Shown: positions 1 through 64,000 of the stretch, piece after piece
How positions within the stretch are numbered: position 1 is the stretch's first letter
Layout of the letters: the number at the start of each line of letters is the position of its first letter
Assembly: GCA_026702845.1 (NCBI GenBank)
Contig: JADCLS010000017.1
Coordinates: 1-64,000 of the forward strand
DNA length: 64,000 bases
Reading direction: 5' to 3'
Source of the DNA: Candidatus Heimdallarchaeota archaeon
GTDB taxonomy: Archaea; Asgardarchaeota; Heimdallarchaeia; Heimdallarchaeales; Kariarchaeaceae
Made by a program: the position numbers and the translations under genes
The notes under the pieces: model-generated
What the model was told of the DNA's origin: nothing
Database searches by the model: none
Seen by the model: the letters and a program-made list of their open reading frames with translations, nothing else

Positions 1-80
1 TTGTAAACAACTGTACTACTACGATCAACTATTTTAATCTCAAATCCACAATTGGAACAGTGGTTTTTGTTGGGCGTCAT
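1..80 (-). CDS. 5' end of a zinc-ribbon protein gene (truncated by window edge)
   Basis: Reading leftwards from an ATG at 80, an open frame begins MTPNKNHCSNCGFEIKI and runs off the left edge without a stop. The Cys-x-x-Cys-Gly at residues 8-11 is the first half of a zinc ribbon, a motif seen at several protein ends in this window. Only about 26 residues are visible, so no function can be given. The 262 bases between this start and the next gene are AT-rich and should hold the divergent promoters. Confidence 0.5.
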   Translation of the reverse strand, partial: MTPNKNHCSNCGFEIKIVDRSSTVVY

Positions 81-342
81 AAATTCAACAATTACCACTA
101 CCTTTTATCTAGAATTTGCACTCATGTGCTCCTGCGCACTATAATATCAGATATTTACTAAAATATTCAAAAAATGAATTGAACATTTGAACTACCCAGT
201 AATTGAGTTTTGGACTAATTGAAGCGCGGGGATTACGAGATGGTGAAAATTAGCCTCAAATTGTATAATTTAGATTACAGAAAAGTTTGTGATTGCATTG
301 ATTCTGATGAGTTCTTATATTTCCATTCTCTAATTAGCAATC

Positions 343-1428
343 ATGATAAAATACTCAGCTATGCAACAAGATGGTTCAGTTGATATTGTGAAGACTGAGG
401 AACCAGTACTCGAGGAAGGAGCAATTTTGCTGGATACTCTCTATTCGGAAGTCTGTGGTACCGATGTGCATCTGATGCATGGTCAGTTGGCAGGAGTACC
501 TTATCCTATTATTCCAGGACATGTATCCACTGGAGTGATTGATAAGATCAACGGTGAGGTCACTGATATTGATGGAATACTACTGAAAGTCGGAGATGCT
601 GTCACCTTTCTTGATGTACATGAGACATGTAATGCCTGCTGGTACTGTCTAGTGGCTAAGGAGACTACTCGATGTCCTTCTCGTAAGGTGTATGGAATAA
701 CCTATTCTGCCACTGAAGGTCTGCTTGGAGGATGGTCGCAGAAGATCTACCTCAAACCTGGGGTCAAAGTCATAAGGCTACCAAGCAAAGAATTTGCAAG
801 GAAATTTATCGCTGCAGGATGCGGATTGCCCACTGCCATACACGGAGTGGAACGAGCAAACATCAAACTAGGCAATTCTGTCATAGTTCAGGGATCCGGT
901 CCCGTAGGATTGATGGCAGCCATTCTATCAAAATTATCTGGTGCTTTCGAAGTGATCCTCATTGGTGGACCAGAATTGCGTCTGAAGATTGCTAAATCGT
1001 TTGGAATTGAGAAAACCTTGAATATATTTGAATTATCAGCTGAAGAACGAAAGCAAAAAGTTATGGAATGGACAAATAATCGTGGAGTGGATATCATAAT
1101 CGAGGCTACTGGTGTCCCATCTGCTATCAATGAGGGTTTTGAGCTCATCCGTGATGGAGGGACCTATGTGATTGTTGGTCAGTATACTGATGCAGGGGAG
1201 ATCTCAATCAATCCACATCTAGATATCAATAAGAAACATTTGACAATAAAAGGAAGTTGGGGTTCTGATTTCAGTCATTTTTATCTTGCAGTGAAATTTG
1301 TTGAGAAGTATCAGGATTTACCATGGGAAAAGGTCATAAGCAAAGATTACTCACTTGATGAAGTAGCACAAGCTCTGCAGGATCTTAAGGCCTACAAGAT
1401 CATGAAAGCAGTAATTAAACCCAATTAG
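343..1428 (+). CDS. Zinc-dependent medium-chain alcohol dehydrogenase family protein
   Basis: A 361-residue MDR-family NAD(P)-dependent oxidoreductase that should oxidise or reduce an alcohol, polyol or sugar in the cytoplasm. The catalytic zinc ligands expected of the family are visible as Cys38 (CGTD) and His60 (PGH), although the usual GHE is GHV here. The four-cysteine structural zinc lobe is at Cys96, 99, 102 and 111, and the Rossmann loop GSGPVG is at 184-189. Length is typical (340-370). The ATG at 343 gives the standard N-terminus. It stands alone, followed by the toxin-antitoxin island. The replaced Glu after His60 suggests an atypical substrate; the substrate cannot be named from sequence alone. 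Confidence 0.88.
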   Translation: MIKYSAMQQDGSVDIVKTEEPVLEEGAILLDTLYSEVCGTDVHLMHGQLAGVPYPIIPGHVSTGVIDKINGEVTDIDGILLKVGDAVTFLDVHETCNACWYCLVAKETTRCPSRKVYGITYSATEGLLGGWSQKIYLKPGVKVIRLPSKEFARKFIAAGCGLPTAIHGVERANIKLGNSVIVQGSGPVGLMAAILSKLSGAFEVILIGGPELRLKIAKSFGIEKTLNIFELSAEERKQKVMEWTNNRGVDIIIEATGVPSAINEGFELIRDGGTYVIVGQYTDAGEISINPHLDINKKHLTIKGSWGSDFSHFYLAVKFVEKYQDLPWEKVISKDYSLDEVAQALQDLKAYKIMKAVIKPN

Positions 1429-1457
1429 AACTAACAATTGTTAACTAGTGTTGTCCA

Positions 1458-1511
1458 ATGAAATTCTTACTCGACAAAACTTTCTCCCCCAAAACAAGAG
1501 ATTTTTTTTAG
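1458..1511 (+). pseudogene. Remnant of a DUF5615-type toxin start (copy A)
   Basis: ATG at 1458 opens MKFLLDKTFSPKTRDFF and stops at 1509. MKFLLDE is the typical first strand of DUF5615 (Mut7-C/PIN-like) toxins, which normally follow a DUF433 antitoxin gene with an ATGA overlap. Only about ten codons look like the family, so this is a fossil carried inside the duplication. Confidence 0.55.
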
Positions 1512-1631
1512 CGATCTCAAATTTTTCATCATTCAGAAGTTAAACTAGTATTTTCCTTAGTTTAGGAGATATTCATACTTCACTTGTTGCTGTCCATGAA
1601 TATCATGAGTTATCAAGAATTTGATAATACA

Positions 1632-1724
1632 CTAATTTGGTTTAAGGTGGTTGTTAGCAATACTTTCTAATACATCGTTAAGTGAAATATCTTTTGAACT
1701 TTCTATTCTACCTTCTTTATGCAA
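1632..1724 (-). pseudogene. 3' fragment of the TumE-like toxin gene (copy A)
   Basis: This stretch corresponds to the last roughly 30 codons of the intact toxin gene at 3651-4001, including its TAG stop, and is cut at 1724 by the duplication breakpoint. It has no start and no upstream part, so it is a non-functional fragment. Confidence 0.85.
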
Positions 1725-1842
1725 CTTAAGGAATGCCCCGACTTTTTCCACCTTTTACGCACATACCACAGACAGTATATTTGATGCATTATTTTGATTT
1801 TCATTACAAATGATTTAAAGAAATCATTGAGAGTATTGTATT

Positions 1843-2235
1843 GTGTGGGCAAAAGAAAAAGATTTCCAATCTCATTTAGTAAGATTACTTGAAAAAACTC
1901 ATGTAGATATTGAAGAGGAATTTTTCCCTTTCGATTTTATTAATCTCTCTGTGGATATAAAGGCAACTTTTAATGAAATTGAGGAATGGAGAGAATTGAA
2001 ATTAATCATTTATCAAGATAAAGGGCGTTCAATTCAGAATTTATGGAAAGGTATTGGGAAGGTATTAATAATGAGGAAATTGAGAAAATCTCATCTATCC
2101 GAACAGTTAGGAGATAACATCCTTTCTCTTCCATCTGATGATTTTAATTCAATTGCACAAGAAATTCAGAATGTCATAACAGAATTAGTCAAAATTGAGT
2201 TAGTGAATCAATCAGATTATAAGTTTGTAGAGTAA
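1843..2235 (+). CDS. Hypothetical protein in toxin-antitoxin island
   Basis: A 130-residue soluble protein starting with GTG (MWAKEKDFQSHLVRLLEK). I do not recognise a family. The middle contains an acidic-strand pattern (VDIKATF, then EEWRELKLIIY) that could be read as a restriction-like nuclease core, but the spacing is not convincing. It is nine bases upstream of the next gene on the same strand, so the two form a likely two-gene unit inside an island rich in toxin-antitoxin genes. That context makes an accessory or defence role plausible, without proof. Confidence 0.6.
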   Translation: MWAKEKDFQSHLVRLLEKTHVDIEEEFFPFDFINLSVDIKATFNEIEEWRELKLIIYQDKGRSIQNLWKGIGKVLIMRKLRKSHLSEQLGDNILSLPSDDFNSIAQEIQNVITELVKIELVNQSDYKFVE

Positions 2236-2244
2236 TTATTAATT

Positions 2245-2571
2245 ATGAGTTCTGATGCAGTATCCAAATTAACTCAAATGGATTATATAATGATGGATAA
2301 TCCTAATATTGAAAATCTGCCCCCAGAATTATACCCTACAGCTTTGACAGAAGATGGGATTTTTATAGAAACACTTCCCAATGATGAAAGTGTAATAGAT
2401 GGACTTTTTGTTGCGTATGGGAAATTAATTGTAGTTAAAAAATTTTTATTAGAAAATAATTTGAATCGTAAATACTCCATATTATTATTACTCAGTAATA
2501 GAGAATTTAAACAGATACATCCCGAACTTAGAAAATCAATTTTCGATGAAATTCCAATAATTATTGTTTAA
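2245..2571 (+). CDS. Hypothetical protein, partner of the preceding gene
   Basis: A 108-residue protein without transmembrane segments or cysteines. It begins MSSDAVSKLTQMDYIMMD and ends in a hydrophobic strand (DEIPIIIV). No family is recognised. The nine-base gap to the preceding gene suggests co-transcription. The pair sits between two toxin-antitoxin remnants and is followed by an AT-rich spacer containing one of the TCATGA palindromic elements (2600-2634). Confidence 0.55.
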   Translation: MSSDAVSKLTQMDYIMMDNPNIENLPPELYPTALTEDGIFIETLPNDESVIDGLFVAYGKLIVVKKFLLENNLNRKYSILLLLSNREFKQIHPELRKSIFDEIPIIIV

Positions 2572-2686
2572 AGTGATATATTCAATTCTTGAGATATTCT
2601 TGTTGTTCCTCATGATATTCATGATTACCAATAATAATTTAAGTAATTTACCAAATACTTAAATATTATTTTCACATATTTATGTA

Positions 2687-2911
2687 ATGACCATTGAAAT
2701 CAGTAAAGAAATCGCTTTAGATCTAATCTATTCTAGAATTAGAGAATTAGATTCTCAGATCGAAGAAATCTTGAAAAAGTATAATGAAAGTACAATTGAA
2801 GATTTTATACAAGCAGTAAAAACAGGAATTATTATAGAAGCTGAAGATTATGCAATCGATATTGAAAATCTTCGAGACAAGAGAAATGAAATAAAAAATC
2901 TTATTCCATAG
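2687..2911 (+). CDS. Orphan antitoxin-like small coiled-coil protein
   Basis: A 74-residue helical protein (MTIEISKEIALDLIYSRI). Its layout, a long helix followed by Y-x3-T-xx-(E/D)-F-xx-x-V-xx-G and a charged helix, resembles the TumA-like antitoxin at 3994-4239, where the corresponding stretch is KMTLEEFENKVQKG. It would therefore be an antitoxin-type protein whose toxin partner is missing; the bases downstream have no toxin ORF but do have a terminator hairpin. The family assignment is inference from pattern, not from a database match. Confidence 0.5.
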   Translation: MTIEISKEIALDLIYSRIRELDSQIEEILKKYNESTIEDFIQAVKTGIIIEAEDYAIDIENLRDKRNEIKNLIP

Positions 2912-2958
2912 GTGATAAATTGTCCGATAAAACTTCAAATGCATTTTCAACTTTTGAC

Positions 2959-3001
2959 AATCCTCCATACTTTTTCCATCATTTTTGGAGGATTATTTTT
3001 T
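2959..3001 (+). terminator. Hairpin plus T-run after the orphan antitoxin gene
   Basis: AATCCTCC (2959-2966) pairs perfectly with GGAGGATT (2987-2994) around a 20-base loop and is followed by six T residues (2996-3001). This looks like an intrinsic terminator for the gene ending at 2911. The rest of 3002-3249 contains a diverged relative of the spacer in the 285-bp repeat (about 3065-3170) and otherwise nothing recognisable. Confidence 0.55.
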
Positions 3002-3249
3002 CAGGTGAATTTCAAGAAGTTTTTTTACTAAATTTTACATGATTTTAACGGCTCTCAAGAAAGATTTTTAGAAATCTCAAATTTTTTGTTTTTCACGAAA
3101 TGAAATAAGATTTCCTTCATTTCTTAAGTTACACATGTTCTTGTTCATGATTATCAACATGATTATTAGCTCTTCAACAATATATTGTAATATCATTGAA
3201 CTGAACGGTTACAAATTCTTTAATATATTATTATAGATAAAATATACAT

Positions 3250-3480
3250 ATGGCAATATTCGATAGAATAACTATAAATCCTAAGATTATGGCCGGTAAA
3301 GCATGTATAAGAGATACAAGAATTACTGTAGCATTAATTCTCAATCTCTTGGCGAATGATGCTTCTATTAATGAAATTCTGGATGATTACCCCGAACTTA
3401 CAAAGGAAGACATTACAGCATGTTTCAAATATGCTGAATGGGCTACATCAGAACAAACGTTAACTAGTGTTGTCCAATGA
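3250..3480 (+). CDS. DUF433 family antitoxin
   Basis: A 76-residue DUF433 protein. The family signature GKACIRDTRITVALIL followed by a helix and DYPELTKEDI is complete. DUF433 proteins are wHTH antitoxins that neutralise a DUF5615 PIN-like nuclease encoded immediately downstream. Here the downstream frame overlaps the stop as ATGA (3477-3480) but breaks after about ten recognisable codons, so the antitoxin has lost its toxin. Its last codons are duplicated at 1440-1460. Confidence 0.85.
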   Translation: MAIFDRITINPKIMAGKACIRDTRITVALILNLLANDASINEILDDYPELTKEDITACFKYAEWATSEQTLTSVVQ

Positions 3481-3743
3481 AATTCTTACTCGACAAAACT
3501 TTCTCCCCTAAAACAAGAGATTTTTTTTAACGATCTCAAATTTTTCATCATTCAGAAGTTAAACTAGTATTTTCCTTAGTTTAGGAGATATTCATACTTC
3601 ACTTGTTGCTGTCCATGATCATCATGAGTTATCAAGAATTTGATAATACACTAATTTGGTTTAAGGTGGTTGTTAGCAATACTTTCTAATACATCGTTAA
3701 GTGAAATATCTTTTGAACTTTCTATTCTACCTTCTTTATGCAA
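3459..3743. repeat. 285-bp duplicated segment, copy B (source copy)
   Basis: This is the parental copy of the segment at 1440-1724: it is contiguous with the complete DUF433 gene on the left and the complete TumE-like gene on the right. The few differences seen are a C/T, a G/A and a two-base change inside the TCATGA palindrome, so the duplication looks recent. The two copies are 2019 bases apart in direct orientation, so recombination between them would delete the genes at 1843-3480. Confidence 0.95.
3477..3530 (+). pseudogene. Remnant of a DUF5615-type toxin start (copy B)
   Basis: ATG overlaps the DUF433 stop codon (ATGA), the normal arrangement of DUF433-DUF5615 pairs. The frame reads MKFLLDKTFSP and then terminates at 3528 after 17 residues, against roughly 110-120 for an intact toxin. 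The acidic residue of the first strand (Asp6) is kept, but the rest of the catalytic domain is gone. Confidence 0.6.
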
Positions 3744-4001
3744 ATGATGTGGAAATGTTTCAACTGTTTTATGATGAGGTGCATTATTCCATCGAATTAA
3801 CATCTTTCCTGAATGATCTTGCCAATGATAAGAGTATTTTCGCTCATCAATTGAATTATATTCTTTAACAAATATCACAGAACTATCATTAAGTTTGATT
3901 TTCATCTTGATATAAACAAAATTACTTCCTGTCCTCAAATCAGTGATATCTATTTCTTTGTTGAAATGATATTTTGATTTCAATTCGTTTGGTTTATACA
4001 T
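3651..4001 (-). CDS. TumE-family (DUF6516) toxin
   Basis: A 116-residue protein with the hallmark TumE/DUF6516 layout: YSYHWQDHSGKMLIRWNNAPHH, then TFPHHLH, then a C-terminal ISLNDVLESI helix. Family members are toxins of type II toxin-antitoxin systems, with the antitoxin gene directly upstream. Here the start overlaps the end of the upstream 81-residue gene by eight bases, which indicates translational coupling. The last 30 codons lie in the 285-bp repeat. The family is established; activity in this organism is inferred. Confidence 0.8.
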   Translation of the reverse strand: MYKPNELKSKYHFNKEIDITDLRTGSNFVYIKMKIKLNDSSVIFVKEYNSIDERKYSYHWQDHSGKMLIRWNNAPHHKTVETFPHHLHKEGRIESSKDISLNDVLESIANNHLKPN

Positions 4002-4239
4002 CTTTCAACTTTTCCAATTTTATTTTTACATCCTGGAATGATGCAACATAAGCTTTCCACTCGATTAAATCATCCCATTTTTCTAATTCTTCTTTACCTT
4101 TCTGAACCTTATTTTCAAACTCTTCTAATGTCATTTTGTACTTTTTCTCAAAAAGAGAAATTCTATCATTTAACAAAGATAATTCAGAAATTAGTTTATA
4201 TCTCTGAAATTCAATATATTCAATCTTATTTACTTCCAT
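3994..4239 (-). CDS. TumA-like antitoxin
   Basis: An 81-residue, mostly helical protein (MEVNKIEYIEFQRYKLISEL) with a segment KMTLEEFENKVQKG followed by EEWKAYVASF-like residues (IEWKAYVASFQDV), the usual pattern for antitoxins paired with TumE toxins. It lies upstream of the toxin in the same operon with an eight-base overlap, so it would be made first. It should bind and neutralise the toxin; I see no classical DNA-binding motif. Assignment rests on pattern plus operon position. Confidence 0.7.
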   Translation of the reverse strand: MEVNKIEYIEFQRYKLISELSLLNDRISLFEKKYKMTLEEFENKVQKGKEELEKWDDLIEWKAYVASFQDVKIKLEKLKDV

Positions 4240-4395
4240 ATTACTTCCTAAATATTATTACACATTACTAGTATTAATAAATTATTTAAATCACGAATTT
4301 TAAGAAATACTTTAGGCAAACATATTGAACTCATCATTTCATTATATTTTGAATTATTGATAATACGAGATTCGCAGAGTTTCAGTATACATGCG

Positions 4396-4452
4396 ATGGA
4401 AGAAATATGTCTCAAATAGGCACCTATATCCAAAATCCTCGATTTCTTCCAT
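4396..4452. repeat. 11-bp inverted repeat upstream of the recombinase operon
   Basis: ATGGAAGAAAT (4396-4406) is perfectly complementary to ATTTCTTCCAT (4442-4452) with a 35-base gap. It sits just upstream of the likely GTG start of the recombinase partner gene. It could be a recombinase-binding arm, an operator or a leader hairpin. The sequence supports only the symmetry. Confidence 0.6.
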
Positions 4453-4496
4453 ACTTTGTCATTATCTTAATATATCAAGACTGCATCCACGGGGCT

Positions 4497-5075
4497 GTGA
4501 AACACAATTTAAGCCCGATCAAATATCAGCTAAACATCAATTCGGATGAAAAACAGATGTGGTCTGACTTCGCCCGTGAGCACTTCCGGGGCAACATGGC
4601 ACGCATGATCAGAACACTGGTAAATCATGGTATCAATAACGGATATGTAGAGAACTCAGGAATACCAGAGGAAATGACCTCAGTCATAGAATCCATCGAG
4701 AATCAGACTGCTTCAACAGGTGAGCGCATAGGCTCTTTTCAGAGTGATCTGACTATCATCAAAACTTTACTATCCAAATTGTTAGAAAATCAGTCAAATT
4801 CGTATATGGCTTACCAGACCTCAATGAAACCCTCTCTTGAGGAGCTTGTGAGACGGGTTATCTTCAACTATGTGGATACCCAGCAACGGCTCGTGGATAT
4901 TGAGGAAATGTACTCCTACCTTCAGACCAGCTCTGATGAGGTCAGGCAGTTCCTATACACCGAAAATTCCAAACTCCCAGGTGGTGCGAAGATAGCCATT
5001 TCTCTTATGCTGGAAGAAGCCGTGAGAGAACTGGGGTTCAAGAACTCTCAAGAGGTAAATATTTATGACTTCTAG
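4497..5075 (+). CDS. Ribbon-helix-helix-like protein in operon with a tyrosine recombinase
   Basis: I place the start at the GTG at 4497 because GGGG lies just upstream and because the frame before it reads as low-quality sequence overlapping an inverted repeat. The product is then about 192 residues. The start region (KYQLNINSDEKQMWSDFARE, then MIRTLVNHGI) has the strand-helix-helix pattern of a MetJ/Arc-type DNA-binding domain, followed by a long helical C-terminal region. It overlaps the recombinase gene by 11 bases, so it may act as a recombination directionality or accessory factor. Codon use is GC-richer than in the neighbouring toxin genes. Confidence 0.6.
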   Translation: MKHNLSPIKYQLNINSDEKQMWSDFAREHFRGNMARMIRTLVNHGINNGYVENSGIPEEMTSVIESIENQTASTGERIGSFQSDLTIIKTLLSKLLENQSNSYMAYQTSMKPSLEELVRRVIFNYVDTQQRLVDIEEMYSYLQTSSDEVRQFLYTENSKLPGGAKIAISLMLEEAVRELGFKNSQEVNIYDF

Positions 5076-5946
5076 GCTTTCACGACGGCTCAAGAAATTC
5101 TCGGATGAGGAGCTTATTGAGTACTATCTCAAGAGCCGTGCTACACTCAGTCCACACACTCTCAAGAACTATCGTGTGTCACTTACGAGATTCTTCAACT
5201 ACTGCCATGAGCTGGGTATCTCCATGACCCGTGCAACTGAGATAGAAGTTTCTGATTTTATCAATCACTATCAATATAAATCAACCAAAGACTCATACAA
5301 GACTATTTTGAACATATTCTTCAAATGGTGTTTCAAACATCATCTGATGGATCAGAACCCGGCTGAGGATATTGTCATCAAAAAAGGCAAGAAGAAAAAA
5401 CAAACTTTGATGTCTGAGCTTGACTTTAAGGCAATATTGTCAAGGTGTGAGGGGTTAAGAGAGATGACCATTGTATCTATGCTTTGGTTCACTGGTATAA
5501 GAGCTAAAGAGTTGCGAATGATGAGAATAGAGGATATTGACCTTGAACGAGGTCTTATTCACATATCCAACTCAAAAACAATGACAGGTTATCGAACTAT
5601 CCCAATCCATCCAAACTTCAAAGGATTACTGAAGAAATACCTGCATAAGCGTAGAGCGATCAAAAGTCCTCAGAAATCACTTTTCCTGACAAAGAAAGGT
5701 TCTTCCTTTAGTGAGAGTACTATTACCCACCTGATCGATTTCTTGCAACGTGATCTTGGCCAATCCTCGAAATTTACATGTCATGACTTTCGCAGAGCTT
5801 TCATCACGAGATTATACCGAAAAACCAAGGATCTGGTACTGTGTCAGAACCTTGCTGGTCACTCATCAATAAAAACAACTAGAACCTATATTTTGGATGA
5901 TTTTGAGGAGAATATGAGAAAATTTAATGGTTTAAGTGATTTTTAG
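5065..5946 (+). CDS. Tyrosine recombinase/integrase (XerC/D-like)
   Basis: A 293-residue tyrosine recombinase with an N-terminal SAM-like core-binding domain (about 12-105) and a catalytic domain (about 110-293). The active-site set is complete: Arg146 in TGIRAKEL, Lys171 in the SKTMTG hairpin, His240 and Arg243 in CHDFRRAF, His266 in LAGHSS, and nucleophile Tyr275. It cuts and rejoins DNA through a phosphotyrosine intermediate. It could be a chromosome-dimer resolvase (XerA-like), but the coupled accessory gene, adjacent inverted repeat and toxin-antitoxin island fit a mobile-element integrase better. No att site was identified. Confidence 0.9.
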   Translation: MTSRLSRRLKKFSDEELIEYYLKSRATLSPHTLKNYRVSLTRFFNYCHELGISMTRATEIEVSDFINHYQYKSTKDSYKTILNIFFKWCFKHHLMDQNPAEDIVIKKGKKKKQTLMSELDFKAILSRCEGLREMTIVSMLWFTGIRAKELRMMRIEDIDLERGLIHISNSKTMTGYRTIPIHPNFKGLLKKYLHKRRAIKSPQKSLFLTKKGSSFSESTITHLIDFLQRDLGQSSKFTCHDFRRAFITRLYRKTKDLVLCQNLAGHSSIKTTRTYILDDFEENMRKFNGLSDF

Positions 5947-6009
5947 AACCACTCTTATTTTGGTTTGAGAAATAGTTTAATTTACTGATGTGTAGTAATC
6001 AGATCCAAT

Positions 6010-6672
6010 TTACATGCTACTGTAATCTTCTTGTCCAAATTTAATGAAATCAAAAATAAGATCGGATAAGATTTCAGAAGTAGTTGAGTTATCCAACCTA
6101 ACACTCAACGAAATAAATCCATTGTCGATTTTTGCATAATTTATATGTAAATCATTTATATACTTTCTGAAATATTCTCTATTTCTATCAGGATTAGAAA
6201 TTATGCTAGGATCATGAAAATATAAATTTGCACCACTTAAATCTGTTTCCCATATACTTTCCGTACTAATCTCTCTAAAAATCAATTCTGAAGTAATATA
6301 TATCAGACAATTAAATTTAGATGCTGAAATTAAAATTTCGTTTTCCTTTTGCAATTGGTTTTTCAAATATTGATTATTTGTAGGAGATCTAATCATTATT
6401 GTCCTAGAATAATTTGTTTCGACAGATAGGTCAATAGAGTATAAATCTTGAAGAATTTTTTTTGTATTTTTTAACAATTGCATTCGAGAAATATCTAATA
6501 ATGAGTATAAATAAAATAGAAGAAATGCCAATAATAGATAGAAAACAAGAAAGAACTTTGGAATGTCTTCAATCATTATTATTGAAAGGTATAATAAGAT
6601 GATATAAAATACAATAAATTTAGACAATCTTGAATTTTTTTGCAAAAGTCTCTTTTCAAGATCATCTTCCAT
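6010..6672 (-). CDS. Small membrane protein, partner of the giant surface protein
   Basis: A 220-residue protein with two adjacent transmembrane helices near the N-terminus (about residues 18-35 and 40-60: FIVFYIILLYLSIIMI and FFLVFYLLLAFLLFYL), followed by a soluble C-terminal domain of about 160 residues of unknown fold. It starts 12 bases downstream of the stop of the 2661-residue gene on the same strand, so the two are probably one operon. No family is recognised. A role in anchoring, exporting or signalling for the large protein is inferred only from position. Confidence 0.65.
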   Translation of the reverse strand: MEDDLEKRLLQKNSRLSKFIVFYIILLYLSIIMIEDIPKFFLVFYLLLAFLLFYLYSLLDISRMQLLKNTKKILQDLYSIDLSVETNYSRTIMIRSPTNNQYLKNQLQKENEILISASKFNCLIYITSELIFREISTESIWETDLSGANLYFHDPSIISNPDRNREYFRKYINDLHINYAKIDNGFISLSVRLDNSTTSEILSDLIFDFIKFGQEDYSSM

Positions 6673-6684
6673 ATCTATCTCAAC

Positions 6685-9600
6685 CTATAATGCTTTTAAA
6701 GCTCCTAGTTTATTCGCATGTACTAAAAACCAAAGTACGTGATAAATTAATCCAATGATATTCATTACCTTCATTGTGAGAAATATTTTAGGTCCTAAAT
6801 AATTTGCCAATACCAAAGCAAGTGCTAAATTTGTTCCACCCAATAATAATCCAGATGCTATATTTGGTGTTGATGATTGAAGGATATCTTTGGGAGCAGT
6901 AGGTTCCCAGAATCCATCAAGTAAATCCCACGCAAATGGAAGGAAATTTTCTGAAAATTTTGCATATCCAGGAGAAGAATCAGTAACAGTTCCTCCTAAA
7001 ATAATATCAAAAAGATATCCCATAGTTCCCGTTAAATGAGCATATGTCATACTAGCAAAATATAGCTTCTGTTCTTGAGTATCTAAATTTGTAATTGCAT
7101 TCAAATACCCTTTCCCTTCAATAATACTTGCAATAGAAAGAAATGCAATTGGCATCGCATAGCCGACTATACCAGCCACTTGACTAGCACCTGACCATCT
7201 TGGATTTGCTAAATAATCTAATCTTCTTCCTTGAACTATACCTTTATGAGGTTGTCCAGGGATTAATTCGACATCATAAGTAGATGATTCATGTGTAGGC
7301 TTATTACTTTGTTTTAAATGATAGGATAATAAAATTGCGGAAATAGGAAGAAGGAATTCAAGAATGGTTACAGCCGTTTGCACTCCATCTGCCATATCTT
7401 CTCCACCCAAAGTTTCAGTGACATCAAATGTTGGTAACAAGAAGATAGATGAAATCTTAAAATCTAAATTCATAAATTGAATGACGACATCTAAATTATC
7501 TCTGATAATTTGAATTTCTTTATCACCTATCATAACTCCATTAGCTGTCTCTATAATTGGAACTTCCGGTGTCATTGCGTCAATAATTTTTCCAAATATT
7601 TGTAATATTAATCTGAAAATTGTAACGAAATCATCAACCATTGGTGCTAAAATATTATCAGCAAAATATTCCCATCCCTCCTTCACACCAGCTGCAAACT
7701 CAGTAATCGTTGACTTGATCGCAGATAGTGCTCCAGAAACTCCAGAGAATACTCCAGCAACAACATCAACCAAAGTCCATCCAGAGTGGCCAATGACACC
7801 CATTAACCAATTCCATGTTCCTCGATAGTCGTCAGTATCAATGTACGTATCATGGATATAATCCACAAATACCAGAACTCCGGCCTTGGCCACGGCAGCA
7901 TAATTCATGGTTCCACCTTCCTCACCATAATTCAATGCATCTTTTAGGCTTGTATCAGATAGAATGACCTCAGCTAACTTATCTAATCGTTCCTCATTAT
8001 CAAACCAAGTGATAATTCGTTCAACTGAACCAAAACCATATTCTTCAAGGAGTGACCAAACACTATCTGCAATTTCAGTCTTTGTGATCCCCAAAACGGT
8101 GAATACTAGTAAATCGTATACTTTTTCCTTGATAAGTGACTTAAAATCGCCATACTGGGCCACAATTTTCTCAAGAAGAAGTACCGCATCAAATACTCTG
8201 TTCTCTGTGGGATTTTCTGCAGCAGCAGCATCCATGGAGGGTCGAGCAGAATATGGAATAGACGCAGCTGTTCTCTCATTTTCACTACTATCCTCGAAAT
8301 CCTGACCAATAACGGCATGAGATACATAATCTGAAGATAGAGGATAGGAAACAAATTCTTCCACACCATCTACCTGTTCAAATACCCCTACCTTACCATC
8401 AAAGTTTGGCATCTTGATATTCAAAGATGGCTGTTCATATAATGTTCCTAGAATTGGTTCTGATTCCCAGTCAAAACCAAATAGTAAACATGTGGCCTCA
8501 TCAGTGATAGATGGATTTGAACATACATATTGCCACCCGATAATTCCTGTATAGGCATTTCGCTCTGCCTGGACTTTAAACAGCACAGAAAGCTGACCTG
8601 ATAGATCCTCAATAACATAGGTTAATTTCTTATAGGAATCATTAGGATCGAGATTTGGGACTGTACTATCAATCAGTATTTGAGTATTAGAATCAAGGTA
8701 CATTGTAACTTGTGAATTTTCAGTAGTAATTACTTCAATCGTGACATCTGATCGATATCTACTCTCAAACACATAGCTGACCATGTAATTCTTAGTATGA
8801 GTAAGATCAATAGTATGATCCCCTCCGAAATCAGTAACAAGATAGTTTTGTTCTTCAGGATCATTAATTGCTGTTTTCCAGTAGCTTCCACCAGCAGATA
8901 ATTTCTCGCCTCCAGTTTCAGCATCCTTGTAATATGTGAAGGAATCAATTAAAGTACTGAAGCCATCAACATTCTGTGGTAATCCACCTATGGCAACCAT
9001 ATTACCAAGCCAGTAGTGGTTATCCTCAAAAGTTAATGGACTAAAGGAGGGATCCATGTGAGACCCCATTTCATCCACCTGATACCTTACATAAGAAACT
9101 GAGCTTTTGGATGCTGGGTAATCAGAAGCAGAATGGCCAGTATAGAGATTAATATATCTTGAATTGGAATTATCACCATCTAGATACTCGACAAATGCGG
9201 AGTTAAATGTAGGTTCATCTGGAGTTATACCTAAGCGTAATTTGGATGCATCTACATTGTGATCCATTTGCATATAGAAGTATTGCACATCTTGAGGATT
9301 TAAATCGATAATAGTCGAATAGGGATATCCAGTAGGAATTATTGTATCCAAAATACCTCCATAACTATCAATTCGATATAATTTAATATTGTCACCTGCC
9401 TCTGCATCTATAAATATCTCCACATCTAAAGTGGAAAGAGGTTTATTCATATAAAATTTATAAACTCCATTATCATTATACAATTCCAACTCACTACCAG
9501 TGTTACTAGTGGCTTCAAGATCGATGATAGAATTGAACCAGTAATCATTCCACTTAATACTGGGTGTATCAAGGTTTACACTAATAGTATCATAGATATA

Positions 9601-12600
9601 ATCCCTGAATTCCACAGTATATGGTCCTCTTTGTAGTACGGGTGGTTCATTGGTATTACATACACCATTTTCCCAGACACCATAGCAACTCATAAACTCC
9701 CAGAATGCATCCACAAGCCCAAATAATCCATTTGAATATGATGTAACAATATCCGAAACAATAGCATAATCAAGGTAGGTTTCTTGTTCAAATTTCAATG
9801 CAAAAGCACCCTGAGTAATTGATCCCCTAGCTGCATTCTCTGAGTAAAGAGCAGATCCTAGATTAGAGCTTCCTGAAATACTGGTATCACTCAAATATCC
9901 ACTAGAGGTGATAACCTGAGGAACAATTTTCACATCGTCTGCTACTGAGTAGCTTGCCACAGATACACTATCGTCTCCATCTGTTAGTGTGATCTCAAGG
10001 ATTTTTGATGGATTGGCACTGTAAGGATCATTGGGCAGTACTGAGAAATCTATAGAATATTGAGTTGCAGCATTGTAGCTTATACCACTGATTACCACAT
10101 TATCAAGTGTTTTCCAAATACCATTAACTAGTTTAACTCCATAGATAGATCCATCAATATCAACTGAATACTCAACATTGCGTGTACCTAGAAGATCACG
10201 GTTGTATATGGTGCTTGAAAAACTATAAGTGGGATAATCCTCTGTTGAAAGGGATTTATCCAATCCCATGCTATAACTTTGAGTAGATACATAGGATTCA
10301 TATAGAGCTGATACATCAGATGCAGATAACGCATGAGAAAAGACTACAAAATCATCTAATGAACCTGATAATTTCTGACCTGCATACCCAATACCTAATC
10401 TGTTGAAAGTGGTTGTACCAAGGTTATAAGTCATTGTTGATTGCCAGATACCATTTAGATACAATTTAGTATATGTGCCATCGTAGGTTAAGGTTATCAA
10501 ATTCCAATTATCTAGAAGGTCATCCATTGAAACACCGGATGAAAAACTGTTTGCAAAATATGCTCCTGCATCATTTTGAAATCTCAATCCATTATAATAA
10601 TATTCAAGATCTACACATTTATCATATGCTGTTGAGGATGAACCTAGTAATGGGAAGGATTTCCAAGTATCACTTCTGATTGTATAGGCAGTTGGTTTCA
10701 CCCAAATACCATAAGAAAATTGATTTTCAAGTACAATATTTTGACCCAGGTTGATATAGCTTAATCCATCTAAATCAACAGAACTTCCTTCCATACCACT
10801 ACTGAAATCTTCATTTCCATACCAACTTCCAACAGTACTAGAATAGGTTTCCTCAAGATTTCCATCTAGTGAATACTCATGAGTAATATACGCATAATTA
10901 TGACTATATAGCAAGGCTACTTGATCATTAGACAAAGCATAATCAAAGAATTTGGTCTCATCAAGATACCCATCCAATGATTGATTGGGATCAAATGTTC
11001 CACCAGCTGAATCTTGTTCCTGGCCAAGGATAATATATTGGGGATTATATGTATTCGTTGGAACTCCTGTTCTTGTCTGTACCAGATTGCCATTAACATA
11101 CAGTTGAAGAGTTGAACCAACTCGAATAACTGCGATGTGATACCAGGTATTATCTGTGAAAGTAGCGAAATAATCATACACTGACCCTGCAAAATGAGTT
11201 CTGATTTTGGCATTATCGATATAAACCATGAATGCATTAGTTGACCAACCATCTTGATGTACACTGATAAATGTATTAAAACCACCTGCCCCATGATCTA
11301 GATCATCACTTTTCACCCATGTAGCATACGTGAAGTCCTTAGTGTTGGCCATAACACTGCTAGGAACCTCTAAGTATTGAGATGTACTCCCGTCAAGCTC
11401 AATTGCCTGACCCCGGCTTCCAGAGCCAAAGTTAAGAGGACTTCCTCCAGTCTCGACATAATTATCAATTCTACCATAATTTGAAGTAGAAGAATATGCT
11501 ATTCTCTGTTGCCAATAAATCTCAATTTTATCGGTTTCAAGCATACCTGAGTATGTATTAGAAATAGATCCAATAGTTCCTGAGATACTCAGAGTTAAAG
11601 AATTATCTGCATTGAATGTCACTGTGAAATGCCCAGTACCACTAGTTTTGTAATAATTTTGAATGGAATGAGTGCTCGTTACGACTCCATTGGCATCAAA
11701 TCCTCTAGTATAACTTCTAATCCACGAACCAGACCAAGCATCATAAACTGGTGCAGCCCAGAAAGTATTGTATCCAGTTGCAGTATTTGTACCAAATATC
11801 GCTAGATAACCCATTTTCCCACTTTGAATATAATATGAAAAATCAAAATCGATATTTGTTGTTGCTGTACTGATCTCTTTTTTGTACCATACATTATCGT
11901 AATCTGATGTGGATCCTCCTGGATATCGCCCTTCTAGATACCCTCCTGTCTCTGTGAAAGTTGAATACACATTTCTAGTATATTCCCATTCTGGAGCTTT
12001 CACTCCATCATTAAAATCATCAACGAAACCACCACTATGTGAAATAGCATCATAATTGTTCGCCCTATCTGACAATGTATTATCATATGAATAATCCACA
12101 ATTGGTTTTGGATTATTTACATCATTATTGATCTCAAGAGATGATGTTTCCTTACTAATTGATGCAAGACTTGCCAAATCGGTTTTACTTGAGGATACGT
12201 AGATACTATCTACTAATAATGCTCCAGTTCCAGATTTTTGAAATGAAATTTGTGTGAATGCTCCGTTAGATACAGAATACGCATAAAGGTCGATGATATA
12301 ATAATGCCATTGATTGTCTAGGTTAATAACGAGATCATCAAGATTACTGGCAGAATCTAATACATTTATTGTTTTTATCGATCCTCCAATCATCACTTGT
12401 AAAGAGAATCCTGTCAAGCTGTAAGCCTTTGCAGCAAAACCTAGGTAATGATTAGAATCATCAATCACAGTATTAACTTTATACCAGTCTGGAGATGTTG
12501 TGCTTCCAGCACTAATTGATTTTGATCCTATGTAAGCATCGGTTGATTCTTGAGTACCGGCTGACCCGCTAATTTTCAAATCATTTAAAGTTTGATCCTC

Positions 12601-14670
12601 AAATACTAACACTTGACTAGGTGTGCTATCTGATACGTGTAGGCTAGGATTTACTTGATACATATCTGCATATATAGACCGATATGTTGTTTCAATTCTT
12701 AACTTTGGATTCAATAAATCTGCATATCCACTTGCACTAGCTTCATAAATGAAATCGGCATCATCAGGAGTTGAAATCGTAAGTATTCCCAGATTGGCTA
12801 TAAAACTTATTGATAAGTAGTAAGGTCTGTTATCCTCAAGTGAAACTGAGTCAATGGTGGCTGTTCCCTTATTAGTAAGTACTTTGAGTACATTATCCTC
12901 AATAATCAAACCAAAAGTACGTGTATCATAGCTTGATGGCCTCAAAGAGGAACTAGGTGTTCCAATTAGCTTTATTGTTGTACTTGAGCTGCTTTGAATA
13001 CCACTCAACTTGAATAGTAATGTAAACTGAGATTCTTTGGGTCTACTAGTAACGGACGATTCTTCAATCCATTCTCCATGGTTTATTGTAACGAAACCAT
13101 CCTTATTTTCAGTATAAGGATGATGATTCCATCTTGATGATAATGATGATGTCGATCCACTTAATCCTTCACCGAATTCTTCTAACATACCATCATATTC
13201 TCCCATCGAGAAATAAAAAGTATCATCATTTAAGGTTGAAATCTCCTGCCACGTACTCTGAATATGATTTTCATAGTCATGTGGGGTTCCTGCTACCGGG
13301 AAATATGAATTCGGTATAACTTCACCTAGATAGTCTCCAACACCGGAAAAGCTTGATTCTCCTGTTGCTGGTGAGTAGTTAATATCATTAACATAGAGTG
13401 TTTCATCACCATTGAATTTCTTAATATATTTGAGACTAAGATCAGTATTTCCATGATCAATAGTATATTCTTTGACAGTAGTGATATCAACCTTTCCTAA
13501 TGGAATGGTGTTATTATTCTTGGTTAGCATTACAGTATGTGTTTTCATTACTGTAGGTAAAATATAGGTACCCGATGCAAGTAGATTTTCTAAAGATAAA
13601 ACGAAACGGGTATTCAGATATGTTAGCCCTCTGTATCCTGTGAGAACTTGGTTAGGATTCTGTTTCTCAAAGAATCCCAGAACAGAATCTACTCCATGAT
13701 GTTTATACTCATCTAGGAGAAAACAGCTGTGAAGATTGGTATGTATCAATTTAGATATTTGATTAACAGGTGTTTGTTGTAAGAAATTATCAAATACCCT
13801 ACCATTCATAATTGCCAGGGATTTGGGATCATCATCTCGATGTAATAATATACCATGAGCCTTGGCAGAACTCACACCATGTGCAACAAAGGTTATTCCT
13901 ATAGATTTGACCTTGTTATTCATTTCAGCTTCTGCAAGTAGATTGATGATATTTTGAGGAGTTGCATACTCATTTACCATCATCACGTAATATGAAGATG
14001 TTTCAACTAACCAGCTTTCTAATCTGGAATAAACTTGCTTCCATACCTCATTCTCTTGTAGTTTCTCAATACTACGACTTTTGTAATCAGAAACAAAAAC
14101 CACAATCCCCAGATGACCCTTGTTCACCTTGTTATCACTGTTTTCAATGATAGTATTGAGCTCTGAATTGAAATTAATAGTATAATCAATAGCATTGGAA
14201 TCCAAAAATACCTTACCTGAACTTGTAACATTGACATAATGGTAGAGATTTTGAAGTAATCCAGGAATAAATACCTCACTTTCATCATATTTAACTTTCT
14301 CTTCCAATATATTTGTTGGTTGAGAAAGATATGTTGTCTCTTTGAATTCAATTTGGGTTGTCATTGGATTGGAATCATCATAATTTTCTACAGAATATCC
14401 TGCATCAATCCTATCCAAGGCTGCTTCTAAATCTTGTTCTGCATAGAATCGCTCTGATATGAGCCGTGATTGTTCATCTATCTTAACAGTCTCCAGACTC
14501 TGATCTAATATCTTCATAGCTAGATCTGGATCACTGATACCCTCAATGGGCATTGATAAGTATTCAACACTATCCTGATTTGCATACACAGTTGATGGAT
14601 AGTATTCTAATCCCAAAATTAGAACTGAAAGAAATAGAAAAATTCGTAGTTTAGATTTGATATGTCTCAA
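6685..14670 (-). CDS. Giant secreted/membrane-anchored protein: caspase-fold-like, LamG-like and C-terminal membrane domains
   Basis: A 2661-residue protein. It begins at a TTG about nine bases after a strong GGAGG ribosome site, with a signal-peptide-like N-terminus (KLRIFLFLSVLILGLEYYPS). Around residues 190-360 a Rossmann-like region contains VAHG (His264) and HSC (Cys316), the order and spacing of a clan CD (caspase/gingipain/CHAT-like) His-Cys dyad. Two LamG/concanavalin-like domains follow at about 1090-1250 and 1290-1460 (ATWVKSDD, YHIAVIRV, LDGYLDETKFF). Several more beta-rich segments precede a C-terminal part with about four or five hydrophobic helices (about 2430-2661). It is likely displayed on the cell surface. 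Peptidase activity is inference; adhesion or glycan binding is equally possible. Confidence 0.75.
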   Translation of the reverse strand: MRHIKSKLRIFLFLSVLILGLEYYPSTVYANQDSVEYLSMPIEGISDPDLAMKILDQSLETVKIDEQSRLISERFYAEQDLEAALDRIDAGYSVENYDDSNPMTTQIEFKETTYLSQPTNILEEKVKYDESEVFIPGLLQNLYHYVNVTSSGKVFLDSNAIDYTINFNSELNTIIENSDNKVNKGHLGIVVFVSDYKSRSIEKLQENEVWKQVYSRLESWLVETSSYYVMMVNEYATPQNIINLLAEAEMNNKVKSIGITFVAHGVSSAKAHGILLHRDDDPKSLAIMNGRVFDNFLQQTPVNQISKLIHTNLHSCFLLDEYKHHGVDSVLGFFEKQNPNQVLTGYRGLTYLNTRFVLSLENLLASGTYILPTVMKTHTVMLTKNNNTIPLGKVDITTVKEYTIDHGNTDLSLKYIKKFNGDETLYVNDINYSPATGESSFSGVGDYLGEVIPNSYFPVAGTPHDYENHIQSTWQEISTLNDDTFYFSMGEYDGMLEEFGEGLSGSTSSLSSRWNHHPYTENKDGFVTINHGEWIEESSVTSRPKESQFTLLFKLSGIQSSSSTTIKLIGTPSSSLRPSSYDTRTFGLIIEDNVLKVLTNKGTATIDSVSLEDNRPYYLSISFIANLGILTISTPDDADFIYEASASGYADLLNPKLRIETTYRSIYADMYQVNPSLHVSDSTPSQVLVFEDQTLNDLKISGSAGTQESTDAYIGSKSISAGSTTSPDWYKVNTVIDDSNHYLGFAAKAYSLTGFSLQVMIGGSIKTINVLDSASNLDDLVINLDNQWHYYIIDLYAYSVSNGAFTQISFQKSGTGALLVDSIYVSSSKTDLASLASISKETSSLEINNDVNNPKPIVDYSYDNTLSDRANNYDAISHSGGFVDDFNDGVKAPEWEYTRNVYSTFTETGGYLEGRYPGGSTSDYDNVWYKKEISTATTNIDFDFSYYIQSGKMGYLAIFGTNTATGYNTFWAAPVYDAWSGSWIRSYTRGFDANGVVTSTHSIQNYYKTSGTGHFTVTFNADNSLTLSISGTIGSISNTYSGMLETDKIEIYWQQRIAYSSTSNYGRIDNYVETGGSPLNFGSGSRGQAIELDGSTSQYLEVPSSVMANTKDFTYATWVKSDDLDHGAGGFNTFISVHQDGWSTNAFMVYIDNAKIRTHFAGSVYDYFATFTDNTWYHIAVIRVGSTLQLYVNGNLVQTRTGVPTNTYNPQYIILGQEQDSAGGTFDPNQSLDGYLDETKFFDYALSNDQVALLYSHNYAYITHEYSLDGNLEETYSSTVGSWYGNEDFSSGMEGSSVDLDGLSYINLGQNIVLENQFSYGIWVKPTAYTIRSDTWKSFPLLGSSSTAYDKCVDLEYYYNGLRFQNDAGAYFANSFSSGVSMDDLLDNWNLITLTYDGTYTKLYLNGIWQSTMTYNLGTTTFNRLGIGYAGQKLSGSLDDFVVFSHALSASDVSALYESYVSTQSYSMGLDKSLSTEDYPTYSFSSTIYNRDLLGTRNVEYSVDIDGSIYGVKLVNGIWKTLDNVVISGISYNAATQYSIDFSVLPNDPYSANPSKILEITLTDGDDSVSVASYSVADDVKIVPQVITSSGYLSDTSISGSSNLGSALYSENAARGSITQGAFALKFEQETYLDYAIVSDIVTSYSNGLFGLVDAFWEFMSCYGVWENGVCNTNEPPVLQRGPYTVEFRDYIYDTISVNLDTPSIKWNDYWFNSIIDLEATSNTGSELELYNDNGVYKFYMNKPLSTLDVEIFIDAEAGDNIKLYRIDSYGGILDTIIPTGYPYSTIIDLNPQDVQYFYMQMDHNVDASKLRLGITPDEPTFNSAFVEYLDGDNSNSRYINLYTGHSASDYPASKSSVSYVRYQVDEMGSHMDPSFSPLTFEDNHYWLGNMVAIGGLPQNVDGFSTLIDSFTYYKDAETGGEKLSAGGSYWKTAINDPEEQNYLVTDFGGDHTIDLTHTKNYMVSYVFESRYRSDVTIEVITTENSQVTMYLDSNTQILIDSTVPNLDPNDSYKKLTYVIEDLSGQLSVLFKVQAERNAYTGIIGWQYVCSNPSITDEATCLLFGFDWESEPILGTLYEQPSLNIKMPNFDGKVGVFEQVDGVEEFVSYPLSSDYVSHAVIGQDFEDSSENERTAASIPYSARPSMDAAAAENPTENRVFDAVLLLEKIVAQYGDFKSLIKEKVYDLLVFTVLGITKTEIADSVWSLLEEYGFGSVERIITWFDNEERLDKLAEVILSDTSLKDALNYGEEGGTMNYAAVAKAGVLVFVDYIHDTYIDTDDYRGTWNWLMGVIGHSGWTLVDVVAGVFSGVSGALSAIKSTITEFAAGVKEGWEYFADNILAPMVDDFVTIFRLILQIFGKIIDAMTPEVPIIETANGVMIGDKEIQIIRDNLDVVIQFMNLDFKISSIFLLPTFDVTETLGGEDMADGVQTAVTILEFLLPISAILLSYHLKQSNKPTHESSTYDVELIPGQPHKGIVQGRRLDYLANPRWSGASQVAGIVGYAMPIAFLSIASIIEGKGYLNAITNLDTQEQKLYFASMTYAHLTGTMGYLFDIILGGTVTDSSPGYAKFSENFLPFAWDLLDGFWEPTAPKDILQSSTPNIASGLLLGGTNLALALVLANYLGPKIFLTMKVMNIIGLIYHVLWFLVHANKLGALKAL

Positions 14671-15275
14671 ATTTTTTTTCCTCCTATATTACCATTTATT
14701 GGCACAACATGTAAAGAATGATCCACTTATTAATATGCAAGGTAGCACTGAGAGTAACCTGAAAGTGAATCAATTACTACATCTCCAAAATTAAAACCCT
14801 TATAAACATAGACATTTTTTTTTCTTGATAATTTTGGTATGATATTTTTTTTTTATTTTTTTTATGAAATTGAAAAATTTACAAAAATAGATAATTCGTT
14901 ATACTGAAATACAATGATGCTGCTCTTGATTGATTTTGTACTAATACAAAAAATATTTAATCGATGCCTTTTAGATAATTTGTATTGACTAAATTGCTAT
15001 ACTCAAAAAGAATACTATATAACAAAACTCTATTTCTTATACCGTAAATCAATAAATAAGAGGGTGTTACACATAAATGACATTATCAATTATTCCATTT
15101 GTACTATCTATACTATAGTATTTTCGGTATTTTGCATAAAAAGTTCGCACATACGAATATTTTGTCTCTGCTTGGATAGTTTATTTTATCTTTTTGTTGA
15201 TTTTTTACCTTCGAATTCCACAAACTCTAACAATTGATAATTAACCTTATAACATAGATATAAGTTCGATAGTTA
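14671..15275. promoter_or_regulatory. 605-bp AT-rich divergent intergenic region
   Basis: This region separates the giant protein gene (leftward) from cydA (rightward). It contains the GGAGG ribosome site for the leftward gene near 14680, long T-tracts at about 14815-14870, and a TATA-like CTTATAAC near 15247 that is well placed to drive cydA. No ORF of convincing quality and no structured RNA was seen. Its length and its position before an oxidase operon make it a likely regulatory region. Confidence 0.5.
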
Positions 15276-16742
15276 ATGTCACTACTTGAAGACTGGTTCA
15301 ATATGCCAGAAGGCGTACTACGTGGCCTATCAGAAATGGGGATAACCACTCATTGGATAATACTGCAGTACACTATCGGCCTATTGTTCATCACAATTCT
15401 TATGGAAGCCGTAGCATACAAGATGAATGATAAACACATCATGAAGATGGCACGCTCCATATCCAAGGTCGCACTGATCATTTTTGTCTTTGGTGCCCTG
15501 ACGGGATCACTAAGTGAGTTCGGCTTATTACTATTTTGGCCCAACTTTCTTGAGCTGGTCGGCGAATACTACTTTATCCCCCTGTTCCTAGAGGTGTTTA
15601 TGTTTATGGCCGAGGTGGTCTTTGTATATATGTATTACTACACGTGGGAGCGTGTGGGTAGAAAATTCCACCTTATCATAGGTGTGTTGGCAGTACTAGG
15701 CGTCTTTGGATCGGCCCTCCTCATCATGAGTGTGAATACATTGATGTCCTATCCCCCAGGACTCCAGGCAACCTATGATGCAACCACTGGATTGTGGACC
15801 ATGCCTGAGTATCTGCTCTATAATCCTGATGGAACCTCACAGATCTATACTTCAGGAGATATTAGGAATATCATTGAGACAGATGTGGATCAGTATCATG
15901 CAATTCTTGGTGCCACAGTTCAAGAAATGGGTGTCTTTGGTATAGTCTTCCAGTCTCCTGGAGCAGTCATCAGCTTCCTCCATGCAACCACTGCTGCTGT
16001 TAATGTTTCTGTGTATAGTATAATTGGAATATACTCCTACAGATACCTCAAATATCGTAATTATGCGGAGCACAAAGAGTATTATTTCAAGGGTATCAAG
16101 CTCTTCTCCATGATGGCCACAAGTACCATGATGATTCAGGGTATTGTGGGGCATGCGATAGGTGCCAATATGGCAAAGTACAATCCTGAAAAGCTAGCTG
16201 CAATGGAGGGAACCTCTGATACTATCTGGAGTTTTGGGCAGCTTCCCCTGGTGGAGCCGGTGATGAATTGGCTATCCTATGGAGATTTTGATGCACATAT
16301 CCTGGATTATGATACCATTCCTACAGAATTCCAACCCCCCCTGATCATCCACTACGTCTATTATTTCAAGATCATGATGGCAACAGCTCTATTTGGAATA
16401 ACATTGATTACTCTCTTCTTTATGTTCAAGAGGGATGTCATCCCAGATCTGGTTTTAAAGGCAAGCATTAGCTTCCCCTTTGTCATTCAGCTTGTTTCTA
16501 ACTTCGGATGGATCACCAGAGAGGCTGGACGTAAGCCATGGACAATTTATGGTATTCTGACAGTAGATGAGGCAGCAAGAGAAACTCCAGTAACGGGAAT
16601 CTATTTCTTCCTGGTAGTTGTATATTGCCTGGTTCTTCTAGGTGGTATGGGTTTCCTGATTAAAAAACTGAATAAGATGTCAGTTGATGAATCAGAACTT
16701 GCTGAGAAACCTGAGAAAAAGGCATCTGAGGAGGAAGCATAA
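15276..16742 (+). CDS. cydA: Cytochrome bd-type quinol oxidase subunit I
   Basis: A 488-residue polytopic membrane protein, the catalytic subunit that oxidises quinol and reduces oxygen to water. Family landmarks are in order: His26 in THWIILQYTIGLLF (the b595/d-side axial ligand region), an acidic helix PLFLEVFMFMAE, FHLIIGVLAVLGVFGSALLI, the LHATTAAV helix carrying the b558 His ligand, EKLAAMEG, KIMMATALFG with the b558 Met, and REAGRKPW matching the bd GRQPW motif. The Q-loop is short. The stop overlaps the next start by one base, so cydA and cydB are translationally coupled. It indicates microaerobic respiration or oxygen and peroxide defence. Confidence 0.9.
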   Translation: MSLLEDWFNMPEGVLRGLSEMGITTHWIILQYTIGLLFITILMEAVAYKMNDKHIMKMARSISKVALIIFVFGALTGSLSEFGLLLFWPNFLELVGEYYFIPLFLEVFMFMAEVVFVYMYYYTWERVGRKFHLIIGVLAVLGVFGSALLIMSVNTLMSYPPGLQATYDATTGLWTMPEYLLYNPDGTSQIYTSGDIRNIIETDVDQYHAILGATVQEMGVFGIVFQSPGAVISFLHATTAAVNVSVYSIIGIYSYRYLKYRNYAEHKEYYFKGIKLFSMMATSTMMIQGIVGHAIGANMAKYNPEKLAAMEGTSDTIWSFGQLPLVEPVMNWLSYGDFDAHILDYDTIPTEFQPPLIIHYVYYFKIMMATALFGITLITLFFMFKRDVIPDLVLKASISFPFVIQLVSNFGWITREAGRKPWTIYGILTVDEAARETPVTGIYFFLVVVYCLVLLGGMGFLIKKLNKMSVDESELAEKPEKKASEEEA

Positions 16743-17962
16743 TGGCAGAAGTTACATCATTCATGATATTTTTCATGATTATCACTGTTTTCTCATTACA
16801 TGTGGTGTTATTGGCCATGGAGATAGTGATGTCACTGCTTGCATTGATATTTGAATTCTTCAACAAATCATCTCATGATCTGACTGAGAAGGTGACTCCC
16901 AAGTACTTGAAATTTATTGGTATCAACTATGCATCACAGCAGGTGTATCTTACTGCATCCACAGTATTTGTACTTGCTTTCTTCCCCAATTCTCTAGTAT
17001 TTGCAGGAAAGGCACTGTTCTATCCCCTGACTTTCTTGGTGACAGTATTTGCCATCAGATTGGCCTTCCTAGCCTACTACTACTACGGTAGGGGAACGCT
17101 ATCAGATGGAATGCTAAAAATCATGGGTCTTCTCTGGACTTTATCAGGTGTAGTATTGCTCTATCTTGATACCATTCTGCTAGGCTGGTTAAGTAATCCA
17201 GTAGGTATAGAGAGTGTTGATGCGGATATGGTACCCACTATGAATGTGGCTGCCACCTTCTTCAATCCTGTATCATTTGGTCTTCTTCTGCTTCTGGTTG
17301 CTTTTGCAGTAACCATTGGCTTGAATTTGTTAGCATTTATTCACATCACCCGAGTCAACAAGATAACCGATGAGGATACAGCAGCTGAGGATTTTGTTTC
17401 CATGCAGTATCTCAAGTTTGCTTTCTTCACAGGCATTGCTGTGGTCGTAACCATAGTCATTTACGTGCTCATACTTCTGGGAAATGCTAGATACAAATTT
17501 GATAGCCTATTTGGGGTAAATGATGCAGCAGGTAGCCTCAATGTATTATGGATGGTACTTCTCGCAGTAGTGCTCTATCTAGTCCACATGTTCTTCTCCT
17601 TCAAATGGTGGAGTAATAACAAGGACAAGAACTCACTCAGTGAGGTGGCTGATGCGGATAAGAAGAATGTATTTTTCCAGACCCTTGCCATCACTCTATC
17701 CTTTGCAGTTCTCGTCATTGCAGATTTCATCTCTCAAACCCCCTATCTGGTTGTTGCACCTGATCTAGAGGCAACTGTACCCTTTGTTAATGTGGTCAAA
17801 GGAGTAAATGAGAGAGCTGCATCCATAGATGTGTATTCAGTGGGTATCTTTGCCATGTTTCCATTAATCGCTGCATTTGGAGTATGGGTATACTTCTTCT
17901 TCTCTGGTATGTTAAGTGACAAGCCACTAGACAGGAAAAATCTGGCTGGAATAATTGAATAA
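16742..17962 (+). CDS. cydB: Cytochrome bd-type oxidase subunit II (CydB-like)
   Basis: A 406-residue membrane protein with about nine hydrophobic helices. It is more diverged than CydA, but the segment ASQQVYLTASTVFVLAFFP corresponds to the CydB GNQVWLITAGGALFAAWP helix and is followed by a matching FYPLTFLVTVFAIRLAF helix. With CydA it forms the oxidase core. The ATG shares its A with the cydA TAA. The other possibility is a lineage-specific second subunit unrelated to CydB, but the operon position and this helix argue against that. Confidence 0.8.
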   Translation: MAEVTSFMIFFMIITVFSLHVVLLAMEIVMSLLALIFEFFNKSSHDLTEKVTPKYLKFIGINYASQQVYLTASTVFVLAFFPNSLVFAGKALFYPLTFLVTVFAIRLAFLAYYYYGRGTLSDGMLKIMGLLWTLSGVVLLYLDTILLGWLSNPVGIESVDADMVPTMNVAATFFNPVSFGLLLLLVAFAVTIGLNLLAFIHITRVNKITDEDTAAEDFVSMQYLKFAFFTGIAVVVTIVIYVLILLGNARYKFDSLFGVNDAAGSLNVLWMVLLAVVLYLVHMFFSFKWWSNNKDKNSLSEVADADKKNVFFQTLAITLSFAVLVIADFISQTPYLVVAPDLEATVPFVNVVKGVNERAASIDVYSVGIFAMFPLIAAFGVWVYFFFSGMLSDKPLDRKNLAGIIE

Positions 17963-18036
17963 TCAACTATAATTTCCTAGGTATTTCATATATATAATAA
18001 CAGAATTGATTTATTGAATATCCTGAATCCAAACTT

Positions 18037-18186
18037 ATGGAGTATAACTGGACCTATTCTGTGGGAATACTTCTTTTATCCACATTAATCAGTCTGATTG
18101 CTTCATACTATTCAGCAAAGGGATTCCGACAGGATCGTTACCCGCATTTCTTATTCATGATCTATTTTTTTTACAAAATATTTTGA
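18037..18186 (+). CDS. 49-residue single-span membrane protein, candidate small oxidase subunit
   Basis: An ATG at 18037 opens a 49-codon frame (MEYNWTYSVGILLLSTLISL) ending in TGA at 18184. It has one clear transmembrane helix (about residues 8-25) and a basic, aromatic tail (GFRQDRYPHFLF). It lies 74 bases after cydB on the same strand. Cytochrome bd oxidases usually carry a one-helix small subunit (CydX, CydS or CydH), encoded beside cydAB; size, topology and position fit. No sequence identity to CydX is visible beyond an aromatic N-terminus, and no clear ribosome site precedes the ATG. Confidence 0.45.
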   Translation: MEYNWTYSVGILLLSTLISLIASYYSAKGFRQDRYPHFLFMIYFFYKIF

Positions 18187-18191
18187 TTTGC

Positions 18192-18465
18192 CTGTTAGTT
18201 CATTCTAACCAGTTGTCGCCAACACTCAATCGAGTTGATCAGAAAGTTGTACAAAAGTACGGTTCCTATGTCCCACTACTCGAGATGGGGTTTCCAGGCT
18301 TTCTGGCAGATCATCCGCTAACTTACGTTGCATTTACCAGTCGTTCTTTCGAACTTATAGACTTCTCTTGCGAGCTTTTGGAATCTTAATCGCTTTTCCG
18401 TACTCTAGGAGTGACAGGGAAGAAGTTTCCTAGTCCATTATCCTCCAATCATTTGATTTTGAGGA
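18192..18465 (-). ncRNA. Strongly structured segment, possible non-coding RNA
   Basis: About 275 bases hold at least seven short hairpins: 18192-18212 (CTGTTAG/CTAACCAG), about 18222-18236, a GTAC/GTAC hairpin near 18250-18261, CCCA/TGGG near 18274-18292, CCAG/CTGG near 18296-18308, GTTC/GAAC near 18343-18354, CTC/GAG near 18365-18374, a CTAGGA/TCCTAG stem near 18401-18433, and an 8-bp TTATCCTC/GAGGATAA stem at about 18439-18470. On the minus strand two loops become GAAA and GCAA tetraloops, and TTTATATA near 18490 would be a suitable TATA box; on the plus strand the last stem is followed by TTATTTTTAG. Strand is therefore uncertain. I found no complete RNase P or SRP signature. Confidence 0.4.
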
Positions 18466-18572
18466 TAAGATAACTATTATTTTTAGTATATAAACCTCTG
18501 AAGTTAATTTGCTTTCTTCTATATTCTATCAGCTTGAGAATATGATCTTAACATTTTGTCAAAATTTAATTC

Positions 18573-19529
18573 ATGTCTATGGCCTGGGGTATTGTATCAT
18601 TAAGCAGTATGTTACTGGCAATTTCGTATTTATTGCTGAATTTTATCATCTACAAGATAGCCATCATTTCTACAGTGCTCATTTTATTTGCCTTGACTGG
18701 TCTTGTGGATACTATATCCAGATCTAGGATACAACTGTCAAAGATAGTTGTTAACACTGCGTTGACCACAGCATTACTTATTTTCTCCATGGAGGATGAT
18801 GCAGTCCTTGAGAACCTATCCTTACTTGGAGAGCGATCTCCTGCATTAAACGGACATTTTGCACTGGTATCTTCATTATTATTTGCCCTGGCTAGTCTGT
18901 ACTGGATATACTATATGGTGAGGATTCACCTCAAAATACCTTCTTCTTTGAAATTCATGTCAGGAATAAATGTTTTAGGTGCATTTTTAGCAGGCCCTGT
19001 ATCTGCATTAATTTTTATTTCAGGTATAATATGGTATCTCCCAGGTTTGGATTACCTGTTACTGTCCATTGGTGCCATCATTTGCACTTTTGCCTTTTCT
19101 CGAGAGCCTAAACTAGGTTATGTTCTTCCATTTGAAACCTATGCTTTGATTGTTTTTGATAGAGAATCAGGTGTTCCTATCTATCATTACTACTGGAGTG
19201 ATCTCATCAATGCCAGTTTTATATCAGGCATACTCAAGGCTATTTCTTCAATACTTGATGAATCGCTCAATAAAGGTGCAGTAAAATCTATTCGACTTGA
19301 TGAAGCAGTAGTAATTATCAATTCAATTCACTCAGATCGAGTTGCATTTGCGTTAATTAGCAGTTATAGGAACACCATGATTAATTTTGCCTTGAATGAA
19401 TTTGCTAAGGATTTCACCAATAAATACAGAGAACAGCTTCTCCGTAAGATTCACAAACATTCAGACTATCGTGATGCAGATAAATTAATTGATAAAGATT
19501 TTCCATTTATTATTACAAGAACAGCTTAA
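18573..19529 (+). CDS. Membrane protein with cytosolic longin/MglB-like domain
   Basis: A 318-residue protein with about six transmembrane helices in residues 5-180, followed by a soluble C-terminal domain of about 135 residues. That domain starts with a strand and turn (YALIVFDRESGVPIYHYYW), continues with a helix (FISGILKAISSILDES) and ends with strands and a long amphipathic helix, the order of a longin/roadblock-type fold. Such domains in Asgard archaea are thought to bind small GTPases or form dimers. A TATA box (TATATAAA at about 18487) precedes it. It may be a membrane platform for a Ras-like GTPase; that is inference. Confidence 0.6.
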   Translation: MSMAWGIVSLSSMLLAISYLLLNFIIYKIAIISTVLILFALTGLVDTISRSRIQLSKIVVNTALTTALLIFSMEDDAVLENLSLLGERSPALNGHFALVSSLLFALASLYWIYYMVRIHLKIPSSLKFMSGINVLGAFLAGPVSALIFISGIIWYLPGLDYLLLSIGAIICTFAFSREPKLGYVLPFETYALIVFDRESGVPIYHYYWSDLINASFISGILKAISSILDESLNKGAVKSIRLDEAVVIINSIHSDRVAFALISSYRNTMINFALNEFAKDFTNKYREQLLRKIHKHSDYRDADKLIDKDFPFIITRTA

Positions 19530-19555
19530 TATTGTGGTCAGGATATATTGAATTA

Positions 19556-20422
19556 ATGCCATTAGAGAGCATCTATTTCCTTCCCCATGGTGGAGTAATC
19601 GTTCCTGAGTTGGAACCAAACCGAACTGAAGATGCAGATCTACTCCATGATACAATGAATGAAGTAGGTAAGGAGATTAAAGAAGATGGAATACAGGTGA
19701 TAATTCTGACCAGTCCACATGGATATGTTGTCAACGAACAATACCTAGTATATTTCCACAATGTATTTGAATCCTGGGAGGTAATAAGTGTAGCTGATAA
19801 TCCGTTGCAGAAGCAAGTAGAGCGCAGATTATGGCAGGGAAATCTACAAATTGCACAGATACTCAATCAGACTTTTGTCAGCCTGGGTATTGATTCTACC
19901 CCATTACTTCTTGGCGATCCCAATTATCCCTTCAAACTAGGTTGGGGTGAGACCATCCCACTTTCCTATATTGCAGATCAGGAGGGCCCAAATGTTGTCA
20001 TTTTTGCTCTTCCCATGGATAGAAAGGAGCAGTTCAGAGCTGAGTTAACAGGAATTGGCCAGGTAATTGATGAGATTGTGAATTCAGAGATATTCAATAA
20101 TGTCAAGGTGAGTTTGGTGATTTCAGGAGATCTGTCACATCGACATGATAAAGATCATGAGTATGGATTTCATGAATTATCTGCCCCATTTGATGAGGAG
20201 GCCATGCAATGGATGAAACAGGCAGAGGGAAAGTTACTTGATAAGATGTATGAGAAGGAGGATGACGCTGCACCTTGTGGATTGATGGGAATGAATATCA
20301 TTCAGGGCATACTTGACAAGCATCCTGATACTTGGGAATCTACCAGAGCTGTCTATGGCAAACCGACCTATTTTGGTATGGGTATTGGAACATGGAAGAA
20401 ACGCAATCAGGTAACAGAATAA
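19556..20422 (+). CDS. Memo/LigB-like family protein (class III extradiol dioxygenase fold)
   Basis: About 288 residues when started at the ATG at 19556 (MPLESIYFLPHGGVIVPE); an upstream TTG at 19532 would add eight residues. The sequence carries conserved His-containing loops of the LigB/Memo fold: LPHGG near the N-terminus, TSPHGY, and SGDLSHRH in the second half, with LGWGETIPLSY between them. Extradiol dioxygenases use such His/Glu sites to bind iron, whereas Memo and related archaeal proteins may have non-dioxygenase roles. No aromatic degradation genes are nearby, so a Memo-like function is more likely. Its end overlaps the convergent aIF2-beta gene. Confidence 0.75.
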   Translation: MPLESIYFLPHGGVIVPELEPNRTEDADLLHDTMNEVGKEIKEDGIQVIILTSPHGYVVNEQYLVYFHNVFESWEVISVADNPLQKQVERRLWQGNLQIAQILNQTFVSLGIDSTPLLLGDPNYPFKLGWGETIPLSYIADQEGPNVVIFALPMDRKEQFRAELTGIGQVIDEIVNSEIFNNVKVSLVISGDLSHRHDKDHEYGFHELSAPFDEEAMQWMKQAEGKLLDKMYEKEDDAAPCGLMGMNIIQGILDKHPDTWESTRAVYGKPTYFGMGIGTWKKRNQVTE

Positions 20423-20784
20423 TTTCTACCACAAGCTGCACAAGTGATTTTTTTCTTTTTGAGTAGAGTATCCGGTTTCCCACAGAATTTACATATGATA
20501 TATTTGGATAAAAACTCACCGAGTACCTGCTCCAAATCTCCACGTGACACACTTCGCTTGATCACCAACTGGGTCCCATCAATTTTTGTTGGAGCTCCCA
20601 ATGTTTGAGAGATAAATTTTTTTACCAATGATGGTTCTCGCCTGAGTTTATTACATAATTGATCAAAATGTTTGAGTAGAGTATCAGATCCCTGTTGCTC
20701 TGTTTGTATACGTATGCCCTGCCGTAATCCCTCGGGGAGGTCATTAAGTGCATCAAATGGTGATTCTATATCATCCCAGCTCAT
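20407..20784 (-). CDS. aIF2-beta/eIF5-domain translation factor
   Basis: A 125-residue protein matching archaeal translation initiation factor 2 subunit beta. An N-terminal helix is followed by the central domain (SLVKKFISQTLGAPTKIDG, then a strand and helix ending FLSKYIICKFCGKPDT) and a C-terminal zinc ribbon with Cys98, 101, 115 and 118. aIF2-beta joins the gamma and alpha subunits to deliver initiator tRNA. It is shorter than many homologues (about 135-140), with a compact zinc loop (KKKKITCAACG). Its start overlaps the upstream longin-like gene by four bases (ATGA). Confidence 0.85.
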   Translation of the reverse strand: MSWDDIESPFDALNDLPEGLRQGIRIQTEQQGSDTLLKHFDQLCNKLRREPSLVKKFISQTLGAPTKIDGTQLVIKRSVSRGDLEQVLGEFLSKYIICKFCGKPDTLLKKKKITCAACGRNYSVT

Positions 20785-21278
20785 AGCAACTCACGTATCT
20801 TTTGGATCACACCGAGTAGACCTCTTTTAGATGTCTTCTCTTCATCCTGCATACTATAAAAGGAGCTGATTTGATTGGAAACCAGACCTAGTTCCCTCAA
20901 ATCTTTGCTAAATTCCAAAAAATCATCTGGTTGTACTATATCGGATATCTCCCCGGGAAATCTCTTATTAAAGCGTACTAATGCCTCTTGAAGAAGTTTC
21001 TGTATCTGTTTTGAGTCTACCTCCTTAGGATGAAAACCTACAAATAGAAGCTGTTTACTATGTTCAATTTCGAAATTTAATTGTATATTGGAAAAATCGA
21101 TCTTGGTGAGGACTTCTTCATCAAAGGCCTCTTGTGAGAAACTATACAACGCTGATAGGAATGCCGTTTGGAGTTGATGTTGGCCAAGATGTTTCATACA
21201 ATAGTCACTACCTGTACAGCCAGCGTAAATAGGAATTCCTGATGATTTCATCAGGATTAAATCATATGCCTGTGTCAT
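20781..21278 (-). CDS. Longin/roadblock-like protein
   Basis: A 165-residue soluble protein. Residues 5-110 follow the longin pattern: a first strand and turn (LILMKSSGIPIYAGC), a helix (LQTAFLSALYSFSQEAF), strands (LNFEIEHSKQLLFVGF) and a long helix (QIQKLLQEALVRFNKRF). A variable tail of about 45 residues follows. In Asgard archaea such domains occur as stand-alone GTPase partners or scaffolds. Translational coupling to aIF2-beta is notable but its meaning is unknown. Family assignment is by pattern only. Confidence 0.6.
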   Translation of the reverse strand: MTQAYDLILMKSSGIPIYAGCTGSDYCMKHLGQHQLQTAFLSALYSFSQEAFDEEVLTKIDFSNIQLNFEIEHSKQLLFVGFHPKEVDSKQIQKLLQEALVRFNKRFPGEISDIVQPDDFLEFSKDLRELGLVSNQISSFYSMQDEEKTSKRGLLGVIQKIRELL

Positions 21279-21371
21279 TACTGTATATTCATACTATTTA
21301 ATTATAAATTTCAACTCTCTCATCCATACTATTACACAATCAGTTCCTTTTTTTTGAATTATCAGCGATGA

Positions 21372-22718
21372 TTATATTTGATCCAGGGTCACATTGCTTG
21401 CAGATGTACGCAATCCTAGGAAAAGGACTACTCCTCCAAGCAGAATCAATATTGAAGATAACAGAAATACCATTTCTGCACCTAAAATTGTGATTGTGGA
21501 TGATAGTTCGATATTCTTCTTATATGATAGATCATACAGCACTCCACCAAAAATAGGGCCTACTGTTGATCCTAAATTGAAATTTGCCTGAACAATACCA
21601 AATTCCTTTCCTCGGTGAATTTCATCAAAGTAATCCACTTGAAGTGATCTAAACGCTGGTTGCATGGCACTAAAAAATACTTTGAGGATCAGAAATTGCA
21701 CAATCAGGAATATTATCGTAGTTCCAATTTGTATTCCCAATAATGGCATAACAATAGCTACTCCTACGGCAGATCCGAAAACCACATTTTTCTTCTTTAA
21801 CTTATCACTCAATAAGCCACCAATAGGTGCACCTACTAAAGAAATCAAACTAATCACAGCTATAATAAGAGTAATTGAGGCAGGATCAAGAAGATAATAA
21901 TCCTCAAGAAAGAGTACCATTATTGGCAACAGCAGAGCAGACCCCATACCATTGGTAAATGCGATAGTATAGATGGAATAATGTCTTCGATTACGATTGT
22001 AATCCTCAGATTTCAGGATTTTCCTCAGCACAGCTGGGCTGCGTATTATCACCCATACAATTGCCTTTACTGCATCAATATAACCAGAGTTTTTCTTTGG
22101 ATCATGAACATACTTCAGGATGATAATTAGGCAACAAAGGGAGATAATACCAACAACCATGAAAGTAAATCGGAATGCAAGATCCTCTGCAATTGATTGG
22201 CTGGTAAAGCCCGTATACACGAAATAGCCTATAAATGGCCCGAGTGTAGTTCCTGCAAGCATTGACAGCATATATTTGCCAAGATTGCGCCCTGATTGAT
22301 CCTCCTCTGATAAATCTGCCACAAGGGCCTCACCCAGAACCCACACTGATGCTGTTGCTATGCCTTGGATTAATCGTAAAAGCACAAACCCCAAAAAACT
22401 GGTCATAAGCCCATAGAGTGACATTATTATCGCATATAGGAGCATACCTAGCACAATTAGGGGTTTTCTTCCGACATTATCTGATAATTCACCAAATGCT
22501 GGATTCAAGAGTAATTGAATGAATTTGGATGCAGCAGTGATAATACCAATCTGCAAAGCAATACCCAGAGTAATCCATCCAAAATGAATAGGATTGAGTA
22601 TATCATTGAGGTATAGTGGAAAGAAGGGTATGATGATGGAAAACCCTGTGACTGATATGAACGAGGCGAGATAGAGGGCCTTAAGTCCACTATCCTGTTG
22701 ATTTTTTGTTAGATTCAT
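21372..22718 (-). CDS. Major facilitator superfamily transporter (drug:H+ antiporter type)
   Basis: A 448-residue protein with about 12 transmembrane helices. The MFS signature loop between helices 2 and 3 is present (FGELSDNVGRKPLIVLG) and is partly repeated in the second half (IGGLLSDKLKKKNVVFG). Members of this DHA1-like branch export drugs or metabolites using the proton gradient. It starts 12 bases after the stop of the rifampicin-phosphotransferase-like gene on the same strand, so both are probably one operon. That context suggests export or detoxification of a shared compound. The substrate is unknown. Confidence 0.85.
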   Translation of the reverse strand: MNLTKNQQDSGLKALYLASFISVTGFSIIIPFFPLYLNDILNPIHFGWITLGIALQIGIITAASKFIQLLLNPAFGELSDNVGRKPLIVLGMLLYAIIMSLYGLMTSFLGFVLLRLIQGIATASVWVLGEALVADLSEEDQSGRNLGKYMLSMLAGTTLGPFIGYFVYTGFTSQSIAEDLAFRFTFMVVGIISLCCLIIILKYVHDPKKNSGYIDAVKAIVWVIIRSPAVLRKILKSEDYNRNRRHYSIYTIAFTNGMGSALLLPIMVLFLEDYYLLDPASITLIIAVISLISLVGAPIGGLLSDKLKKKNVVFGSAVGVAIVMPLLGIQIGTTIIFLIVQFLILKVFFSAMQPAFRSLQVDYFDEIHRGKEFGIVQANFNLGSTVGPIFGGVLYDLSYKKNIELSSTITILGAEMVFLLSSILILLGGVVLFLGLRTSASNVTLDQI

Positions 22719-22730
22719 ACTGAACCACTC

Positions 22731-25061
22731 CTAGCTTAAAATCATAACAGTACCTTTTGTACCATCGATTCTCACCCGATTTCCAGTTTTTAACAAATGG
22801 GTTGCATTCTTACTTCCCACAACAGCAGGTATACCCAGCTCTCTGGCAACAATCGCTGCATGGGATAGAGTAGCTCCAGAATCTGTGATTACTCCAGCAA
22901 GTTTAGGAAAGATTGGTGTCCAACCAACATTGGTAGTTGATGTAACCAATATCTCACCCTTTTGAATATCCATTGCTTCCTCGGGTGTGTGTACCAAACG
23001 AACCACACCTTCAACTATCCCAGCTGATCCTGGATATCCCACAATATCTGCATCCAGATTTATCTTTGCTCCTCTCATAGGAACGAGATCATAATTTCTA
23101 TTTGGGTCATTTGCCCAAGTATAGGGATCAAACCCACTACCAATCCATTCTGGAAGGGCTGGGAGAGCTTTAACTTTCTTAAAATTTTGTTTTCTGATCT
23201 CAATTTTTTGTTGAGGTATGTCCTTACCTTTCAATGAGGTCAGTATCTCATCGATATTCAAGAAGAAGATTTCATCCCCTAATTCAAGGAGTTTTCCAGC
23301 TTGGAGCAACATTATTCTGAAACTAGCTAAGAGTCTAGTTAGGGAGGATCTTGTGTTCTCACGCATTTCTGTAATTTCGAGAATCTCTGAGATCTGTTTT
23401 CGCAATTTTCTAGATTTCTTTCCATCTACAGAAGCCATCACCTCATTCCATATTGCATCAAAAGTACCAGTGCTCTTCTTCAGGGAAACATTGATATCAA
23501 TCTCTGCTAGTTGGTATTGCTTAATCTGTTCTGCTACCCATTTAGGATCCTCATAGGGTCTGGGATAGGATAGATAATTTTCATAAGCAGATCGATGACC
23601 ATAGGTATTGATAAATTCCTCCTCAGTAATCTCGTTGTTAATTAATTTGTGTACTCCCACAATCGGTGCGATACTTTCAAGTTGACTGGATACTCCACTC
23701 ATATGAGAAATTATGACATCTCTCTGCTCTTCTCCAACCTCTTTTGTCAATTCTCCTCTGAGTTTGTTCACCTTACCCATGAATCTCTCATTCATGTAAT
23801 CCATGATTGTTAGGATATTCCAATATTGCTCGATCAATTCACGGTATAGGGGTTCAATATCATCCACACCATACTGAGAGATATTCTTGAGAAGATACCT
23901 ATGCTTTGTGTGGATATTTTCAAATATTTCAAGTCGATTCTTGACTAATTTACTCTTCTTGAATTCAACTTTAATTTCTTTTACCATGAGATTTTTGATG
24001 AAATCCCATGTACCAAATGTTTTTACAGCGAATTCCTGTGGGATCTCATTAAACAGGCTGATAATATACTCATCACATTTATCCTTGTTTCGAAGAACTT
24101 TTTTCATTACTGAATACATGAAGGTAAAATTGACATAAATGATCCCGCCGATGAAGCCATAAGGTTGAATTCCTGCCAATGATTGTCTGTTCATGAATAA
24201 CTTCCAGATCGACCAGGAAGCTGGAGTAAGAGGATATGGTAGAATATCCAGTGTCATTCGATTCGTCCAGATATAATCTCCAAGTTTTGATGCATTCTCA
24301 TCCCAGAGATCTTCACCTCCAGCATATAAGGTAGTAATTGGTCTGGTCTGTAATAAATACACCTCATTATTATAAATGGCCCATTCAATATCTTGTTCTT
24401 CATTATACAACTCAACAAGTTGGTTTCCTAGATGTAGCAATCTTGGAGCGTATTTCCTGAGCAATTCAGGCCCCTCATAGGATAGAGTTTTCTTATCAAG
24501 CTTGAACTCCTCAGCATTAACAGCACCAGATACAAGTTGCTCTCCTAATCCATGGACATAATTGCCAAGCATGATTTCCCTGTTTCCAGTGACTGGATCT
24601 GAGGTGAATAACACACCAGAGATCTCAGATTGAATCATTATTTGTATGACAATAGCTATTTTATGTGAGAAATCAATATTGTGAGTCTTAGAATAGGTAA
24701 TCACCCGTTCAGAGTCCTTAGAATGATACACTTCATATATTGCATCTAGAATTTCATCATCAGATTGTACATTCAGTACTGTCTCAAATTCACCTGCAAA
24801 GGATGCCTCAGCGGAATCCTCTGCTAATGCAGATGATCTGACTGCAAATTTAACTCCATTTATCCTGAATATATTCAAATCCCTTTGAATTTGTTTCCAA
24901 GTTTCATCATCGAGCTTATCGTTTTTGAAAGCACCAGGAAGTATAACCAGTCCATTTGGAACATTCAATCCCCTGTTAAACAATTCAATGAGTCTTAACC
25001 CCTTTCCTCCAGCTTGTGCTGTAAGTATATTATCCTCGAAGAGTACATAATTTTTTTCCAT
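22731..25061 (-). CDS. Rifampicin phosphotransferase-like/PEP synthase-related dikinase
   Basis: About 776 residues from the ATG at 25061 (MEKNYVLFED), chosen over an upstream start because the family begins there. Domains in order: PPDK_N ATP-grasp domain (about 1-310; GGKGLRLIEL, FAVRSSALAEDSAEASFAGEFET, LFTSDPVTGN), a helical middle domain, and a C-terminal swivelling phosphohistidine domain with GATLSHAAIVARELGIPAVVG (catalytic His near 734). A PEP-synthase TIM barrel is absent. This is the three-part layout of rifampicin phosphotransferase, which uses ATP to phosphorylate a small molecule. The target is unknown. Operon with an MFS exporter; divergent from a MarR-type regulator. Confidence 0.8.
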   Translation of the reverse strand: MEKNYVLFEDNILTAQAGGKGLRLIELFNRGLNVPNGLVILPGAFKNDKLDDETWKQIQRDLNIFRINGVKFAVRSSALAEDSAEASFAGEFETVLNVQSDDEILDAIYEVYHSKDSERVITYSKTHNIDFSHKIAIVIQIMIQSEISGVLFTSDPVTGNREIMLGNYVHGLGEQLVSGAVNAEEFKLDKKTLSYEGPELLRKYAPRLLHLGNQLVELYNEEQDIEWAIYNNEVYLLQTRPITTLYAGGEDLWDENASKLGDYIWTNRMTLDILPYPLTPASWSIWKLFMNRQSLAGIQPYGFIGGIIYVNFTFMYSVMKKVLRNKDKCDEYIISLFNEIPQEFAVKTFGTWDFIKNLMVKEIKVEFKKSKLVKNRLEIFENIHTKHRYLLKNISQYGVDDIEPLYRELIEQYWNILTIMDYMNERFMGKVNKLRGELTKEVGEEQRDVIISHMSGVSSQLESIAPIVGVHKLINNEITEEEFINTYGHRSAYENYLSYPRPYEDPKWVAEQIKQYQLAEIDINVSLKKSTGTFDAIWNEVMASVDGKKSRKLRKQISEILEITEMRENTRSSLTRLLASFRIMLLQAGKLLELGDEIFFLNIDEILTSLKGKDIPQQKIEIRKQNFKKVKALPALPEWIGSGFDPYTWANDPNRNYDLVPMRGAKINLDADIVGYPGSAGIVEGVVRLVHTPEEAMDIQKGEILVTSTTNVGWTPIFPKLAGVITDSGATLSHAAIVARELGIPAVVGSKNATHLLKTGNRVRIDGTKGTVMILS

Positions 25062-25156
25062 TTTAATCACCAATTTCAATTTGCTGCAACTTAGTTGCAT
25101 CACTATGAAAATAATTGGTTTCCTAAATATATATACTTATCTAAGGTCCTAGAATA

Positions 25157-25176
25157 ATTTGCAAAATTTTGCAAAT
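25157..25176. promoter_or_regulatory. Perfect 20-bp palindrome, candidate operator
   Basis: ATTTGCAAAATTTTGCAAAT is a perfect inverted repeat in the 196-bp divergent region between the phosphotransferase-like gene and the GbsR/MarR-type regulator. A leftward TATA box (TATATATA near 25130) lies just beside it and a rightward AT-rich box near 25214 lies about 40 bases away. A half-site-like ATGCAAAA occurs at about 25200. It is well placed to be the binding site through which the regulator controls both directions. Confidence 0.65.
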
Positions 25177-25257
25177 CATTTTTGAAATAATGCTTTTTGA
25201 ATGCAAAAATATGAAATCTTTAAATAACTCTATCACCATAACTTACATGAGATAATT

Positions 25258-25785
25258 ATGTACAAGTTAACTCCATATGAGATTGATTTTCTTGAGCTCT
25301 ACGCTCGAGCTTTTGATAAGACGGGAAAGACCAAGAATATGGGCCGGATTTTTGGGTTATTCTTGTTAAAATCACGAGATGAATCACATGCAATGGATCA
25401 GCAGGAGATAGAGAACTATCTCACCTATTCACGAACTAAGAACGGCAAGACTCTGGAGGTGAGTGTCTCTCTGAGCACAGTTTCACGTACTCTAACTGAT
25501 ATGGCAAAAGTTGGATATATCGCAAATTATTTTGAGGAAGGTGAGAATAATCGACCCATTAGAAAATATTTCATGAAATCAAGTCTGAAAGATATGGCTT
25601 TTGATCGATTGAAGGGTGGAATCTACGAAAGCCAAGCACTTATCAAAAATCTCAATCTCCTCCTTGATGATCTTCCAGAGGATGAAACTAATATGAGAGA
25701 TAAGATAGTTGCTATATCCAAATTATATGGCGATATAATCAGAATCTATGATGAAATTCTCAAACGTTCTGAAGAATTTATGTAG
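25258..25785 (+). CDS. GbsR/MarR-type winged-helix transcriptional regulator
   Basis: A 175-residue DNA-binding protein. The N-terminus (YEIDFLELYARAFDKTGKTKNMGRIFGLFLL) matches GbsR-like regulators, with the KNMGRI-type helix, followed by a recognition segment LEVSVSLSTVSRTLTDMAKVGYIANYF and a wing (NNRPIRKYFM), then a long C-terminal dimerisation helix. It is transcribed divergently from the phosphotransferase-MFS operon, with a palindrome between them. It probably represses that operon and itself until a ligand binds; the ligand is unknown. A 98-base gap separates it from the downstream GTPase. Confidence 0.8.
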   Translation: MYKLTPYEIDFLELYARAFDKTGKTKNMGRIFGLFLLKSRDESHAMDQQEIENYLTYSRTKNGKTLEVSVSLSTVSRTLTDMAKVGYIANYFEEGENNRPIRKYFMKSSLKDMAFDRLKGGIYESQALIKNLNLLLDDLPEDETNMRDKIVAISKLYGDIIRIYDEILKRSEEFM

Positions 25786-25883
25786 ATGATAGAATTGATC
25801 AAGCTCTTCAAGTATGTATCATAGGTATTTCGACCAAATATCATGCTCAACACTTATGTAATTTAAGGAAATTATATAATGAT

Positions 25884-26429
25884 ATGGTTACAAAACCTTT
25901 CAAGTTAATTCTTATTGGTTCTGCCGCAGTAGGTAAAACAACTTTACGGAAGAACTTCATGGGAGAGAATACAGGAGGTAATTATCTAGCAACAATTGGT
26001 GCAGATTTCTCTGTCAGTAAGGTTGAAGTCGATGGGGAGGAACATACTTTACAAATCTGGGATCTTGCCGGCCAATCCCAATTTGGTGTGGTTCGAGACG
26101 GCTATTTCCGGGGAACAAAGGGAATTCTTCTTGTTTTTGATTTATTAAGAAGAGAATCATTTGATGAGCTTGAAGGCTGGATCAATGAGTTTGTGGATAA
26201 GAATGAGATCGAACCCATAGTCATTTTGGGTAACAAGTCAGATCTTCCCAATCCGGTGATTAATAAATCAGAGGTACTAGCCTATGTCAATTCTCTTCAA
26301 AATCGTTTTGAAGAACCTACTTTCCATGTAAGATACTTTGAGACCAGTGCCATTAATGGAACAAATGTTGAAGAAGCTTTTCACGAACTCACTCGCTTAA
26401 TGGTACAGAATAGAGAACATTTCTCATGA
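25884..26429 (+). CDS. Rab/Ras-like small GTPase
   Basis: A 181-residue Ras-superfamily GTPase of the type abundant in Asgard archaea. G1 is GSAAVGKT (12-19), the switch I threonine is in YLATIGADF (Thr37), G3 is DLAGQ (60-64, with the catalytic Gln), G4 is NKSD (117-120) and G5 is ETSA (about 151-154). The C-terminus (LMVQNREHFS) has no prenylation cysteine or other lipid anchor, so it should be soluble or recruited by a partner. All residues for nucleotide binding and hydrolysis are present. The likely role is a membrane- or cytoskeleton-associated switch, inferred from the family. Confidence 0.92.
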   Translation: MVTKPFKLILIGSAAVGKTTLRKNFMGENTGGNYLATIGADFSVSKVEVDGEEHTLQIWDLAGQSQFGVVRDGYFRGTKGILLVFDLLRRESFDELEGWINEFVDKNEIEPIVILGNKSDLPNPVINKSEVLAYVNSLQNRFEEPTFHVRYFETSAINGTNVEEAFHELTRLMVQNREHFS

Positions 26430-26565
26430 ATATAATTTAGTACTCATACTTTAGAATACATGAAATGTCCATTTAATGGAGTAGTGGTGACATCATCTCA
26501 CCTAAGCGCATGAAATTGGTAAATTTTACTGCTTGAAATAATTAGTACTAATTATAGATGATAGA

Positions 26566-27411
26566 CTACATATCAAGAAGATAATTTAGTACTGAATTCC
26601 ACACAAATCCATCATTTCGTTCTTTATTTTCAAAATTTTCAGTGTGAATCCATTTGATAAATGCTGGATGAACCGAATCTTTGGAATAATCATCAGTCTC
26701 AAGATACTTGAGCTGGTTCAATTTTCTTCCTATCTTTTTGTAAACTTCTGCATTGAGCTCAGTAATTGAATTTGGATCCTCTCGTTCAAGCAAGGTTAGT
26801 GAATATAATTCAAATACACGACGTAACTCAGCAGTGGCATCAGGATGATCATCTACCCTAACATCAATGTACACATCTGATCCACCACCATACCCTCCAT
26901 TTGATTTGTATACCCGGAGATTAGCGGATTGCTGACCCCTGCTATCCCCACCAGCTTTCTGTCCCGCCTCTAATGCACACATCAGCTTCTCAGCCAGATC
27001 TCCCTCTGTAGAGTGATAGGTATCAAACATGGCATTTACAGTCTCCTCAGATACAAGAATATTCCCTTGGCATGTAACTCCATCCCCTGCCCTACCTCCT
27101 GCCCAGGAATAGCATTTCTTACCAGTAAAACTGACCGCATTACCCAAAATATCCACTATTCCAATTTGCCGATGTTCAGAATCAGGATCATTCTGTAGTA
27201 GAATGTCCAATACTTGTTGTGCACTTGCTCCTGCTACAAGTAATTTCAATCCCGTTCTCCCATACTCCAGGTTTGCCATTGCCTGAGTGGCTATACCTCC
27301 CGCTTTCAGGTCAATCCAAGGAACAAGACTGCCCACAGCTGGAAATTTGCTTTGCACTGCAATTCCGATTTCTCCTGTTTTATCATCTCTCGCAACTATT
27401 GAGAATGTCAT
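26566..27411 (-). CDS. DUF1028 family protein (Ntn-hydrolase-like)
   Basis: A 281-residue protein with the full DUF1028 signature: MTFSIVARD at the start, IGIAVQSKFPAVGSLVPW, GGIATQAMAN, then the C-terminal GQKAGGDSRGQQSANLRVY motif. DUF1028 proteins adopt an Ntn-hydrolase-related fold and are thought to be amidohydrolases, but their substrate is not known. Length fits, with an additional tail of about 60 residues. It stands alone on the minus strand; the 136-base gap upstream of the GTPase end contains a short GGTGA/TCACC hairpin near 26490. Confidence 0.88.
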   Translation of the reverse strand: MTFSIVARDDKTGEIGIAVQSKFPAVGSLVPWIDLKAGGIATQAMANLEYGRTGLKLLVAGASAQQVLDILLQNDPDSEHRQIGIVDILGNAVSFTGKKCYSWAGGRAGDGVTCQGNILVSEETVNAMFDTYHSTEGDLAEKLMCALEAGQKAGGDSRGQQSANLRVYKSNGGYGGGSDVYIDVRVDDHPDATAELRRVFELYSLTLLEREDPNSITELNAEVYKKIGRKLNQLKYLETDDYSKDSVHPAFIKWIHTENFENKERNDGFVWNSVLNYLLDM

Positions 27412-27474
27412 AGAGGGCCATCAGATGCTTATCATTAAAATATTGCTTGTTTTCAGTGGTGATACGAGCAATTT

Positions 27475-27987
27475 CTACTCTTCTGATGTTTCTTCTGCTT
27501 CTATGATATCATTAAGTTCTTCATTCTTGATTTTTTGTAGTATAAATTCAACTTCTGAAATACGTTTCTTTACATCCTCAACTTGAGTTTGCAGAGAATC
27601 GATTTTTTCCTTGCTTTTCTCAATTTTCTTCTCTGCATTGAATAATTGCCTTAATTCTACAGGAACGGGTACTTCTTTGTTTCTGGCGAGTTCTATATAA
27701 TCAGGGTAACTCTCAACATCATGGGCATCCAAATCTATCACATTATATGCCTCAATTCTCAGATCTATGAGCTCATTCTCATTCTGACCCATTAATACCT
27801 GTTTTTCTTTTATTGCCTTCTCTCCTTTTCTGATCAAATTCTCTAGATGATCCGAATATTCATTAAGCGAGATACTAAAAGCTTCGATATCCTCAATTTT
27901 ATGATCCCTAATTGCTACCATATAACTTTTTTCTGCGTATTTTCGGTAATCTTTCATAAATTTCTTGGTGGTCGACATCGATACCAT
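27475..27987 (-). CDS. Coiled-coil hypothetical protein
   Basis: About 170 residues. I place the start at the ATG at 27987 rather than the GTG at 27996, because a GGTGA ribosome site sits six bases before the ATG. The protein is highly charged and helical, with a clear coiled coil in its second half (KKIEKSKEKIDSLQTQVEDV and onward) and a Glu-rich C-terminus. No enzymatic motif is visible. The gene lies between DUF1028 and a reductase gene on the same strand with gaps above 60 bases. A structural or scaffold role is likely but unproven. Confidence 0.6.
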   Translation of the reverse strand: MVSMSTTKKFMKDYRKYAEKSYMVAIRDHKIEDIEAFSISLNEYSDHLENLIRKGEKAIKEKQVLMGQNENELIDLRIEAYNVIDLDAHDVESYPDYIELARNKEVPVPVELRQLFNAEKKIEKSKEKIDSLQTQVEDVKKRISEVEFILQKIKNEELNDIIEAEETSEE

Positions 27988-28102
27988 TTGGTTCACCTAT
28001 TGGGTTCGGTTTTCTCAGTAATTTATACCTTTTCGATTTATCACAAATTGATTACATCAATTTTTGAAAACAAATAGGTATTTTAGTACACTTATTATCA
28101 AT

Positions 28103-29209
28103 CTAAAATTTTGCCATGTGTTTTGTAAGTCTTGAAGTCACTTTCTTGGTGATATCGTACTTGACATCCTGCAGATCATCAAGTAAACTCACTCCAAATG
28201 CTGATCCTGGTGTATGATATCCCGATAATTGTGTTCCCTCCAGTTTCTGAGCTATCACTAATGCTGCATCTGCAGTAATAGTATACCCCTCAGGACATTC
28301 AAGTTTGGCTTCTACAGTAGTTCCCATGAGATCATCTACCTTGCCCCAGACATAGGATCTGGCTTCTCCCCTTCTCCCTTGATCTGGCCCCTCAGGCATT
28401 GATTTGGCTCTATTCTTAATATAATTCTCCAAGGGTTTGAATTTCAGTACAAATCGTTGGTAATTGAATAATTTGATCCATTTAATGGTTGATGGTTTAA
28501 ATGCCTTCAGTGTCTCAATATTTGGTATACCGGTCGTATGATAGGCTGTAGACACATCTCCCCAGGGTATGGTAATAACGGTGCGTTTCAGATTTTCATT
28601 CGCATCAAGGCTGAAATCAATATCCTTTACATTCTTGGCAAAGGGAACTGTAACGATATTACCTGCTTTTCGCATCTTTGCACCATGTTTCAGAGCTTCT
28701 ACTGTGCTTCGATATGTTCCTCGACTATCCACACCCTTTCGATTATAGAATGCTAATTCCAGTGATTTTGCTTCAAGTAGATTCTCCTTGAGATGAAGTG
28801 CCAGACAATCAGTGGGCACAACATCAAAACCAACTCCAGGCAGTACAACTATTCCAGCCTGCTTTGCTGCTTCATCATATGTTTTGGCTTTCTCGAATAC
28901 CGCAATCTCACCGGTGATATCTGTATAATGGGTTTTGGCTTCAATGCACACCTTGATCATCGGTTCTGATGTTTTTGAGAATGGTCCAGCAGCATGTAAT
29001 ACAACATCAAAATCCTTGACTTTTTCAACAGCATGATCATGATTCTCAAGATCAAAAATCGTATATGGGTAATTCAATTCATTGGCCAATTCAGTGATGG
29101 CTTTCTCGTTTCTTCCGCCAAGTGTAATGGGGATATTCCGATTTTTTGCCAACCTGGAAATTAGCTTACCGGTGAAACCATTAGCCCCGTAGACCAGTAT
29201 TTTATACAC
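28103..29209 (-). CDS. Saccharopine dehydrogenase-like oxidoreductase (trans-acting enoyl reductase family)
   Basis: A 368-residue Rossmann-fold protein starting with GTG. The nucleotide-binding loop is YGANGFTGKLI (about 7-17), followed by LGGRNEKAI and VVLHAAGPFSKTSEPMIKVCIEAKTHYTDITGE, characteristic of the saccharopine-dehydrogenase-like/enoyl-reductase family. Members include mycobacterial trans-acting enoyl reductases and eukaryotic SCCPDH; none synthesises lysine in this form. It may reduce a lipid-linked intermediate. No lysine biosynthesis genes are adjacent. The NAD(P) fold is certain; the substrate is not. Confidence 0.82.
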   Translation of the reverse strand: MYKILVYGANGFTGKLISRLAKNRNIPITLGGRNEKAITELANELNYPYTIFDLENHDHAVEKVKDFDVVLHAAGPFSKTSEPMIKVCIEAKTHYTDITGEIAVFEKAKTYDEAAKQAGIVVLPGVGFDVVPTDCLALHLKENLLEAKSLELAFYNRKGVDSRGTYRSTVEALKHGAKMRKAGNIVTVPFAKNVKDIDFSLDANENLKRTVITIPWGDVSTAYHTTGIPNIETLKAFKPSTIKWIKLFNYQRFVLKFKPLENYIKNRAKSMPEGPDQGRRGEARSYVWGKVDDLMGTTVEAKLECPEGYTITADAALVIAQKLEGTQLSGYHTPGSAFGVSLLDDLQDVKYDITKKVTSRLTKHMAKF

Positions 29210-29379
29210 AATGTTCAGCTTATATCCTAATTATAAAAACTAGATTTTAGTCGAATGGTTGATTCACAAGAATATTGATCATATAAACTATTGAAACGAA
29301 AAATAGCTTATATTAACTGACCCCATCTATACTAATTTTATACGATAGGCTTAATTACTCCATAAATGGCAGAATACTT

Positions 29380-31170
29380 GTGAGAGAAACAGTCAACCCT
29401 TTTCAAGAGATCCCAATACGAGTACCATTCCCAGGTAAGAAGGAATTTTGGGTACTCATGGGTGAGGAATATGATCGTTTTCTAGAGGTTTTCGATATCA
29501 GTTGGCTCCAAGATCTCACCGTACGGGATAGCATTGTTTCTTATGCCATTCTATTATACAAATTAGCTAGAAAACTAAACCGAGAAAATGCATTAGCTAC
29601 GAAGGATGATTTATTACTCTGGCTAAATATTGGTCTTGATTATCCTGTTTCTATTGATTTCTTGAATACCATTCTGAGAGATAAGCTACATATCTACCTT
29701 ATAGTGAAACCTATTCGTGATCTGCTTGGAAATGAGAAAACCAGACATTTCAGACCAACGGATAATCATATAACCATACCTCATGAGTATTTGGCATCAT
29801 TATCATTATTTCAGTACCCCTATTACCTACTCTCTTCAATTGCAGAGAAAGCAGAGCTAGAGGGATACGAATCAGCATTGAATTTCTTGAAAGCATTCAT
29901 GAGATTGACTCAATCACTCGATGCTTCACTACAGGGAAAAATCAAGAAGCAACCTGCAGATTTTATCGAGCGATTAATTTCACTAATTAATCCCAATATG
30001 AAACAACCAGAGGTTGATGTTCAAGGGATAGTGATGCGATCTATCATAAAGTATGCCTATGTCCGGCAGAATAATCACTCTTTAGAGCTGAATTACAAGC
30101 TGAAGGATGATCTTAGCTTATCTAATTATCAGCGGAGTGAAATATTTTTGCAGATACATCAGGAGTTGGATATCGCAGTTGATCCTGAGTTTATATATAA
30201 TGGCCTTCAATCAATTGGAGATGTAATTGAATTTTTTGAGTGTAAATTACAGGAGGAACCAATCCCAGATCATCTTATTTTCAAAGAAGAAGAGGTTACT
30301 GGCATTTTAGGTAAAATCCTAAAATCGTTTACTAAAGAGAAAAAAATCAAATTGAAACCAATTTCCAAGCGTAAAAAACTCCCTGCACATACATTCACCT
30401 TCAACTCAATGCAAACAGAATTAAAGCGGCTGAGTTACAAATTTTACAAGAAATTTCCAAATAAGGATGACCAGCAGAGATTATTGGCTGCCAATGATAT
30501 TGTATTACCTGAAATCCTGACTTACTCCTATGCTAGCTCGATCAAATCACTTGCTGGCTATCGAAATAACTCCTATACTTACTATGATAATATATCATTC
30601 ATGAGCAATATCATCTTTACTTCAATCATAGTTGGGTGTATTAAAGATCCTGAGCTGCCTCAATTGGGGTCAACCATTAGACGAAATGAGGAGGATATTC
30701 TTCTATTCCTAGAAAAACATGGGATGCTCGAGGAGTACAGAGCATTACTTCAATCCAATAAAAATGTATATGCTGATAATTTGCTAAACCGTATATTGAA
30801 ACTACCTAAATCCCTATATGATGAGTTTTACGCCATCTATCTTCCCCGGAAATTGTGCTCAAAATTACACAGTTTTATTATGCTTCAAATATACGAAGAG
30901 ATTACATCATTTGAAAATTATGGGATTGTCAAAGTATATCCCAATGATTGGCTTCTCATCTATTTCAAATTACTCATTAAATGGAATCTTGTCAATTTTG
31001 AGAACAGTGATATTCTCTGGCCAAGTGAACCTTATCAATTCTTGAATCTATCAAGAAATTCAAAATTAGTCACTCATTATCGAAGATTAGTAACGAAATC
31101 CTGTAACTCATGTGGTGATGCTAATCCATTGCAATCAAGATTCTGCGAGAATTGTGGCATTGAATTTTGA
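29380..31170 (+). CDS. Hypothetical protein with C-terminal zinc ribbon
   Basis: A 596-residue protein starting with GTG (MRETVNPFQEIPIRVPFPGK). It is mostly alpha-helical, with a basic linker around residues 320-340 (KEKKIKLKPISKRKKL), and ends in a zinc ribbon with four cysteines (CNSCGDANPLQSRFCENCG). No family is recognised for the first 560 residues and no transmembrane helix is seen. The zinc ribbon suggests nucleic acid or protein binding. It lies directly upstream of three small structured RNA genes, on the same strand, with only about 40 bases between its stop and the first RNA; a functional link is speculative. Confidence 0.7.
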   Translation: MRETVNPFQEIPIRVPFPGKKEFWVLMGEEYDRFLEVFDISWLQDLTVRDSIVSYAILLYKLARKLNRENALATKDDLLLWLNIGLDYPVSIDFLNTILRDKLHIYLIVKPIRDLLGNEKTRHFRPTDNHITIPHEYLASLSLFQYPYYLLSSIAEKAELEGYESALNFLKAFMRLTQSLDASLQGKIKKQPADFIERLISLINPNMKQPEVDVQGIVMRSIIKYAYVRQNNHSLELNYKLKDDLSLSNYQRSEIFLQIHQELDIAVDPEFIYNGLQSIGDVIEFFECKLQEEPIPDHLIFKEEEVTGILGKILKSFTKEKKIKLKPISKRKKLPAHTFTFNSMQTELKRLSYKFYKKFPNKDDQQRLLAANDIVLPEILTYSYASSIKSLAGYRNNSYTYYDNISFMSNIIFTSIIVGCIKDPELPQLGSTIRRNEEDILLFLEKHGMLEEYRALLQSNKNVYADNLLNRILKLPKSLYDEFYAIYLPRKLCSKLHSFIMLQIYEEITSFENYGIVKVYPNDWLLIYFKLLIKWNLVNFENSDILWPSEPYQFLNLSRNSKLVTHYRRLVTKSCNSCGDANPLQSRFCENCGIEF

Positions 31171-31182
31171 AATTAACTACTT

Positions 31183-31191
31183 ATTATAATA
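31183..31191 (+). promoter_or_regulatory. TATA box of kink-turn RNA copy 1
   Basis: ATTATAATA is centred about 25 bases before the first base of the RNA copy 1 terminal stem (31212), the usual archaeal TATA spacing. It overlaps no coding sequence. Confidence 0.5.
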
Positions 31192-31211
31192 AATTCAAAA
31201 TCCGGTAGATA

Positions 31212-31412
31212 CTCTGATCAATGAATAACTTCCTCAGTGGTGATGGTTTTCATGTTCATCTGTATGTCATGGTTCTGGCCAATTGTAGTCAAGCACTGTA
31301 TTTGTCATAACAATCACAAGGACGATCACGACCTCACCACCATCCATCAGATGAGAAGAGGTCGACCCGATGGATCACAATATACCTAATCGGGCAAATG
31401 ATGAGATTAGAG
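31212..31412 (+). ncRNA. Kink-turn small RNA, copy 1 (long form)
   Basis: The ends pair as CTCTGATC (31212-31219) with GATTAGAG (31405-31412), including one G-U pair where copies 2 and 3 have G-C, which supports a conserved stem. Next come a three-base bulge AAT, then GA opposite GA and two A-T pairs: the layout of a standard kink-turn, the target of L7Ae. Inside are a 7-bp hairpin CGACCTC/GAGGTCG (31329-31364) and CCCGAT/ATCGGG (31366-31394), matching the CCCG/CGGG hairpin of the other copies. A T-rich stretch (ATTTTCTTTCTTTT) follows. No ORF of quality overlaps. The function is unknown. Confidence 0.7.
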
Positions 31413-31450
31413 CATAATTTTCTTTCTTTTAGCACATTCTTCTCATCTAA

Positions 31451-31459
31451 GCTTATAAG
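31451..31459 (+). promoter_or_regulatory. TATA box of kink-turn RNA copy 2
   Basis: GCTTATAAG is centred about 28 bases before the first base of the copy 2 stem (31483), between the T-rich end of copy 1 and the start of copy 2. This supports independent transcription. Confidence 0.55.
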
Positions 31460-31482
31460 TAGAAGCTCGACTATCCATTCAA

Positions 31483-31600
31483 CCCTGATCGATGAATGTG
31501 AAACGAAAGTACTTTGCTTTCCTTCAGATGAATGATAGATTCATCTGAACAAAGCAAAAATCTACACCCGTACACATCCGGGCATACGATGAGATCAGGG
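31483..31600 (+). ncRNA. Kink-turn small RNA, copy 2
   Basis: CCCTGATC (31483-31490) pairs with GATCAGGG (31593-31600). A bulge GAT and tandem GA/GA (31494-31495 and 31591-31592) complete the kink-turn. The centre is a long hairpin: TTTGCTTT (31513-31520) with AAAGCAAA (31551-31558), and above a small bulge TTCAGATGAAT (31523-31533) with ATTCATCTGAA (31539-31549) around the five-base loop GATAG. A shared 3' box with a CCCG/CGGG hairpin (about 31567-31582) is nearly identical to copy 3. A T-rich end (TTTTCTCTTTTTATT) follows. Confidence 0.8.
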
Positions 31601-31636
31601 TAATTTTCTCTTTTTATTCGCAGCATATCAAGTAGA

Positions 31637-31646
31637 TTTATATTTT
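31637..31646 (+). promoter_or_regulatory. TATA box of kink-turn RNA copy 3
   Basis: TTTATATTTT lies about 25 bases before the first base of the copy 3 stem (31666), the same spacing as for copies 1 and 2. Confidence 0.5.
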
Positions 31647-31665
31647 CTTACCTAATAGTTGCCTT

Positions 31666-31785
31666 GTCCCTGATCAATGAATATCAAACGCTTTGTGTGT
31701 AAATACACTACCAATTTGGTAGAAATTGGTACTTATTTACGCAGCTACACCCGTACACATCCGGGCATACGATGAGATCAGGGAC
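31666..31785 (+). ncRNA. Kink-turn small RNA, copy 3
   Basis: GTCCCTGATC (31666-31675) pairs with GATCAGGGAC (31776-31785), ten base pairs. Bulge AAT and tandem GA/GA (31679-31680, 31774-31775) form the kink-turn. The central hairpin is unrelated in sequence to copy 2 but has the same shape: TGTGTAAATA (31696-31705) with TATTTACGCA (31734-31743), a small bulge, then TACCAATTT (31709-31717) with AAATTGGTA (31723-31731) around loop GGTAG. The 3' box from about 31745 to 31783 matches copy 2 base for base. The T-run GTTTTTT follows immediately. Confidence 0.8.
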
Positions 31786-31915
31786 GTTTTTTGAGTTTAC
31801 CAACTTGTCATTTTGATTTTTGAATGCTGACATTAAATTAATCATTTGGTCATTTTTCTTCCATTAGTTTCTCGAAACTAGAAGTATTATTATACTAGAG
31901 AAAAATAGATTTATT

Positions 31916-32179
31916 ATGCAAAAGGTAATTCTGACATCGGTTCTGAATACTGGTACCAAGATAAAGATATTACACTCATTATACCATCATGAGGATGGGT
32001 TGAGTATTACATCCTTATCTGTAACAATTCATGAGAAAATATCGGACGTTAGAACTGCTCTCCATGATCTATCTCAAAACTTGCTGATAAAAGAAATTGG
32101 AAGAAAATATATGATAAATCACTCCTATGCCTACAGTAAACCAATTACCAATTTCTTCAAACAGTGGGAGAAATTGTGA
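31916..32179 (+). CDS. Small winged-helix DNA-binding protein
   Basis: An 87-residue protein with an ArsR/MarR-like winged helix: a helix (GTKIKILHSLYHHEDG), a turn-helix (SITSLSVTIHEKISDVRTALHDLSQ) and a short wing (LIKEIGRKYMINHS). No metal-binding cysteines are present. It is the first gene downstream of the three kink-turn RNAs, 130 bases away, with a TATA-like TTATTATACTAG near 31888. It probably regulates transcription; the target is unknown. Confidence 0.65.
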   Translation: MQKVILTSVLNTGTKIKILHSLYHHEDGLSITSLSVTIHEKISDVRTALHDLSQNLLIKEIGRKYMINHSYAYSKPITNFFKQWEKL

Positions 32180-32222
32180 GTTTTTTTAATCATTTACGTT
32201 TCAGTCTTTTTAGAAATCTATT

Positions 32223-32606
32223 TTATTCCATCTTTCCAATTCTTTGCTCTTCCAATTTGTAATAGCTATCCATGAGATCATCAATGTGATCCTCTATATC
32301 ATCTTGATTGAATTGTATCTCATTCTTGATAATTTTGAACCCAAAATTATCTGGTAAATTAATAAGCCAGAGTAGTAAGGCATTTTCATCAAATTCTAAA
32401 AGTGCAGCAAGTTGTTCAATCTCAAGAGATTCAGATCTCCTGATTATTTTCTCAAACCTACGCAATCTCCACTCTATTTCCTGCTTTTTAGGCTCGGATT
32501 TCTCCTTCTTAGGTGGGCTCCTCTGAACACTTCTCTCTTTCTTTTTGGTGGCTCGTTTTTTCTTCTTGAAATTATCAAACAAGTCATCAAAGTCGTCATC
32601 GAGCAT
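32223..32606 (-). CDS. Charged protein with C-terminal PCI/winged-helix-like domain
   Basis: A 127-residue protein. Residues 1-45 are acidic and then lysine-rich and probably disordered (DDDFDDLFDNFKKKKRATKK). Residues 50-120 contain a helix (LRRFEKIIRRSESLEIEQLAALL), a second helix (ENALLLWLINL) and strands (FGFKIIKNEIQF), the pattern of a PCI-type winged helix seen in some Asgard proteins. No catalytic residues are apparent. It faces the small winged-helix gene convergently with a 43-base gap. Function unknown; a nucleic-acid or complex-assembly role fits. Confidence 0.6.
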   Translation of the reverse strand: MLDDDFDDLFDNFKKKKRATKKKERSVQRSPPKKEKSEPKKQEIEWRLRRFEKIIRRSESLEIEQLAALLEFDENALLLWLINLPDNFGFKIIKNEIQFNQDDIEDHIDDLMDSYYKLEEQRIGKME

Positions 32607-32775
32607 TGTTGTGCACCTCTCTAAAAATATAGGGTGACAATAAATATTAAAATCTATGTACGATGAGCCATATTATTCAAACTTTTCACCACTCAACTCA
32701 AGAAATTTGTTAAGTCTTCTTTTTTTCCTTGATTAGCTTTTTAAGATAGAGTATTCTTCACATTATTGAATTATT

Positions 32776-35463
32776 ATGAAATTGAACCTGAGAAATAAGA
32801 TAATTATCACGTTTCTTGGCTCATTACTGGTGGGGATACTGATATTAACAGTGGTTAATGCTATTCAGATCTCTCAATTCTCCAACACCAGTGGAGATAT
32901 CACCTATAATGCCATGGAAGCTGAGGAATTATCAAATCTCGATAGAATTGCCTCTGATAAGGCATTACTTGTTTACGAGTATATCCGGGCAGTTGTGACA
33001 GATATCAATATGGCATTTGAGTTCGCAGATGCGTTATTCAAAGGAGAGATATCAGTGGATGCCATTGATTCTCACTGGGCAGATTCCAGCATTGATCCAT
33101 GGGTACCGCAACAGGATCCCAACTATGATTTGGATTTATTTGTCTCAGATTATTATGGCCTAGGAAGTGCGTACTGGGGTGCCAGTACAATATACCTTCC
33201 AAATATCAACAATGCCGCTGAGTATGCAGGCATAAATCAGGCAACACAGGATCTGATTGATCTATCCTCTGCCTTGGAATACGTCTTTAAATCCATGCAT
33301 GCTTCAAATCCTGATTACATATGGATATACATGGGATTCGAGACAGGTATGTTCAGGCAATTGCCTTGGAATGATATGTCTTGGACCCATGATGAGCCTG
33401 GTGGTAATTGGGATTTCAAGCAGAATGAGTGGTATACAGGTGCTGTTCAGAAAGATGGATTGAGCATATTGTTAGATAAGGATCCAGAAAGTGGTTTGGT
33501 GATATCTGCATCCTACCCCGTCAAGGATGCCTCGGACACGTTAGTTGGTGTTATTAGTGTAGACCTTCCCATAGATGTGGTGGAGGCTGCAATTTCTGGT
33601 GATTCAATTATGGAGAATGGTTATGCATTTATGACTGATAAAGCTGGAAATGCACTAATTCATCCAAAACTTGTTGAAGATGCCGATCTATTCGGTTTGG
33701 ATGTCGCAACCCTCGAATTCTCACAGAATAGTGAGAAACTGGCCTTTACATCATTATTGCCAACACTTACTGCAGAAGCAACAGGTCAATCTGATTTTAA
33801 TAAGGATGAAGCTAAATGGTATATCTCTTACTCTGATGTAGGTTATGGTTTTTCCATGTTTGTTGTGGTTCCACAGACTGATATCCAAGCACCAGCTGAG
33901 GAGATCAAGGACAATATCCTTGCTATCTTTTATCAAAATATCATTGTTTTTGTCATCATTATTGCAGTGATAGGTGGTATCATCATCTATTTCACAGGTA
34001 AAGCATCGAGGAAGATTGTTGATCCGGTAACTGAGTTAACCCAAGTGACCAAAATGATTACTAATGGTAACCTATCTAAGGATCTTAGAGGGGATGCAGC
34101 CGGTTCTCGTGAGCTCAATGTATTGTACAATACATTCAAAGGACTAATTACTGCCTTACGTTTTGGAAATCAGGATTACTATGCAGGTGACATCAACAGA
34201 GCCATGGCAAATTACCAGTCAGCTCTCGAATTGTTTACTACCCTTAACAACAAGAAAGGAGTGGGTATAGCTCTAAATAACATCGCTAATATCCATAAAG
34301 CACGTGGTGATCTAAAAGATGCAAATGCGACCTACAGAGACTCGATCAAAATTGCTGAGGAGCTACTGGATAATGCTGTTGAGGCAGACCGTGTTGATTT
34401 GACCGTTTCACTAGCTTCCAGATACAATAATATTGCATTGTTGTATAAGGAGATCGAGGAATTCGATCGAGCAGAACAGTTCTTGAATAAAGCCCTTGAT
34501 CTTGATAGAAAAGTGGATAATGCAAGAGGATTTGCCACTCGATATGGAAACCTCGGTTTGGTCTTTTTGGAACAAGATAGAATTGATGAGGCTAAGCAAT
34601 CATTTGATGAGGCTTATTCCATCGCTGAACAACGAAGAAATGATCGGGCCCTTGCCTATGCTACCATGAATTATGGTTATTATCATCGTCATTTAGGTGA
34701 GGATGAAGAGGCTTTGGAACAATTCCTCAAAGCAGTAGAGATGGCTGAGGGAATGGATATCCGTGTAGTTACAACCTCACTTCGCAATGTACAGGAGATA
34801 TATGAGGAACAAGGAAAAGTGGATCTAGCAGATGCCATTGAGAAACAACTGCAGGCAAAGGCAGGAGGATCCAAACCCAAGGAAGTCACCTTTGTTTTGG
34901 ATTATTCAGGTTCTATGTCTGGCAAGAGGATCCGCAATGCGACCCAGGGTATCCTCAATATTTTCAATAATCAAGTCAATCCCAAAGATCTTGTATCCCT
35001 GATCATTTTTCATTCTACGTATAGGGTACTTATTCATCCAACTTTGAAAGAGGAAGTGGAGCGTGAATTTATCAATACTGTGGGTAATCTCACACGCCCT
35101 GGAGGTGCGACTGCTTTTTATGATGCACTTGGACATAGTATGCAGGATTTCATAGATAGGCCTTCTCAAAAGGAACAGTGGGTCATTGCCTTGACTGATG
35201 GAGATGATAATTCCAGTGTTAGCTACTCACCATACCAGATTATTAGCCAAGCTCAACATTCAGTTGGTGTTAATCTTGTGATCATTGGTGTTGGTGAGTT
35301 ACAACACAAGCAGCTCATTGAAGAAATGACAAATAACACTGATAAGGGAAGATACATCGATATTGCTGATGGTGTTGCAGAATCGATCACCACCGCCTTT
35401 GAGGAGGTTTCAACCATGCTAAGTGAGATAGCTGTGGAAGGCTTTGTGCCAGACGAGGATTAG
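32776..35463 (+). CDS. Membrane sensor: Cache-HAMP-TPR-vWA protein
   Basis: An 895-residue protein. TM1 (about 9-30) is followed by a double-Cache-like extracellular sensor (about 60-370; WTHDEPGGNWDFKQNEWYTG, ISASYPVKDASDTLVGVISVDL), TM2 (about 385-408), a HAMP region (about 410-465), at least five TPR units (about 475-690; YQSALELFTTLNNKKGVGIA), and a C-terminal von Willebrand A domain (about 700-885) with an intact MIDAS start DYSGSMS, a Thr in GGATAFYDAL and ALTDGDDN. No kinase or methyl-accepting domain is present, so output is presumably by protein-protein contact. Eleven bases separate it from a second Cache-HAMP gene. Confidence 0.85.
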   Translation: MKLNLRNKIIITFLGSLLVGILILTVVNAIQISQFSNTSGDITYNAMEAEELSNLDRIASDKALLVYEYIRAVVTDINMAFEFADALFKGEISVDAIDSHWADSSIDPWVPQQDPNYDLDLFVSDYYGLGSAYWGASTIYLPNINNAAEYAGINQATQDLIDLSSALEYVFKSMHASNPDYIWIYMGFETGMFRQLPWNDMSWTHDEPGGNWDFKQNEWYTGAVQKDGLSILLDKDPESGLVISASYPVKDASDTLVGVISVDLPIDVVEAAISGDSIMENGYAFMTDKAGNALIHPKLVEDADLFGLDVATLEFSQNSEKLAFTSLLPTLTAEATGQSDFNKDEAKWYISYSDVGYGFSMFVVVPQTDIQAPAEEIKDNILAIFYQNIIVFVIIIAVIGGIIIYFTGKASRKIVDPVTELTQVTKMITNGNLSKDLRGDAAGSRELNVLYNTFKGLITALRFGNQDYYAGDINRAMANYQSALELFTTLNNKKGVGIALNNIANIHKARGDLKDANATYRDSIKIAEELLDNAVEADRVDLTVSLASRYNNIALLYKEIEEFDRAEQFLNKALDLDRKVDNARGFATRYGNLGLVFLEQDRIDEAKQSFDEAYSIAEQRRNDRALAYATMNYGYYHRHLGEDEEALEQFLKAVEMAEGMDIRVVTTSLRNVQEIYEEQGKVDLADAIEKQLQAKAGGSKPKEVTFVLDYSGSMSGKRIRNATQGILNIFNNQVNPKDLVSLIIFHSTYRVLIHPTLKEEVEREFINTVGNLTRPGGATAFYDALGHSMQDFIDRPSQKEQWVIALTDGDDNSSVSYSPYQIISQAQHSVGVNLVIIGVGELQHKQLIEEMTNNTDKGRYIDIADGVAESITTAFEEVSTMLSEIAVEGFVPDED

Positions 35464-35474
35464 GAGGATTAAAG

Positions 35475-36902
35475 ATGAAATTTAGTGATTTTAATTTACG
35501 AACCCAGATACTGCTTAGTTTTGTAGTAATAACAACCATATCACTGGCACTAATTACGAGTATTGCAATCGGTAATATCGGAACCATAGGAGTGGCTGTC
35601 AATGAGGAATCAACACAAGCTCTAGAGGATCAAATAGTAACCAATATGCAAACCAGCTCTAAGGAAAATGCTGCGATAATTGAGAATAAATTCCATAATG
35701 CTGAGAAATCAGTTGCACGAATAGTTGAGGCAACACGGCAGCTATTTGTTGATAATTTGGTTTTTGAGAACATTACCAGCTATTATGATAACGAGACATC
35801 AAGTATCCCTGATGCTTATTTAGATGATGATTATGAGGAAACAATATCCCCAACTACCTCAACAGTGTATTGGCCTGAAAATGGAGTTCTTAGTGTGGAG
35901 ATCAATGATGATACAAATGATACGATAAATCGATCAGCACATCTAGATACACTTCTATCCAGTATATGGACTGAGAACAGGGAATACGTCTGGCTATACA
36001 TCTCCTTTGATAATGGCATATTCCGCAATTTCCCAGGTGCTTTTGTGGATTCAGATCGGGAATACAATCCAACAATTGATGACGGTTGGCATATTGAAAC
36101 TATGCAAGCTGATGGTGATCTGTTATACAGTCCGCCATACTTTGACCTTACACAAGGTATGGTTGTCTCATTAACCCAGGCAGTTCTTGATGAGAATGGT
36201 GATCCCTTTGCTGTTGTAGGTTTGGATTTCAAGACATCAACAATTCAGGACAAAGTATTGGATGTAAATTTCCTTGATTCAGGATATGCAGCCCTATTTC
36301 AGACCTATGATTACTCTGTTGTTGCTCATCCAGAATGGAACTCAGCTACTCATGATCCTGATGCGGATCTACCTTTAATCACCGATATAGAAACTACAAC
36401 AGGTGGAGTATCCGCATTATCCTCCATTTTATTAACTAAAATGATTTCTGGTAATGTCGGTGTAGATTCATATACCCGCTATGGTGAGGAGTACTTCATT
36501 TCCTATGCTCCGATCACACAAGGCAATGGAGATGAACTTTATACTTTCCTTATATCAGTACCTAAAGATGAGGTAGTTGCTGTTGTAGCAGATATCGATG
36601 AACAAATCGAAGATTCGGCATCAGCAATCACAGCTAGTACTATTACTATGAGCATTATCACCACAATAGTGGTTCTCCTTGCAGGTCTCTGGATCTCCAA
36701 TCAAATCACCAAACCAGTGCAGAGATTAACTCGTATTGCTACTCAACTTACCCAGAATATCACCAAGAAGAATATCTTCGAAGGTATAGATCTGAGCTCA
36801 GATGAGTTGAATCAAGATGATGAAATTGGTGCACTTGCCAACTCTTTCACTGAGATGGTACAATACTTGCGTGATGAGCAGACCAAGAAGAAAAGTGGAT
36901 AG
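35475..36902 (+). CDS. Cache-HAMP membrane sensor without output domain
   Basis: A 475-residue protein with TM1 (about 8-32), a large extracellular Cache-like sensor (about 40-380; YVWLYISFDNGIFRNFPG, LTQAVLDENGDPFAVVGLDF), TM2 (about 393-413) and a HAMP domain (ISNQITKPVQRLTRIATQL), ending about 60 residues later without any signalling domain. Its sensor resembles that of the preceding gene. Ribosome site AGGAGG sits just before its ATG, inside the 11-base gap. It may heterodimerise with the vWA protein or lend its HAMP signal to it; this is inference from operon and topology. Confidence 0.82.
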   Translation: MKFSDFNLRTQILLSFVVITTISLALITSIAIGNIGTIGVAVNEESTQALEDQIVTNMQTSSKENAAIIENKFHNAEKSVARIVEATRQLFVDNLVFENITSYYDNETSSIPDAYLDDDYEETISPTTSTVYWPENGVLSVEINDDTNDTINRSAHLDTLLSSIWTENREYVWLYISFDNGIFRNFPGAFVDSDREYNPTIDDGWHIETMQADGDLLYSPPYFDLTQGMVVSLTQAVLDENGDPFAVVGLDFKTSTIQDKVLDVNFLDSGYAALFQTYDYSVVAHPEWNSATHDPDADLPLITDIETTTGGVSALSSILLTKMISGNVGVDSYTRYGEEYFISYAPITQGNGDELYTFLISVPKDEVVAVVADIDEQIEDSASAITASTITMSIITTIVVLLAGLWISNQITKPVQRLTRIATQLTQNITKKNIFEGIDLSSDELNQDDEIGALANSFTEMVQYLRDEQTKKKSG

Positions 36903-36978
36903 ATTAGCCAATCAAACTCAACTATAACACAGTCTCCAATGATTATTCATTAATACCCAATTGTTCAACTTCAAGCGT

Positions 36979-38754
36979 ATGACTTGGTCAATTGACGATA
37001 GCAAGCTGGTACATGGTATAGGAAGTCATGATTTACATTTTCTTGATATAGCCGAGAATGGAGATCTACAGCTTATTATTGATGGGAAACACATCTCTTT
37101 CAGAACCATTCTCGATCAGTTGGCCGATAAGGGTTTGTCAAATTCTTTCACGCTTCGTATGCCACAGATGATTGAGTATCAAATTAATTTGATTTACTCC
37201 ACATTTGAGACCTATATGAAAAAATACGATTACCAAGGAAAATTCAAACCACTTTATCCACTTAAGGTCAATCAACGCAAACTTGAAACTATGGCTGTAG
37301 TTAATTCGCATTCACAGTATGGTCTGGAAGCTGGAACCAAATCTGAGTTTGTCCTTCTGACCAAAGTGTTCCGAGATCACAAGAATCGCTTGATCATGTG
37401 CAATGGAGTAAAGGATAGGGAGTATATACAGATGATGGCTGATGCTATAAAACAGGGTCACCAGGTATATATCTCTGTTGAAAGCCCTCAAGAAGCTCGT
37501 TGGGTACAGGAAATAATCCCTAAAAAGGATCTTAAATTATTATTACGAATCAAACCTTATGTTCCAGTCTCAGGATACTGGGGTCATTCAGCATCTCGTA
37601 ATTCCAAATTTGGATTATGTATCTCAGAATTATATCATGTATTGGATCTACTCAAAGAAAGGGGAATTGCAGATAACCTGATTGGAATTCATGCACATCC
37701 CGGTTCACAGATTGAGGATTTACCTGATCTCCGCAATTTTATAGATTTCATGATACGAACCTTTGCAGAAATCCGAAGTCTTGGTTTTAAGGAGATGCGA
37801 ATAATAGACTTTGGTGGTGGTTTGCCTATCGATTATGATAACTCCCTTCCAGAGAATAAACTCGATGTCTATGTGGAATCTATTATATCACTAATTGTTG
37901 AGAAAGAATTAGATATTCATCCAAATATCATGATTGAATCTGGCAGGTTTGTCTCCGCACTCTCATCTCTAATTGTGGTTAAACCTATAGATATTCATAA
38001 GATCTTCCCAGCACATATAGAACCTAGCAAAAATGGTCAAACGTTCCTAAGTTCAATTGATACTGTAGCTACTTTGGATGATTTGAATCAAATTCTGGAA
38101 CGATGGTTGGGTAGTAGTGATTATCGGAAATCCATGAAAGAGTTACTAGAATTTGAGTACTATACAGGAAAAATCAAGGATGCCATTCGATTGAAAATTA
38201 TTTCTCTAGGAAAGTTAAAGGAAGCGTTGGAGAATGAATTTTTGAGTAAAGTATTTCTTGCGAAAGCATATCTGTATGGAAATTTCTCTGTTTTCAATTC
38301 TGTGGCTGATCATGTGATGGTGAATCAATACTTCCCTGTATTTGCTGCATTTGATTTACATGATCAACCAGAAACTATCATGCGTCTCGTAGATATCTCC
38401 TGTGACAGTGATGGAGAGATCTCTCGCTATCATAGTAAGGTATCTGATAGAATACTATTAACCAAAGATGGTTATCCACTTACTCATTGGAAGAAATTTA
38501 CCCTCAAAGGTTTTCCCATACCGAAATTGGAAACTCTTAAGGAAAACCGGATCATCATACCTCTTGTTGGTGCATATCAAGATATAGTTGAGTTTGATCA
38601 CAATCTTATTGGAGATCTTCCTGATGTATGTATTCGGCTTGAAGATGATGTTTTCAAAATAGATATCTTAAAACCCGCAGAATCTATACAGGATATAGTT
38701 AAGGCACTTGGATACAAAATTGATAATCTAGATAATCCCTATTTCGATTTCTGA
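36979..38754 (+). CDS. speA: Biosynthetic arginine decarboxylase, PLP-dependent
   Basis: About 591 residues from the ATG at 36979; an upstream TTG at 36961 would add six. Matches the fold-III PLP SpeA family: YPLKVNQ carries the PLP-lysine, followed by GLEAGTKSEF, CNGVKDREYI, KFGL, HAHPGSQI, DFGGGLPIDY, IESGRFV, then the C-terminal SpeA landmarks GNFSVFNSVAD, DISCDSDGEI (the cysteine that completes the active site across the dimer) and VGAYQDI. It converts arginine to agmatine for polyamine synthesis. Most archaea use pyruvoyl-type decarboxylases, so this bacterial-type enzyme is uncommon. No agmatinase is adjacent. Confidence 0.88.
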   Translation: MTWSIDDSKLVHGIGSHDLHFLDIAENGDLQLIIDGKHISFRTILDQLADKGLSNSFTLRMPQMIEYQINLIYSTFETYMKKYDYQGKFKPLYPLKVNQRKLETMAVVNSHSQYGLEAGTKSEFVLLTKVFRDHKNRLIMCNGVKDREYIQMMADAIKQGHQVYISVESPQEARWVQEIIPKKDLKLLLRIKPYVPVSGYWGHSASRNSKFGLCISELYHVLDLLKERGIADNLIGIHAHPGSQIEDLPDLRNFIDFMIRTFAEIRSLGFKEMRIIDFGGGLPIDYDNSLPENKLDVYVESIISLIVEKELDIHPNIMIESGRFVSALSSLIVVKPIDIHKIFPAHIEPSKNGQTFLSSIDTVATLDDLNQILERWLGSSDYRKSMKELLEFEYYTGKIKDAIRLKIISLGKLKEALENEFLSKVFLAKAYLYGNFSVFNSVADHVMVNQYFPVFAAFDLHDQPETIMRLVDISCDSDGEISRYHSKVSDRILLTKDGYPLTHWKKFTLKGFPIPKLETLKENRIIIPLVGAYQDIVEFDHNLIGDLPDVCIRLEDDVFKIDILKPAESIQDIVKALGYKIDNLDNPYFDF

Positions 38755-38863
38755 GGACAATAAAATTAGTATATTCAATCAATAAAATTCTAAAATTATG
38801 ATTCTATATGTGTCATTACCTCGTGCTCAGCATTTATATATGCATTATCAAATAATATTGCTG

Positions 38864-40018
38864 ATGAAGAGTATAATCATGATATTATTAATATGCCTAA
38901 CAGTTTTTTCCTGTCCCATAGTTGGAGGATGGGAAACTACAAATCCAGGAGATATTGGTTTGGATTCTGCTTACCTTGATAATTTGAAGTCCTTTATTGA
39001 AGACAATTGCAGCAGTGTAAATACATTGATTATCAAAGATGGGTATATTGCATTGGAACATTCACCATCAGGGCCTGATTCTATTACCAATATTTTGAGT
39101 GCAACTAAAAGTGTTACTGCAACCTTGATTGGTATCGCCATCCAGCAGGGTTTCATTGGAGATGTGGATGATCTCATGGTAGATTATTTTGTGGATTGGC
39201 AATTTTCCAATAATGATGAATGGAAGAGAAGTATCAGCATCAAAAATCTCCTTACAATGACAGCTGGATTTGATTATAATGAGCATAATAGCTCCTATAC
39301 TACCCCTGGAAATTCTTGGTATGAGATGAGTAATAGCCCTGATATGGTACAATACATGTTAGATTTGCCCATCGTGTATGAACCTGGTTCTCACTGGGAG
39401 TACAGTACTGGAACATCAAATCTGTTGGGGGCAATTATCGAGCAGTCTTCTGGTATGGCATTAGAGATTTTTGCTCAGACATATCTTTTTGATCCTCTGG
39501 ATATTGATTATCTAACTTGGTGGAGAGATCGTAATGGTATTCATTCGGGAACTGGATTTTCTGTGAGTACTCGGGCTCTAGCCAGTATTAGCTATCTGTA
39601 TTTGAATCAGGGAAAACTTGGTGAGCTACAACTTCTGCCTGAATCATATGTAGAAGCAGTACTATCCAATAAAATTTCTGTGAATGAGTATTATTCAACT
39701 CAATTTAATGGATATTACGGATACAGTTACCAATGGTGGAATTTTGAGGCTTCTGGAATCTATTTTATGTGGGGATCAAATGGAGAGTTGATGCATACGC
39801 GTAGTTACGTAATTCCCGAATATAATATCATTGCAGTATTCTCTGGCTATACTGATATGGACTATTCAGAATTCCTAATTAATGAGTACCTACTGCCTGC
39901 CATAGGCAATGTATCAAATACTGCTGATACTCATTGGAATTTTGTATTACTCTTCACTATTGTTAGTGTGGTAAAGCTTCGGAGAAAATATTGGAACAAG
40001 AATAATAAATACATTTAA
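38864..40018 (+). CDS. Serine hydrolase of the beta-lactamase/PBP (S12) family, secreted
   Basis: About 384 residues from ATG 38864 (MKSIIMILLICLTVFSCPI), which gives a clean signal peptide; the earlier ATG at 38798 adds an unlikely extension. The catalytic SxxK motif is SATK, preceded by NIL and followed by SVTATLIGIAI. The second motif is YSTGTSN (YxN class). A C-terminal hydrophobic helix (FVLLFTIVSVV) with a basic tail may anchor it outside the cell. Family members hydrolyse D-amino-acid peptides, esters or beta-lactams. An archaeal-type wall lacks murein, so an esterase or D-peptidase role is more likely. Confidence 0.82.
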   Translation: MKSIIMILLICLTVFSCPIVGGWETTNPGDIGLDSAYLDNLKSFIEDNCSSVNTLIIKDGYIALEHSPSGPDSITNILSATKSVTATLIGIAIQQGFIGDVDDLMVDYFVDWQFSNNDEWKRSISIKNLLTMTAGFDYNEHNSSYTTPGNSWYEMSNSPDMVQYMLDLPIVYEPGSHWEYSTGTSNLLGAIIEQSSGMALEIFAQTYLFDPLDIDYLTWWRDRNGIHSGTGFSVSTRALASISYLYLNQGKLGELQLLPESYVEAVLSNKISVNEYYSTQFNGYYGYSYQWWNFEASGIYFMWGSNGELMHTRSYVIPEYNIIAVFSGYTDMDYSEFLINEYLLPAIGNVSNTADTHWNFVLLFTIVSVVKLRRKYWNKNNKYI

Positions 40019-40028
40019 ATTGCGAAAA

Positions 40029-40334
40029 TTACCGTATTTGTTGTTTTAGTTCACGTAGTACTTCATCAAGATCCTCCTGAATAATGGCACGGAGACCAGG
40101 AGAAAATTCCTCCTCTCTCTTCTTCTGTAGTTCCAGTGCTTCTTTATGTTTTCTCAAACAAGAGAAAGGACATTTAGCAACATGGTAATCTACATGGTGT
40201 TGTTTCAAAGCATGGGTCTGGGTTGGAAATCCCCTGGTACGTTTGCTTTGAAATCTAGTTCCACAGATTGTACAAGTGGTGAAAAATGGTTGATACTGAA
40301 TAAAGTAATTTATTCCTTTTTGGTATTCTGACAT
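40029..40334 (-). CDS. C2H2-like zinc finger protein
   Basis: About 101 residues when started at the ATG at 40334 (MSEYQKGINYF); 13 upstream codons exist to 40373. A single zinc-finger-like unit is visible: CTICGTRFQSK, a 12-16 residue spacer, then HALKQHHVDYH, giving Cys-x2-Cys and closely placed His residues. A Lys/Glu-rich helix follows (RKHKEALELQKKREEE). It probably binds nucleic acid or mediates protein contacts. It converges on the serine hydrolase gene with ten bases between stops. Confidence 0.6.
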   Translation of the reverse strand: MSEYQKGINYFIQYQPFFTTCTICGTRFQSKRTRGFPTQTHALKQHHVDYHVAKCPFSCLRKHKEALELQKKREEEFSPGLRAIIQEDLDEVLRELKQQIR

Positions 40335-40537
40335 ATATTGAAATCTCAAGCTAATTATTAAATATATATTCATGCTAAGATAGAATACTATATTCGAATA
40401 AGAATATCGTGAAATACTATAAATCTATGGTATAACGTAAATATATCAAAATATGTCCGTTTAGTGAGATATTTTATACTGTTTTGGAATATATTATTCC
40501 ATTAAATATATAGATATTGAAATTCTAAAAGGAAATC

Positions 40538-40552
40538 TCCAATCTAATTGGA
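40538..40552. promoter_or_regulatory. Palindrome in 283-bp AT-rich spacer
   Basis: TCCAAT-CTA-ATTGGA is a perfect 6+6 inverted repeat that extends imperfectly with AAAT/ATTT on both sides, about 65 bases before the likely start at 40618. It may be an operator or a leader hairpin. The rest of 40335-40617 is very AT-rich with a GGAAT/ATTCC repeat near 40485 and no gene. Confidence 0.35.
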
Positions 40553-40617
40553 AATTTTATCTATTGCAGTAACTTCTTTCCAATTTATTGAAATATCCGT
40601 TTTCCTATACAAAGTTA

Positions 40618-41115
40618 ATGAAAAAGGTGATTATTCCTATTTTCATATTCCTGTTAATCTCTCCCGTCTCAGCTCAGGAATTTTCACATCATTTTGATGT
40701 AAAAGCTGGAACATATGAAGCTTTCCAATTTACCATTGATGGAGACATTGAGGAGATTACTATTCATATATTTCTTACATCCAATCAGGGTCATAAGTAT
40801 ACTTTTGATATGTATATCCTTGATGAGGCTCAGTATCAAGATAAGCTAGATGGTAATGACTATAATCGAACCTGGTACTCTGATGATATTAAAAATGTGC
40901 CAACTTGTACATATAACACAACAGTCTTCAATGCATTGGCCAATAGTATTTACTATTTTGTAGTTGACTCACCTACAGATGCTCGTGTGCTTTTAGATAT
41001 AACACTTATTCTTGGAGAGACTTCAGAATCAGCTCCTTTTTATGGGTTTATTACTGGACTTACATTACTTTTGATGCCAATTATCCTACGGAAATTTAGA
41101 AATCATTCTCGATAA
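40618..41115 (+). CDS. Secreted, C-terminally anchored hypothetical protein
   Basis: About 165 residues from ATG 40618 (MKKVIIPIFIFLLISPVSAQ), an evident signal peptide with cleavage near AQ-EF; the earlier TTG at 40588 is unlikely. The mature part is a single beta-rich domain (about 20-135; YEAFQFTIDGDIEEITIHIFL, FDMYILDEAQYQD), followed by one transmembrane helix (about 138-158; FYGFITGLTLLLMPIIL) and a basic tail. It would sit on the outer face of the membrane. The fold resembles bacterial pre-peptidase-type beta sandwiches, but no firm family is recognised. The 254 bases after it contain a GATGAT/ATCATC hairpin (41134-41158) followed by T-rich sequence. Confidence 0.65.
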   Translation: MKKVIIPIFIFLLISPVSAQEFSHHFDVKAGTYEAFQFTIDGDIEEITIHIFLTSNQGHKYTFDMYILDEAQYQDKLDGNDYNRTWYSDDIKNVPTCTYNTTVFNALANSIYYFVVDSPTDARVLLDITLILGETSESAPFYGFITGLTLLLMPIILRKFRNHSR

Positions 41116-41368
41116 GTATTGAATACCCTCCTCGATGATATATTGTAATTTAATCATCTTAAGTTTTTAAATAGCAAATCGATATTTTTTGTTCTCCTAA
41201 GGATAGTTGAATTATTCGGCATTATCTAATTCTGTTCAGGAATATTTCACAAGTTCGCTTTATTAATATATTAGAATGAATTTAATTGAAGTAATGAGGA
41301 TAGTTGTCTAATTCTATAGTTTTATTACTTCTTCTTACCTCAGTATCTAGACAGTAGATATATTGAAT

Positions 41369-42631
41369 TTAAGAGCTTGTTGTTCCGTATATTATTCCAG
41401 AGTTTATTGCAACCCAATCTATAGATTCCGTTGTATGAGAGCCATCTTTCCCATTACTTTCCTCAATACTCTGATAAAAACCGGTTGTTGAAATATCCGC
41501 AATAACTGAATACGAAGAATCTCCGCCATCCTCACTAGCTAAATGAGTGATGACAATTGGTTGATTGAGATAAAACACATTATATGAAATATAATTCCAA
41601 CTATGTTTATTATCATCGCCTGTTGAATATGCTTGCAACCCTGAGATAAGATCATATCCAGATTCAATAGCAATAAATCCTACAGTTTCTCTATATGAAT
41701 TACCTGGATTTGAATTTACTCCATTCTCTATTTGCATTGTAAAATTGTTGAAGTTAGTAATATCTCCTCTGGTGTGAGGAACTTCTCCATTATCATTCGT
41801 TTGTGTGGATGCAAATAAGGCTGGTTTAGAGGTAAAATTTTCAGGGAAATCATATGTTGTAACTGTGCCAGTTGCTTCTATTATACCCGCGATTATTGTT
41901 ATAGATCTCACATGGTGCACCCCTGCTTCAATTACTAAATAATTAACAGCAGTTTCAGTAATACCATCACTATCTGTACTATCACTTTTTTGCTGAATTG
42001 TAAAAGAACTGCCAGTCACAGATGTAATTACATGTACTTGAGCTGCATTAGTTCCTCCTCTAACAGATGAAGTGCTTGATGCTACCGGTACAGCAACGAC
42101 AACAGGATTTGAATAACTTCCATTCAAATTAACTGTGATTGGTGTATCAGTAACGAGAAGACTACCTGCTTCCCCTATGGCAGATAGGGCAAAATTAGAC
42201 GGAATATTCAAGGTCTCCTGCATAATTGCATTAGTTGAGGTCATAATAGTTAATATATTATCATTTTCTTTGGTGATTTGCTGAGAGGGATCCAAAGTCA
42301 GTATCTCTAAAAATCCAGAAGATCCTACTGATAATGTGATTTGATTTACCAATTGCCAAGCTGTATAACGATTGTCATCTACGGTTAATTCAATACTAGA
42401 AATAATTGTTTCTTCTCCTCCTATATTCCTAATTTTCATAACTATTTTGTCAACCATCAAATTGTTATCCAAATCAAAATAATTGCTTGAATCTACTACT
42501 AACTCAGCATTTACAGAACTTAGATTACTTGCTATTAACCATATGGATGCAGAAGCAACGACGACCAATGCAATTAGAAGGATTGTCGCAATTACTGGGG
42601 AAACCGCACGGCTTTTATTTCCAAATTTCAT
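41369..42631 (-). CDS. Type IV pilin-like protein with lectin-like repeats
   Basis: A 420-residue protein with a class III signal: KSRAVSPVIATILLIALVVVASA, the canonical archaeal pilin N-terminus cut before the hydrophobic helix. After a pilin-like beta domain (about 30-145) come two similar modules (about 155-290 and 290-415), each built as a strand (NPVVVAVPV; KPALFASTQ), an AQVHVITS- or FTMQIENG-type strand and a closing (A)IESG strand. These resemble H-type lectin repeats found in adhesion proteins. It would be assembled into or anchored at the surface and bind a glycan; binding is inferred. No pilus assembly ATPase lies nearby. Confidence 0.75.
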   Translation of the reverse strand: MKFGNKSRAVSPVIATILLIALVVVASASIWLIASNLSSVNAELVVDSSNYFDLDNNLMVDKIVMKIRNIGGEETIISSIELTVDDNRYTAWQLVNQITLSVGSSGFLEILTLDPSQQITKENDNILTIMTSTNAIMQETLNIPSNFALSAIGEAGSLLVTDTPITVNLNGSYSNPVVVAVPVASSTSSVRGGTNAAQVHVITSVTGSSFTIQQKSDSTDSDGITETAVNYLVIEAGVHHVRSITIIAGIIEATGTVTTYDFPENFTSKPALFASTQTNDNGEVPHTRGDITNFNNFTMQIENGVNSNPGNSYRETVGFIAIESGYDLISGLQAYSTGDDNKHSWNYISYNVFYLNQPIVITHLASEDGGDSSYSVIADISTTGFYQSIEESNGKDGSHTTESIDWVAINSGIIYGTTSS

Positions 42632-42845
42632 AGTGTATGAATAATACTAAAAAAACAATTTAAATTTTTTTGATATATTCCAATAAATTTACCAATTTTT
42701 AGATAATTGAAAAATTAAGTCTATTTTAACGTATTCTACATCTGTTTATTCTATGAAAAACTATTAACTGATACGTGGATAATTCTGCTAGAAACAAAAT
42801 ATATTTACTTGAGTAATTAATAATAACTTTAGCTAAGCGACAAGA

Positions 42846-45104
42846 TTAAACTGAATCAATTACAGATTCGATATCCTCGAGTGTGAATGGTTTGAGTATT
42901 TTCCCTTGAAATCCAAATTGTTTGAAATTCGCAAGTACAGGGTCTTCAGAATAACCACTTGCTACAATAATTTTTGCATTATTGTTAATATTCAGTACTT
43001 CTACTGCAGTTTCCTTACCCCCCATACCTCCTGATATGGTTAGGTCAAGGATTAATATATCATATTCAGGATCATCCTGATACAATTTCAGTAATTCACT
43101 TCCATTGTTGGTTACTGTATATCCATGACCTAGGGTTCTAAAAATCTTGCAGTAAATATTTTGAATGTGAGGATTATCTTCCATTAAAAGGATTCTTTTG
43201 ACCTCAGAATTCGATTTGACATTTCTCTGAGGTGCTCTTTCTTGTTTAATGATAGAATCAGATCTGCCTACAGGTAAATAAATACTTACATCGGTACCTT
43301 GATTTAGTTTTGAACTTAGTTCAATGATACCTCCATGATTTTTGATTATCGAGTAACAAATAGCCAGCCCTAATCCTGACCCTTTTGATCTGGTTGTAAA
43401 AAATGGATCAAATACTTTATTTATGATCTCTAGAGGAATACCAGAACCCGTATCTTTAATTTCTACTAAAACATATTTGCCGGAGATTAAATCTTTTTTC
43501 GCTTCACCTTGATAATCCAGATTTCGAGCATTAATGGTAATTTTACCACCATTAGGCATAGAATTAATGGCATTCATAATAATATTTTGAAAAACTTGGT
43601 AAATTTGATTTTCGTCTACACATACATTCCAGAGATCGCTTTCCAAATTATATTCTGCTGAAATATTTGATCCACTTAAGGTGAAACTCACAGATTCTCT
43701 CAAGAGGTTTTCAACTTTTACAATATCCTTTTGTGGGGATCCTCCCTTTGAAAAAGTCAATAATTGATTTGATAGCTGGGATGTGCGAGTCAAAGCCTGT
43801 TGAAAATCTTTGAATATGGAAATTAATTCATCCTTGTCATCTATGTAATGTTTTGCAAGAGAAAGATTGGCTGTCAATCCAGTAAGTAAATTATTGAAAT
43901 CATGAGCTATCCCACCGGCAAGAATTGATAAAGCTTCCAATTTTTTGGATTGCAATAGTTCCTCCTGCAAATTTATTAATTCTGTTAAATCGTTGGCAGT
44001 TCCCTGAGTACCTGTAATCTCTCCTTCTTCATTGGTAATTCTTATGGCATTGAAATTTAGTATCCTTGGAGTACCATCCTTGGCATAGTGTACTGTACGG
44101 TAATTACTAACCATTTTACCTTTCAATATCTCTTTTAAAAGTGCCTCATCTTTCTTCGCCTGCTCATCGGTTTGAAAATGGGTGAATGATTTTCCAAGCA
44201 TTTCTTCTACTTTGTACCCCATTACACGTTCCCAAGCAGGATTCAGATACACATACTTACCTTCTGAATCAACTATCCAAATTAAATCCTGAGATGTTTC
44301 AACCAGGTTTTTATACATAGCTTCCCTTTTTCTTAGCTCTTGCTCAAATCTTTTCTTTTCAGTAATATCATTACCAACAGATTGATATTCGACTATTTCG
44401 CCTTTATTATTGAATATTGCGCGATCTATCCACCGATTCCACCCAATGGATCCATCTGGTAATAAAACCTCATGTTCATTCTCCAGAACTGGATTATCTT
44501 TGGTCAGTGCCTCGATTTTCTGCTTCACTGGCTCTATTGATCCTTCTGCAATATGCATGAAAAAACTGGTGCCTAAAGCTTCTTCTCGACTAATGTTATA
44601 GTATTTGCAGTATGAATTATTTACAAATGTTCGAACTCCATCCTCTTTATATCTTACAATGAACTCTGTTTGATCCTCAACTATGGCTTCAAATTTTTCC
44701 TTTTCCTCTCTCAATGCCTTCTCAGCAAGAACTCTCTTGGTTATATTTCTTATTATTGCTATAACCGAGATAGGGGTAAGATAATTAAACCTGGCCTCAT
44801 AAAATGCTTTATCATCTTCTATATAGTACTCTAACGTGACTATACCCTTACTAGATAATGATTCATCAATAGCTTGTAAAATTCGACCTACTAATTCTTC
44901 ATCAAATAGATCTGCAATTGACCTACCAAGAAATACTTCCTTTGGATAGATGGGATCTAATTGATTCCCAGCAAAATAATTGAGAAAATGTCCATCCCTG
45001 TCAAAGACAAATATCAAATCTGGAATCGTCTCTAATACCTTCTCGAGTGAAACACTTTCCTCATCTACTTTGCCTTTCATACCAACCGACGTATTGAAAT
45101 GCAT
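42846..45104 (-). CDS. Hybrid PAS-domain histidine kinase with receiver
   Basis: A 752-residue soluble protein with three PAS domains (about 15-130, 135-255, 260-380), a HisKA dimerisation helix with the phospho-acceptor His near residue 399 (GIAHDFNNLLTG), a complete HATPase (N box QNIIMNAINS, then DTGSGIP and GSGLGLAIC), and a C-terminal receiver (about 630-752) with phospho-Asp near 686 (LILDLTISGGMGG) and KPF. No membrane helix is present, so it senses an internal signal such as redox or a bound ligand. No separate response regulator is adjacent. Multi-PAS hybrid kinases of this type are bacterial in origin and common in archaeal genomes. Confidence 0.88.
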   Translation of the reverse strand: MHFNTSVGMKGKVDEESVSLEKVLETIPDLIFVFDRDGHFLNYFAGNQLDPIYPKEVFLGRSIADLFDEELVGRILQAIDESLSSKGIVTLEYYIEDDKAFYEARFNYLTPISVIAIIRNITKRVLAEKALREEKEKFEAIVEDQTEFIVRYKEDGVRTFVNNSYCKYYNISREEALGTSFFMHIAEGSIEPVKQKIEALTKDNPVLENEHEVLLPDGSIGWNRWIDRAIFNNKGEIVEYQSVGNDITEKKRFEQELRKREAMYKNLVETSQDLIWIVDSEGKYVYLNPAWERVMGYKVEEMLGKSFTHFQTDEQAKKDEALLKEILKGKMVSNYRTVHYAKDGTPRILNFNAIRITNEEGEITGTQGTANDLTELINLQEELLQSKKLEALSILAGGIAHDFNNLLTGLTANLSLAKHYIDDKDELISIFKDFQQALTRTSQLSNQLLTFSKGGSPQKDIVKVENLLRESVSFTLSGSNISAEYNLESDLWNVCVDENQIYQVFQNIIMNAINSMPNGGKITINARNLDYQGEAKKDLISGKYVLVEIKDTGSGIPLEIINKVFDPFFTTRSKGSGLGLAICYSIIKNHGGIIELSSKLNQGTDVSIYLPVGRSDSIIKQERAPQRNVKSNSEVKRILLMEDNPHIQNIYCKIFRTLGHGYTVTNNGSELLKLYQDDPEYDILILDLTISGGMGGKETAVEVLNINNNAKIIVASGYSEDPVLANFKQFGFQGKILKPFTLEDIESVIDSV

Positions 45105-45340
45105 TAAGCATCAGTGGTATAAAATATTCTTCCATAAAATCTGCAATTTTGAGAAATATTTGCAATCTTTTATCAAAATTGGGAATCACAGATGTGAGAC
45201 ATGAGAATTTGATTATTGAACATTTAGGTTTCGATTAGCTGATATTCCTGAAATATCTTGCAGTGAGAAATTTTGAACAGAATAATTGAGGGATCAAGTA
45301 ACTGTAACTGTCTTGATAGAATTGTATCACAATCTGGCAA

Positions 45341-46300
45341 TTATTCTAATTTAGCTTGGATAAAGGAGATCATGGCTTTAATAATTTGAGTCATGAACTG
45401 GTAATCTACTTCTGTATCAGTTGACTTGTGATAATGGGGATTTCGGTAATTTGCAGTGTCGGTGATCATAATTGCAGCTGTGTTATTGTCCCAAAAGACA
45501 GCATGATCGCCTCTTCTTGTATCTGGCATGGATTTACCATTCATGGGAACTAGCAGTGGTAAGAAAAATCCCTCTGCCGCATTTTTTATCAACTCAGCTG
45601 TCCAAAATTCAGAAAGCATATTGCCAACTAAGGCAACAAAATCTCCCTTTTCTGGCTGTATCGGGACACCTCTTGGCATATCTTGTTTATCTGCAGTAAA
45701 GCCAACAGTCTCAAAATTCAGGACTACATCTATTTTAATCTCAGTTATTTTCAGAAATTCTAATAATTTTCTAGATCCGGTAAATGAAGTCACATCCTGC
45801 ACATGCTTGTGCAAATAATTTCTGAATTTGTAATGTTCTTCCCTAGGAATTATGTGCATATCATGCCATTTATACTCTGATACAGTTGACCAATCATCAA
45901 ATGGTTTCCAAACCCTGGGATCACTTTCTTCCCAGTCAACCATGGCAAAGGCTATATTGAGCGCAGGGATAGTATTTGAGTAATAATATGCTAGAAAATC
46001 AAGAATTGCCATACCACTTCCATTATCATCAACACATGGACAATTTGGGACACTATCATGATGTGCAAGCAGAAGGATACATGGTTTGTTCAAATCTTTA
46101 GGAGGTATCCAGATATTATGCCCCTTATGACCAAAGTGGTCCAATTGATGTAATTCAGCATGTTGGCCCCAAACCTGCCATCGATGATGGATCATTTTTG
46201 GAATTCTCTTATGCATTTTTGGTGCAGTGTATGGATTTCTGTCAACTGCTATCTGTTCTATAAATCCCTTCAGATGAGCAATGATTTTTTGGTCATCCAT
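45341..46300 (-). CDS. M28-family zinc metallopeptidase
   Basis: A 319-residue protein with the M28 pattern: LLLAHHDSVP (metal His, Asp), CVDDNGSGMAILDFLAYYY (bridging Asp), VDWEESDPRVW (catalytic Glu and metal Glu/Asp), FETVGF, then a C-terminal HYHKSTDT with the last metal His. No signal peptide or membrane helix, so it should be cytoplasmic. Members cleave N-terminal residues or process small amide substrates. Unusual features are an additional 45-residue insert after WEESDP and the N-terminal segment matching metal-dependent aminopeptidases only weakly. Confidence 0.82.
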   Translation of the reverse strand: MDDQKIIAHLKGFIEQIAVDRNPYTAPKMHKRIPKMIHHRWQVWGQHAELHQLDHFGHKGHNIWIPPKDLNKPCILLLAHHDSVPNCPCVDDNGSGMAILDFLAYYYSNTIPALNIAFAMVDWEESDPRVWKPFDDWSTVSEYKWHDMHIIPREEHYKFRNYLHKHVQDVTSFTGSRKLLEFLKITEIKIDVVLNFETVGFTADKQDMPRGVPIQPEKGDFVALVGNMLSEFWTAELIKNAAEGFFLPLLVPMNGKSMPDTRRGDHAVFWDNNTAAIMITDTANYRNPHYHKSTDTEVDYQFMTQIIKAMISFIQAKLE

Positions 46301-46773
46301 GAATATGGCTCAATACAGGTAATAATAAGGATTGGTTAAGATACTTATTGCATTACAAAAAAAATCCAAGTTACTACAGAATTAATCAGTTTTAAGTTGT
46401 TTCTCATCTCCTTTCAATATAATAATCACTAATTCAATTTTGAAAAAAATGGATCTCAGTAAGTATTTTGTACAATTTTTATGTAAAATGATGATTTTTT
46501 TTTCAATATTCAGGTCTTCAAATAGATTTTTTATACATATATCTGACCTAAATTTGGTATTTTTATTTGATTGAAAATTATGTGGAAATATTTTTTACTT
46601 ATTTCCATTTCTTTTCACTTTTTTTGAGAAATCGGTAATAAATTTATAGTTTTCTGAAATGCGAAAGGAACTATAATCCACAATTAAAGCATTTTTTTGG
46701 ATATCTGTACATTTTCTTCAAACAACATTTAATAATATTAATATAAATTATATATCAACATTTGAAGGTATAC
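46301..46773. promoter_or_regulatory. 473-bp AT-rich divergent spacer
   Basis: This lies between the M28 peptidase (leftward) and a small cysteine-containing protein gene (rightward). It is extremely AT-rich with T-tracts and holds a TATA-like TTAATATAAATTATATA at about 46738-46754 ahead of the rightward gene. I see no ORF, RNA structure or repeat in it. Confidence 0.4.
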
Positions 46774-47193
46774 ATGATGAATGAATATTTAAATAAAGGA
46801 AATGAGAGTAGAAGCAGTTTAGATCAATCCCAAGAGGAATGTGAAGAATTGTATTCTCGATTAGGGTGGAAATGGGCAGTATTGGCAACTTCTGTTCATA
46901 ACCTTTTATCAACCGGAACATCTGTTTCAGATAATCTTATCTCAAGGATTAAAACATCAAGAATTGTTGTTGAAAGCGGATGCTATTCCACTTGTGCTGC
47001 ATTACAGGAGCTTCAGGACATAGAACGGGAAGTATTTCAATATGTCATTGATAAAGATATTTCCCAAGTTGATAGATTCTATGACTTACTAGGAAAGGCG
47101 ATGCAGGGTTCAATTAGAGAAGAAGATTTAGAGATTGCTAATCCAAAAACTGTCCTATCTGATTGCCTTAGTTTACCTTGTTCTTGTACTTGA
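46774..47193 (+). CDS. Hypothetical alpha-helical protein with cysteine-rich tail
   Basis: About 139 residues from the ATG at 46774 (MMNEYLNKGN); the TTG at 46762 would add four. It is mostly helical (LGWKWAVLATSVHNLLSTG, CYSTCAALQELQDIEREVFQYVID) with CYSTC in the centre and a C-terminal CLSLPCSC, giving five cysteines. No homologous family is recognised and no transmembrane helix is strong. The cysteines may bind a metal or form a redox site. The gene stands alone before glnA with a 196-base gap, and nothing in the sequence shows its regulation. Confidence 0.6.
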   Translation: MMNEYLNKGNESRSSLDQSQEECEELYSRLGWKWAVLATSVHNLLSTGTSVSDNLISRIKTSRIVVESGCYSTCAALQELQDIEREVFQYVIDKDISQVDRFYDLLGKAMQGSIREEDLEIANPKTVLSDCLSLPCSCT

Positions 47194-47389
47194 TTGGGTA
47201 TCTTAGAGTAAATGCATCAATTTACTGGACATTTGTCCAATTTATTTACAAAACCTGGTGTAAATTGAAAGATATGGAGCTCAATTATTAGAAAGCTATC
47301 TTTGGATTAACGTACAATCATTTTCCTATTATGATCGTGCACCCTGTAGCCTTGCAATCATTTAATGTAGGTATGTAAACTCAAGTACT

Positions 47390-48712
47390 ATGATGGATAA
47401 ATTGATCGAATACATAGAGCTTAGACTTGTAGATATCAATGGAAAAATACGAGGTATGACTGTACCTTTATCTAAACCTGTGGTAAATTTAGAGGAAATC
47501 AAGAAAGATGCACGGATCATCAAGGGTATAAATGTTGATGGTAGCTCCCTTCCTGGTTTTGCTAGTGTTGAGAATTCTGATCTTCATCTTGAACCAGATT
47601 TCGATTCTTTGATTGAATTGCCATATTTAAGCAAAAGAAAAGCTGCAGTTCTTTGTTATCTTTATCATCGGGATCAAAATAGATCCATCGCTGATCGATT
47701 TTTAGGTGATGCCAGATCATTACTAAAAGAGACTATGGAACATAAGATGGATGGAATATCTGTTCATATTAAACCCGAACCTGAGTTCTATTTGATAGAA
47801 GATCGTGAAGACCAAGTGATTCCACTAGATCAGGGTGGATATATAGCAGTTGCTCCCAATGACGCCTCCACTGAGCTCATGATGACAATGGTGAAAAGCC
47901 TCGAGACGATTGGTATGAATGTAAAATATTTTCATCATGAGGTAGGGCCTTCACAACAAGAAATTGAGCTAAACTTTACCGACATGATGAAAAATCTTGA
48001 TAATCTTGCCACTCTCAAACCCACATTAAAGCTGATAGCCAAGCAGAATCATGCACAAGTGACCTTTATGCCGAAGCCATTTGATGGGGAGGCTGGTAAT
48101 GGGCTACATTTTCATTTACAACTCTTCAAAGATGGTAAGAACCTGTTTGCAAATGAAGAAAATCCTTCAGAGGTATCCCAATTTGCCATGTCTTTTATTG
48201 CTGGAATACTTGATCATGCTAAGGCAATCACAGCTGTAGCAAATCCTTCTATCAATTCGTTCAAAAGATTAGTTCCGGGTTTTGAAGCACCTGTATACAT
48301 ATGTTGGGGATATAGAAATCGATCCACCTTAATTCGAGTACCTATGTATAAAAATCCTAAGGATGCAGCAATCGAGGTGAGATCTCCAGATTTTTCAACC
48401 AATCCCTATATCCTACTCAATGTACTATTACTTGCAGGAATGGATGGAGTTAATCGGCAACTTGTTCCCCCCACTCCTCGATCTGATGATGTATTCCACT
48501 TGAGAGAAGAGGAATTAGAGGCAGAAGGTATTGAAACACTACCTAGCAATCTTGGAGAAGCACTTGCAGCTCTTAAGAAAGATCCGATCATTTATTCCGC
48601 ATTAGGGCCTCATCTAGGACCTGCTTGGCTCAAAACCAAAGGTGAGGAGTGGAATATGTACAATAATCTGTCGGTAACCGATTTGGAGATCAAAAAATAT
48701 CTAGATTGCTAA
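47390..48712 (+). CDS. glnA: Glutamine synthetase, type I-like
   Basis: A 440-residue glutamine synthetase that makes glutamine from glutamate, ammonia and ATP. Landmarks: IELRLVDINGKIRGM, GINVDGSSLPGF, EPEFYLIE (metal Glu), HHEVGPSQQEIEL, GNGLHFHLQL (metal His), NPSINSFKRLVPGFEAPVYICWGYRNRS, and IEVRSPDF. The adenylylation loop (NLYDLPP) of proteobacterial enzymes is absent, so control by adenylylation is not expected. Two adjacent Met codons begin the frame. It converges with the DpdA-like gene, one base apart. No glnB or amt neighbour is present. Confidence 0.92.
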   Translation: MMDKLIEYIELRLVDINGKIRGMTVPLSKPVVNLEEIKKDARIIKGINVDGSSLPGFASVENSDLHLEPDFDSLIELPYLSKRKAAVLCYLYHRDQNRSIADRFLGDARSLLKETMEHKMDGISVHIKPEPEFYLIEDREDQVIPLDQGGYIAVAPNDASTELMMTMVKSLETIGMNVKYFHHEVGPSQQEIELNFTDMMKNLDNLATLKPTLKLIAKQNHAQVTFMPKPFDGEAGNGLHFHLQLFKDGKNLFANEENPSEVSQFAMSFIAGILDHAKAITAVANPSINSFKRLVPGFEAPVYICWGYRNRSTLIRVPMYKNPKDAAIEVRSPDFSTNPYILLNVLLLAGMDGVNRQLVPPTPRSDDVFHLREEELEAEGIETLPSNLGEALAALKKDPIIYSALGPHLGPAWLKTKGEEWNMYNNLSVTDLEIKKYLDC

Positions 48713-48713
48713 A

Positions 48714-50132
48714 TTATAGCTCATCGAAAAAATTATTTAAATTAGATTTTTTTTTAGTTTTTCTTTTCTTGATCAATTTTCTTTTTACTGCTTCATTCAT
48801 CTTATATTCTTCTGGTATTTCAGCGGAAGGTTCCTTTGGTGCTTCTTTAATATCTTCTTTTTTCTTTTTCAAATCTTTCCCATGAGGATAATCATAGGTA
48901 TCCAGTTCGATTTTTTCAGGTACTTGAAAGCTTGGATCTTGAATAACCCTCTGTAAAAAAGTGTAGAATATGTGCAGATTATGAAATCCCCTGTTTCTAT
49001 TCCGATTGTTCCCTCTGAAAATAATGATGTCTATTCCTAATTGTCTACATGCCGCACAATCACATTGCTCCCATGGTTTATCCTCCAATGTTGCTCGATA
49101 CCTAGAATAAACCGATGGTGCCTTTGGATTAATACTATCCTCAAACATCTGAAATGCCTCTGCAACCTCATGAGCTGTCGATTCATTATGTTCAAATGCT
49201 TTCATTATCGAGAGTAGGTTTTCTTCAGCTTCCATCAATTCATCCAAGGTAGCTAAACCTTCATCTAATATCTTCCTATATCGAGTTCCCAATTTGTTCT
49301 TCCGTATCAAAGGTAATCTGATTGCAGTATATCCCTGATAATTAACTGAGGAGTAATTCTGTCGTGCAGATAACCAAGATTTTCTCAACTCAGATGCAGA
49401 ATCAAAGCTGGTGATTCCTGCCTGCATGAATTTATCCACATGTCTAAGTCTAGATACTCCAAATAGATGAATATCCAGATTTTGCTCTCTTTTGGCATTC
49501 TCTTTTTCTATAATCGGCTTCAAGGTCTTTAGGATTGATAGAAGCTGCTCAGTCTGAGTTTTTGCTACTCCACCGATGGCAATATATTCATAATTCAGAT
49601 CTAAGATATCTAGTAGTGATTCTTTGTATGATTCGGGATCCCAGCCTTGGATTGCACCAACTGGAGTGAAGGAATAATCATCCTCTTGCCATTGGTGTAT
49701 AAATTTCTCAGCATTGGTTTTGGTCAATTCTAGCCGGAAATGATTTTCCTCTTGGTCACTTGCTATGGTAAGATGATCAACAGATACACCAAGGTCTACT
49801 TTGATATCTTTATAGTATCGTAAAACTTCTTTTGTTGTATATGGGGGAACTTTTTCTTTGTAATATCCCCATGCACCACAATCCCCAAAAATCGGTCCAT
49901 CAAATCGAAGGTAGTGATGAGCTCCATGGTCGGAAATCTGCTTATATTTCGTCTTATTCTCCTCAATTTTCACTTTTGACAGTAGGATCCCATCATAAAT
50001 CCGATTAGGAAAAATTTCATGTGCATATACTCGCTTGCTCCCTGATAACCTCTGTTCTGTGGCATAATCATACTGATCATAAACCAAATCATCCCACTCA
50101 GGGATGAAAAATTTTAACTTTTTCATGATCAT
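48714..50132 (-). CDS. DpdA-like 7-deazaguanine transglycosylase
   Basis: A 472-residue TGT-fold enzyme. The start FFIPEWDD resembles DpdA proteins. The first catalytic Asp is in FGDCGAWGY (Asp84, aligned to TDSGGFQ of tRNA transglycosylases), the nucleophile in ITSFDSAS (Asp244), and the zinc site is QCDCAACR (Cys357, 359, 362) with His384 in RGFHN. The archaeal PUA domain of TgtA is absent; the tail is lysine/proline-rich and ends in a Leu/Asn-rich basic peptide. DpdA inserts preQ0 into DNA in known clusters; a tRNA substrate is the alternative. It overlaps the next gene by four bases (ATGA) and belongs to one operon with it. Confidence 0.75.
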   Translation of the reverse strand: MIMKKLKFFIPEWDDLVYDQYDYATEQRLSGSKRVYAHEIFPNRIYDGILLSKVKIEENKTKYKQISDHGAHHYLRFDGPIFGDCGAWGYYKEKVPPYTTKEVLRYYKDIKVDLGVSVDHLTIASDQEENHFRLELTKTNAEKFIHQWQEDDYSFTPVGAIQGWDPESYKESLLDILDLNYEYIAIGGVAKTQTEQLLSILKTLKPIIEKENAKREQNLDIHLFGVSRLRHVDKFMQAGITSFDSASELRKSWLSARQNYSSVNYQGYTAIRLPLIRKNKLGTRYRKILDEGLATLDELMEAEENLLSIMKAFEHNESTAHEVAEAFQMFEDSINPKAPSVYSRYRATLEDKPWEQCDCAACRQLGIDIIIFRGNNRNRNRGFHNLHIFYTFLQRVIQDPSFQVPEKIELDTYDYPHGKDLKKKKEDIKEAPKEPSAEIPEEYKMNEAVKRKLIKKRKTKKKSNLNNFFDEL

Positions 50133-51712
50133 TCCAATGGGAATTCAAAGGTGATCTCCTTCTGAGACCTATTTATGGTATCATCAAGGGTCAGATAAAC
50201 ATTCAAAGATTCATCTGCATCAATGGCAGATAATGAAATAATTCTGATCTTCTCCTCGTGAAAATCCCTATCCATAGATGCTGGAATGAAGGAAATTTGT
50301 AAAGTATCATTCTGGACTGCTATATTATTACCAAGTGCATTAAAGATGGATAAAGAATAATCTTTGTTAGGGCCGATACTCAGGCGTATATTCTGCAGAG
50401 GATATGAAGTGCGGTTTCTCAGTGACAATATCAGCTCCGTCTGTGTTTCAGATTCTCTGAAGTTATCAAGAGATACATCCAGAGAAATATGACTATTGAT
50501 TTTCGATTTTCCTTTTTTCTGTTCCTTTGATCTTGGTGTATATTCTGATTTTACATTCTGCAATTCTGGATTTTCTACCCACTTGACAAGCGTTTTTACA
50601 ATTGATAATCTTGGAGAGTTGATTAATGCAGAATCATACCCTGCCTTCTCCTGTTTGGCACGAATTTTTGAAATGAGATGAGCCTTCAATACTTTCATCG
50701 AATCCTCATTATTCTCATTCAATTCTTCAAGAAGCTCTGTAATCATGTAATGATACTTCTTGGCCAACTTAATACGATCATCATATTTTTCCACCCATTC
50801 TTTGCGGGTCTCACTCTTCTTTGTATTCACAGTATTTAGGCCACGAAGTAAATCCTCTGTAAATTCATCGATACTATCGAATTTCTTTACAAATGCTTCG
50901 ATCTCCTTCCTACTCTCATCACTTAAGTCTTGAGACATAGTTGAATTATCTTCCTCATATTTATTAATGCTTTGGAGAGATGAGTAATTTTGAAATATTT
51001 GATTATTGGAATTTGTAATTGGTATAGTTCTTTCATAATTACCTGATATTTTTGATCTCCACCAGTCTGTAAATGATATTTCTTTTTGCTCTGTTTCGAG
51101 GGCATAATTCAGTAACAGTGATCCCTTATTGATGAGATGATTACCCAGAGGTTTGATAAAAGTATTAGAATCGATCTCTAGTAGGAAATTAGGATCTATA
51201 ACCAGGGTTCCCTGTTCACTTTTAATTTTTCCATCATTACTAAACGCTACAACTTGTGTTGCCTTAGCATTGAGAAATTCAAGATTACCAATTGCATCCA
51301 AATACTTGCCTCCCAGGCAGAGATACACCAGATCGTATCCTGTAGGAAGTCTCTGCATTCTATCTCTGATGCCAAGATTTGATGCCATTTTTATTATCTC
51401 ATTCTTCCCTTTATTAGAGAAAGTGCACTCATATGGTGGTATCAGCTCATCATCCCGCAACAACCCAAATCCGGCTGAAATTATATAGTAATCGACTTGA
51501 TGTTTTTTACGAAGAATATTAACAGTTTCTTTAACTCTTTTTGCCTGAGTTCCAATATAGAGGTCTGCAGCTGGTGTTAATAAATGATTATATTGCTTTA
51601 TTGCATAAGCTCTTTTCTCTACTGAGTTTAGATCTTCACATAGGGGTTGATCATCATGAGCAAGAATTTTTTTCTTACCACATGAATTGATAACTAATAT
51701 TCTCTGTCTCAC
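50129..51712 (-). CDS. YaaA/DUF6884-like protein with C-terminal beta-sandwich, partner of DpdA-like enzyme
   Basis: A 527-residue protein starting at a GTG behind a GAGG ribosome site. Residues 1-200 have the YaaA/DUF6884 pattern: VINSCGKKKI with Ser-Cys and Lys, the DLYIGTQAKRVKE segment, YYIISAGFGLL, DLVYLCLGGKYL. Residues 270-400 are helical and basic; 420-527 form a predicted beta-sandwich (ISLDVSLDNFRE, LILSLRNRT) like an adaptor appendage. In bacterial dpd clusters a YaaA-related protein (DpdC) converts preQ0 DNA to its amide form. The same role is plausible but inferred. The gene is immediately upstream of and overlaps dpdA. Confidence 0.65.
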   Translation of the reverse strand: MRQRILVINSCGKKKILAHDDQPLCEDLNSVEKRAYAIKQYNHLLTPAADLYIGTQAKRVKETVNILRKKHQVDYYIISAGFGLLRDDELIPPYECTFSNKGKNEIIKMASNLGIRDRMQRLPTGYDLVYLCLGGKYLDAIGNLEFLNAKATQVVAFSNDGKIKSEQGTLVIDPNFLLEIDSNTFIKPLGNHLINKGSLLLNYALETEQKEISFTDWWRSKISGNYERTIPITNSNNQIFQNYSSLQSINKYEEDNSTMSQDLSDESRKEIEAFVKKFDSIDEFTEDLLRGLNTVNTKKSETRKEWVEKYDDRIKLAKKYHYMITELLEELNENNEDSMKVLKAHLISKIRAKQEKAGYDSALINSPRLSIVKTLVKWVENPELQNVKSEYTPRSKEQKKGKSKINSHISLDVSLDNFRESETQTELILSLRNRTSYPLQNIRLSIGPNKDYSLSIFNALGNNIAVQNDTLQISFIPASMDRDFHEEKIRIISLSAIDADESLNVYLTLDDTINRSQKEITFEFPLE

Positions 51713-51895
51713 TATATTCCTCCTCAGATAAGTACCACATAAAATTTAGTTTATATTAGCTTGATCTTTGTAACCTCCCTCGAGTCCTTGTAGTACTACA
51801 ACTTATTGTTAAGCTAGCCACAATCACTTAGAGACTGCTTAGATCATTTGGGATATAGTTTAAATAACCAGCTGCGTAAGATGCATTTGAAGAAT

Positions 51896-53851
51896 ATGAA
51901 ACCATTGTGGGTACCTTCTAGAGAGAGGATTGAGCAGGCAAATATAACCAAATACATGAATTTTCTGAATACTCGCTTCTCTCTTGATTTAAAGAGCTAC
52001 AATGATGTGTATCAGTTTTCTATAGATAAACCTGCAGAGTTTTGGCATTCCATTTGGGACTTTACCAAGATCAAGTATTCCCGGAATTTTGATGAGGTAG
52101 TCAGTGACTTGCCATCGTTTGCACCAGAAACAAGATGGTTCAGAGGTGCTAAGCTAAACTTTGCTGAGAACTTATTGAGATATCGTGATGATCGTGATGC
52201 CATTCTATCTAAATTGGAGGGAAATGAGGTCAGAAGGATAAATTACAAGTTACTCTACACCCTAGTTGCAAGAGTATCCAATGCTTTGAGATCCCATGGT
52301 ATCCAGCCAGGTGATAGAATTGTTGCTTATATGCCCAATATCCCTCAAACCATTATATACATGCTTGCTGCTACCTCCATAGGGGCTACATGGGCCTCCT
52401 GTGGTGCTGAACTCGGTGAAGGTGCAGCTCTGGATAGATTGGGTCAGATCGACCCCAAGATCCTATTCACTGTTGATGCGTATATCTACAAAGGTCAGGA
52501 ATTCGATCATCTAACAAAGGTAAAATACTTGTCTGATAATATGCCAACTCTTGAAAAAATCGTCATTCTACCCTATATCAATTATGAACTCGATCTCTCG
52601 GAGATTCCAAAGGCATGTTCTGCTCTTTCTTTCGAATCAAAAGTTGAGGAAATCAGATTTGAGCAACTAGACTTTGATCATCCCCTATTTATCATGTTCT
52701 CTTCTGGTACAACTGGTAAACCCAAATGTATGGTGCAATCTGCGGGTGGTGTACTCATCAATCATCTCAAGGAGTTGGTTCTCCATACAGATCTCAAACG
52801 CTCCGATGCGATGCTGTATCTCAGCTCACCAAGCTGGATGATGTGGAACTGGTCTGTATCTGCCTTGGCCGTTGGGGCTACAGTCGCCATCTATGATGGT
52901 AATCCCCTCTATCCTGATTGGCAGGTGATCTGGGAATATATCGAACAGGAAAAGATTAGCGTATTTGGATGTTCAGCCACGTATATTCACTACCTCAAGA
53001 GTGTGGGTGCTTCACCTAGGAACTATGATCTTACTGCTTTACGCGAAATCTCCCAGACTGGATCTGCATTATCCGATGAAGGATTTGATTATGTTTACAA
53101 GGAGATCAAAGAAGATCTTCACTTCAATTCAATCAGTGGAGGAACAGATATTAATGGTTGTTTTGCAGCAGGAGTACCCATACTACCAGTATACAAGGGT
53201 CAGTTACAGGCACGAGCACTGGGTATGAAAGTGGTTGCATATAACCTTGATGCAGTACCAGTTTATGATGAGCAAGGTGAATTGATCTGTGAACAGGCAA
53301 CTCCATCCATGCCTCTTTACTTCTGGGATGATGGAGATAATACAAAATATCACAATGCCTATTTCAATGAGTATCAAGATAAAAAAGTATGGCGTCATGG
53401 AGATTACATCTCGATTCATTCGAAAACAGGGGGGGTGAGTTTCTATGGCCGATCTGATTCAGTGTTAAAACCATCTGGTGTGCGAATAGGTACTGCAGAG
53501 ATTTATAACATAGTCGAGGAGATACCTGGAGTTCTTGATAGCCTTGCTATAGGACAGCAATGGAATGATGATCAACGCATCCTTCTCTTCATTATGCTAA
53601 AAGAAGGGATCGAGTTGTCTGAAGGCCTGCAACGCACTATTCGCAATGAATTGAAAATAAAAGGATCTCCACGCCATGTACCTGCAATTATTCTTCATGC
53701 TCCGGATATCCCATACACATTCTCAGGTAAGAAAATTGCTTCTGCTATCACTAATATTATCCATGGTCGTGAAGTGACAAATGAGGGTGCTATGCGAAAT
53801 CCAGAATGCCTTGCATATTATAGACAAGTACAAAAAGAATTACAGGAATGA
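51896..53851 (+). CDS. Acetoacetyl-CoA synthetase
   Basis: About 651 residues from the ATG at 51896 (MKPLWVPSRERIEQAN), where the family normally starts; in-frame alternatives are 51881 and a TTG at 51848. An ANL-superfamily acyl-CoA ligase: IMFSSGTTGKPK (P-loop), SSPSWMMWNWSVSALAVGATV and SISGGTDINGCF are characteristic of acetoacetate-CoA ligases, followed by WRHGDY and FYGRSDSVLKPSGVRIGTAEI, and a C-terminal GKKIASAI lysine. It activates acetoacetate to acetoacetyl-CoA using ATP, linking ketone bodies to thiolase and isoprenoid or butyrate metabolism. The next gene overlaps its stop as ATGA. Confidence 0.9.
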   Translation: MKPLWVPSRERIEQANITKYMNFLNTRFSLDLKSYNDVYQFSIDKPAEFWHSIWDFTKIKYSRNFDEVVSDLPSFAPETRWFRGAKLNFAENLLRYRDDRDAILSKLEGNEVRRINYKLLYTLVARVSNALRSHGIQPGDRIVAYMPNIPQTIIYMLAATSIGATWASCGAELGEGAALDRLGQIDPKILFTVDAYIYKGQEFDHLTKVKYLSDNMPTLEKIVILPYINYELDLSEIPKACSALSFESKVEEIRFEQLDFDHPLFIMFSSGTTGKPKCMVQSAGGVLINHLKELVLHTDLKRSDAMLYLSSPSWMMWNWSVSALAVGATVAIYDGNPLYPDWQVIWEYIEQEKISVFGCSATYIHYLKSVGASPRNYDLTALREISQTGSALSDEGFDYVYKEIKEDLHFNSISGGTDINGCFAAGVPILPVYKGQLQARALGMKVVAYNLDAVPVYDEQGELICEQATPSMPLYFWDDGDNTKYHNAYFNEYQDKKVWRHGDYISIHSKTGGVSFYGRSDSVLKPSGVRIGTAEIYNIVEEIPGVLDSLAIGQQWNDDQRILLFIMLKEGIELSEGLQRTIRNELKIKGSPRHVPAIILHAPDIPYTFSGKKIASAITNIIHGREVTNEGAMRNPECLAYYRQVQKELQE

Positions 53852-54639
53852 GTAACTTAGTTACTATGAGTAAGAATCGAAGAGATACAAGACGAAAAGA
53901 GAATCCCAAAGTTCAACGTAAGAGATATAATCTGTCATTCAATCAGTTGATCAAAGAATTCGAACGGATAGAGGGATTTTATTCCCTGAGTGAGGAATCT
54001 TATAATGATATTAGTAAGGATGATCTGACATTTTTTGACCTTGAAATTGAACATGAGGAGCAGTATATAGAAGCAATAACTCAATTGTACCATGAATTAT
54101 TAGATCCACTATTCCTGAGTACCTGGTTGATCTTCCCCAGGGAATACCTTAATCATCTCCAAACGGAAGCAGAATTTGATCATCAGATTATTGCAATGAA
54201 TAAATTATCAGAGATTACACAATTTGCATCAGAAGAAATCCGATATGAATTTCCTGATACTAGTGTTATTCCACCTAAGATCTTTCCTGGTCACAGACAA
54301 TATCGCTCCATCACCACCATAATTGAACATGTAATGGAAACTGATCAGAAATATGATACTCTGCTGGGTATTATTGATGCTCTGGTGGATGAAGTGGTTG
54401 ATTTGATTATTAAACAAAATTATGATGCCTTTACGCCTGAGCAATTACTGTGGAAAACACTTGTATTTTGTGAATTTGAAAGAATTTTGCCATTTATGGA
54501 TGAAGAACTTGATAAGGATATTATACGTGAAAATTTACTTAAACTGCAGCAATTTGCTATTGAGAAAGAATATTATTCAATTTCTGATCATATTGGATAT
54601 TATCTTGAATCTGAGATGGAGATCGGAGAGGAAGATTAA
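53848..54639 (+). CDS. Hypothetical protein coupled to acetoacetyl-CoA synthetase
   Basis: A 263-residue acidic helical protein overlapping the preceding stop (ATGA). The first 30 residues are basic (KNRRDTRRKENPKVQRKRY); the rest is rich in Glu/Asp and Leu, with alternating helices (FLSTWLIFPREYLNHL, LLGIIDALVDEVVDLII). No catalytic motif or known family is recognised. Tight coupling to the ligase suggests co-expression, but a link with ketone-body metabolism is not visible in the sequence. Its stop overlaps the convergent bactofilin-like gene by four bases. Confidence 0.6.
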   Translation: MSNLVTMSKNRRDTRRKENPKVQRKRYNLSFNQLIKEFERIEGFYSLSEESYNDISKDDLTFFDLEIEHEEQYIEAITQLYHELLDPLFLSTWLIFPREYLNHLQTEAEFDHQIIAMNKLSEITQFASEEIRYEFPDTSVIPPKIFPGHRQYRSITTIIEHVMETDQKYDTLLGIIDALVDEVVDLIIKQNYDAFTPEQLLWKTLVFCEFERILPFMDEELDKDIIRENLLKLQQFAIEKEYYSISDHIGYYLESEMEIGEED

Positions 54640-55616
54640 GCGTCGGAAACTTCAAAATCCTTTGGATCTATCTGCTCAGTAGAAAATTCATCATCAGGTA
54701 ATTCAATCGTATTGACATATTTTATTTTACCATCAATTTTTACATTGGGGCCGATTTTCACATCGTGACCATAGACATCACCCTTGACATGAACATAGGA
54801 TAGATCTACAGTGTTTCCACGTACATCTTTTTCAATCACAAGTTCACTGAATGTTTGTATGCCATTCATGACAGAAGGGATAAATGAGGTAACCATCCTG
54901 GATATAAAGCTACCAAGAGCTGGGATACTATCCAGTTCCTCTGCTTCCTTGGATAATTTACTAACATCATCTCCTTCTCTTGCTTTCTTGGATACTTCGA
55001 TGAGATCTGCCTGTAAATTGCCTCCAATCACACCTCCACCGTTAGAAATGAATTCCTTAACCAAAACATTTCCTGCAATATCCAATTTACCAGATATTTT
55101 TAATAATGCTGTAGATTTAATCTCAGGGCAGCTGATTTTTCCAGATATCTTAGCATCATCACCCAAAACGATTTTACCCTTACTCATCACCTTACCTGAT
55201 ATTTTAACGGAATTTGTGAAATAGGTATCACCTTCTGAGGTTAATCCACCTGAAATCTTGACAACATCACCGAATTTTGCATCTCCCTCAACATTTAACT
55301 TACCTGAAATTTTGGTGAATCCAACAACGGATAGATCCCCGTTAATATTTGCTGAACCCGAGATAGTCATACTCTCACATTTTAATGATTGTTCTGTGGA
55401 AAGCTTACCTGATACTTTCACAGGACCATCGACCACATCACTAGTCAATTTGGTAAAACCAGTTGCAACCACTTTATGTTTTTTGTCTTCTTTTGTACTT
55501 ACAGTAGAATCAAGTATATCAAGATCTTCGAATTTCTTTAGGAGAGATTCATACTCTTCTTGATCAATTTCTCCTGCATCTAATTTCTGTTTTAGTTTTT
55601 CTTTCACTGATGACAT
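54636..55616 (-). CDS. Bactofilin-like polymer-forming beta-helix protein
   Basis: A 326-residue protein. Residues 1-32 resemble a SHOCT oligomerisation helix pair (KLDAGEIDQEEYESLLKKFEDL). Residues 65-200 hold seven near-repeats of (K/T)ISGK about 20 residues apart (GPVKVSGKL, MTISGSA, FTKISGKL, VVKISGGL, SVKISGKV, DAKISGKI, LLKISGKL), the right-handed beta-helix signature of bactofilins, which polymerise without nucleotide. A helical insert (about 225-260) interrupts a second beta-helix part (DVRGNTVDLSYVHVKGDVYGHDVKIG). It may form a filament or a membrane-associated scaffold. Assignment is by pattern; cell-biological role unknown. Confidence 0.72.
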   Translation of the reverse strand: MSSVKEKLKQKLDAGEIDQEEYESLLKKFEDLDILDSTVSTKEDKKHKVVATGFTKLTSDVVDGPVKVSGKLSTEQSLKCESMTISGSANINGDLSVVGFTKISGKLNVEGDAKFGDVVKISGGLTSEGDTYFTNSVKISGKVMSKGKIVLGDDAKISGKISCPEIKSTALLKISGKLDIAGNVLVKEFISNGGGVIGGNLQADLIEVSKKAREGDDVSKLSKEAEELDSIPALGSFISRMVTSFIPSVMNGIQTFSELVIEKDVRGNTVDLSYVHVKGDVYGHDVKIGPNVKIDGKIKYVNTIELPDDEFSTEQIDPKDFEVSDA

Positions 55617-55832
55617 ATTTATGCACCTAAGTTATATTGGTTTCCGGTATATATAAGCTAAGTCAAATTTTATGTTATAAGGTCTTAACTGAATGGCATT
55701 ACCATTAACTCATCGGTTTAACCTTCAACTGAGATTTTTTTATTCAATTTTTATTATTATTTATTCAAATTTCTATATGCGGATAATTCTACTAACAAAT
55801 ATTTAATTAGCTCCCATGGTCAGATTATTTAG

Positions 55833-57695
55833 ATGGATATTCTTCATCAGAATTTTCTAGAAAATCGGTATCCGGAAGTAATGAATCGGATTTTATCTCT
55901 AGAAGGCCAATTAGAGCAAGAAGAATATCTACCTTTTGCTATTCTCAAATTACGAGTACTTTATCGACTTGATCAGTACCAGCAGTTGAAGGCTGATATC
56001 TACAAGTATCGACCCCTGATTTCAAATCCCATGGAACGTATTCAAATTGATTTTCTGGATCTCTTAGCAGATTACGAGCTTGGCACACATAAAAATATCA
56101 TCCCAATGTTGAGTGAATTACTGAAACGTATTGAACCTGTATCTGGAGTGCGAGCCCATAGCATTAGAGCATCGATACTAACTGAACTGGGGAAAAACCA
56201 GTTATTTGATGCAAATTTTGATCTAGCATTGGAGACCTTAGAAAGAGCAGTTCAAGAGTTTGAATTGAGTGATGAACAAATTCGTGCTTCTCGATGTTTG
56301 AGTTATATGGGTCTTGTGCACGCCTATCGTGGAGAATTGAGTAAAGGCTTGAATTATCAGTTCAAGGCATTATCCATGGTTGAGAGTGAGTATCCTCTGC
56401 GTTTAGGTGCAATTCATAATAATTTCGGATTGATCTATCAACAAAAAGGCGACCTTGTTGAGGCAGCAGAACGATTTCAACTTGCCTTGGAAACATTCAC
56501 TAAAGCTGGGATGCTGCAATCAGCTAGTATACCTCTTTCCAATCTTGGAGTGATCTATCTAGAGAGAGGAATGTTACAAGAAGCACTTGAGAAATTTATG
56601 CTTGTATTAGAGATTGATGAAGGATACAGAAATGTATACAATTTGTCTGATACCTATTATTATTTGATATTCATTAATATCGAGATGAATAATATGGATG
56701 AGGCAAGGCAGCTCATTGATACCTTCGAAACTATGATAGAAGGCAGTGAAAACCCTGTGGTATTGCAACGTTTTAATATTGTACGAGCTCGTTTCCTAGC
56801 TAAGAGTAATCGCATTATTGATAAGGGTAAAGCACAGGAACTCCTTTGGAATATCATCAAAGGATCGATTGTAGATTATAACATCTTTGTGGATGCACAA
56901 TTGGCATTTTGTGATCTACTAATTGATGAGATGCAGATAACTGGAGAAGAGGAGATAATCATTCAATTACTTTCAGTTCTAAATGAGATGGAAGAACATG
57001 CAAACCGTGAGGGATCATACATCAACCTTTCCAAGGTGTTTATTCTGAAATCACAGATTTGGTTGCTTCAAATGCATGTAGATTGTGCATATGAGTACCT
57101 TGATACTGCTGCAGATATTGTAAGCAAACATCAGATCAAATCTCTAGATGAACGAATATCCCATCTCTATGATGAATTATTGCGTTTTGAAAAGATATGG
57201 GCGGAACGAGACATAAGTCTAAAGGAGAGAATAAAAGAAATCAATCTCTCCAATCTAGTACACCGAATGCTTTACAGTGAGGCTGAGCCCACCATCGAGG
57301 AGAATCCTGAATTATTCATCATTATGAAGAGGAATGGAATGCGTGTGTACTCCTATAATTTTAGTTCGGAGATTGGCTTGCATGAGGAACTGATCTCTGG
57401 TTTACTCACCTCTATGTATGGTTTATCCAATCAGATCTTTGATTCTAATAAGGATACGATGCAAAGGATACAACATGATAAATATAATGTAATCATAAAG
57501 GCCAGGGATGATCTACTATTTTGTTATGCATTTCTTGGCCCCAGTTTTCAAGCAGTGAAAAAAATCAATTCACTTGTGAACATACTTATAGAATCGGATG
57601 CTATATGGGAAGCTTTGAACAGATTGGCATATATTTTGACAGAACAGGAAATTAAAGGAATGAATATGATTATTGAGGATTTCTTTTTAGAGTGA
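55833..57695 (+). CDS. TPR protein with C-terminal longin/roadblock-like domain
   Basis: A 620-residue protein. About a dozen TPR units fill residues 35-460; the clearest are YMGLVHAYRGELSKGLNYQF and NFGLIYQQKGDLVEAAERFQ. Residues 490-615 form a different domain: strand-turn FIIMKRNGMRVYSYNFSS, helix LHEELISGLLTSMYGLS, strands NVIIKARDDLLFCYAFLG and a final long helix, the longin/roadblock pattern seen in other proteins here. The TPR part would bind partner peptides; the longin-like part could bind a GTPase. The GTPase fusion gene follows 88 bases downstream on the same strand. Confidence 0.78.
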   Translation: MDILHQNFLENRYPEVMNRILSLEGQLEQEEYLPFAILKLRVLYRLDQYQQLKADIYKYRPLISNPMERIQIDFLDLLADYELGTHKNIIPMLSELLKRIEPVSGVRAHSIRASILTELGKNQLFDANFDLALETLERAVQEFELSDEQIRASRCLSYMGLVHAYRGELSKGLNYQFKALSMVESEYPLRLGAIHNNFGLIYQQKGDLVEAAERFQLALETFTKAGMLQSASIPLSNLGVIYLERGMLQEALEKFMLVLEIDEGYRNVYNLSDTYYYLIFINIEMNNMDEARQLIDTFETMIEGSENPVVLQRFNIVRARFLAKSNRIIDKGKAQELLWNIIKGSIVDYNIFVDAQLAFCDLLIDEMQITGEEEIIIQLLSVLNEMEEHANREGSYINLSKVFILKSQIWLLQMHVDCAYEYLDTAADIVSKHQIKSLDERISHLYDELLRFEKIWAERDISLKERIKEINLSNLVHRMLYSEAEPTIEENPELFIIMKRNGMRVYSYNFSSEIGLHEELISGLLTSMYGLSNQIFDSNKDTMQRIQHDKYNVIIKARDDLLFCYAFLGPSFQAVKKINSLVNILIESDAIWEALNRLAYILTEQEIKGMNMIIEDFFLE

Positions 57696-57783
57696 AAAGT
57701 GTAGTCAAAGACCTTTTAAATATTTTTTTTACAAACCAATCCCGAAATTTTATTTAACCTTCTCTAGTTTATCACAGTATTGA

Positions 57784-58938
57784 ATGTCTGATTTGAATGC
57801 GAAAGATGAGAATGTGAAAGGAGCAGTAAAGTTCAAGGTAGTTCTCATCGGGAACCCATTTGTTGGGAAATCTAGCTTGCGTCGTGCATATCTAGGTGAG
57901 CATTTCACATCAAACTATATTGAAACTATAGGTTCAGACTTCAGTTTCAAATCATTTAGACATGAATCAGGTAGAATGATCAATATAAGCATTTGGGATC
58001 TTGCAGGACAGATAGAATATAAATCTACACATCCTCTGTATTATCGAGGTGCACTTGGAGCTCTGGTGGTATATTCTATTGTTGATCGACAATCATTTAT
58101 TGATATACCGAATTGGATCAGCGAATTCTATAAAGGAACTAATTCTGAGGATCATCCACTTCTGATCATGGCAAATAAAATAGATCTGAGGGAGGATGAG
58201 CAATCATGTGTTTCTGAGGAGGAACATGAGGGACTGATCACTCAACTACGAGAGACCTATCCTGACAGTTCGATAGATTCTATCATGGTGAGTGCAAAGA
58301 AGGGAGAAAATGTCGAATTAGGGTTTAAATCATTCACCAATCAGATATTGACTTGGATCGATCAGAAATCCAAAAAAACCAGACCAAATCATATTATCAA
58401 AGATATGAACCTCAATTTTCCCTCTTCGGTTCTAATGACCATGAACCAACTTTCAGGCCCTGTATTGGTGGCAAGTTCTCCACCCCTGCAGAATTTCTCC
58501 TCTGATCAACGCAGTATCATTAATACGCATGTGATCAAGTTAGTGTCATCACTAGATTTTGAGGATATTGTGTTTCATTCCAACGTGATAGGAGTGTATC
58601 CATGGACAGTACCCAAGGGTTCATTGAGATTCATAGCATTTGTACTTGAAAATAAAAAAGCTAGAGGTCAAAAAGAATTATTCATTATCGGATTAAATAT
58701 AAATCGAGAAATCAATACAATAATTGATGGTTTGAAAGGAATAGTAAATGGGTATTTACATGGTTCAATGAATAAATTTGCTAGACTTCACAGCCGAACT
58801 AAGTTGAATATCGTTGTTGAACAAGCTGACCTAGAGAGTAAAAAGGAAGAAATATCTGAGATAGAAGATCTTCTGCTAAGTCTGAGAATAAAATCAGAAC
58901 AAGCTGTCGAATCATGGTATAATTTGAATGAATCATAA
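57784..58938 (+). CDS. Rab-like GTPase fused to a longin-like domain
   Basis: A 384-residue protein. Residues 17-190 are a Ras-superfamily GTPase with G1 GNPFVGKS (23-30), Thr48 in YIETIGSDF, G3 DLAGQ (72-76), G4 NKID (131-134) and an SAK loop near 180. Residues 215-345 form a second domain (VLMTMNQLSGPVLVASSPP, then helix and strands FIAFVLEN, LFIIGLNI, long helix) that resembles a longin-like domain, followed by a C-terminal coiled coil (355-380). Such a cis arrangement of switch and adaptor is unusual. A regulator of membrane or cytoskeletal processes is inferred from the families. Confidence 0.85.
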   Translation: MSDLNAKDENVKGAVKFKVVLIGNPFVGKSSLRRAYLGEHFTSNYIETIGSDFSFKSFRHESGRMINISIWDLAGQIEYKSTHPLYYRGALGALVVYSIVDRQSFIDIPNWISEFYKGTNSEDHPLLIMANKIDLREDEQSCVSEEEHEGLITQLRETYPDSSIDSIMVSAKKGENVELGFKSFTNQILTWIDQKSKKTRPNHIIKDMNLNFPSSVLMTMNQLSGPVLVASSPPLQNFSSDQRSIINTHVIKLVSSLDFEDIVFHSNVIGVYPWTVPKGSLRFIAFVLENKKARGQKELFIIGLNINREINTIIDGLKGIVNGYLHGSMNKFARLHSRTKLNIVVEQADLESKKEEISEIEDLLLSLRIKSEQAVESWYNLNES

Positions 58939-59020
58939 ATCAAAAGAACTTAGCAATATCTGATTAAAAATTTATATTTTGATAAAAAATGCTTAATAAT
59001 TAGAATAATTATACAAGGTA

Positions 59021-60004
59021 ATGAATTTATCAGAAACCCTTGATAATTGGTTTGATAACGGGGATTTGAACCTTAATACCCTTGTCAAAGCATTAAACTT
59101 ATCCTCAGTTATCTGGCTTACTATTCACAATGGTGAGATACACCTGAAGGATAAATGTAAGGGAATATCTGATGAAACACTAGATTTATTGGCTCAGTAT
59201 CCGGATTTCTCTAAAATAAAGGGATCTGGTACTCTGAAGATTGGAGATCAATCATTTAAAGTCATCAATTCCTTCTTTGTTGATGGTGATAAACACATCA
59301 TCATCAGTGAGGATATGCTCTTTGATTATAATGAGGTGAAATTTGTCTTAAGTACTGGAATACGAGTAATAATTCTGAGTGATATGAGGAATTTTCTACA
59401 AGATTCAGTTAACCTAGTATATTCTGATCCTCAATCTCTTTCTGAGATGTCTTTATCAAAAATTCCTCCAGCATTTGTTGATGCAGTGATTCCTGTTGCC
59501 ACGTATTCTGTGGTCAATGAATCCTTTGGTCCTCATTTTATCAGTACATGTCCAGTAGAATTCAATAGTTATAATAATATGCTATTTGTGGTCAATATCT
59601 ATTCCACTCTAAATTCAGAACAAATCGCTCGTCATGGGCAAGTAATAAACTCTACACCCACATCAATTCCAGAAGATGGTGAGACTCTGTCTATCGTTTT
59701 CACCATCCCCAATGATGATGCTAGAGGTGGATTTGAGATTCATGGCCTAAGTGTGGTCATCACACAGAATTTTCTTAATATCTCTAAGGGCCTACTAATA
59801 CAGATGAAGAGTATTATGTTCTCTGTTGTGGAGCAGATTAGGCAGTTAACATTTATGAATAACTGGTGCCTGATTAAGGATGAAATTGCTGCAGAACCAG
59901 TACAAGTAATGATAGAACCACTACTCAAAGGTATGCGAATGCAGTTATCAGCTCTCTTCGCAGTTGAGATTGGACAGAATGAAGTAAATAAGTGGACAAG
60001 ATAG
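59021..60004 (+). CDS. Hypothetical protein downstream of the GTPase fusion
   Basis: A 327-residue soluble protein without recognised family. The first 120 residues (NLNTLVKALNLSSVIWLTIHNGEIHL, IGDQSFKVINSFFVDGDKHIIISEDML) are alternating strands and helices that could be a roadblock- or PAS-like fold. The second half (IPVATYSVVNESFGPHFISTCP, SIVFTIPNDDARGGFEIHGLSVVI) is beta-rich. It is 82 bases downstream of the GTPase gene, same direction. A partner or effector role is suggested only by neighbourhood. Confidence 0.6.
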   Translation: MNLSETLDNWFDNGDLNLNTLVKALNLSSVIWLTIHNGEIHLKDKCKGISDETLDLLAQYPDFSKIKGSGTLKIGDQSFKVINSFFVDGDKHIIISEDMLFDYNEVKFVLSTGIRVIILSDMRNFLQDSVNLVYSDPQSLSEMSLSKIPPAFVDAVIPVATYSVVNESFGPHFISTCPVEFNSYNNMLFVVNIYSTLNSEQIARHGQVINSTPTSIPEDGETLSIVFTIPNDDARGGFEIHGLSVVITQNFLNISKGLLIQMKSIMFSVVEQIRQLTFMNNWCLIKDEIAAEPVQVMIEPLLKGMRMQLSALFAVEIGQNEVNKWTR

Positions 60005-60108
60005 TTTGTTGATAATTGAATGGAAAATACTCCACTATTTGTTGGATTTTGCGTGATTTTACATCGTATACCTTAATTAATAGTAGTTTATCCAAAGAAT
60101 GAGAAGAT

Positions 60109-60363
60109 ATGTATTATTGTAATTCATGTGGAATTGTTAGATTTATGAGTAGACCTGAAAATCGAAATCCTCCCACTACACCAATGGTGATCTTGTTTTG
60201 CAATTATTGTCAAGAAGAGAGTACCTACAGAAGAGTCGCTCCAGAAGATATAGGTGCGGCAAATGACAAAGGTGTGGACAACTCATTGAGAAATCTCTAT
60301 AAAAAATTGACTACACCAATGTCTGAAGCAGAGGATATTAGATTAGATTTCTTAGATGAATAA
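60109..60363 (+). CDS. Small zinc-ribbon protein
   Basis: An 84-residue protein with two Cys pairs, YYCNSCGIVRF at the N-terminus and LFCNYCQEE at about 37-42, forming one zinc ribbon. The rest is acidic and likely flexible. Proteins of this size and type serve as small adaptors in transcription, translation or ubiquitin-like systems. No specific role can be read out. It is the last gene of the plus-strand run that starts at 55833. Confidence 0.65.
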   Translation: MYYCNSCGIVRFMSRPENRNPPTTPMVILFCNYCQEESTYRRVAPEDIGAANDKGVDNSLRNLYKKLTTPMSEAEDIRLDFLDE

Positions 60364-60382
60364 ATGTTAATATTTAGATAAT

Positions 60383-61165
60383 TTATAATTTATCACTCTG
60401 ATCAAGATATGGACCTTTAGGCCTCATTTCTTCAATAGCATCGATTATTCTCTTAACAACCTTTTCCGATGTTTCCTTTCCAGAAGGTAGAGCTCTGAGA
60501 TCCTCAAGATAGATAGGTTTACCGTATCTGATAAGGATATCCAGGGATCTGATTTTCTTCCCATAGGTCACACCCCTACCTACGGGCATAACAAATTCAG
60601 GACCATAAAGAAACACTGGGATGATGGGAACCTCGGCACGATGTGCAAGCATTCCAGAACCTAATTTACCAGTATTACATTTATTATCGGATGGATTCTT
60701 ATGTCTTTGCCCCTCAGGATACCATAATAGATTATCTCCATTGTTTACTCTAGCTATGGCATACTCCACAATTTTTGTGGATTTAGCTCCTTTTCTCACT
60801 GGGAACACATTAAACATAGAAGCAAGGATTCTGAACCACTTATTCTTGAATAATTTTTCATCAGCAATGAAATGGAAGTTATTGACCAATCTCCACAGGT
60901 GGCTGATGGCAAAGAAACTATCAGCATGTGAGACATGATTGGGCATGATAACAAAATTCGTGTTTCGTGGAATGTTTTCCAATCCCTCAATCTTCACGCG
61001 GAATACTTTCTGTGCTAAAACAAGAATGGGACCAGCGATTTTGAACCAAAAATGATTGGTGGCATAACTATAATTGAAGAAATCTGCAGGTCCTTCGATG
61101 CCGGGAGTTGAAAACATGGAGTTTTTTGTACTAACCATATTTTCTTGAGGTAATGGAATTCTCAC
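60383..61165 (-). CDS. PlsC-like 1-acylglycerol-3-phosphate acyltransferase family protein
   Basis: A 260-residue acyltransferase starting with GTG (an ATG lies at codon 10). The catalytic HX4D is NHVSHADSFF (His77, Asp82), the phosphate-binding motif is FPVRKG (about 121-126), the EGxR motif is YPEGQRHKNP (Glu151-Arg154) instead of the usual FPEGTRS, and the fourth block VPIIPVFLYG is present. The family transfers fatty acyl chains to lysophosphatidate and similar acceptors. In an archaeon with ether lipids this is unexpected; it might remodel acylated lipids or be of bacterial origin. No other fatty-acid genes are adjacent. Confidence 0.85.
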   Translation of the reverse strand: MRIPLPQENMVSTKNSMFSTPGIEGPADFFNYSYATNHFWFKIAGPILVLAQKVFRVKIEGLENIPRNTNFVIMPNHVSHADSFFAISHLWRLVNNFHFIADEKLFKNKWFRILASMFNVFPVRKGAKSTKIVEYAIARVNNGDNLLWYPEGQRHKNPSDNKCNTGKLGSGMLAHRAEVPIIPVFLYGPEFVMPVGRGVTYGKKIRSLDILIRYGKPIYLEDLRALPSGKETSEKVVKRIIDAIEEMRPKGPYLDQSDKL

Positions 61166-61364
61166 ATGGTCAAAAATAATTTCACACTTTTAAATATTAT
61201 TACGCGTTATCTAGTTGCTGAAATGAATATAGATAATTTATGTATATCTGTTCAATTTTTTCACAAATTTCCATATCATTTTCCGATTTTATTTTTTAAA
61301 AAACTATATTTCAGATAATTTAGCCCAATTTTACGATTTTTCCATAAGAGTATAGGAATTTTAA

Positions 61365-61377
61365 TACGATTATCGTA
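61365..61377. promoter_or_regulatory. Perfect palindrome TACGAT-T-ATCGTA with nearby half-site
   Basis: This inverted repeat lies in the 298-bp AT-rich spacer (61166-61463) between the HIT gene and the PlsC-like gene, both leftward. A half-site TACGAT is at 61332-61337. Its position, about 200 bases upstream of the PlsC-like start, would fit an operator for that gene. Nothing else is visible in the spacer. Confidence 0.3.
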
Positions 61378-61463
61378 AATATACTATTCGGCGGATTATA
61401 TTAGCATAGAATACCATATTTGAATAAAATGGATAAAATTATAGTTATTATTTATAGTATTTA

Positions 61464-61874
61464 TTAATCAAATGCAAATTTAAGATTGGCTCGTATAGTA
61501 TCTGCAATTTCATTCTGATCAATAGTTTCATCTGGTGTCCATTTTATTTTCAAGCCATCTTCAGCATGATGTTTAGGGATAAGATGCCAGTGGGCATGCA
61601 TCACCACCTGATGTGCTATCTCACCATTATTCTGGAGTATATTATAGTTTTCAAAATTCCCTGCCTTGGCCACCTGTTTAATCATTACAAGAATGTCCTG
61701 TAAGTCTTTGTCGGGAACGTCATGCAATTTTTCAGCATGGGTTTTGGGGATAAACAGGCAGTGACCCGCAGAGAGAGGTCCAATATCCATGAAGGCAAAG
61801 GCATGATCTGTCTCCATGATTTTATTTGACGGTATCTCACCTGCGATGATTTTGCAGAAAATACAATCTGTCAT
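61464..61874 (-). CDS. HIT family nucleotide-binding hydrolase
   Basis: About 136 residues from the ATG at 61874 (MTDCIFCKIIAGEIPSNKI), the standard HIT start; 13 upstream codons to 61913 are unlikely. The zinc-binding CxxC at the N-terminus (CIFC) and the histidine triad (VMHAHWHLIPKHH) are complete. HIT proteins of this branch hydrolyse AMP-linked substrates such as AMP-NH2 or ApnA and act as dimers. It is monocistronic. No odd features except a slightly extended C-terminus. Confidence 0.9.
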   Translation of the reverse strand: MTDCIFCKIIAGEIPSNKIMETDHAFAFMDIGPLSAGHCLFIPKTHAEKLHDVPDKDLQDILVMIKQVAKAGNFENYNILQNNGEIAHQVVMHAHWHLIPKHHAEDGLKIKWTPDETIDQNEIADTIRANLKFAFD

Positions 61875-62117
61875 GAGTCTGATAGAGTGAGCCCCTAATA
61901 AAGTGCTTTTCATGACACCTTGGAGGAATATCTACTCTTAATCAAAAAATGTACATATGGATATTGTCTAACTTTTAGTTGATTGATTGGTCAAAAAATA
62001 GTAGTTTTTGTAGATAATCTTGTATAAATGCTCACGAATTAATAGAATTCTGAAGATTGAATCCCTTTTGGATGAGTTATTTTAATAAATTCCTTACTTC
62101 AATCCACATTGATTACA

Positions 62118-62741
62118 ATGGCAATTTACAAGTTTCAACTTCCCTTAACTGAGGAAGATGTCAAGAAGCTCAAAGTCGGTGATAATATCTATGTCACAGG
62201 ACAGATTGTTACAGCAAGAGATGATGCCCATAAACACGCACTGTCTCTGTTTGATAAGGGTGAGCCACTCCCTGTGGATTTCTCAAAGCTTGCGATCTAC
62301 CATGCAGGTCCAATAATGGCAAAAGATGATAATGGAGAATGGTATATGGTAGCTGGTGGGCCCACCACAAGTACCCGTATGGAGATCTTTCAGGATGAAT
62401 TCATAGAGAAATTCGGTACAAAATTAATCATCGGAAAGGGTGGAATGGGAGAACGAACCACAGCAGCATGTAAGAAATTCGGTGCTGTTTATGGTATGTT
62501 CACCGGTGGTGCCGCACTACTAGCTGCCAACAAGGTGAAAAAAGTAGTTGAGGTCCACTGGCTTGATATTCTTGGTATGCCAGAATGCCTCTGGGTGCTC
62601 GAGGTTGAAGATTATGGACCGTTGGCGATTGGAATAGACGCTCACGGCAACAACTTCTATACCGAGAACGACAAATTAACCAGAGCTAAAGCAGAGGAGC
62701 TGAAAGCCAGAATTCCAGCATTACTGGGGGGATCACATTGA
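62118..62741 (+). CDS. Fumarate hydratase class I, beta subunit
   Basis: About 207 residues from the ATG at 62118 (MAIYKFQLPLTEEDVKKL); a TTG at 62109 would add three. This is the C-terminal (beta) half of iron-sulfur fumarases: GDNIYVTGQIVTARDDAHK, IYHAGPI, GPTTSTRM, IGKGGMG, and VHWLDILGMPECLWVLEVEDYGP. With the alpha subunit it converts fumarate to malate in the TCA cycle. The stop overlaps the alpha start. L-tartrate dehydratase is the main alternative within this family. Codon use is GC-richer than most neighbours. Confidence 0.9.
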   Translation: MAIYKFQLPLTEEDVKKLKVGDNIYVTGQIVTARDDAHKHALSLFDKGEPLPVDFSKLAIYHAGPIMAKDDNGEWYMVAGGPTTSTRMEIFQDEFIEKFGTKLIIGKGGMGERTTAACKKFGAVYGMFTGGAALLAANKVKKVVEVHWLDILGMPECLWVLEVEDYGPLAIGIDAHGNNFYTENDKLTRAKAEELKARIPALLGGSH

Positions 62742-63616
62742 GTTTAGAGAAAATAATCGAGGATGCAGGTGTCGAATTACTCCGCAGATCTGCAACCAAA
62801 CTACCCAAAGACGTGCTTGATGCTATGATTGCCATCAAGGAGCAGAATCTGAACAATGAGAGTGCATTGCTGCAGATGACAAATATTATTGATGATGCAA
62901 AAATCGCAGCCGAGGGCAGCCTGCCCATGTGTCAGGATACAGGAATCGCCAATTTCGTGATTGAGATAGGTGACGACTTCCCCATCAAAAGCAAACTGAA
63001 AGAATTACTCATCGAGAGTACAAAGCGAGCAACCAAGGAGATCCCACTGAGGCCCAATACCATCGATATGTTTGACGGTAACACCAAGAACAATGTGGAT
63101 CCCAGGGGAAACGTGCCCATCATGTACATAACCATGGTTCCCGGCTCAGACCTGAAACTGACAGCCATGAACAAGGGAGGAGGATCATCAAATATTGCCC
63201 AGCTGGGTATGTTGAAACCAGGCCTTGGCCTTGAGGGAGCACTGAAATTCGCCATCGATGCCGTGGCAGCTGCTGGTGCACAGGGTTGTCCACCATACAG
63301 AGTGGGTATTGGCATTGGTGCTGGAGAGGATGCAGTGATGAACCTGGCCAAGAAGGCATTGCTGAGACCTGTGGGCAAGCGATCCGAGGATGCACGTGTA
63401 GCTCGTCTGGAGGAGGAGATGTACAAGATGTGCAACGAGCTACCTATCGGCCCCATGGGTGTGACCGGTGAGGGTACCGTCATTGACGTGGGCATAGAGC
63501 TGGCAGCACGTCACCCTGCATCACTTCCCGTAGGTGTGGTATTCTCCTGCTGGGCACTGAGACATGCCACAGCAACCATCTCCAAGGATGGAAATGTGAC
63601 CTACGAGGAGCACTAA
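62738..63616 (+). CDS. Fumarate hydratase class I, alpha subunit
   Basis: A 292-residue alpha subunit that binds the [4Fe-4S] cluster. The start is a TTG (62738) overlapping the beta stop and preceded by a GGGGG ribosome site. The three cluster cysteines appear as Cys65 (MCQDTG), Cys184 (GCPPY) and Cys271 (SCWALRH), the family positions. Other landmarks are NNVDPRGN, MNKGGGSSN and MGVTGEGTVIDVG. The two-subunit, beta-before-alpha order is common in archaea. Oxygen sensitivity of the cluster contrasts with the cytochrome bd oxidase elsewhere in the window. Confidence 0.92.
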   Translation: MSLEKIIEDAGVELLRRSATKLPKDVLDAMIAIKEQNLNNESALLQMTNIIDDAKIAAEGSLPMCQDTGIANFVIEIGDDFPIKSKLKELLIESTKRATKEIPLRPNTIDMFDGNTKNNVDPRGNVPIMYITMVPGSDLKLTAMNKGGGSSNIAQLGMLKPGLGLEGALKFAIDAVAAAGAQGCPPYRVGIGIGAGEDAVMNLAKKALLRPVGKRSEDARVARLEEEMYKMCNELPIGPMGVTGEGTVIDVGIELAARHPASLPVGVVFSCWALRHATATISKDGNVTYEEH

Positions 63617-63737
63617 AAAACATAGGAAAACTCCTCTGGATCATTGAATCAATTGAAAACAAGATGAATCACTGGACTCTTTGAAATACAGCAAGTTTAT
63701 ATACTGAATTAATCAAATTATATTAGTAGAAGCAAAA

Positions 63738-64000
63738 ATGAGAGTTTCAGGGGAAAAACACATCGATCCACCAATTAACAGTAATCTTAGTTATATGAGT
63801 CTTGAGCAGCTGAAGTCCCATTTAATGGTCAATTTGACCTATGAGCTTCCACTAAATAATTGGAAGTATTCCAATGAGCAAGCTATTGCTATAATAGATC
63901 AGCTTAACATTCATGAAAACATTTGCCATAAATGTGGATTACTTCACTCCTTTGATACACCTGTTGGTGGATTCCCCATTTGCATCTTTTGTTTTATTCA
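63738..64000 (+). CDS. Zinc-ribbon protein, truncated by window edge
   Basis: An ATG at 63738 opens a frame (MRVSGEKHIDPPINSNLSYM) with no stop to the end of the window, at least 87 residues. It contains CHKCG and, 18 residues later, CIFC, forming a zinc ribbon. A long AT-rich spacer with a TATA-like TTTATATACTG (about 63695) precedes it. The remaining part is off the window, so no function can be assigned. Confidence 0.6.
   Translation, partial: MRVSGEKHIDPPINSNLSYMSLEQLKSHLMVNLTYELPLNNWKYSNEQAIAIIDQLNIHENICHKCGLLHSFDTPVGGFPICIFCFI

What the first reader, a model, noticed from the sequence alone, without database searches (positions are those of the whole stretch)
31212..31785. Three tandem small-RNA genes sharing a kink-turn-closed terminal stem
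Three units (31212-31412, 31483-31600, 31666-31785) have the same 8-10 bp terminal stem (CTCTGATC or CCCTGATC with GATTAGAG or GATCAGGG), then a 3-base bulge (AAT, GAT, AAT), then tandem GA opposite GA and two A-T pairs. That is a textbook kink-turn of the L7Ae/15.5K type. The G-U pair in copy 1 replaces the G-C of copies 2 and 3, so pairing is kept where sequence changes. The layout is not box C/D (no internal C'/D') and not H/ACA (no 3' ACA tail). I know no described archaeal RNA with this form. The sequence shows structure and duplication; the kink-turn call is from established rules; function is unknown.
Basis: partly seen in the sequence, partly recalled or inferred. Interest (0 to 1): 0.85.

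Follow-up and report, generated by a model that had tools for sequence, protein, structure and literature searches.

The report
Asgard kink-turn small RNA family
Three neighbouring genes in an Asgard archaeon appear to make small RNAs of an undescribed family, each closed by a sharply bent stem, and a relative of both the RNA and the protein gene beside it sits in a second genome, so the two probably work together in a way that is still to be found out.

Summary
Three units (31212-31412, 31482-31601, 31665-31786, + strand) share a terminal stem, a 3-nt bulge ending in U, tandem G.A pairs and a CGGG hairpin. A covariance model of units 2 and 3 found one clear relative, V, in 58 genomes of the class (56 bits, E 3e-8). 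V keeps the kink-turn with compensatory stem changes and has a different central hairpin that still pairs. Each copy has a TATA-like element upstream and a T-rich tail.

New here: in both genomes the RNA starts 42 and 49 nt after the stop of the same orphan gene (596 aa, zinc ribbon; 36% identity over 112 aa). Next to V lies a primase-like gene with a nuclease-like N-terminus; in other Asgard genomes its neighbours are possible, unproven relatives of the orphan protein. No Rfam family matches; the conserved segments have no exact complement in the rRNA loci tested.

My reading: structural RNAs, probably L7Ae-bound, partnering the orphan protein. The RNA gene family is well supported, the partnership moderately, the function only inferred. 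Unit 1 shares only the ends.

The parts
31212..31412 (+). Unit 1: diverged copy, 201 nt, same terminal kink-turn stem and a CGGG hairpin, long unrelated interior
   Evidence: fold z +0.35; not listed by models R1 or R2
31482..31601 (+). Unit 2: small RNA, terminal kink-turn stem, variable central hairpin, CCCG/CGGG hairpin
   Evidence: (z -6.7)
31665..31786 (+). Unit 3: small RNA, same plan, unrelated hairpin sequence
   Evidence: (z -4.1)
31491..31497 (+). Unit 2 bulged kink-turn strand GAT-GA-AT (box C-like)
31589..31592 (+). Unit 2 non-bulged kink-turn strand AT-GA (box D-like)
31562..31600 (+). 39-nt block identical in units 2 and 3: core CTACACCCG..CGGGCA plus kink-turn and stem
   Evidence: 23 of 26 core bases kept in V
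31178..31192 (+). TATA-like element of unit 1
   Evidence: TATA 20-34 nt before the stem in 4 of 4 copies, 13% background in unannotated window DNA
31449..31463 (+). TATA-like element of unit 2
31634..31648 (+). TATA-like element of unit 3
31602..31621 (+). T-rich tail of unit 2 (terminator-like); units 1 and 3 have one at 31413-31432 and 31787-31806
   Evidence: at least 11 T in 20 nt in 4 of 4 copies, 9% background
29380..31170 (+). Orphan 596-aa protein (P0001), C-terminal zinc ribbon; a homologue lies just upstream of the RNA in genome G034

Best explanation
31212-31786 holds three genes of an undescribed small-RNA family. Shown from sequence: a terminal stem closed by a standard kink-turn; in units 2, 3 and V also a conserved 5' segment (AAACG), a central hairpin whose sequence is free but whose pairing is kept, and a conserved CUACACCCG-loop-CGGGCA hairpin before the kink-turn closes. 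Inferred: each copy is transcribed from its own TATA-type promoter and ends in a U-rich tail; the host L7Ae binds the kink-turn and locks the ends; the conserved core is a docking surface for the orphan zinc-ribbon protein encoded just upstream, forming an RNP. The variable hairpin lets copies share one protein while presenting different surfaces, so I read the RNA as a structural or adaptor RNA and not as a base-pairing guide. The primase-like gene next to V suggests that the RNP works on nucleic acids, perhaps in a mobile or defence-type cassette. That last step is the weakest.
For: Covariance hit V in G034. Across four copies stem pairs 3, 6 and 7 are changed on both sides, and pairs 9 and 10 as well where they pair; on three rows 3 pairs have both-side changes, 0 in each of six slid controls; 12 of 28 pairs predicted by RNAalifold have a both-side change. 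Tandem GA and the U before it are kept in 4 of 4. Central hairpin in units 2, 3 and V with unrelated sequence. Synteny: the orphan-protein homologue (36% over 112 aa, E 1e-20) ends 49 nt before V, the window gene 42 nt before unit 1. The chosen RNA core is 23 of 26 identical to V. TATA-like element and T-rich tail in 4 of 4. The primase-like gene is in 5 of 227 Asgard genomes; it starts about 180 nt after V, and in G054 and G085 the gene beside it resembles the orphan protein weakly.
Against: Only one relative outside the window in 227 Asgard genomes, so the covariation rests on four copies and few events; 11 of 500 shuffles reach the count of 3. Pair 4 is A.G in V, pair 9 is broken in unit 1, pairs 10 and 11 in unit 2, and the second inner pair is C.C in V. 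G034 is fragmented and the orphan gene there is cut by the contig end, so V's homology covers the C-terminal part only. The G054 neighbour resembles the N-terminal part only: BLASTP best E 0.06, no match between it and the V-locus protein, 0.002 with it as query, but with P0001 as query six natural ORFs (from loci fetched because they matched P0001) score higher and one of 500 shuffles is close; in a second control a zinc-ribbon protein scores the same. No RNA was recognised at G054, G085, G103 or G106 (R2, filters off, best 18.9 bits, E 0.17). The primase-like gene is not in the window. Unit 1 has no measurable inner structure. No expression data.
Confidence: 0.55

Rival explanations
1. Atypical box C/D-type guide RNAs in which the internal C'/D' motif has been replaced by an ordinary hairpin, still methylating a target through the stretch upstream of the D-like box.
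For: The bulged strand (AUGAAU, AUGAAC in V) and the other strand (AUGA, CUGA in V) resemble box C and box D at the kink-turn positions (box consensus recalled); C/D box sRNAs were 59 of 107 L7Ae-enriched RNAs in Sulfolobus (PMC5539422, passages).
Against: No D'-then-C' motif at up to 2 mismatches in units 2, 3 and V (unit 1 has two weak candidates); the would-be guide is folded in a conserved CCCG/CGGG hairpin; the conserved segments have no exact Watson-Crick complement in the 23S loci of two and the 16S locus of one genome of the class; none in 5 tRNAs, too few to tell; no Rfam C/D family reached threshold (SNORD46 and SNORD47 appear far below theirs).
Confidence: 0.13
2. 3'-UTR elements of the orphan gene: L7Ae or the protein itself binds the kink-turn stems to control the mRNA.
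For: The RNA lies 42 and 49 nt after the stop codon in the two genomes; L7Ae regulates its own mRNA through a kink-turn in Sulfolobus (PMC5539422, passages).
Against: Three tandem copies each with its own TATA-like element and T-rich tail; the autoregulation case uses the 5' UTR; the conserved core is far larger than a kink-turn.
Confidence: 0.15
3. Small mobile DNA elements or folded recombination sites with inverted-repeat ends (MITE- or attC-like), not RNAs.
For: Inverted ends, variable middle, tandem arrangement.
Against: Kink-turn asymmetry with both G.A pairs kept in 4 of 4; sense strand folds better than antisense by z-score for unit 2 and V, not for unit 3; TATA-like element and T-rich tail on one side only; no target-site duplication seen by eye; the only tyrosine recombinase among the window proteins scanned is 25 kb away at 5065-5946.
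Confidence: 0.06
4. A Ro60/Y-RNA-like RNP: adaptor RNAs next to the gene of their protein, tethering the protein to effectors and gating it.
For: Same genomic logic as recalled for Ro and Y RNAs: conserved terminal stem, variable rest, RNA genes beside the protein gene.
Against: The orphan protein matches no TROVE/Ro family in Pfam; Y RNAs, as recalled, have no kink-turn.
Confidence: 0.11

Closest known systems
Archaeal box C/D sRNA
   Same: Terminal stem closed by a kink-turn with box C- and D-like strands
   Different: No internal C'/D' in units 2, 3 and V, a long hairpin inside, conserved core instead of free guides, no exact rRNA complement found for it, and longer than recalled for typical archaeal C/D sRNAs
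L7Ae-bound small RNAs of unknown function in Sulfolobus acidocaldarius (6 in PMC5539422, passages read)
   Same: Non-coding RNAs bound by L7Ae (here only predicted), function open
   Different: Sequences not compared; model R2 found nothing at E <= 0.1 in 398 genomes of the phylum of a Thermoproteus genome
Asgard eukaryote-like SECIS element (PMC11227280, passages read)
   Same: AUGA/GA kink-turn core in Asgard archaea
   Different: The SECIS model has a 7-15 bp upper stem on the quartet and sits in selenoprotein 3' UTRs; here one or two pairs lead into a junction
Ro60-Y RNA RNP (recalled)
   Same: Protein gene and small RNA genes side by side, conserved end stem and variable interior
   Different: No TROVE match, kink-turn instead of the Y-RNA stem

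Membership tests
Standard kink-turn (L7Ae type) | Canonical stem, 3-nt bulge, tandem G.A pairs, short inner stem | tested here: met
   4 of 4 copies have the bulge and both G.A pairs; inner pair 1 is A-U in 4 of 4, inner pair 2 U-A in 3 of 4 and C.C in V
Standard kink-turn (L7Ae type) | Bound by L7Ae/15.5K | not testable with these tools
   needs gel shift or CLIP; U at the last bulge position in 4 of 4 fits (the preference is recalled)
Box C/D sRNA | Boxes C (RUGAUGA) and D (CUGA) at the ends | tested here: inconclusive
   AUGAAU/AUGA in units 1-3, AUGAAC/CUGA in V: box-like, not consensus
Box C/D sRNA | Internal D'-C' motif | tested here: not met
   no candidate at up to 2 mismatches in units 2, 3 and V; two weak ones in unit 1
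Box C/D sRNA | Guide complementary to rRNA or tRNA | tested here: inconclusive
   conserved segments have no exact complement in the 23S loci of G034 and G005 and the 16S locus of G005; G-U pairing not tried; no 16S found in G034; only 5 tRNAs; the window's own rRNAs are not held
H/ACA sRNA | ACA/ANA box near the 3' end | tested here: not met
   3' ends are the closing stem and T-rich tail; no Rfam hit
SECIS element | Upper stem of 7-15 bp on the G.A quartet, in the 3' UTR of a selenoprotein gene | tested here: not met
   one or two inner pairs, then a junction; upstream gene ends TGA-AAT-TAA, no read-through frame; model from PMC11227280
Y RNA/Ro60 RNP | TROVE-domain protein partner | tested here: not met
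   Pfam scan of P0001 to E 10 lists zinc-ribbon and zinc-finger families only; a fold comparison was not possible
Any Rfam 15 family | Score at or above the gathering threshold | tested here: not met
   0 in the window; 7 listings below threshold for the units and 1 for V

The most novel reading that the evidence does not exclude
A previously undescribed RNA-protein system of Heimdallarchaeia: an orphan zinc-ribbon protein, its dedicated L7Ae-bound kink-turn RNAs, and an archaeal primase-like protein with a nuclease-like N-terminus acting together on nucleic acids, with the variable hairpin setting what each RNA copy does.
Probability: 0.2. Interest if true: 0.85.

Novelty: new variant of a known kind. 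Interest (0 to 1): 0.62.

Why it matters
Asgard archaea are the closest known prokaryotic relatives of eukaryotes. In the nine paper searches that ran (two of them listed only part of their hits) I saw no title or abstract start about an Asgard small-RNA family of this kind. Kink-turn RNPs (box C/D, U4, SECIS) are central to eukaryotic RNA biology; a lineage-specific kink-turn RNP beside its likely protein partner would show how such RNPs are recruited to new jobs. The claim is directly testable by RNA-seq, gel shift and pull-down.

Tried and rejected
Viral contigs: three DNA patterns and the orphan protein gave nothing. The genome contigs pattern gave 0, but it demanded a CTGAT end that V lacks, so it says little. 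Pattern of the core with up to 3 mismatches in 227 Asgard genomes: 25 places in 21 genomes, only G034 exact; the backwards control gave 20, so most others look like chance. My first kink-turn check of these places was centred wrongly for loci cut by a contig end and is withdrawn; redone on the real places, V stands out (13 columns, 2 of 200 random places of its own locus as high); the next is L136 in G213 (8 columns, 3 of 200), which 25 tests make unremarkable but do not exclude; the other 23 are ordinary. R2 matches at E 0.08-0.9 in 7 further Asgard genomes (8 places) and a second place in G034: of these I saw alignments for L110, L111, L112 and L118 only, and none has the core. P0001 matched 24 of 227 genomes at E <= 0.01; after G034 (8e-17) the next is 2.5e-4 with stops, mostly short matches at the zinc-ribbon end. 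The G054 neighbour protein as query found only itself in 227 genomes. Antisense action on neighbouring genes: 15 comparisons against 25 shuffles each, lowest 1 of 25 as low (unit 2 hairpin against the 87-aa gene), not clear. rRNA guide: no exact complement of the conserved segments. A GC-rich stretch at L153:1716-1850 as the RNA of the G054 locus: fold z -1.5, no shared motif, left open. PADLOC, NCBIfam, PDB sequence search and phage tblastn gave no identity for the orphan protein; the primase-like protein was sought in plasmids only (none).

Full report
What is there. The + strand between the orphan gene ending at 31170 and the small gene starting at 31916 carries three units. Each begins with a stem strand ending CTGATC, a 3-nt bulge ending in T, GA and AT, and ends with AT, GA and the complementary strand. 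Units 2 and 3 share 39 identical bases at their 3' side (31562-31600 and 31745-31783) and the 5' segment AAACG, while their central hairpins have unrelated sequence. Unit 1 shares the ends and a CGGG hairpin but has a GA-to-GA distance of 180 instead of 95-97 and no structure beyond shuffles (z +0.35).

Chance. A kink-turn-closed stem alone is cheap: 60 dinucleotide shuffles average 7.6 per window, at most 14, and the window has 14. The three units differ from such noise in being adjacent and sharing sequence: the 17-base 3' motif matches three times at 0 mismatches where 0.67 are expected at up to 3 mismatches (pattern written from the units).

A relative elsewhere. No whole genome is held for the window. 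A tRNA-guanine transglycosylase encoded in the window is closest to one unnamed protein (57%) and then to proteins named Heimdallarchaeaceae (48 and 47%), which led to the class of Heimdallarchaeum endolithica. Model R1, built from units 2 and 3 only, found one clear hit among 58 genomes of that class: G034, 56.3 bits, E 3e-8; the two other hits at E <= 1 had 0.30 and 0.52. V reads AACCTTATTC-AAT-GAAC ... CTGA-GAAGAAGGTT. Compared with the units its stem pairs 3 and 6 are changed on both sides; unit 1 changes pair 7; pairs 9 and 10 vary, with pair 9 broken in unit 1 and pairs 10 and 11 in unit 2; pair 4 is G-U in unit 1 and A.G in V; both G.A pairs are kept in all four. On the three-row alignment A5 (unit 1 left out because its interior cannot be aligned) 3 pairs have both-side changes, 0 in each of six slid versions, and 11 of 500 shuffles reach that number. 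RNAalifold predicts 28 pairs, 12 with a both-side change, many of them in a central hairpin that MAFFT aligns loosely. V folds at z -4.3. Model R2 (units 2, 3 and V) found nothing further below E 0.077 in 227 Asgard genomes, nothing at E <= 0.1 in 398 genomes of the phylum of a Thermoproteus genome, drawn from a larger group, and nothing at E <= 1 in 3 other archaeal genomes. The large searches use stricter filters.

Gene signals. In all four copies a TATA lies 20-34 nt before the stem (background in unannotated window DNA 13%) and at least 11 of the 20 bases after it are T (background 9%). The TATA interval was chosen after looking, so this is supportive only; archaeal promoter and terminator rules are recalled.

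The linked protein. The gene that ends 42 nt before unit 1 encodes 596 aa; two searches of 5.8 billion proteins return only itself (one search scored the best 7994 candidates), and Pfam sees only a C-terminal zinc ribbon, below its cut-off. In G034 the frame ending 49 nt before V is its homologue (36% over 112 aa, E 1e-20), cut at its N-terminus by the contig end. Among 227 Asgard genomes only G034 has a convincing match. The chosen RNA core (CTACACCCG to CGGGCANAC) is 23 of 26 identical, better kept than this protein, as one expects of an RNA whose shape matters.

A third component, less certain. About 180 nt after V starts a 396-aa protein with an archaeal small-primase-like domain (PF01896 E 1e-5, just below cut-off; PDB PriS E 3e-6 with the family profile) and an N-terminal region with conserved E, D and ExK residues that looks like a PD-(D/E)xK nuclease (my reading; no library confirmed it). 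It occurs in 5 of 227 Asgard genomes, one of them a fragment. In G054 the divergent neighbour (530 aa) resembles the N-terminal part of the orphan protein: with it as query the orphan protein ranks first after its own copies (E 0.002, 190 natural ORFs and 500 shuffles), but with the orphan protein as query it is one of several weak hits: six ORFs from loci fetched for their match to P0001 score higher, and the best shuffle has 9.1 against its 9.6 bits; in an independent set of 315 ORFs a zinc-ribbon protein scores as high as it. BLASTP gives E 0.06 at best, and it was not matched to the V-locus protein, which keeps only the C-terminal part. A profile of the two ranks the primase neighbour of G085 (493 aa) next after the V-locus protein, 13.0 bits, E 0.002, best of 1000 shuffles 5.9; that neighbour is homologous to a gene 4 kb from the primase gene in G103 (BLASTP E 4e-7), but the G103 protein itself scores like shuffles, and the reverse profile finds neither P0001 nor the G054 protein. 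So one fast-changing protein family beside the primase gene in four genomes is possible, not shown. None of the loci in G054, G085, G103 and G106 shows the RNA.

What it does. The conserved unpaired segments and the freely changing but always paired central hairpin argue for a structural or adaptor RNA bound by protein. A base-pairing guide would need a target: the conserved segments have no exact complement in the 23S loci of G034 and G005 or the 16S locus of G005. Antisense pairing with the neighbouring genes is not clearly beyond shuffles. The kink-turn with U as last bulge base and box C/D-like strands fits L7Ae binding (rule recalled; archaeal L7Ae binds such motifs in many RNAs, PMC5539422, passages read). 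I therefore commit to an L7Ae-assisted RNP of these RNAs with the orphan protein: that the RNAs are genes is well supported (I would say 0.9), L7Ae binding likely (0.75), the partnership moderate (0.6), and the job of the RNP open.

Membership. It lacks the internal motif of box C/D sRNAs in units 2, 3 and V, is not H/ACA, not a SECIS element (PMC11227280, passages read), and reaches no Rfam 15 threshold. It works like other kink-turn RNPs only in its predicted L7Ae-bound end. Of PMC4158269 I read passages on archaeal primase and nuclease genes in mobile islands; of all other papers I saw search listings only.

Limits. Four RNA copies from two genomes; one fragmented assembly; no structure prediction; no metagenome scan; no transcripts.

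Noticed in passing
L084:4940-6127 (-), L153:260-1471 (-), L154:2190-3401 (+), L155:7089-8309 (-): Rare Asgard protein with an archaeal small-primase-like domain and a conserved E, D, ExK N-terminal region, in 5 of 227 genomes counting one fragment in L156.
   Followed up: partly
L154:645-2120 (-) and L155:2309-3196 (-): Two genes near the primase-like gene in G085 and G103 are homologous to each other (E 4e-7) and match no Pfam family over its cut-off.
   Followed up: partly
window 48714-51712 (-): DpdA-like tRNA-guanine transglycosylase next to a DUF6884 protein, apparently a split version of the roughly 670-aa fused form of bacteria.
   Followed up: no
window 31243-31389 (+): The interior of unit 1 holds an ATG-to-TAA frame of 48 codons with several His and Cys (by eye); not shown to exceed chance.
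   Followed up: no
window 6685-14670 (-): Single 2661-aa open frame, not examined.
   Followed up: no
window 4407-5946 (+): Weak Translin match (PF01997, below cut-off) in a gene that overlaps the start of a tyrosine recombinase gene.
   Followed up: no
L153:1716-1850: GC-rich (about 50-53%) intergenic stretch between the primase-like gene and its neighbour in G054, with a T-rich end; candidate RNA, fold z only -1.5.
   Followed up: partly
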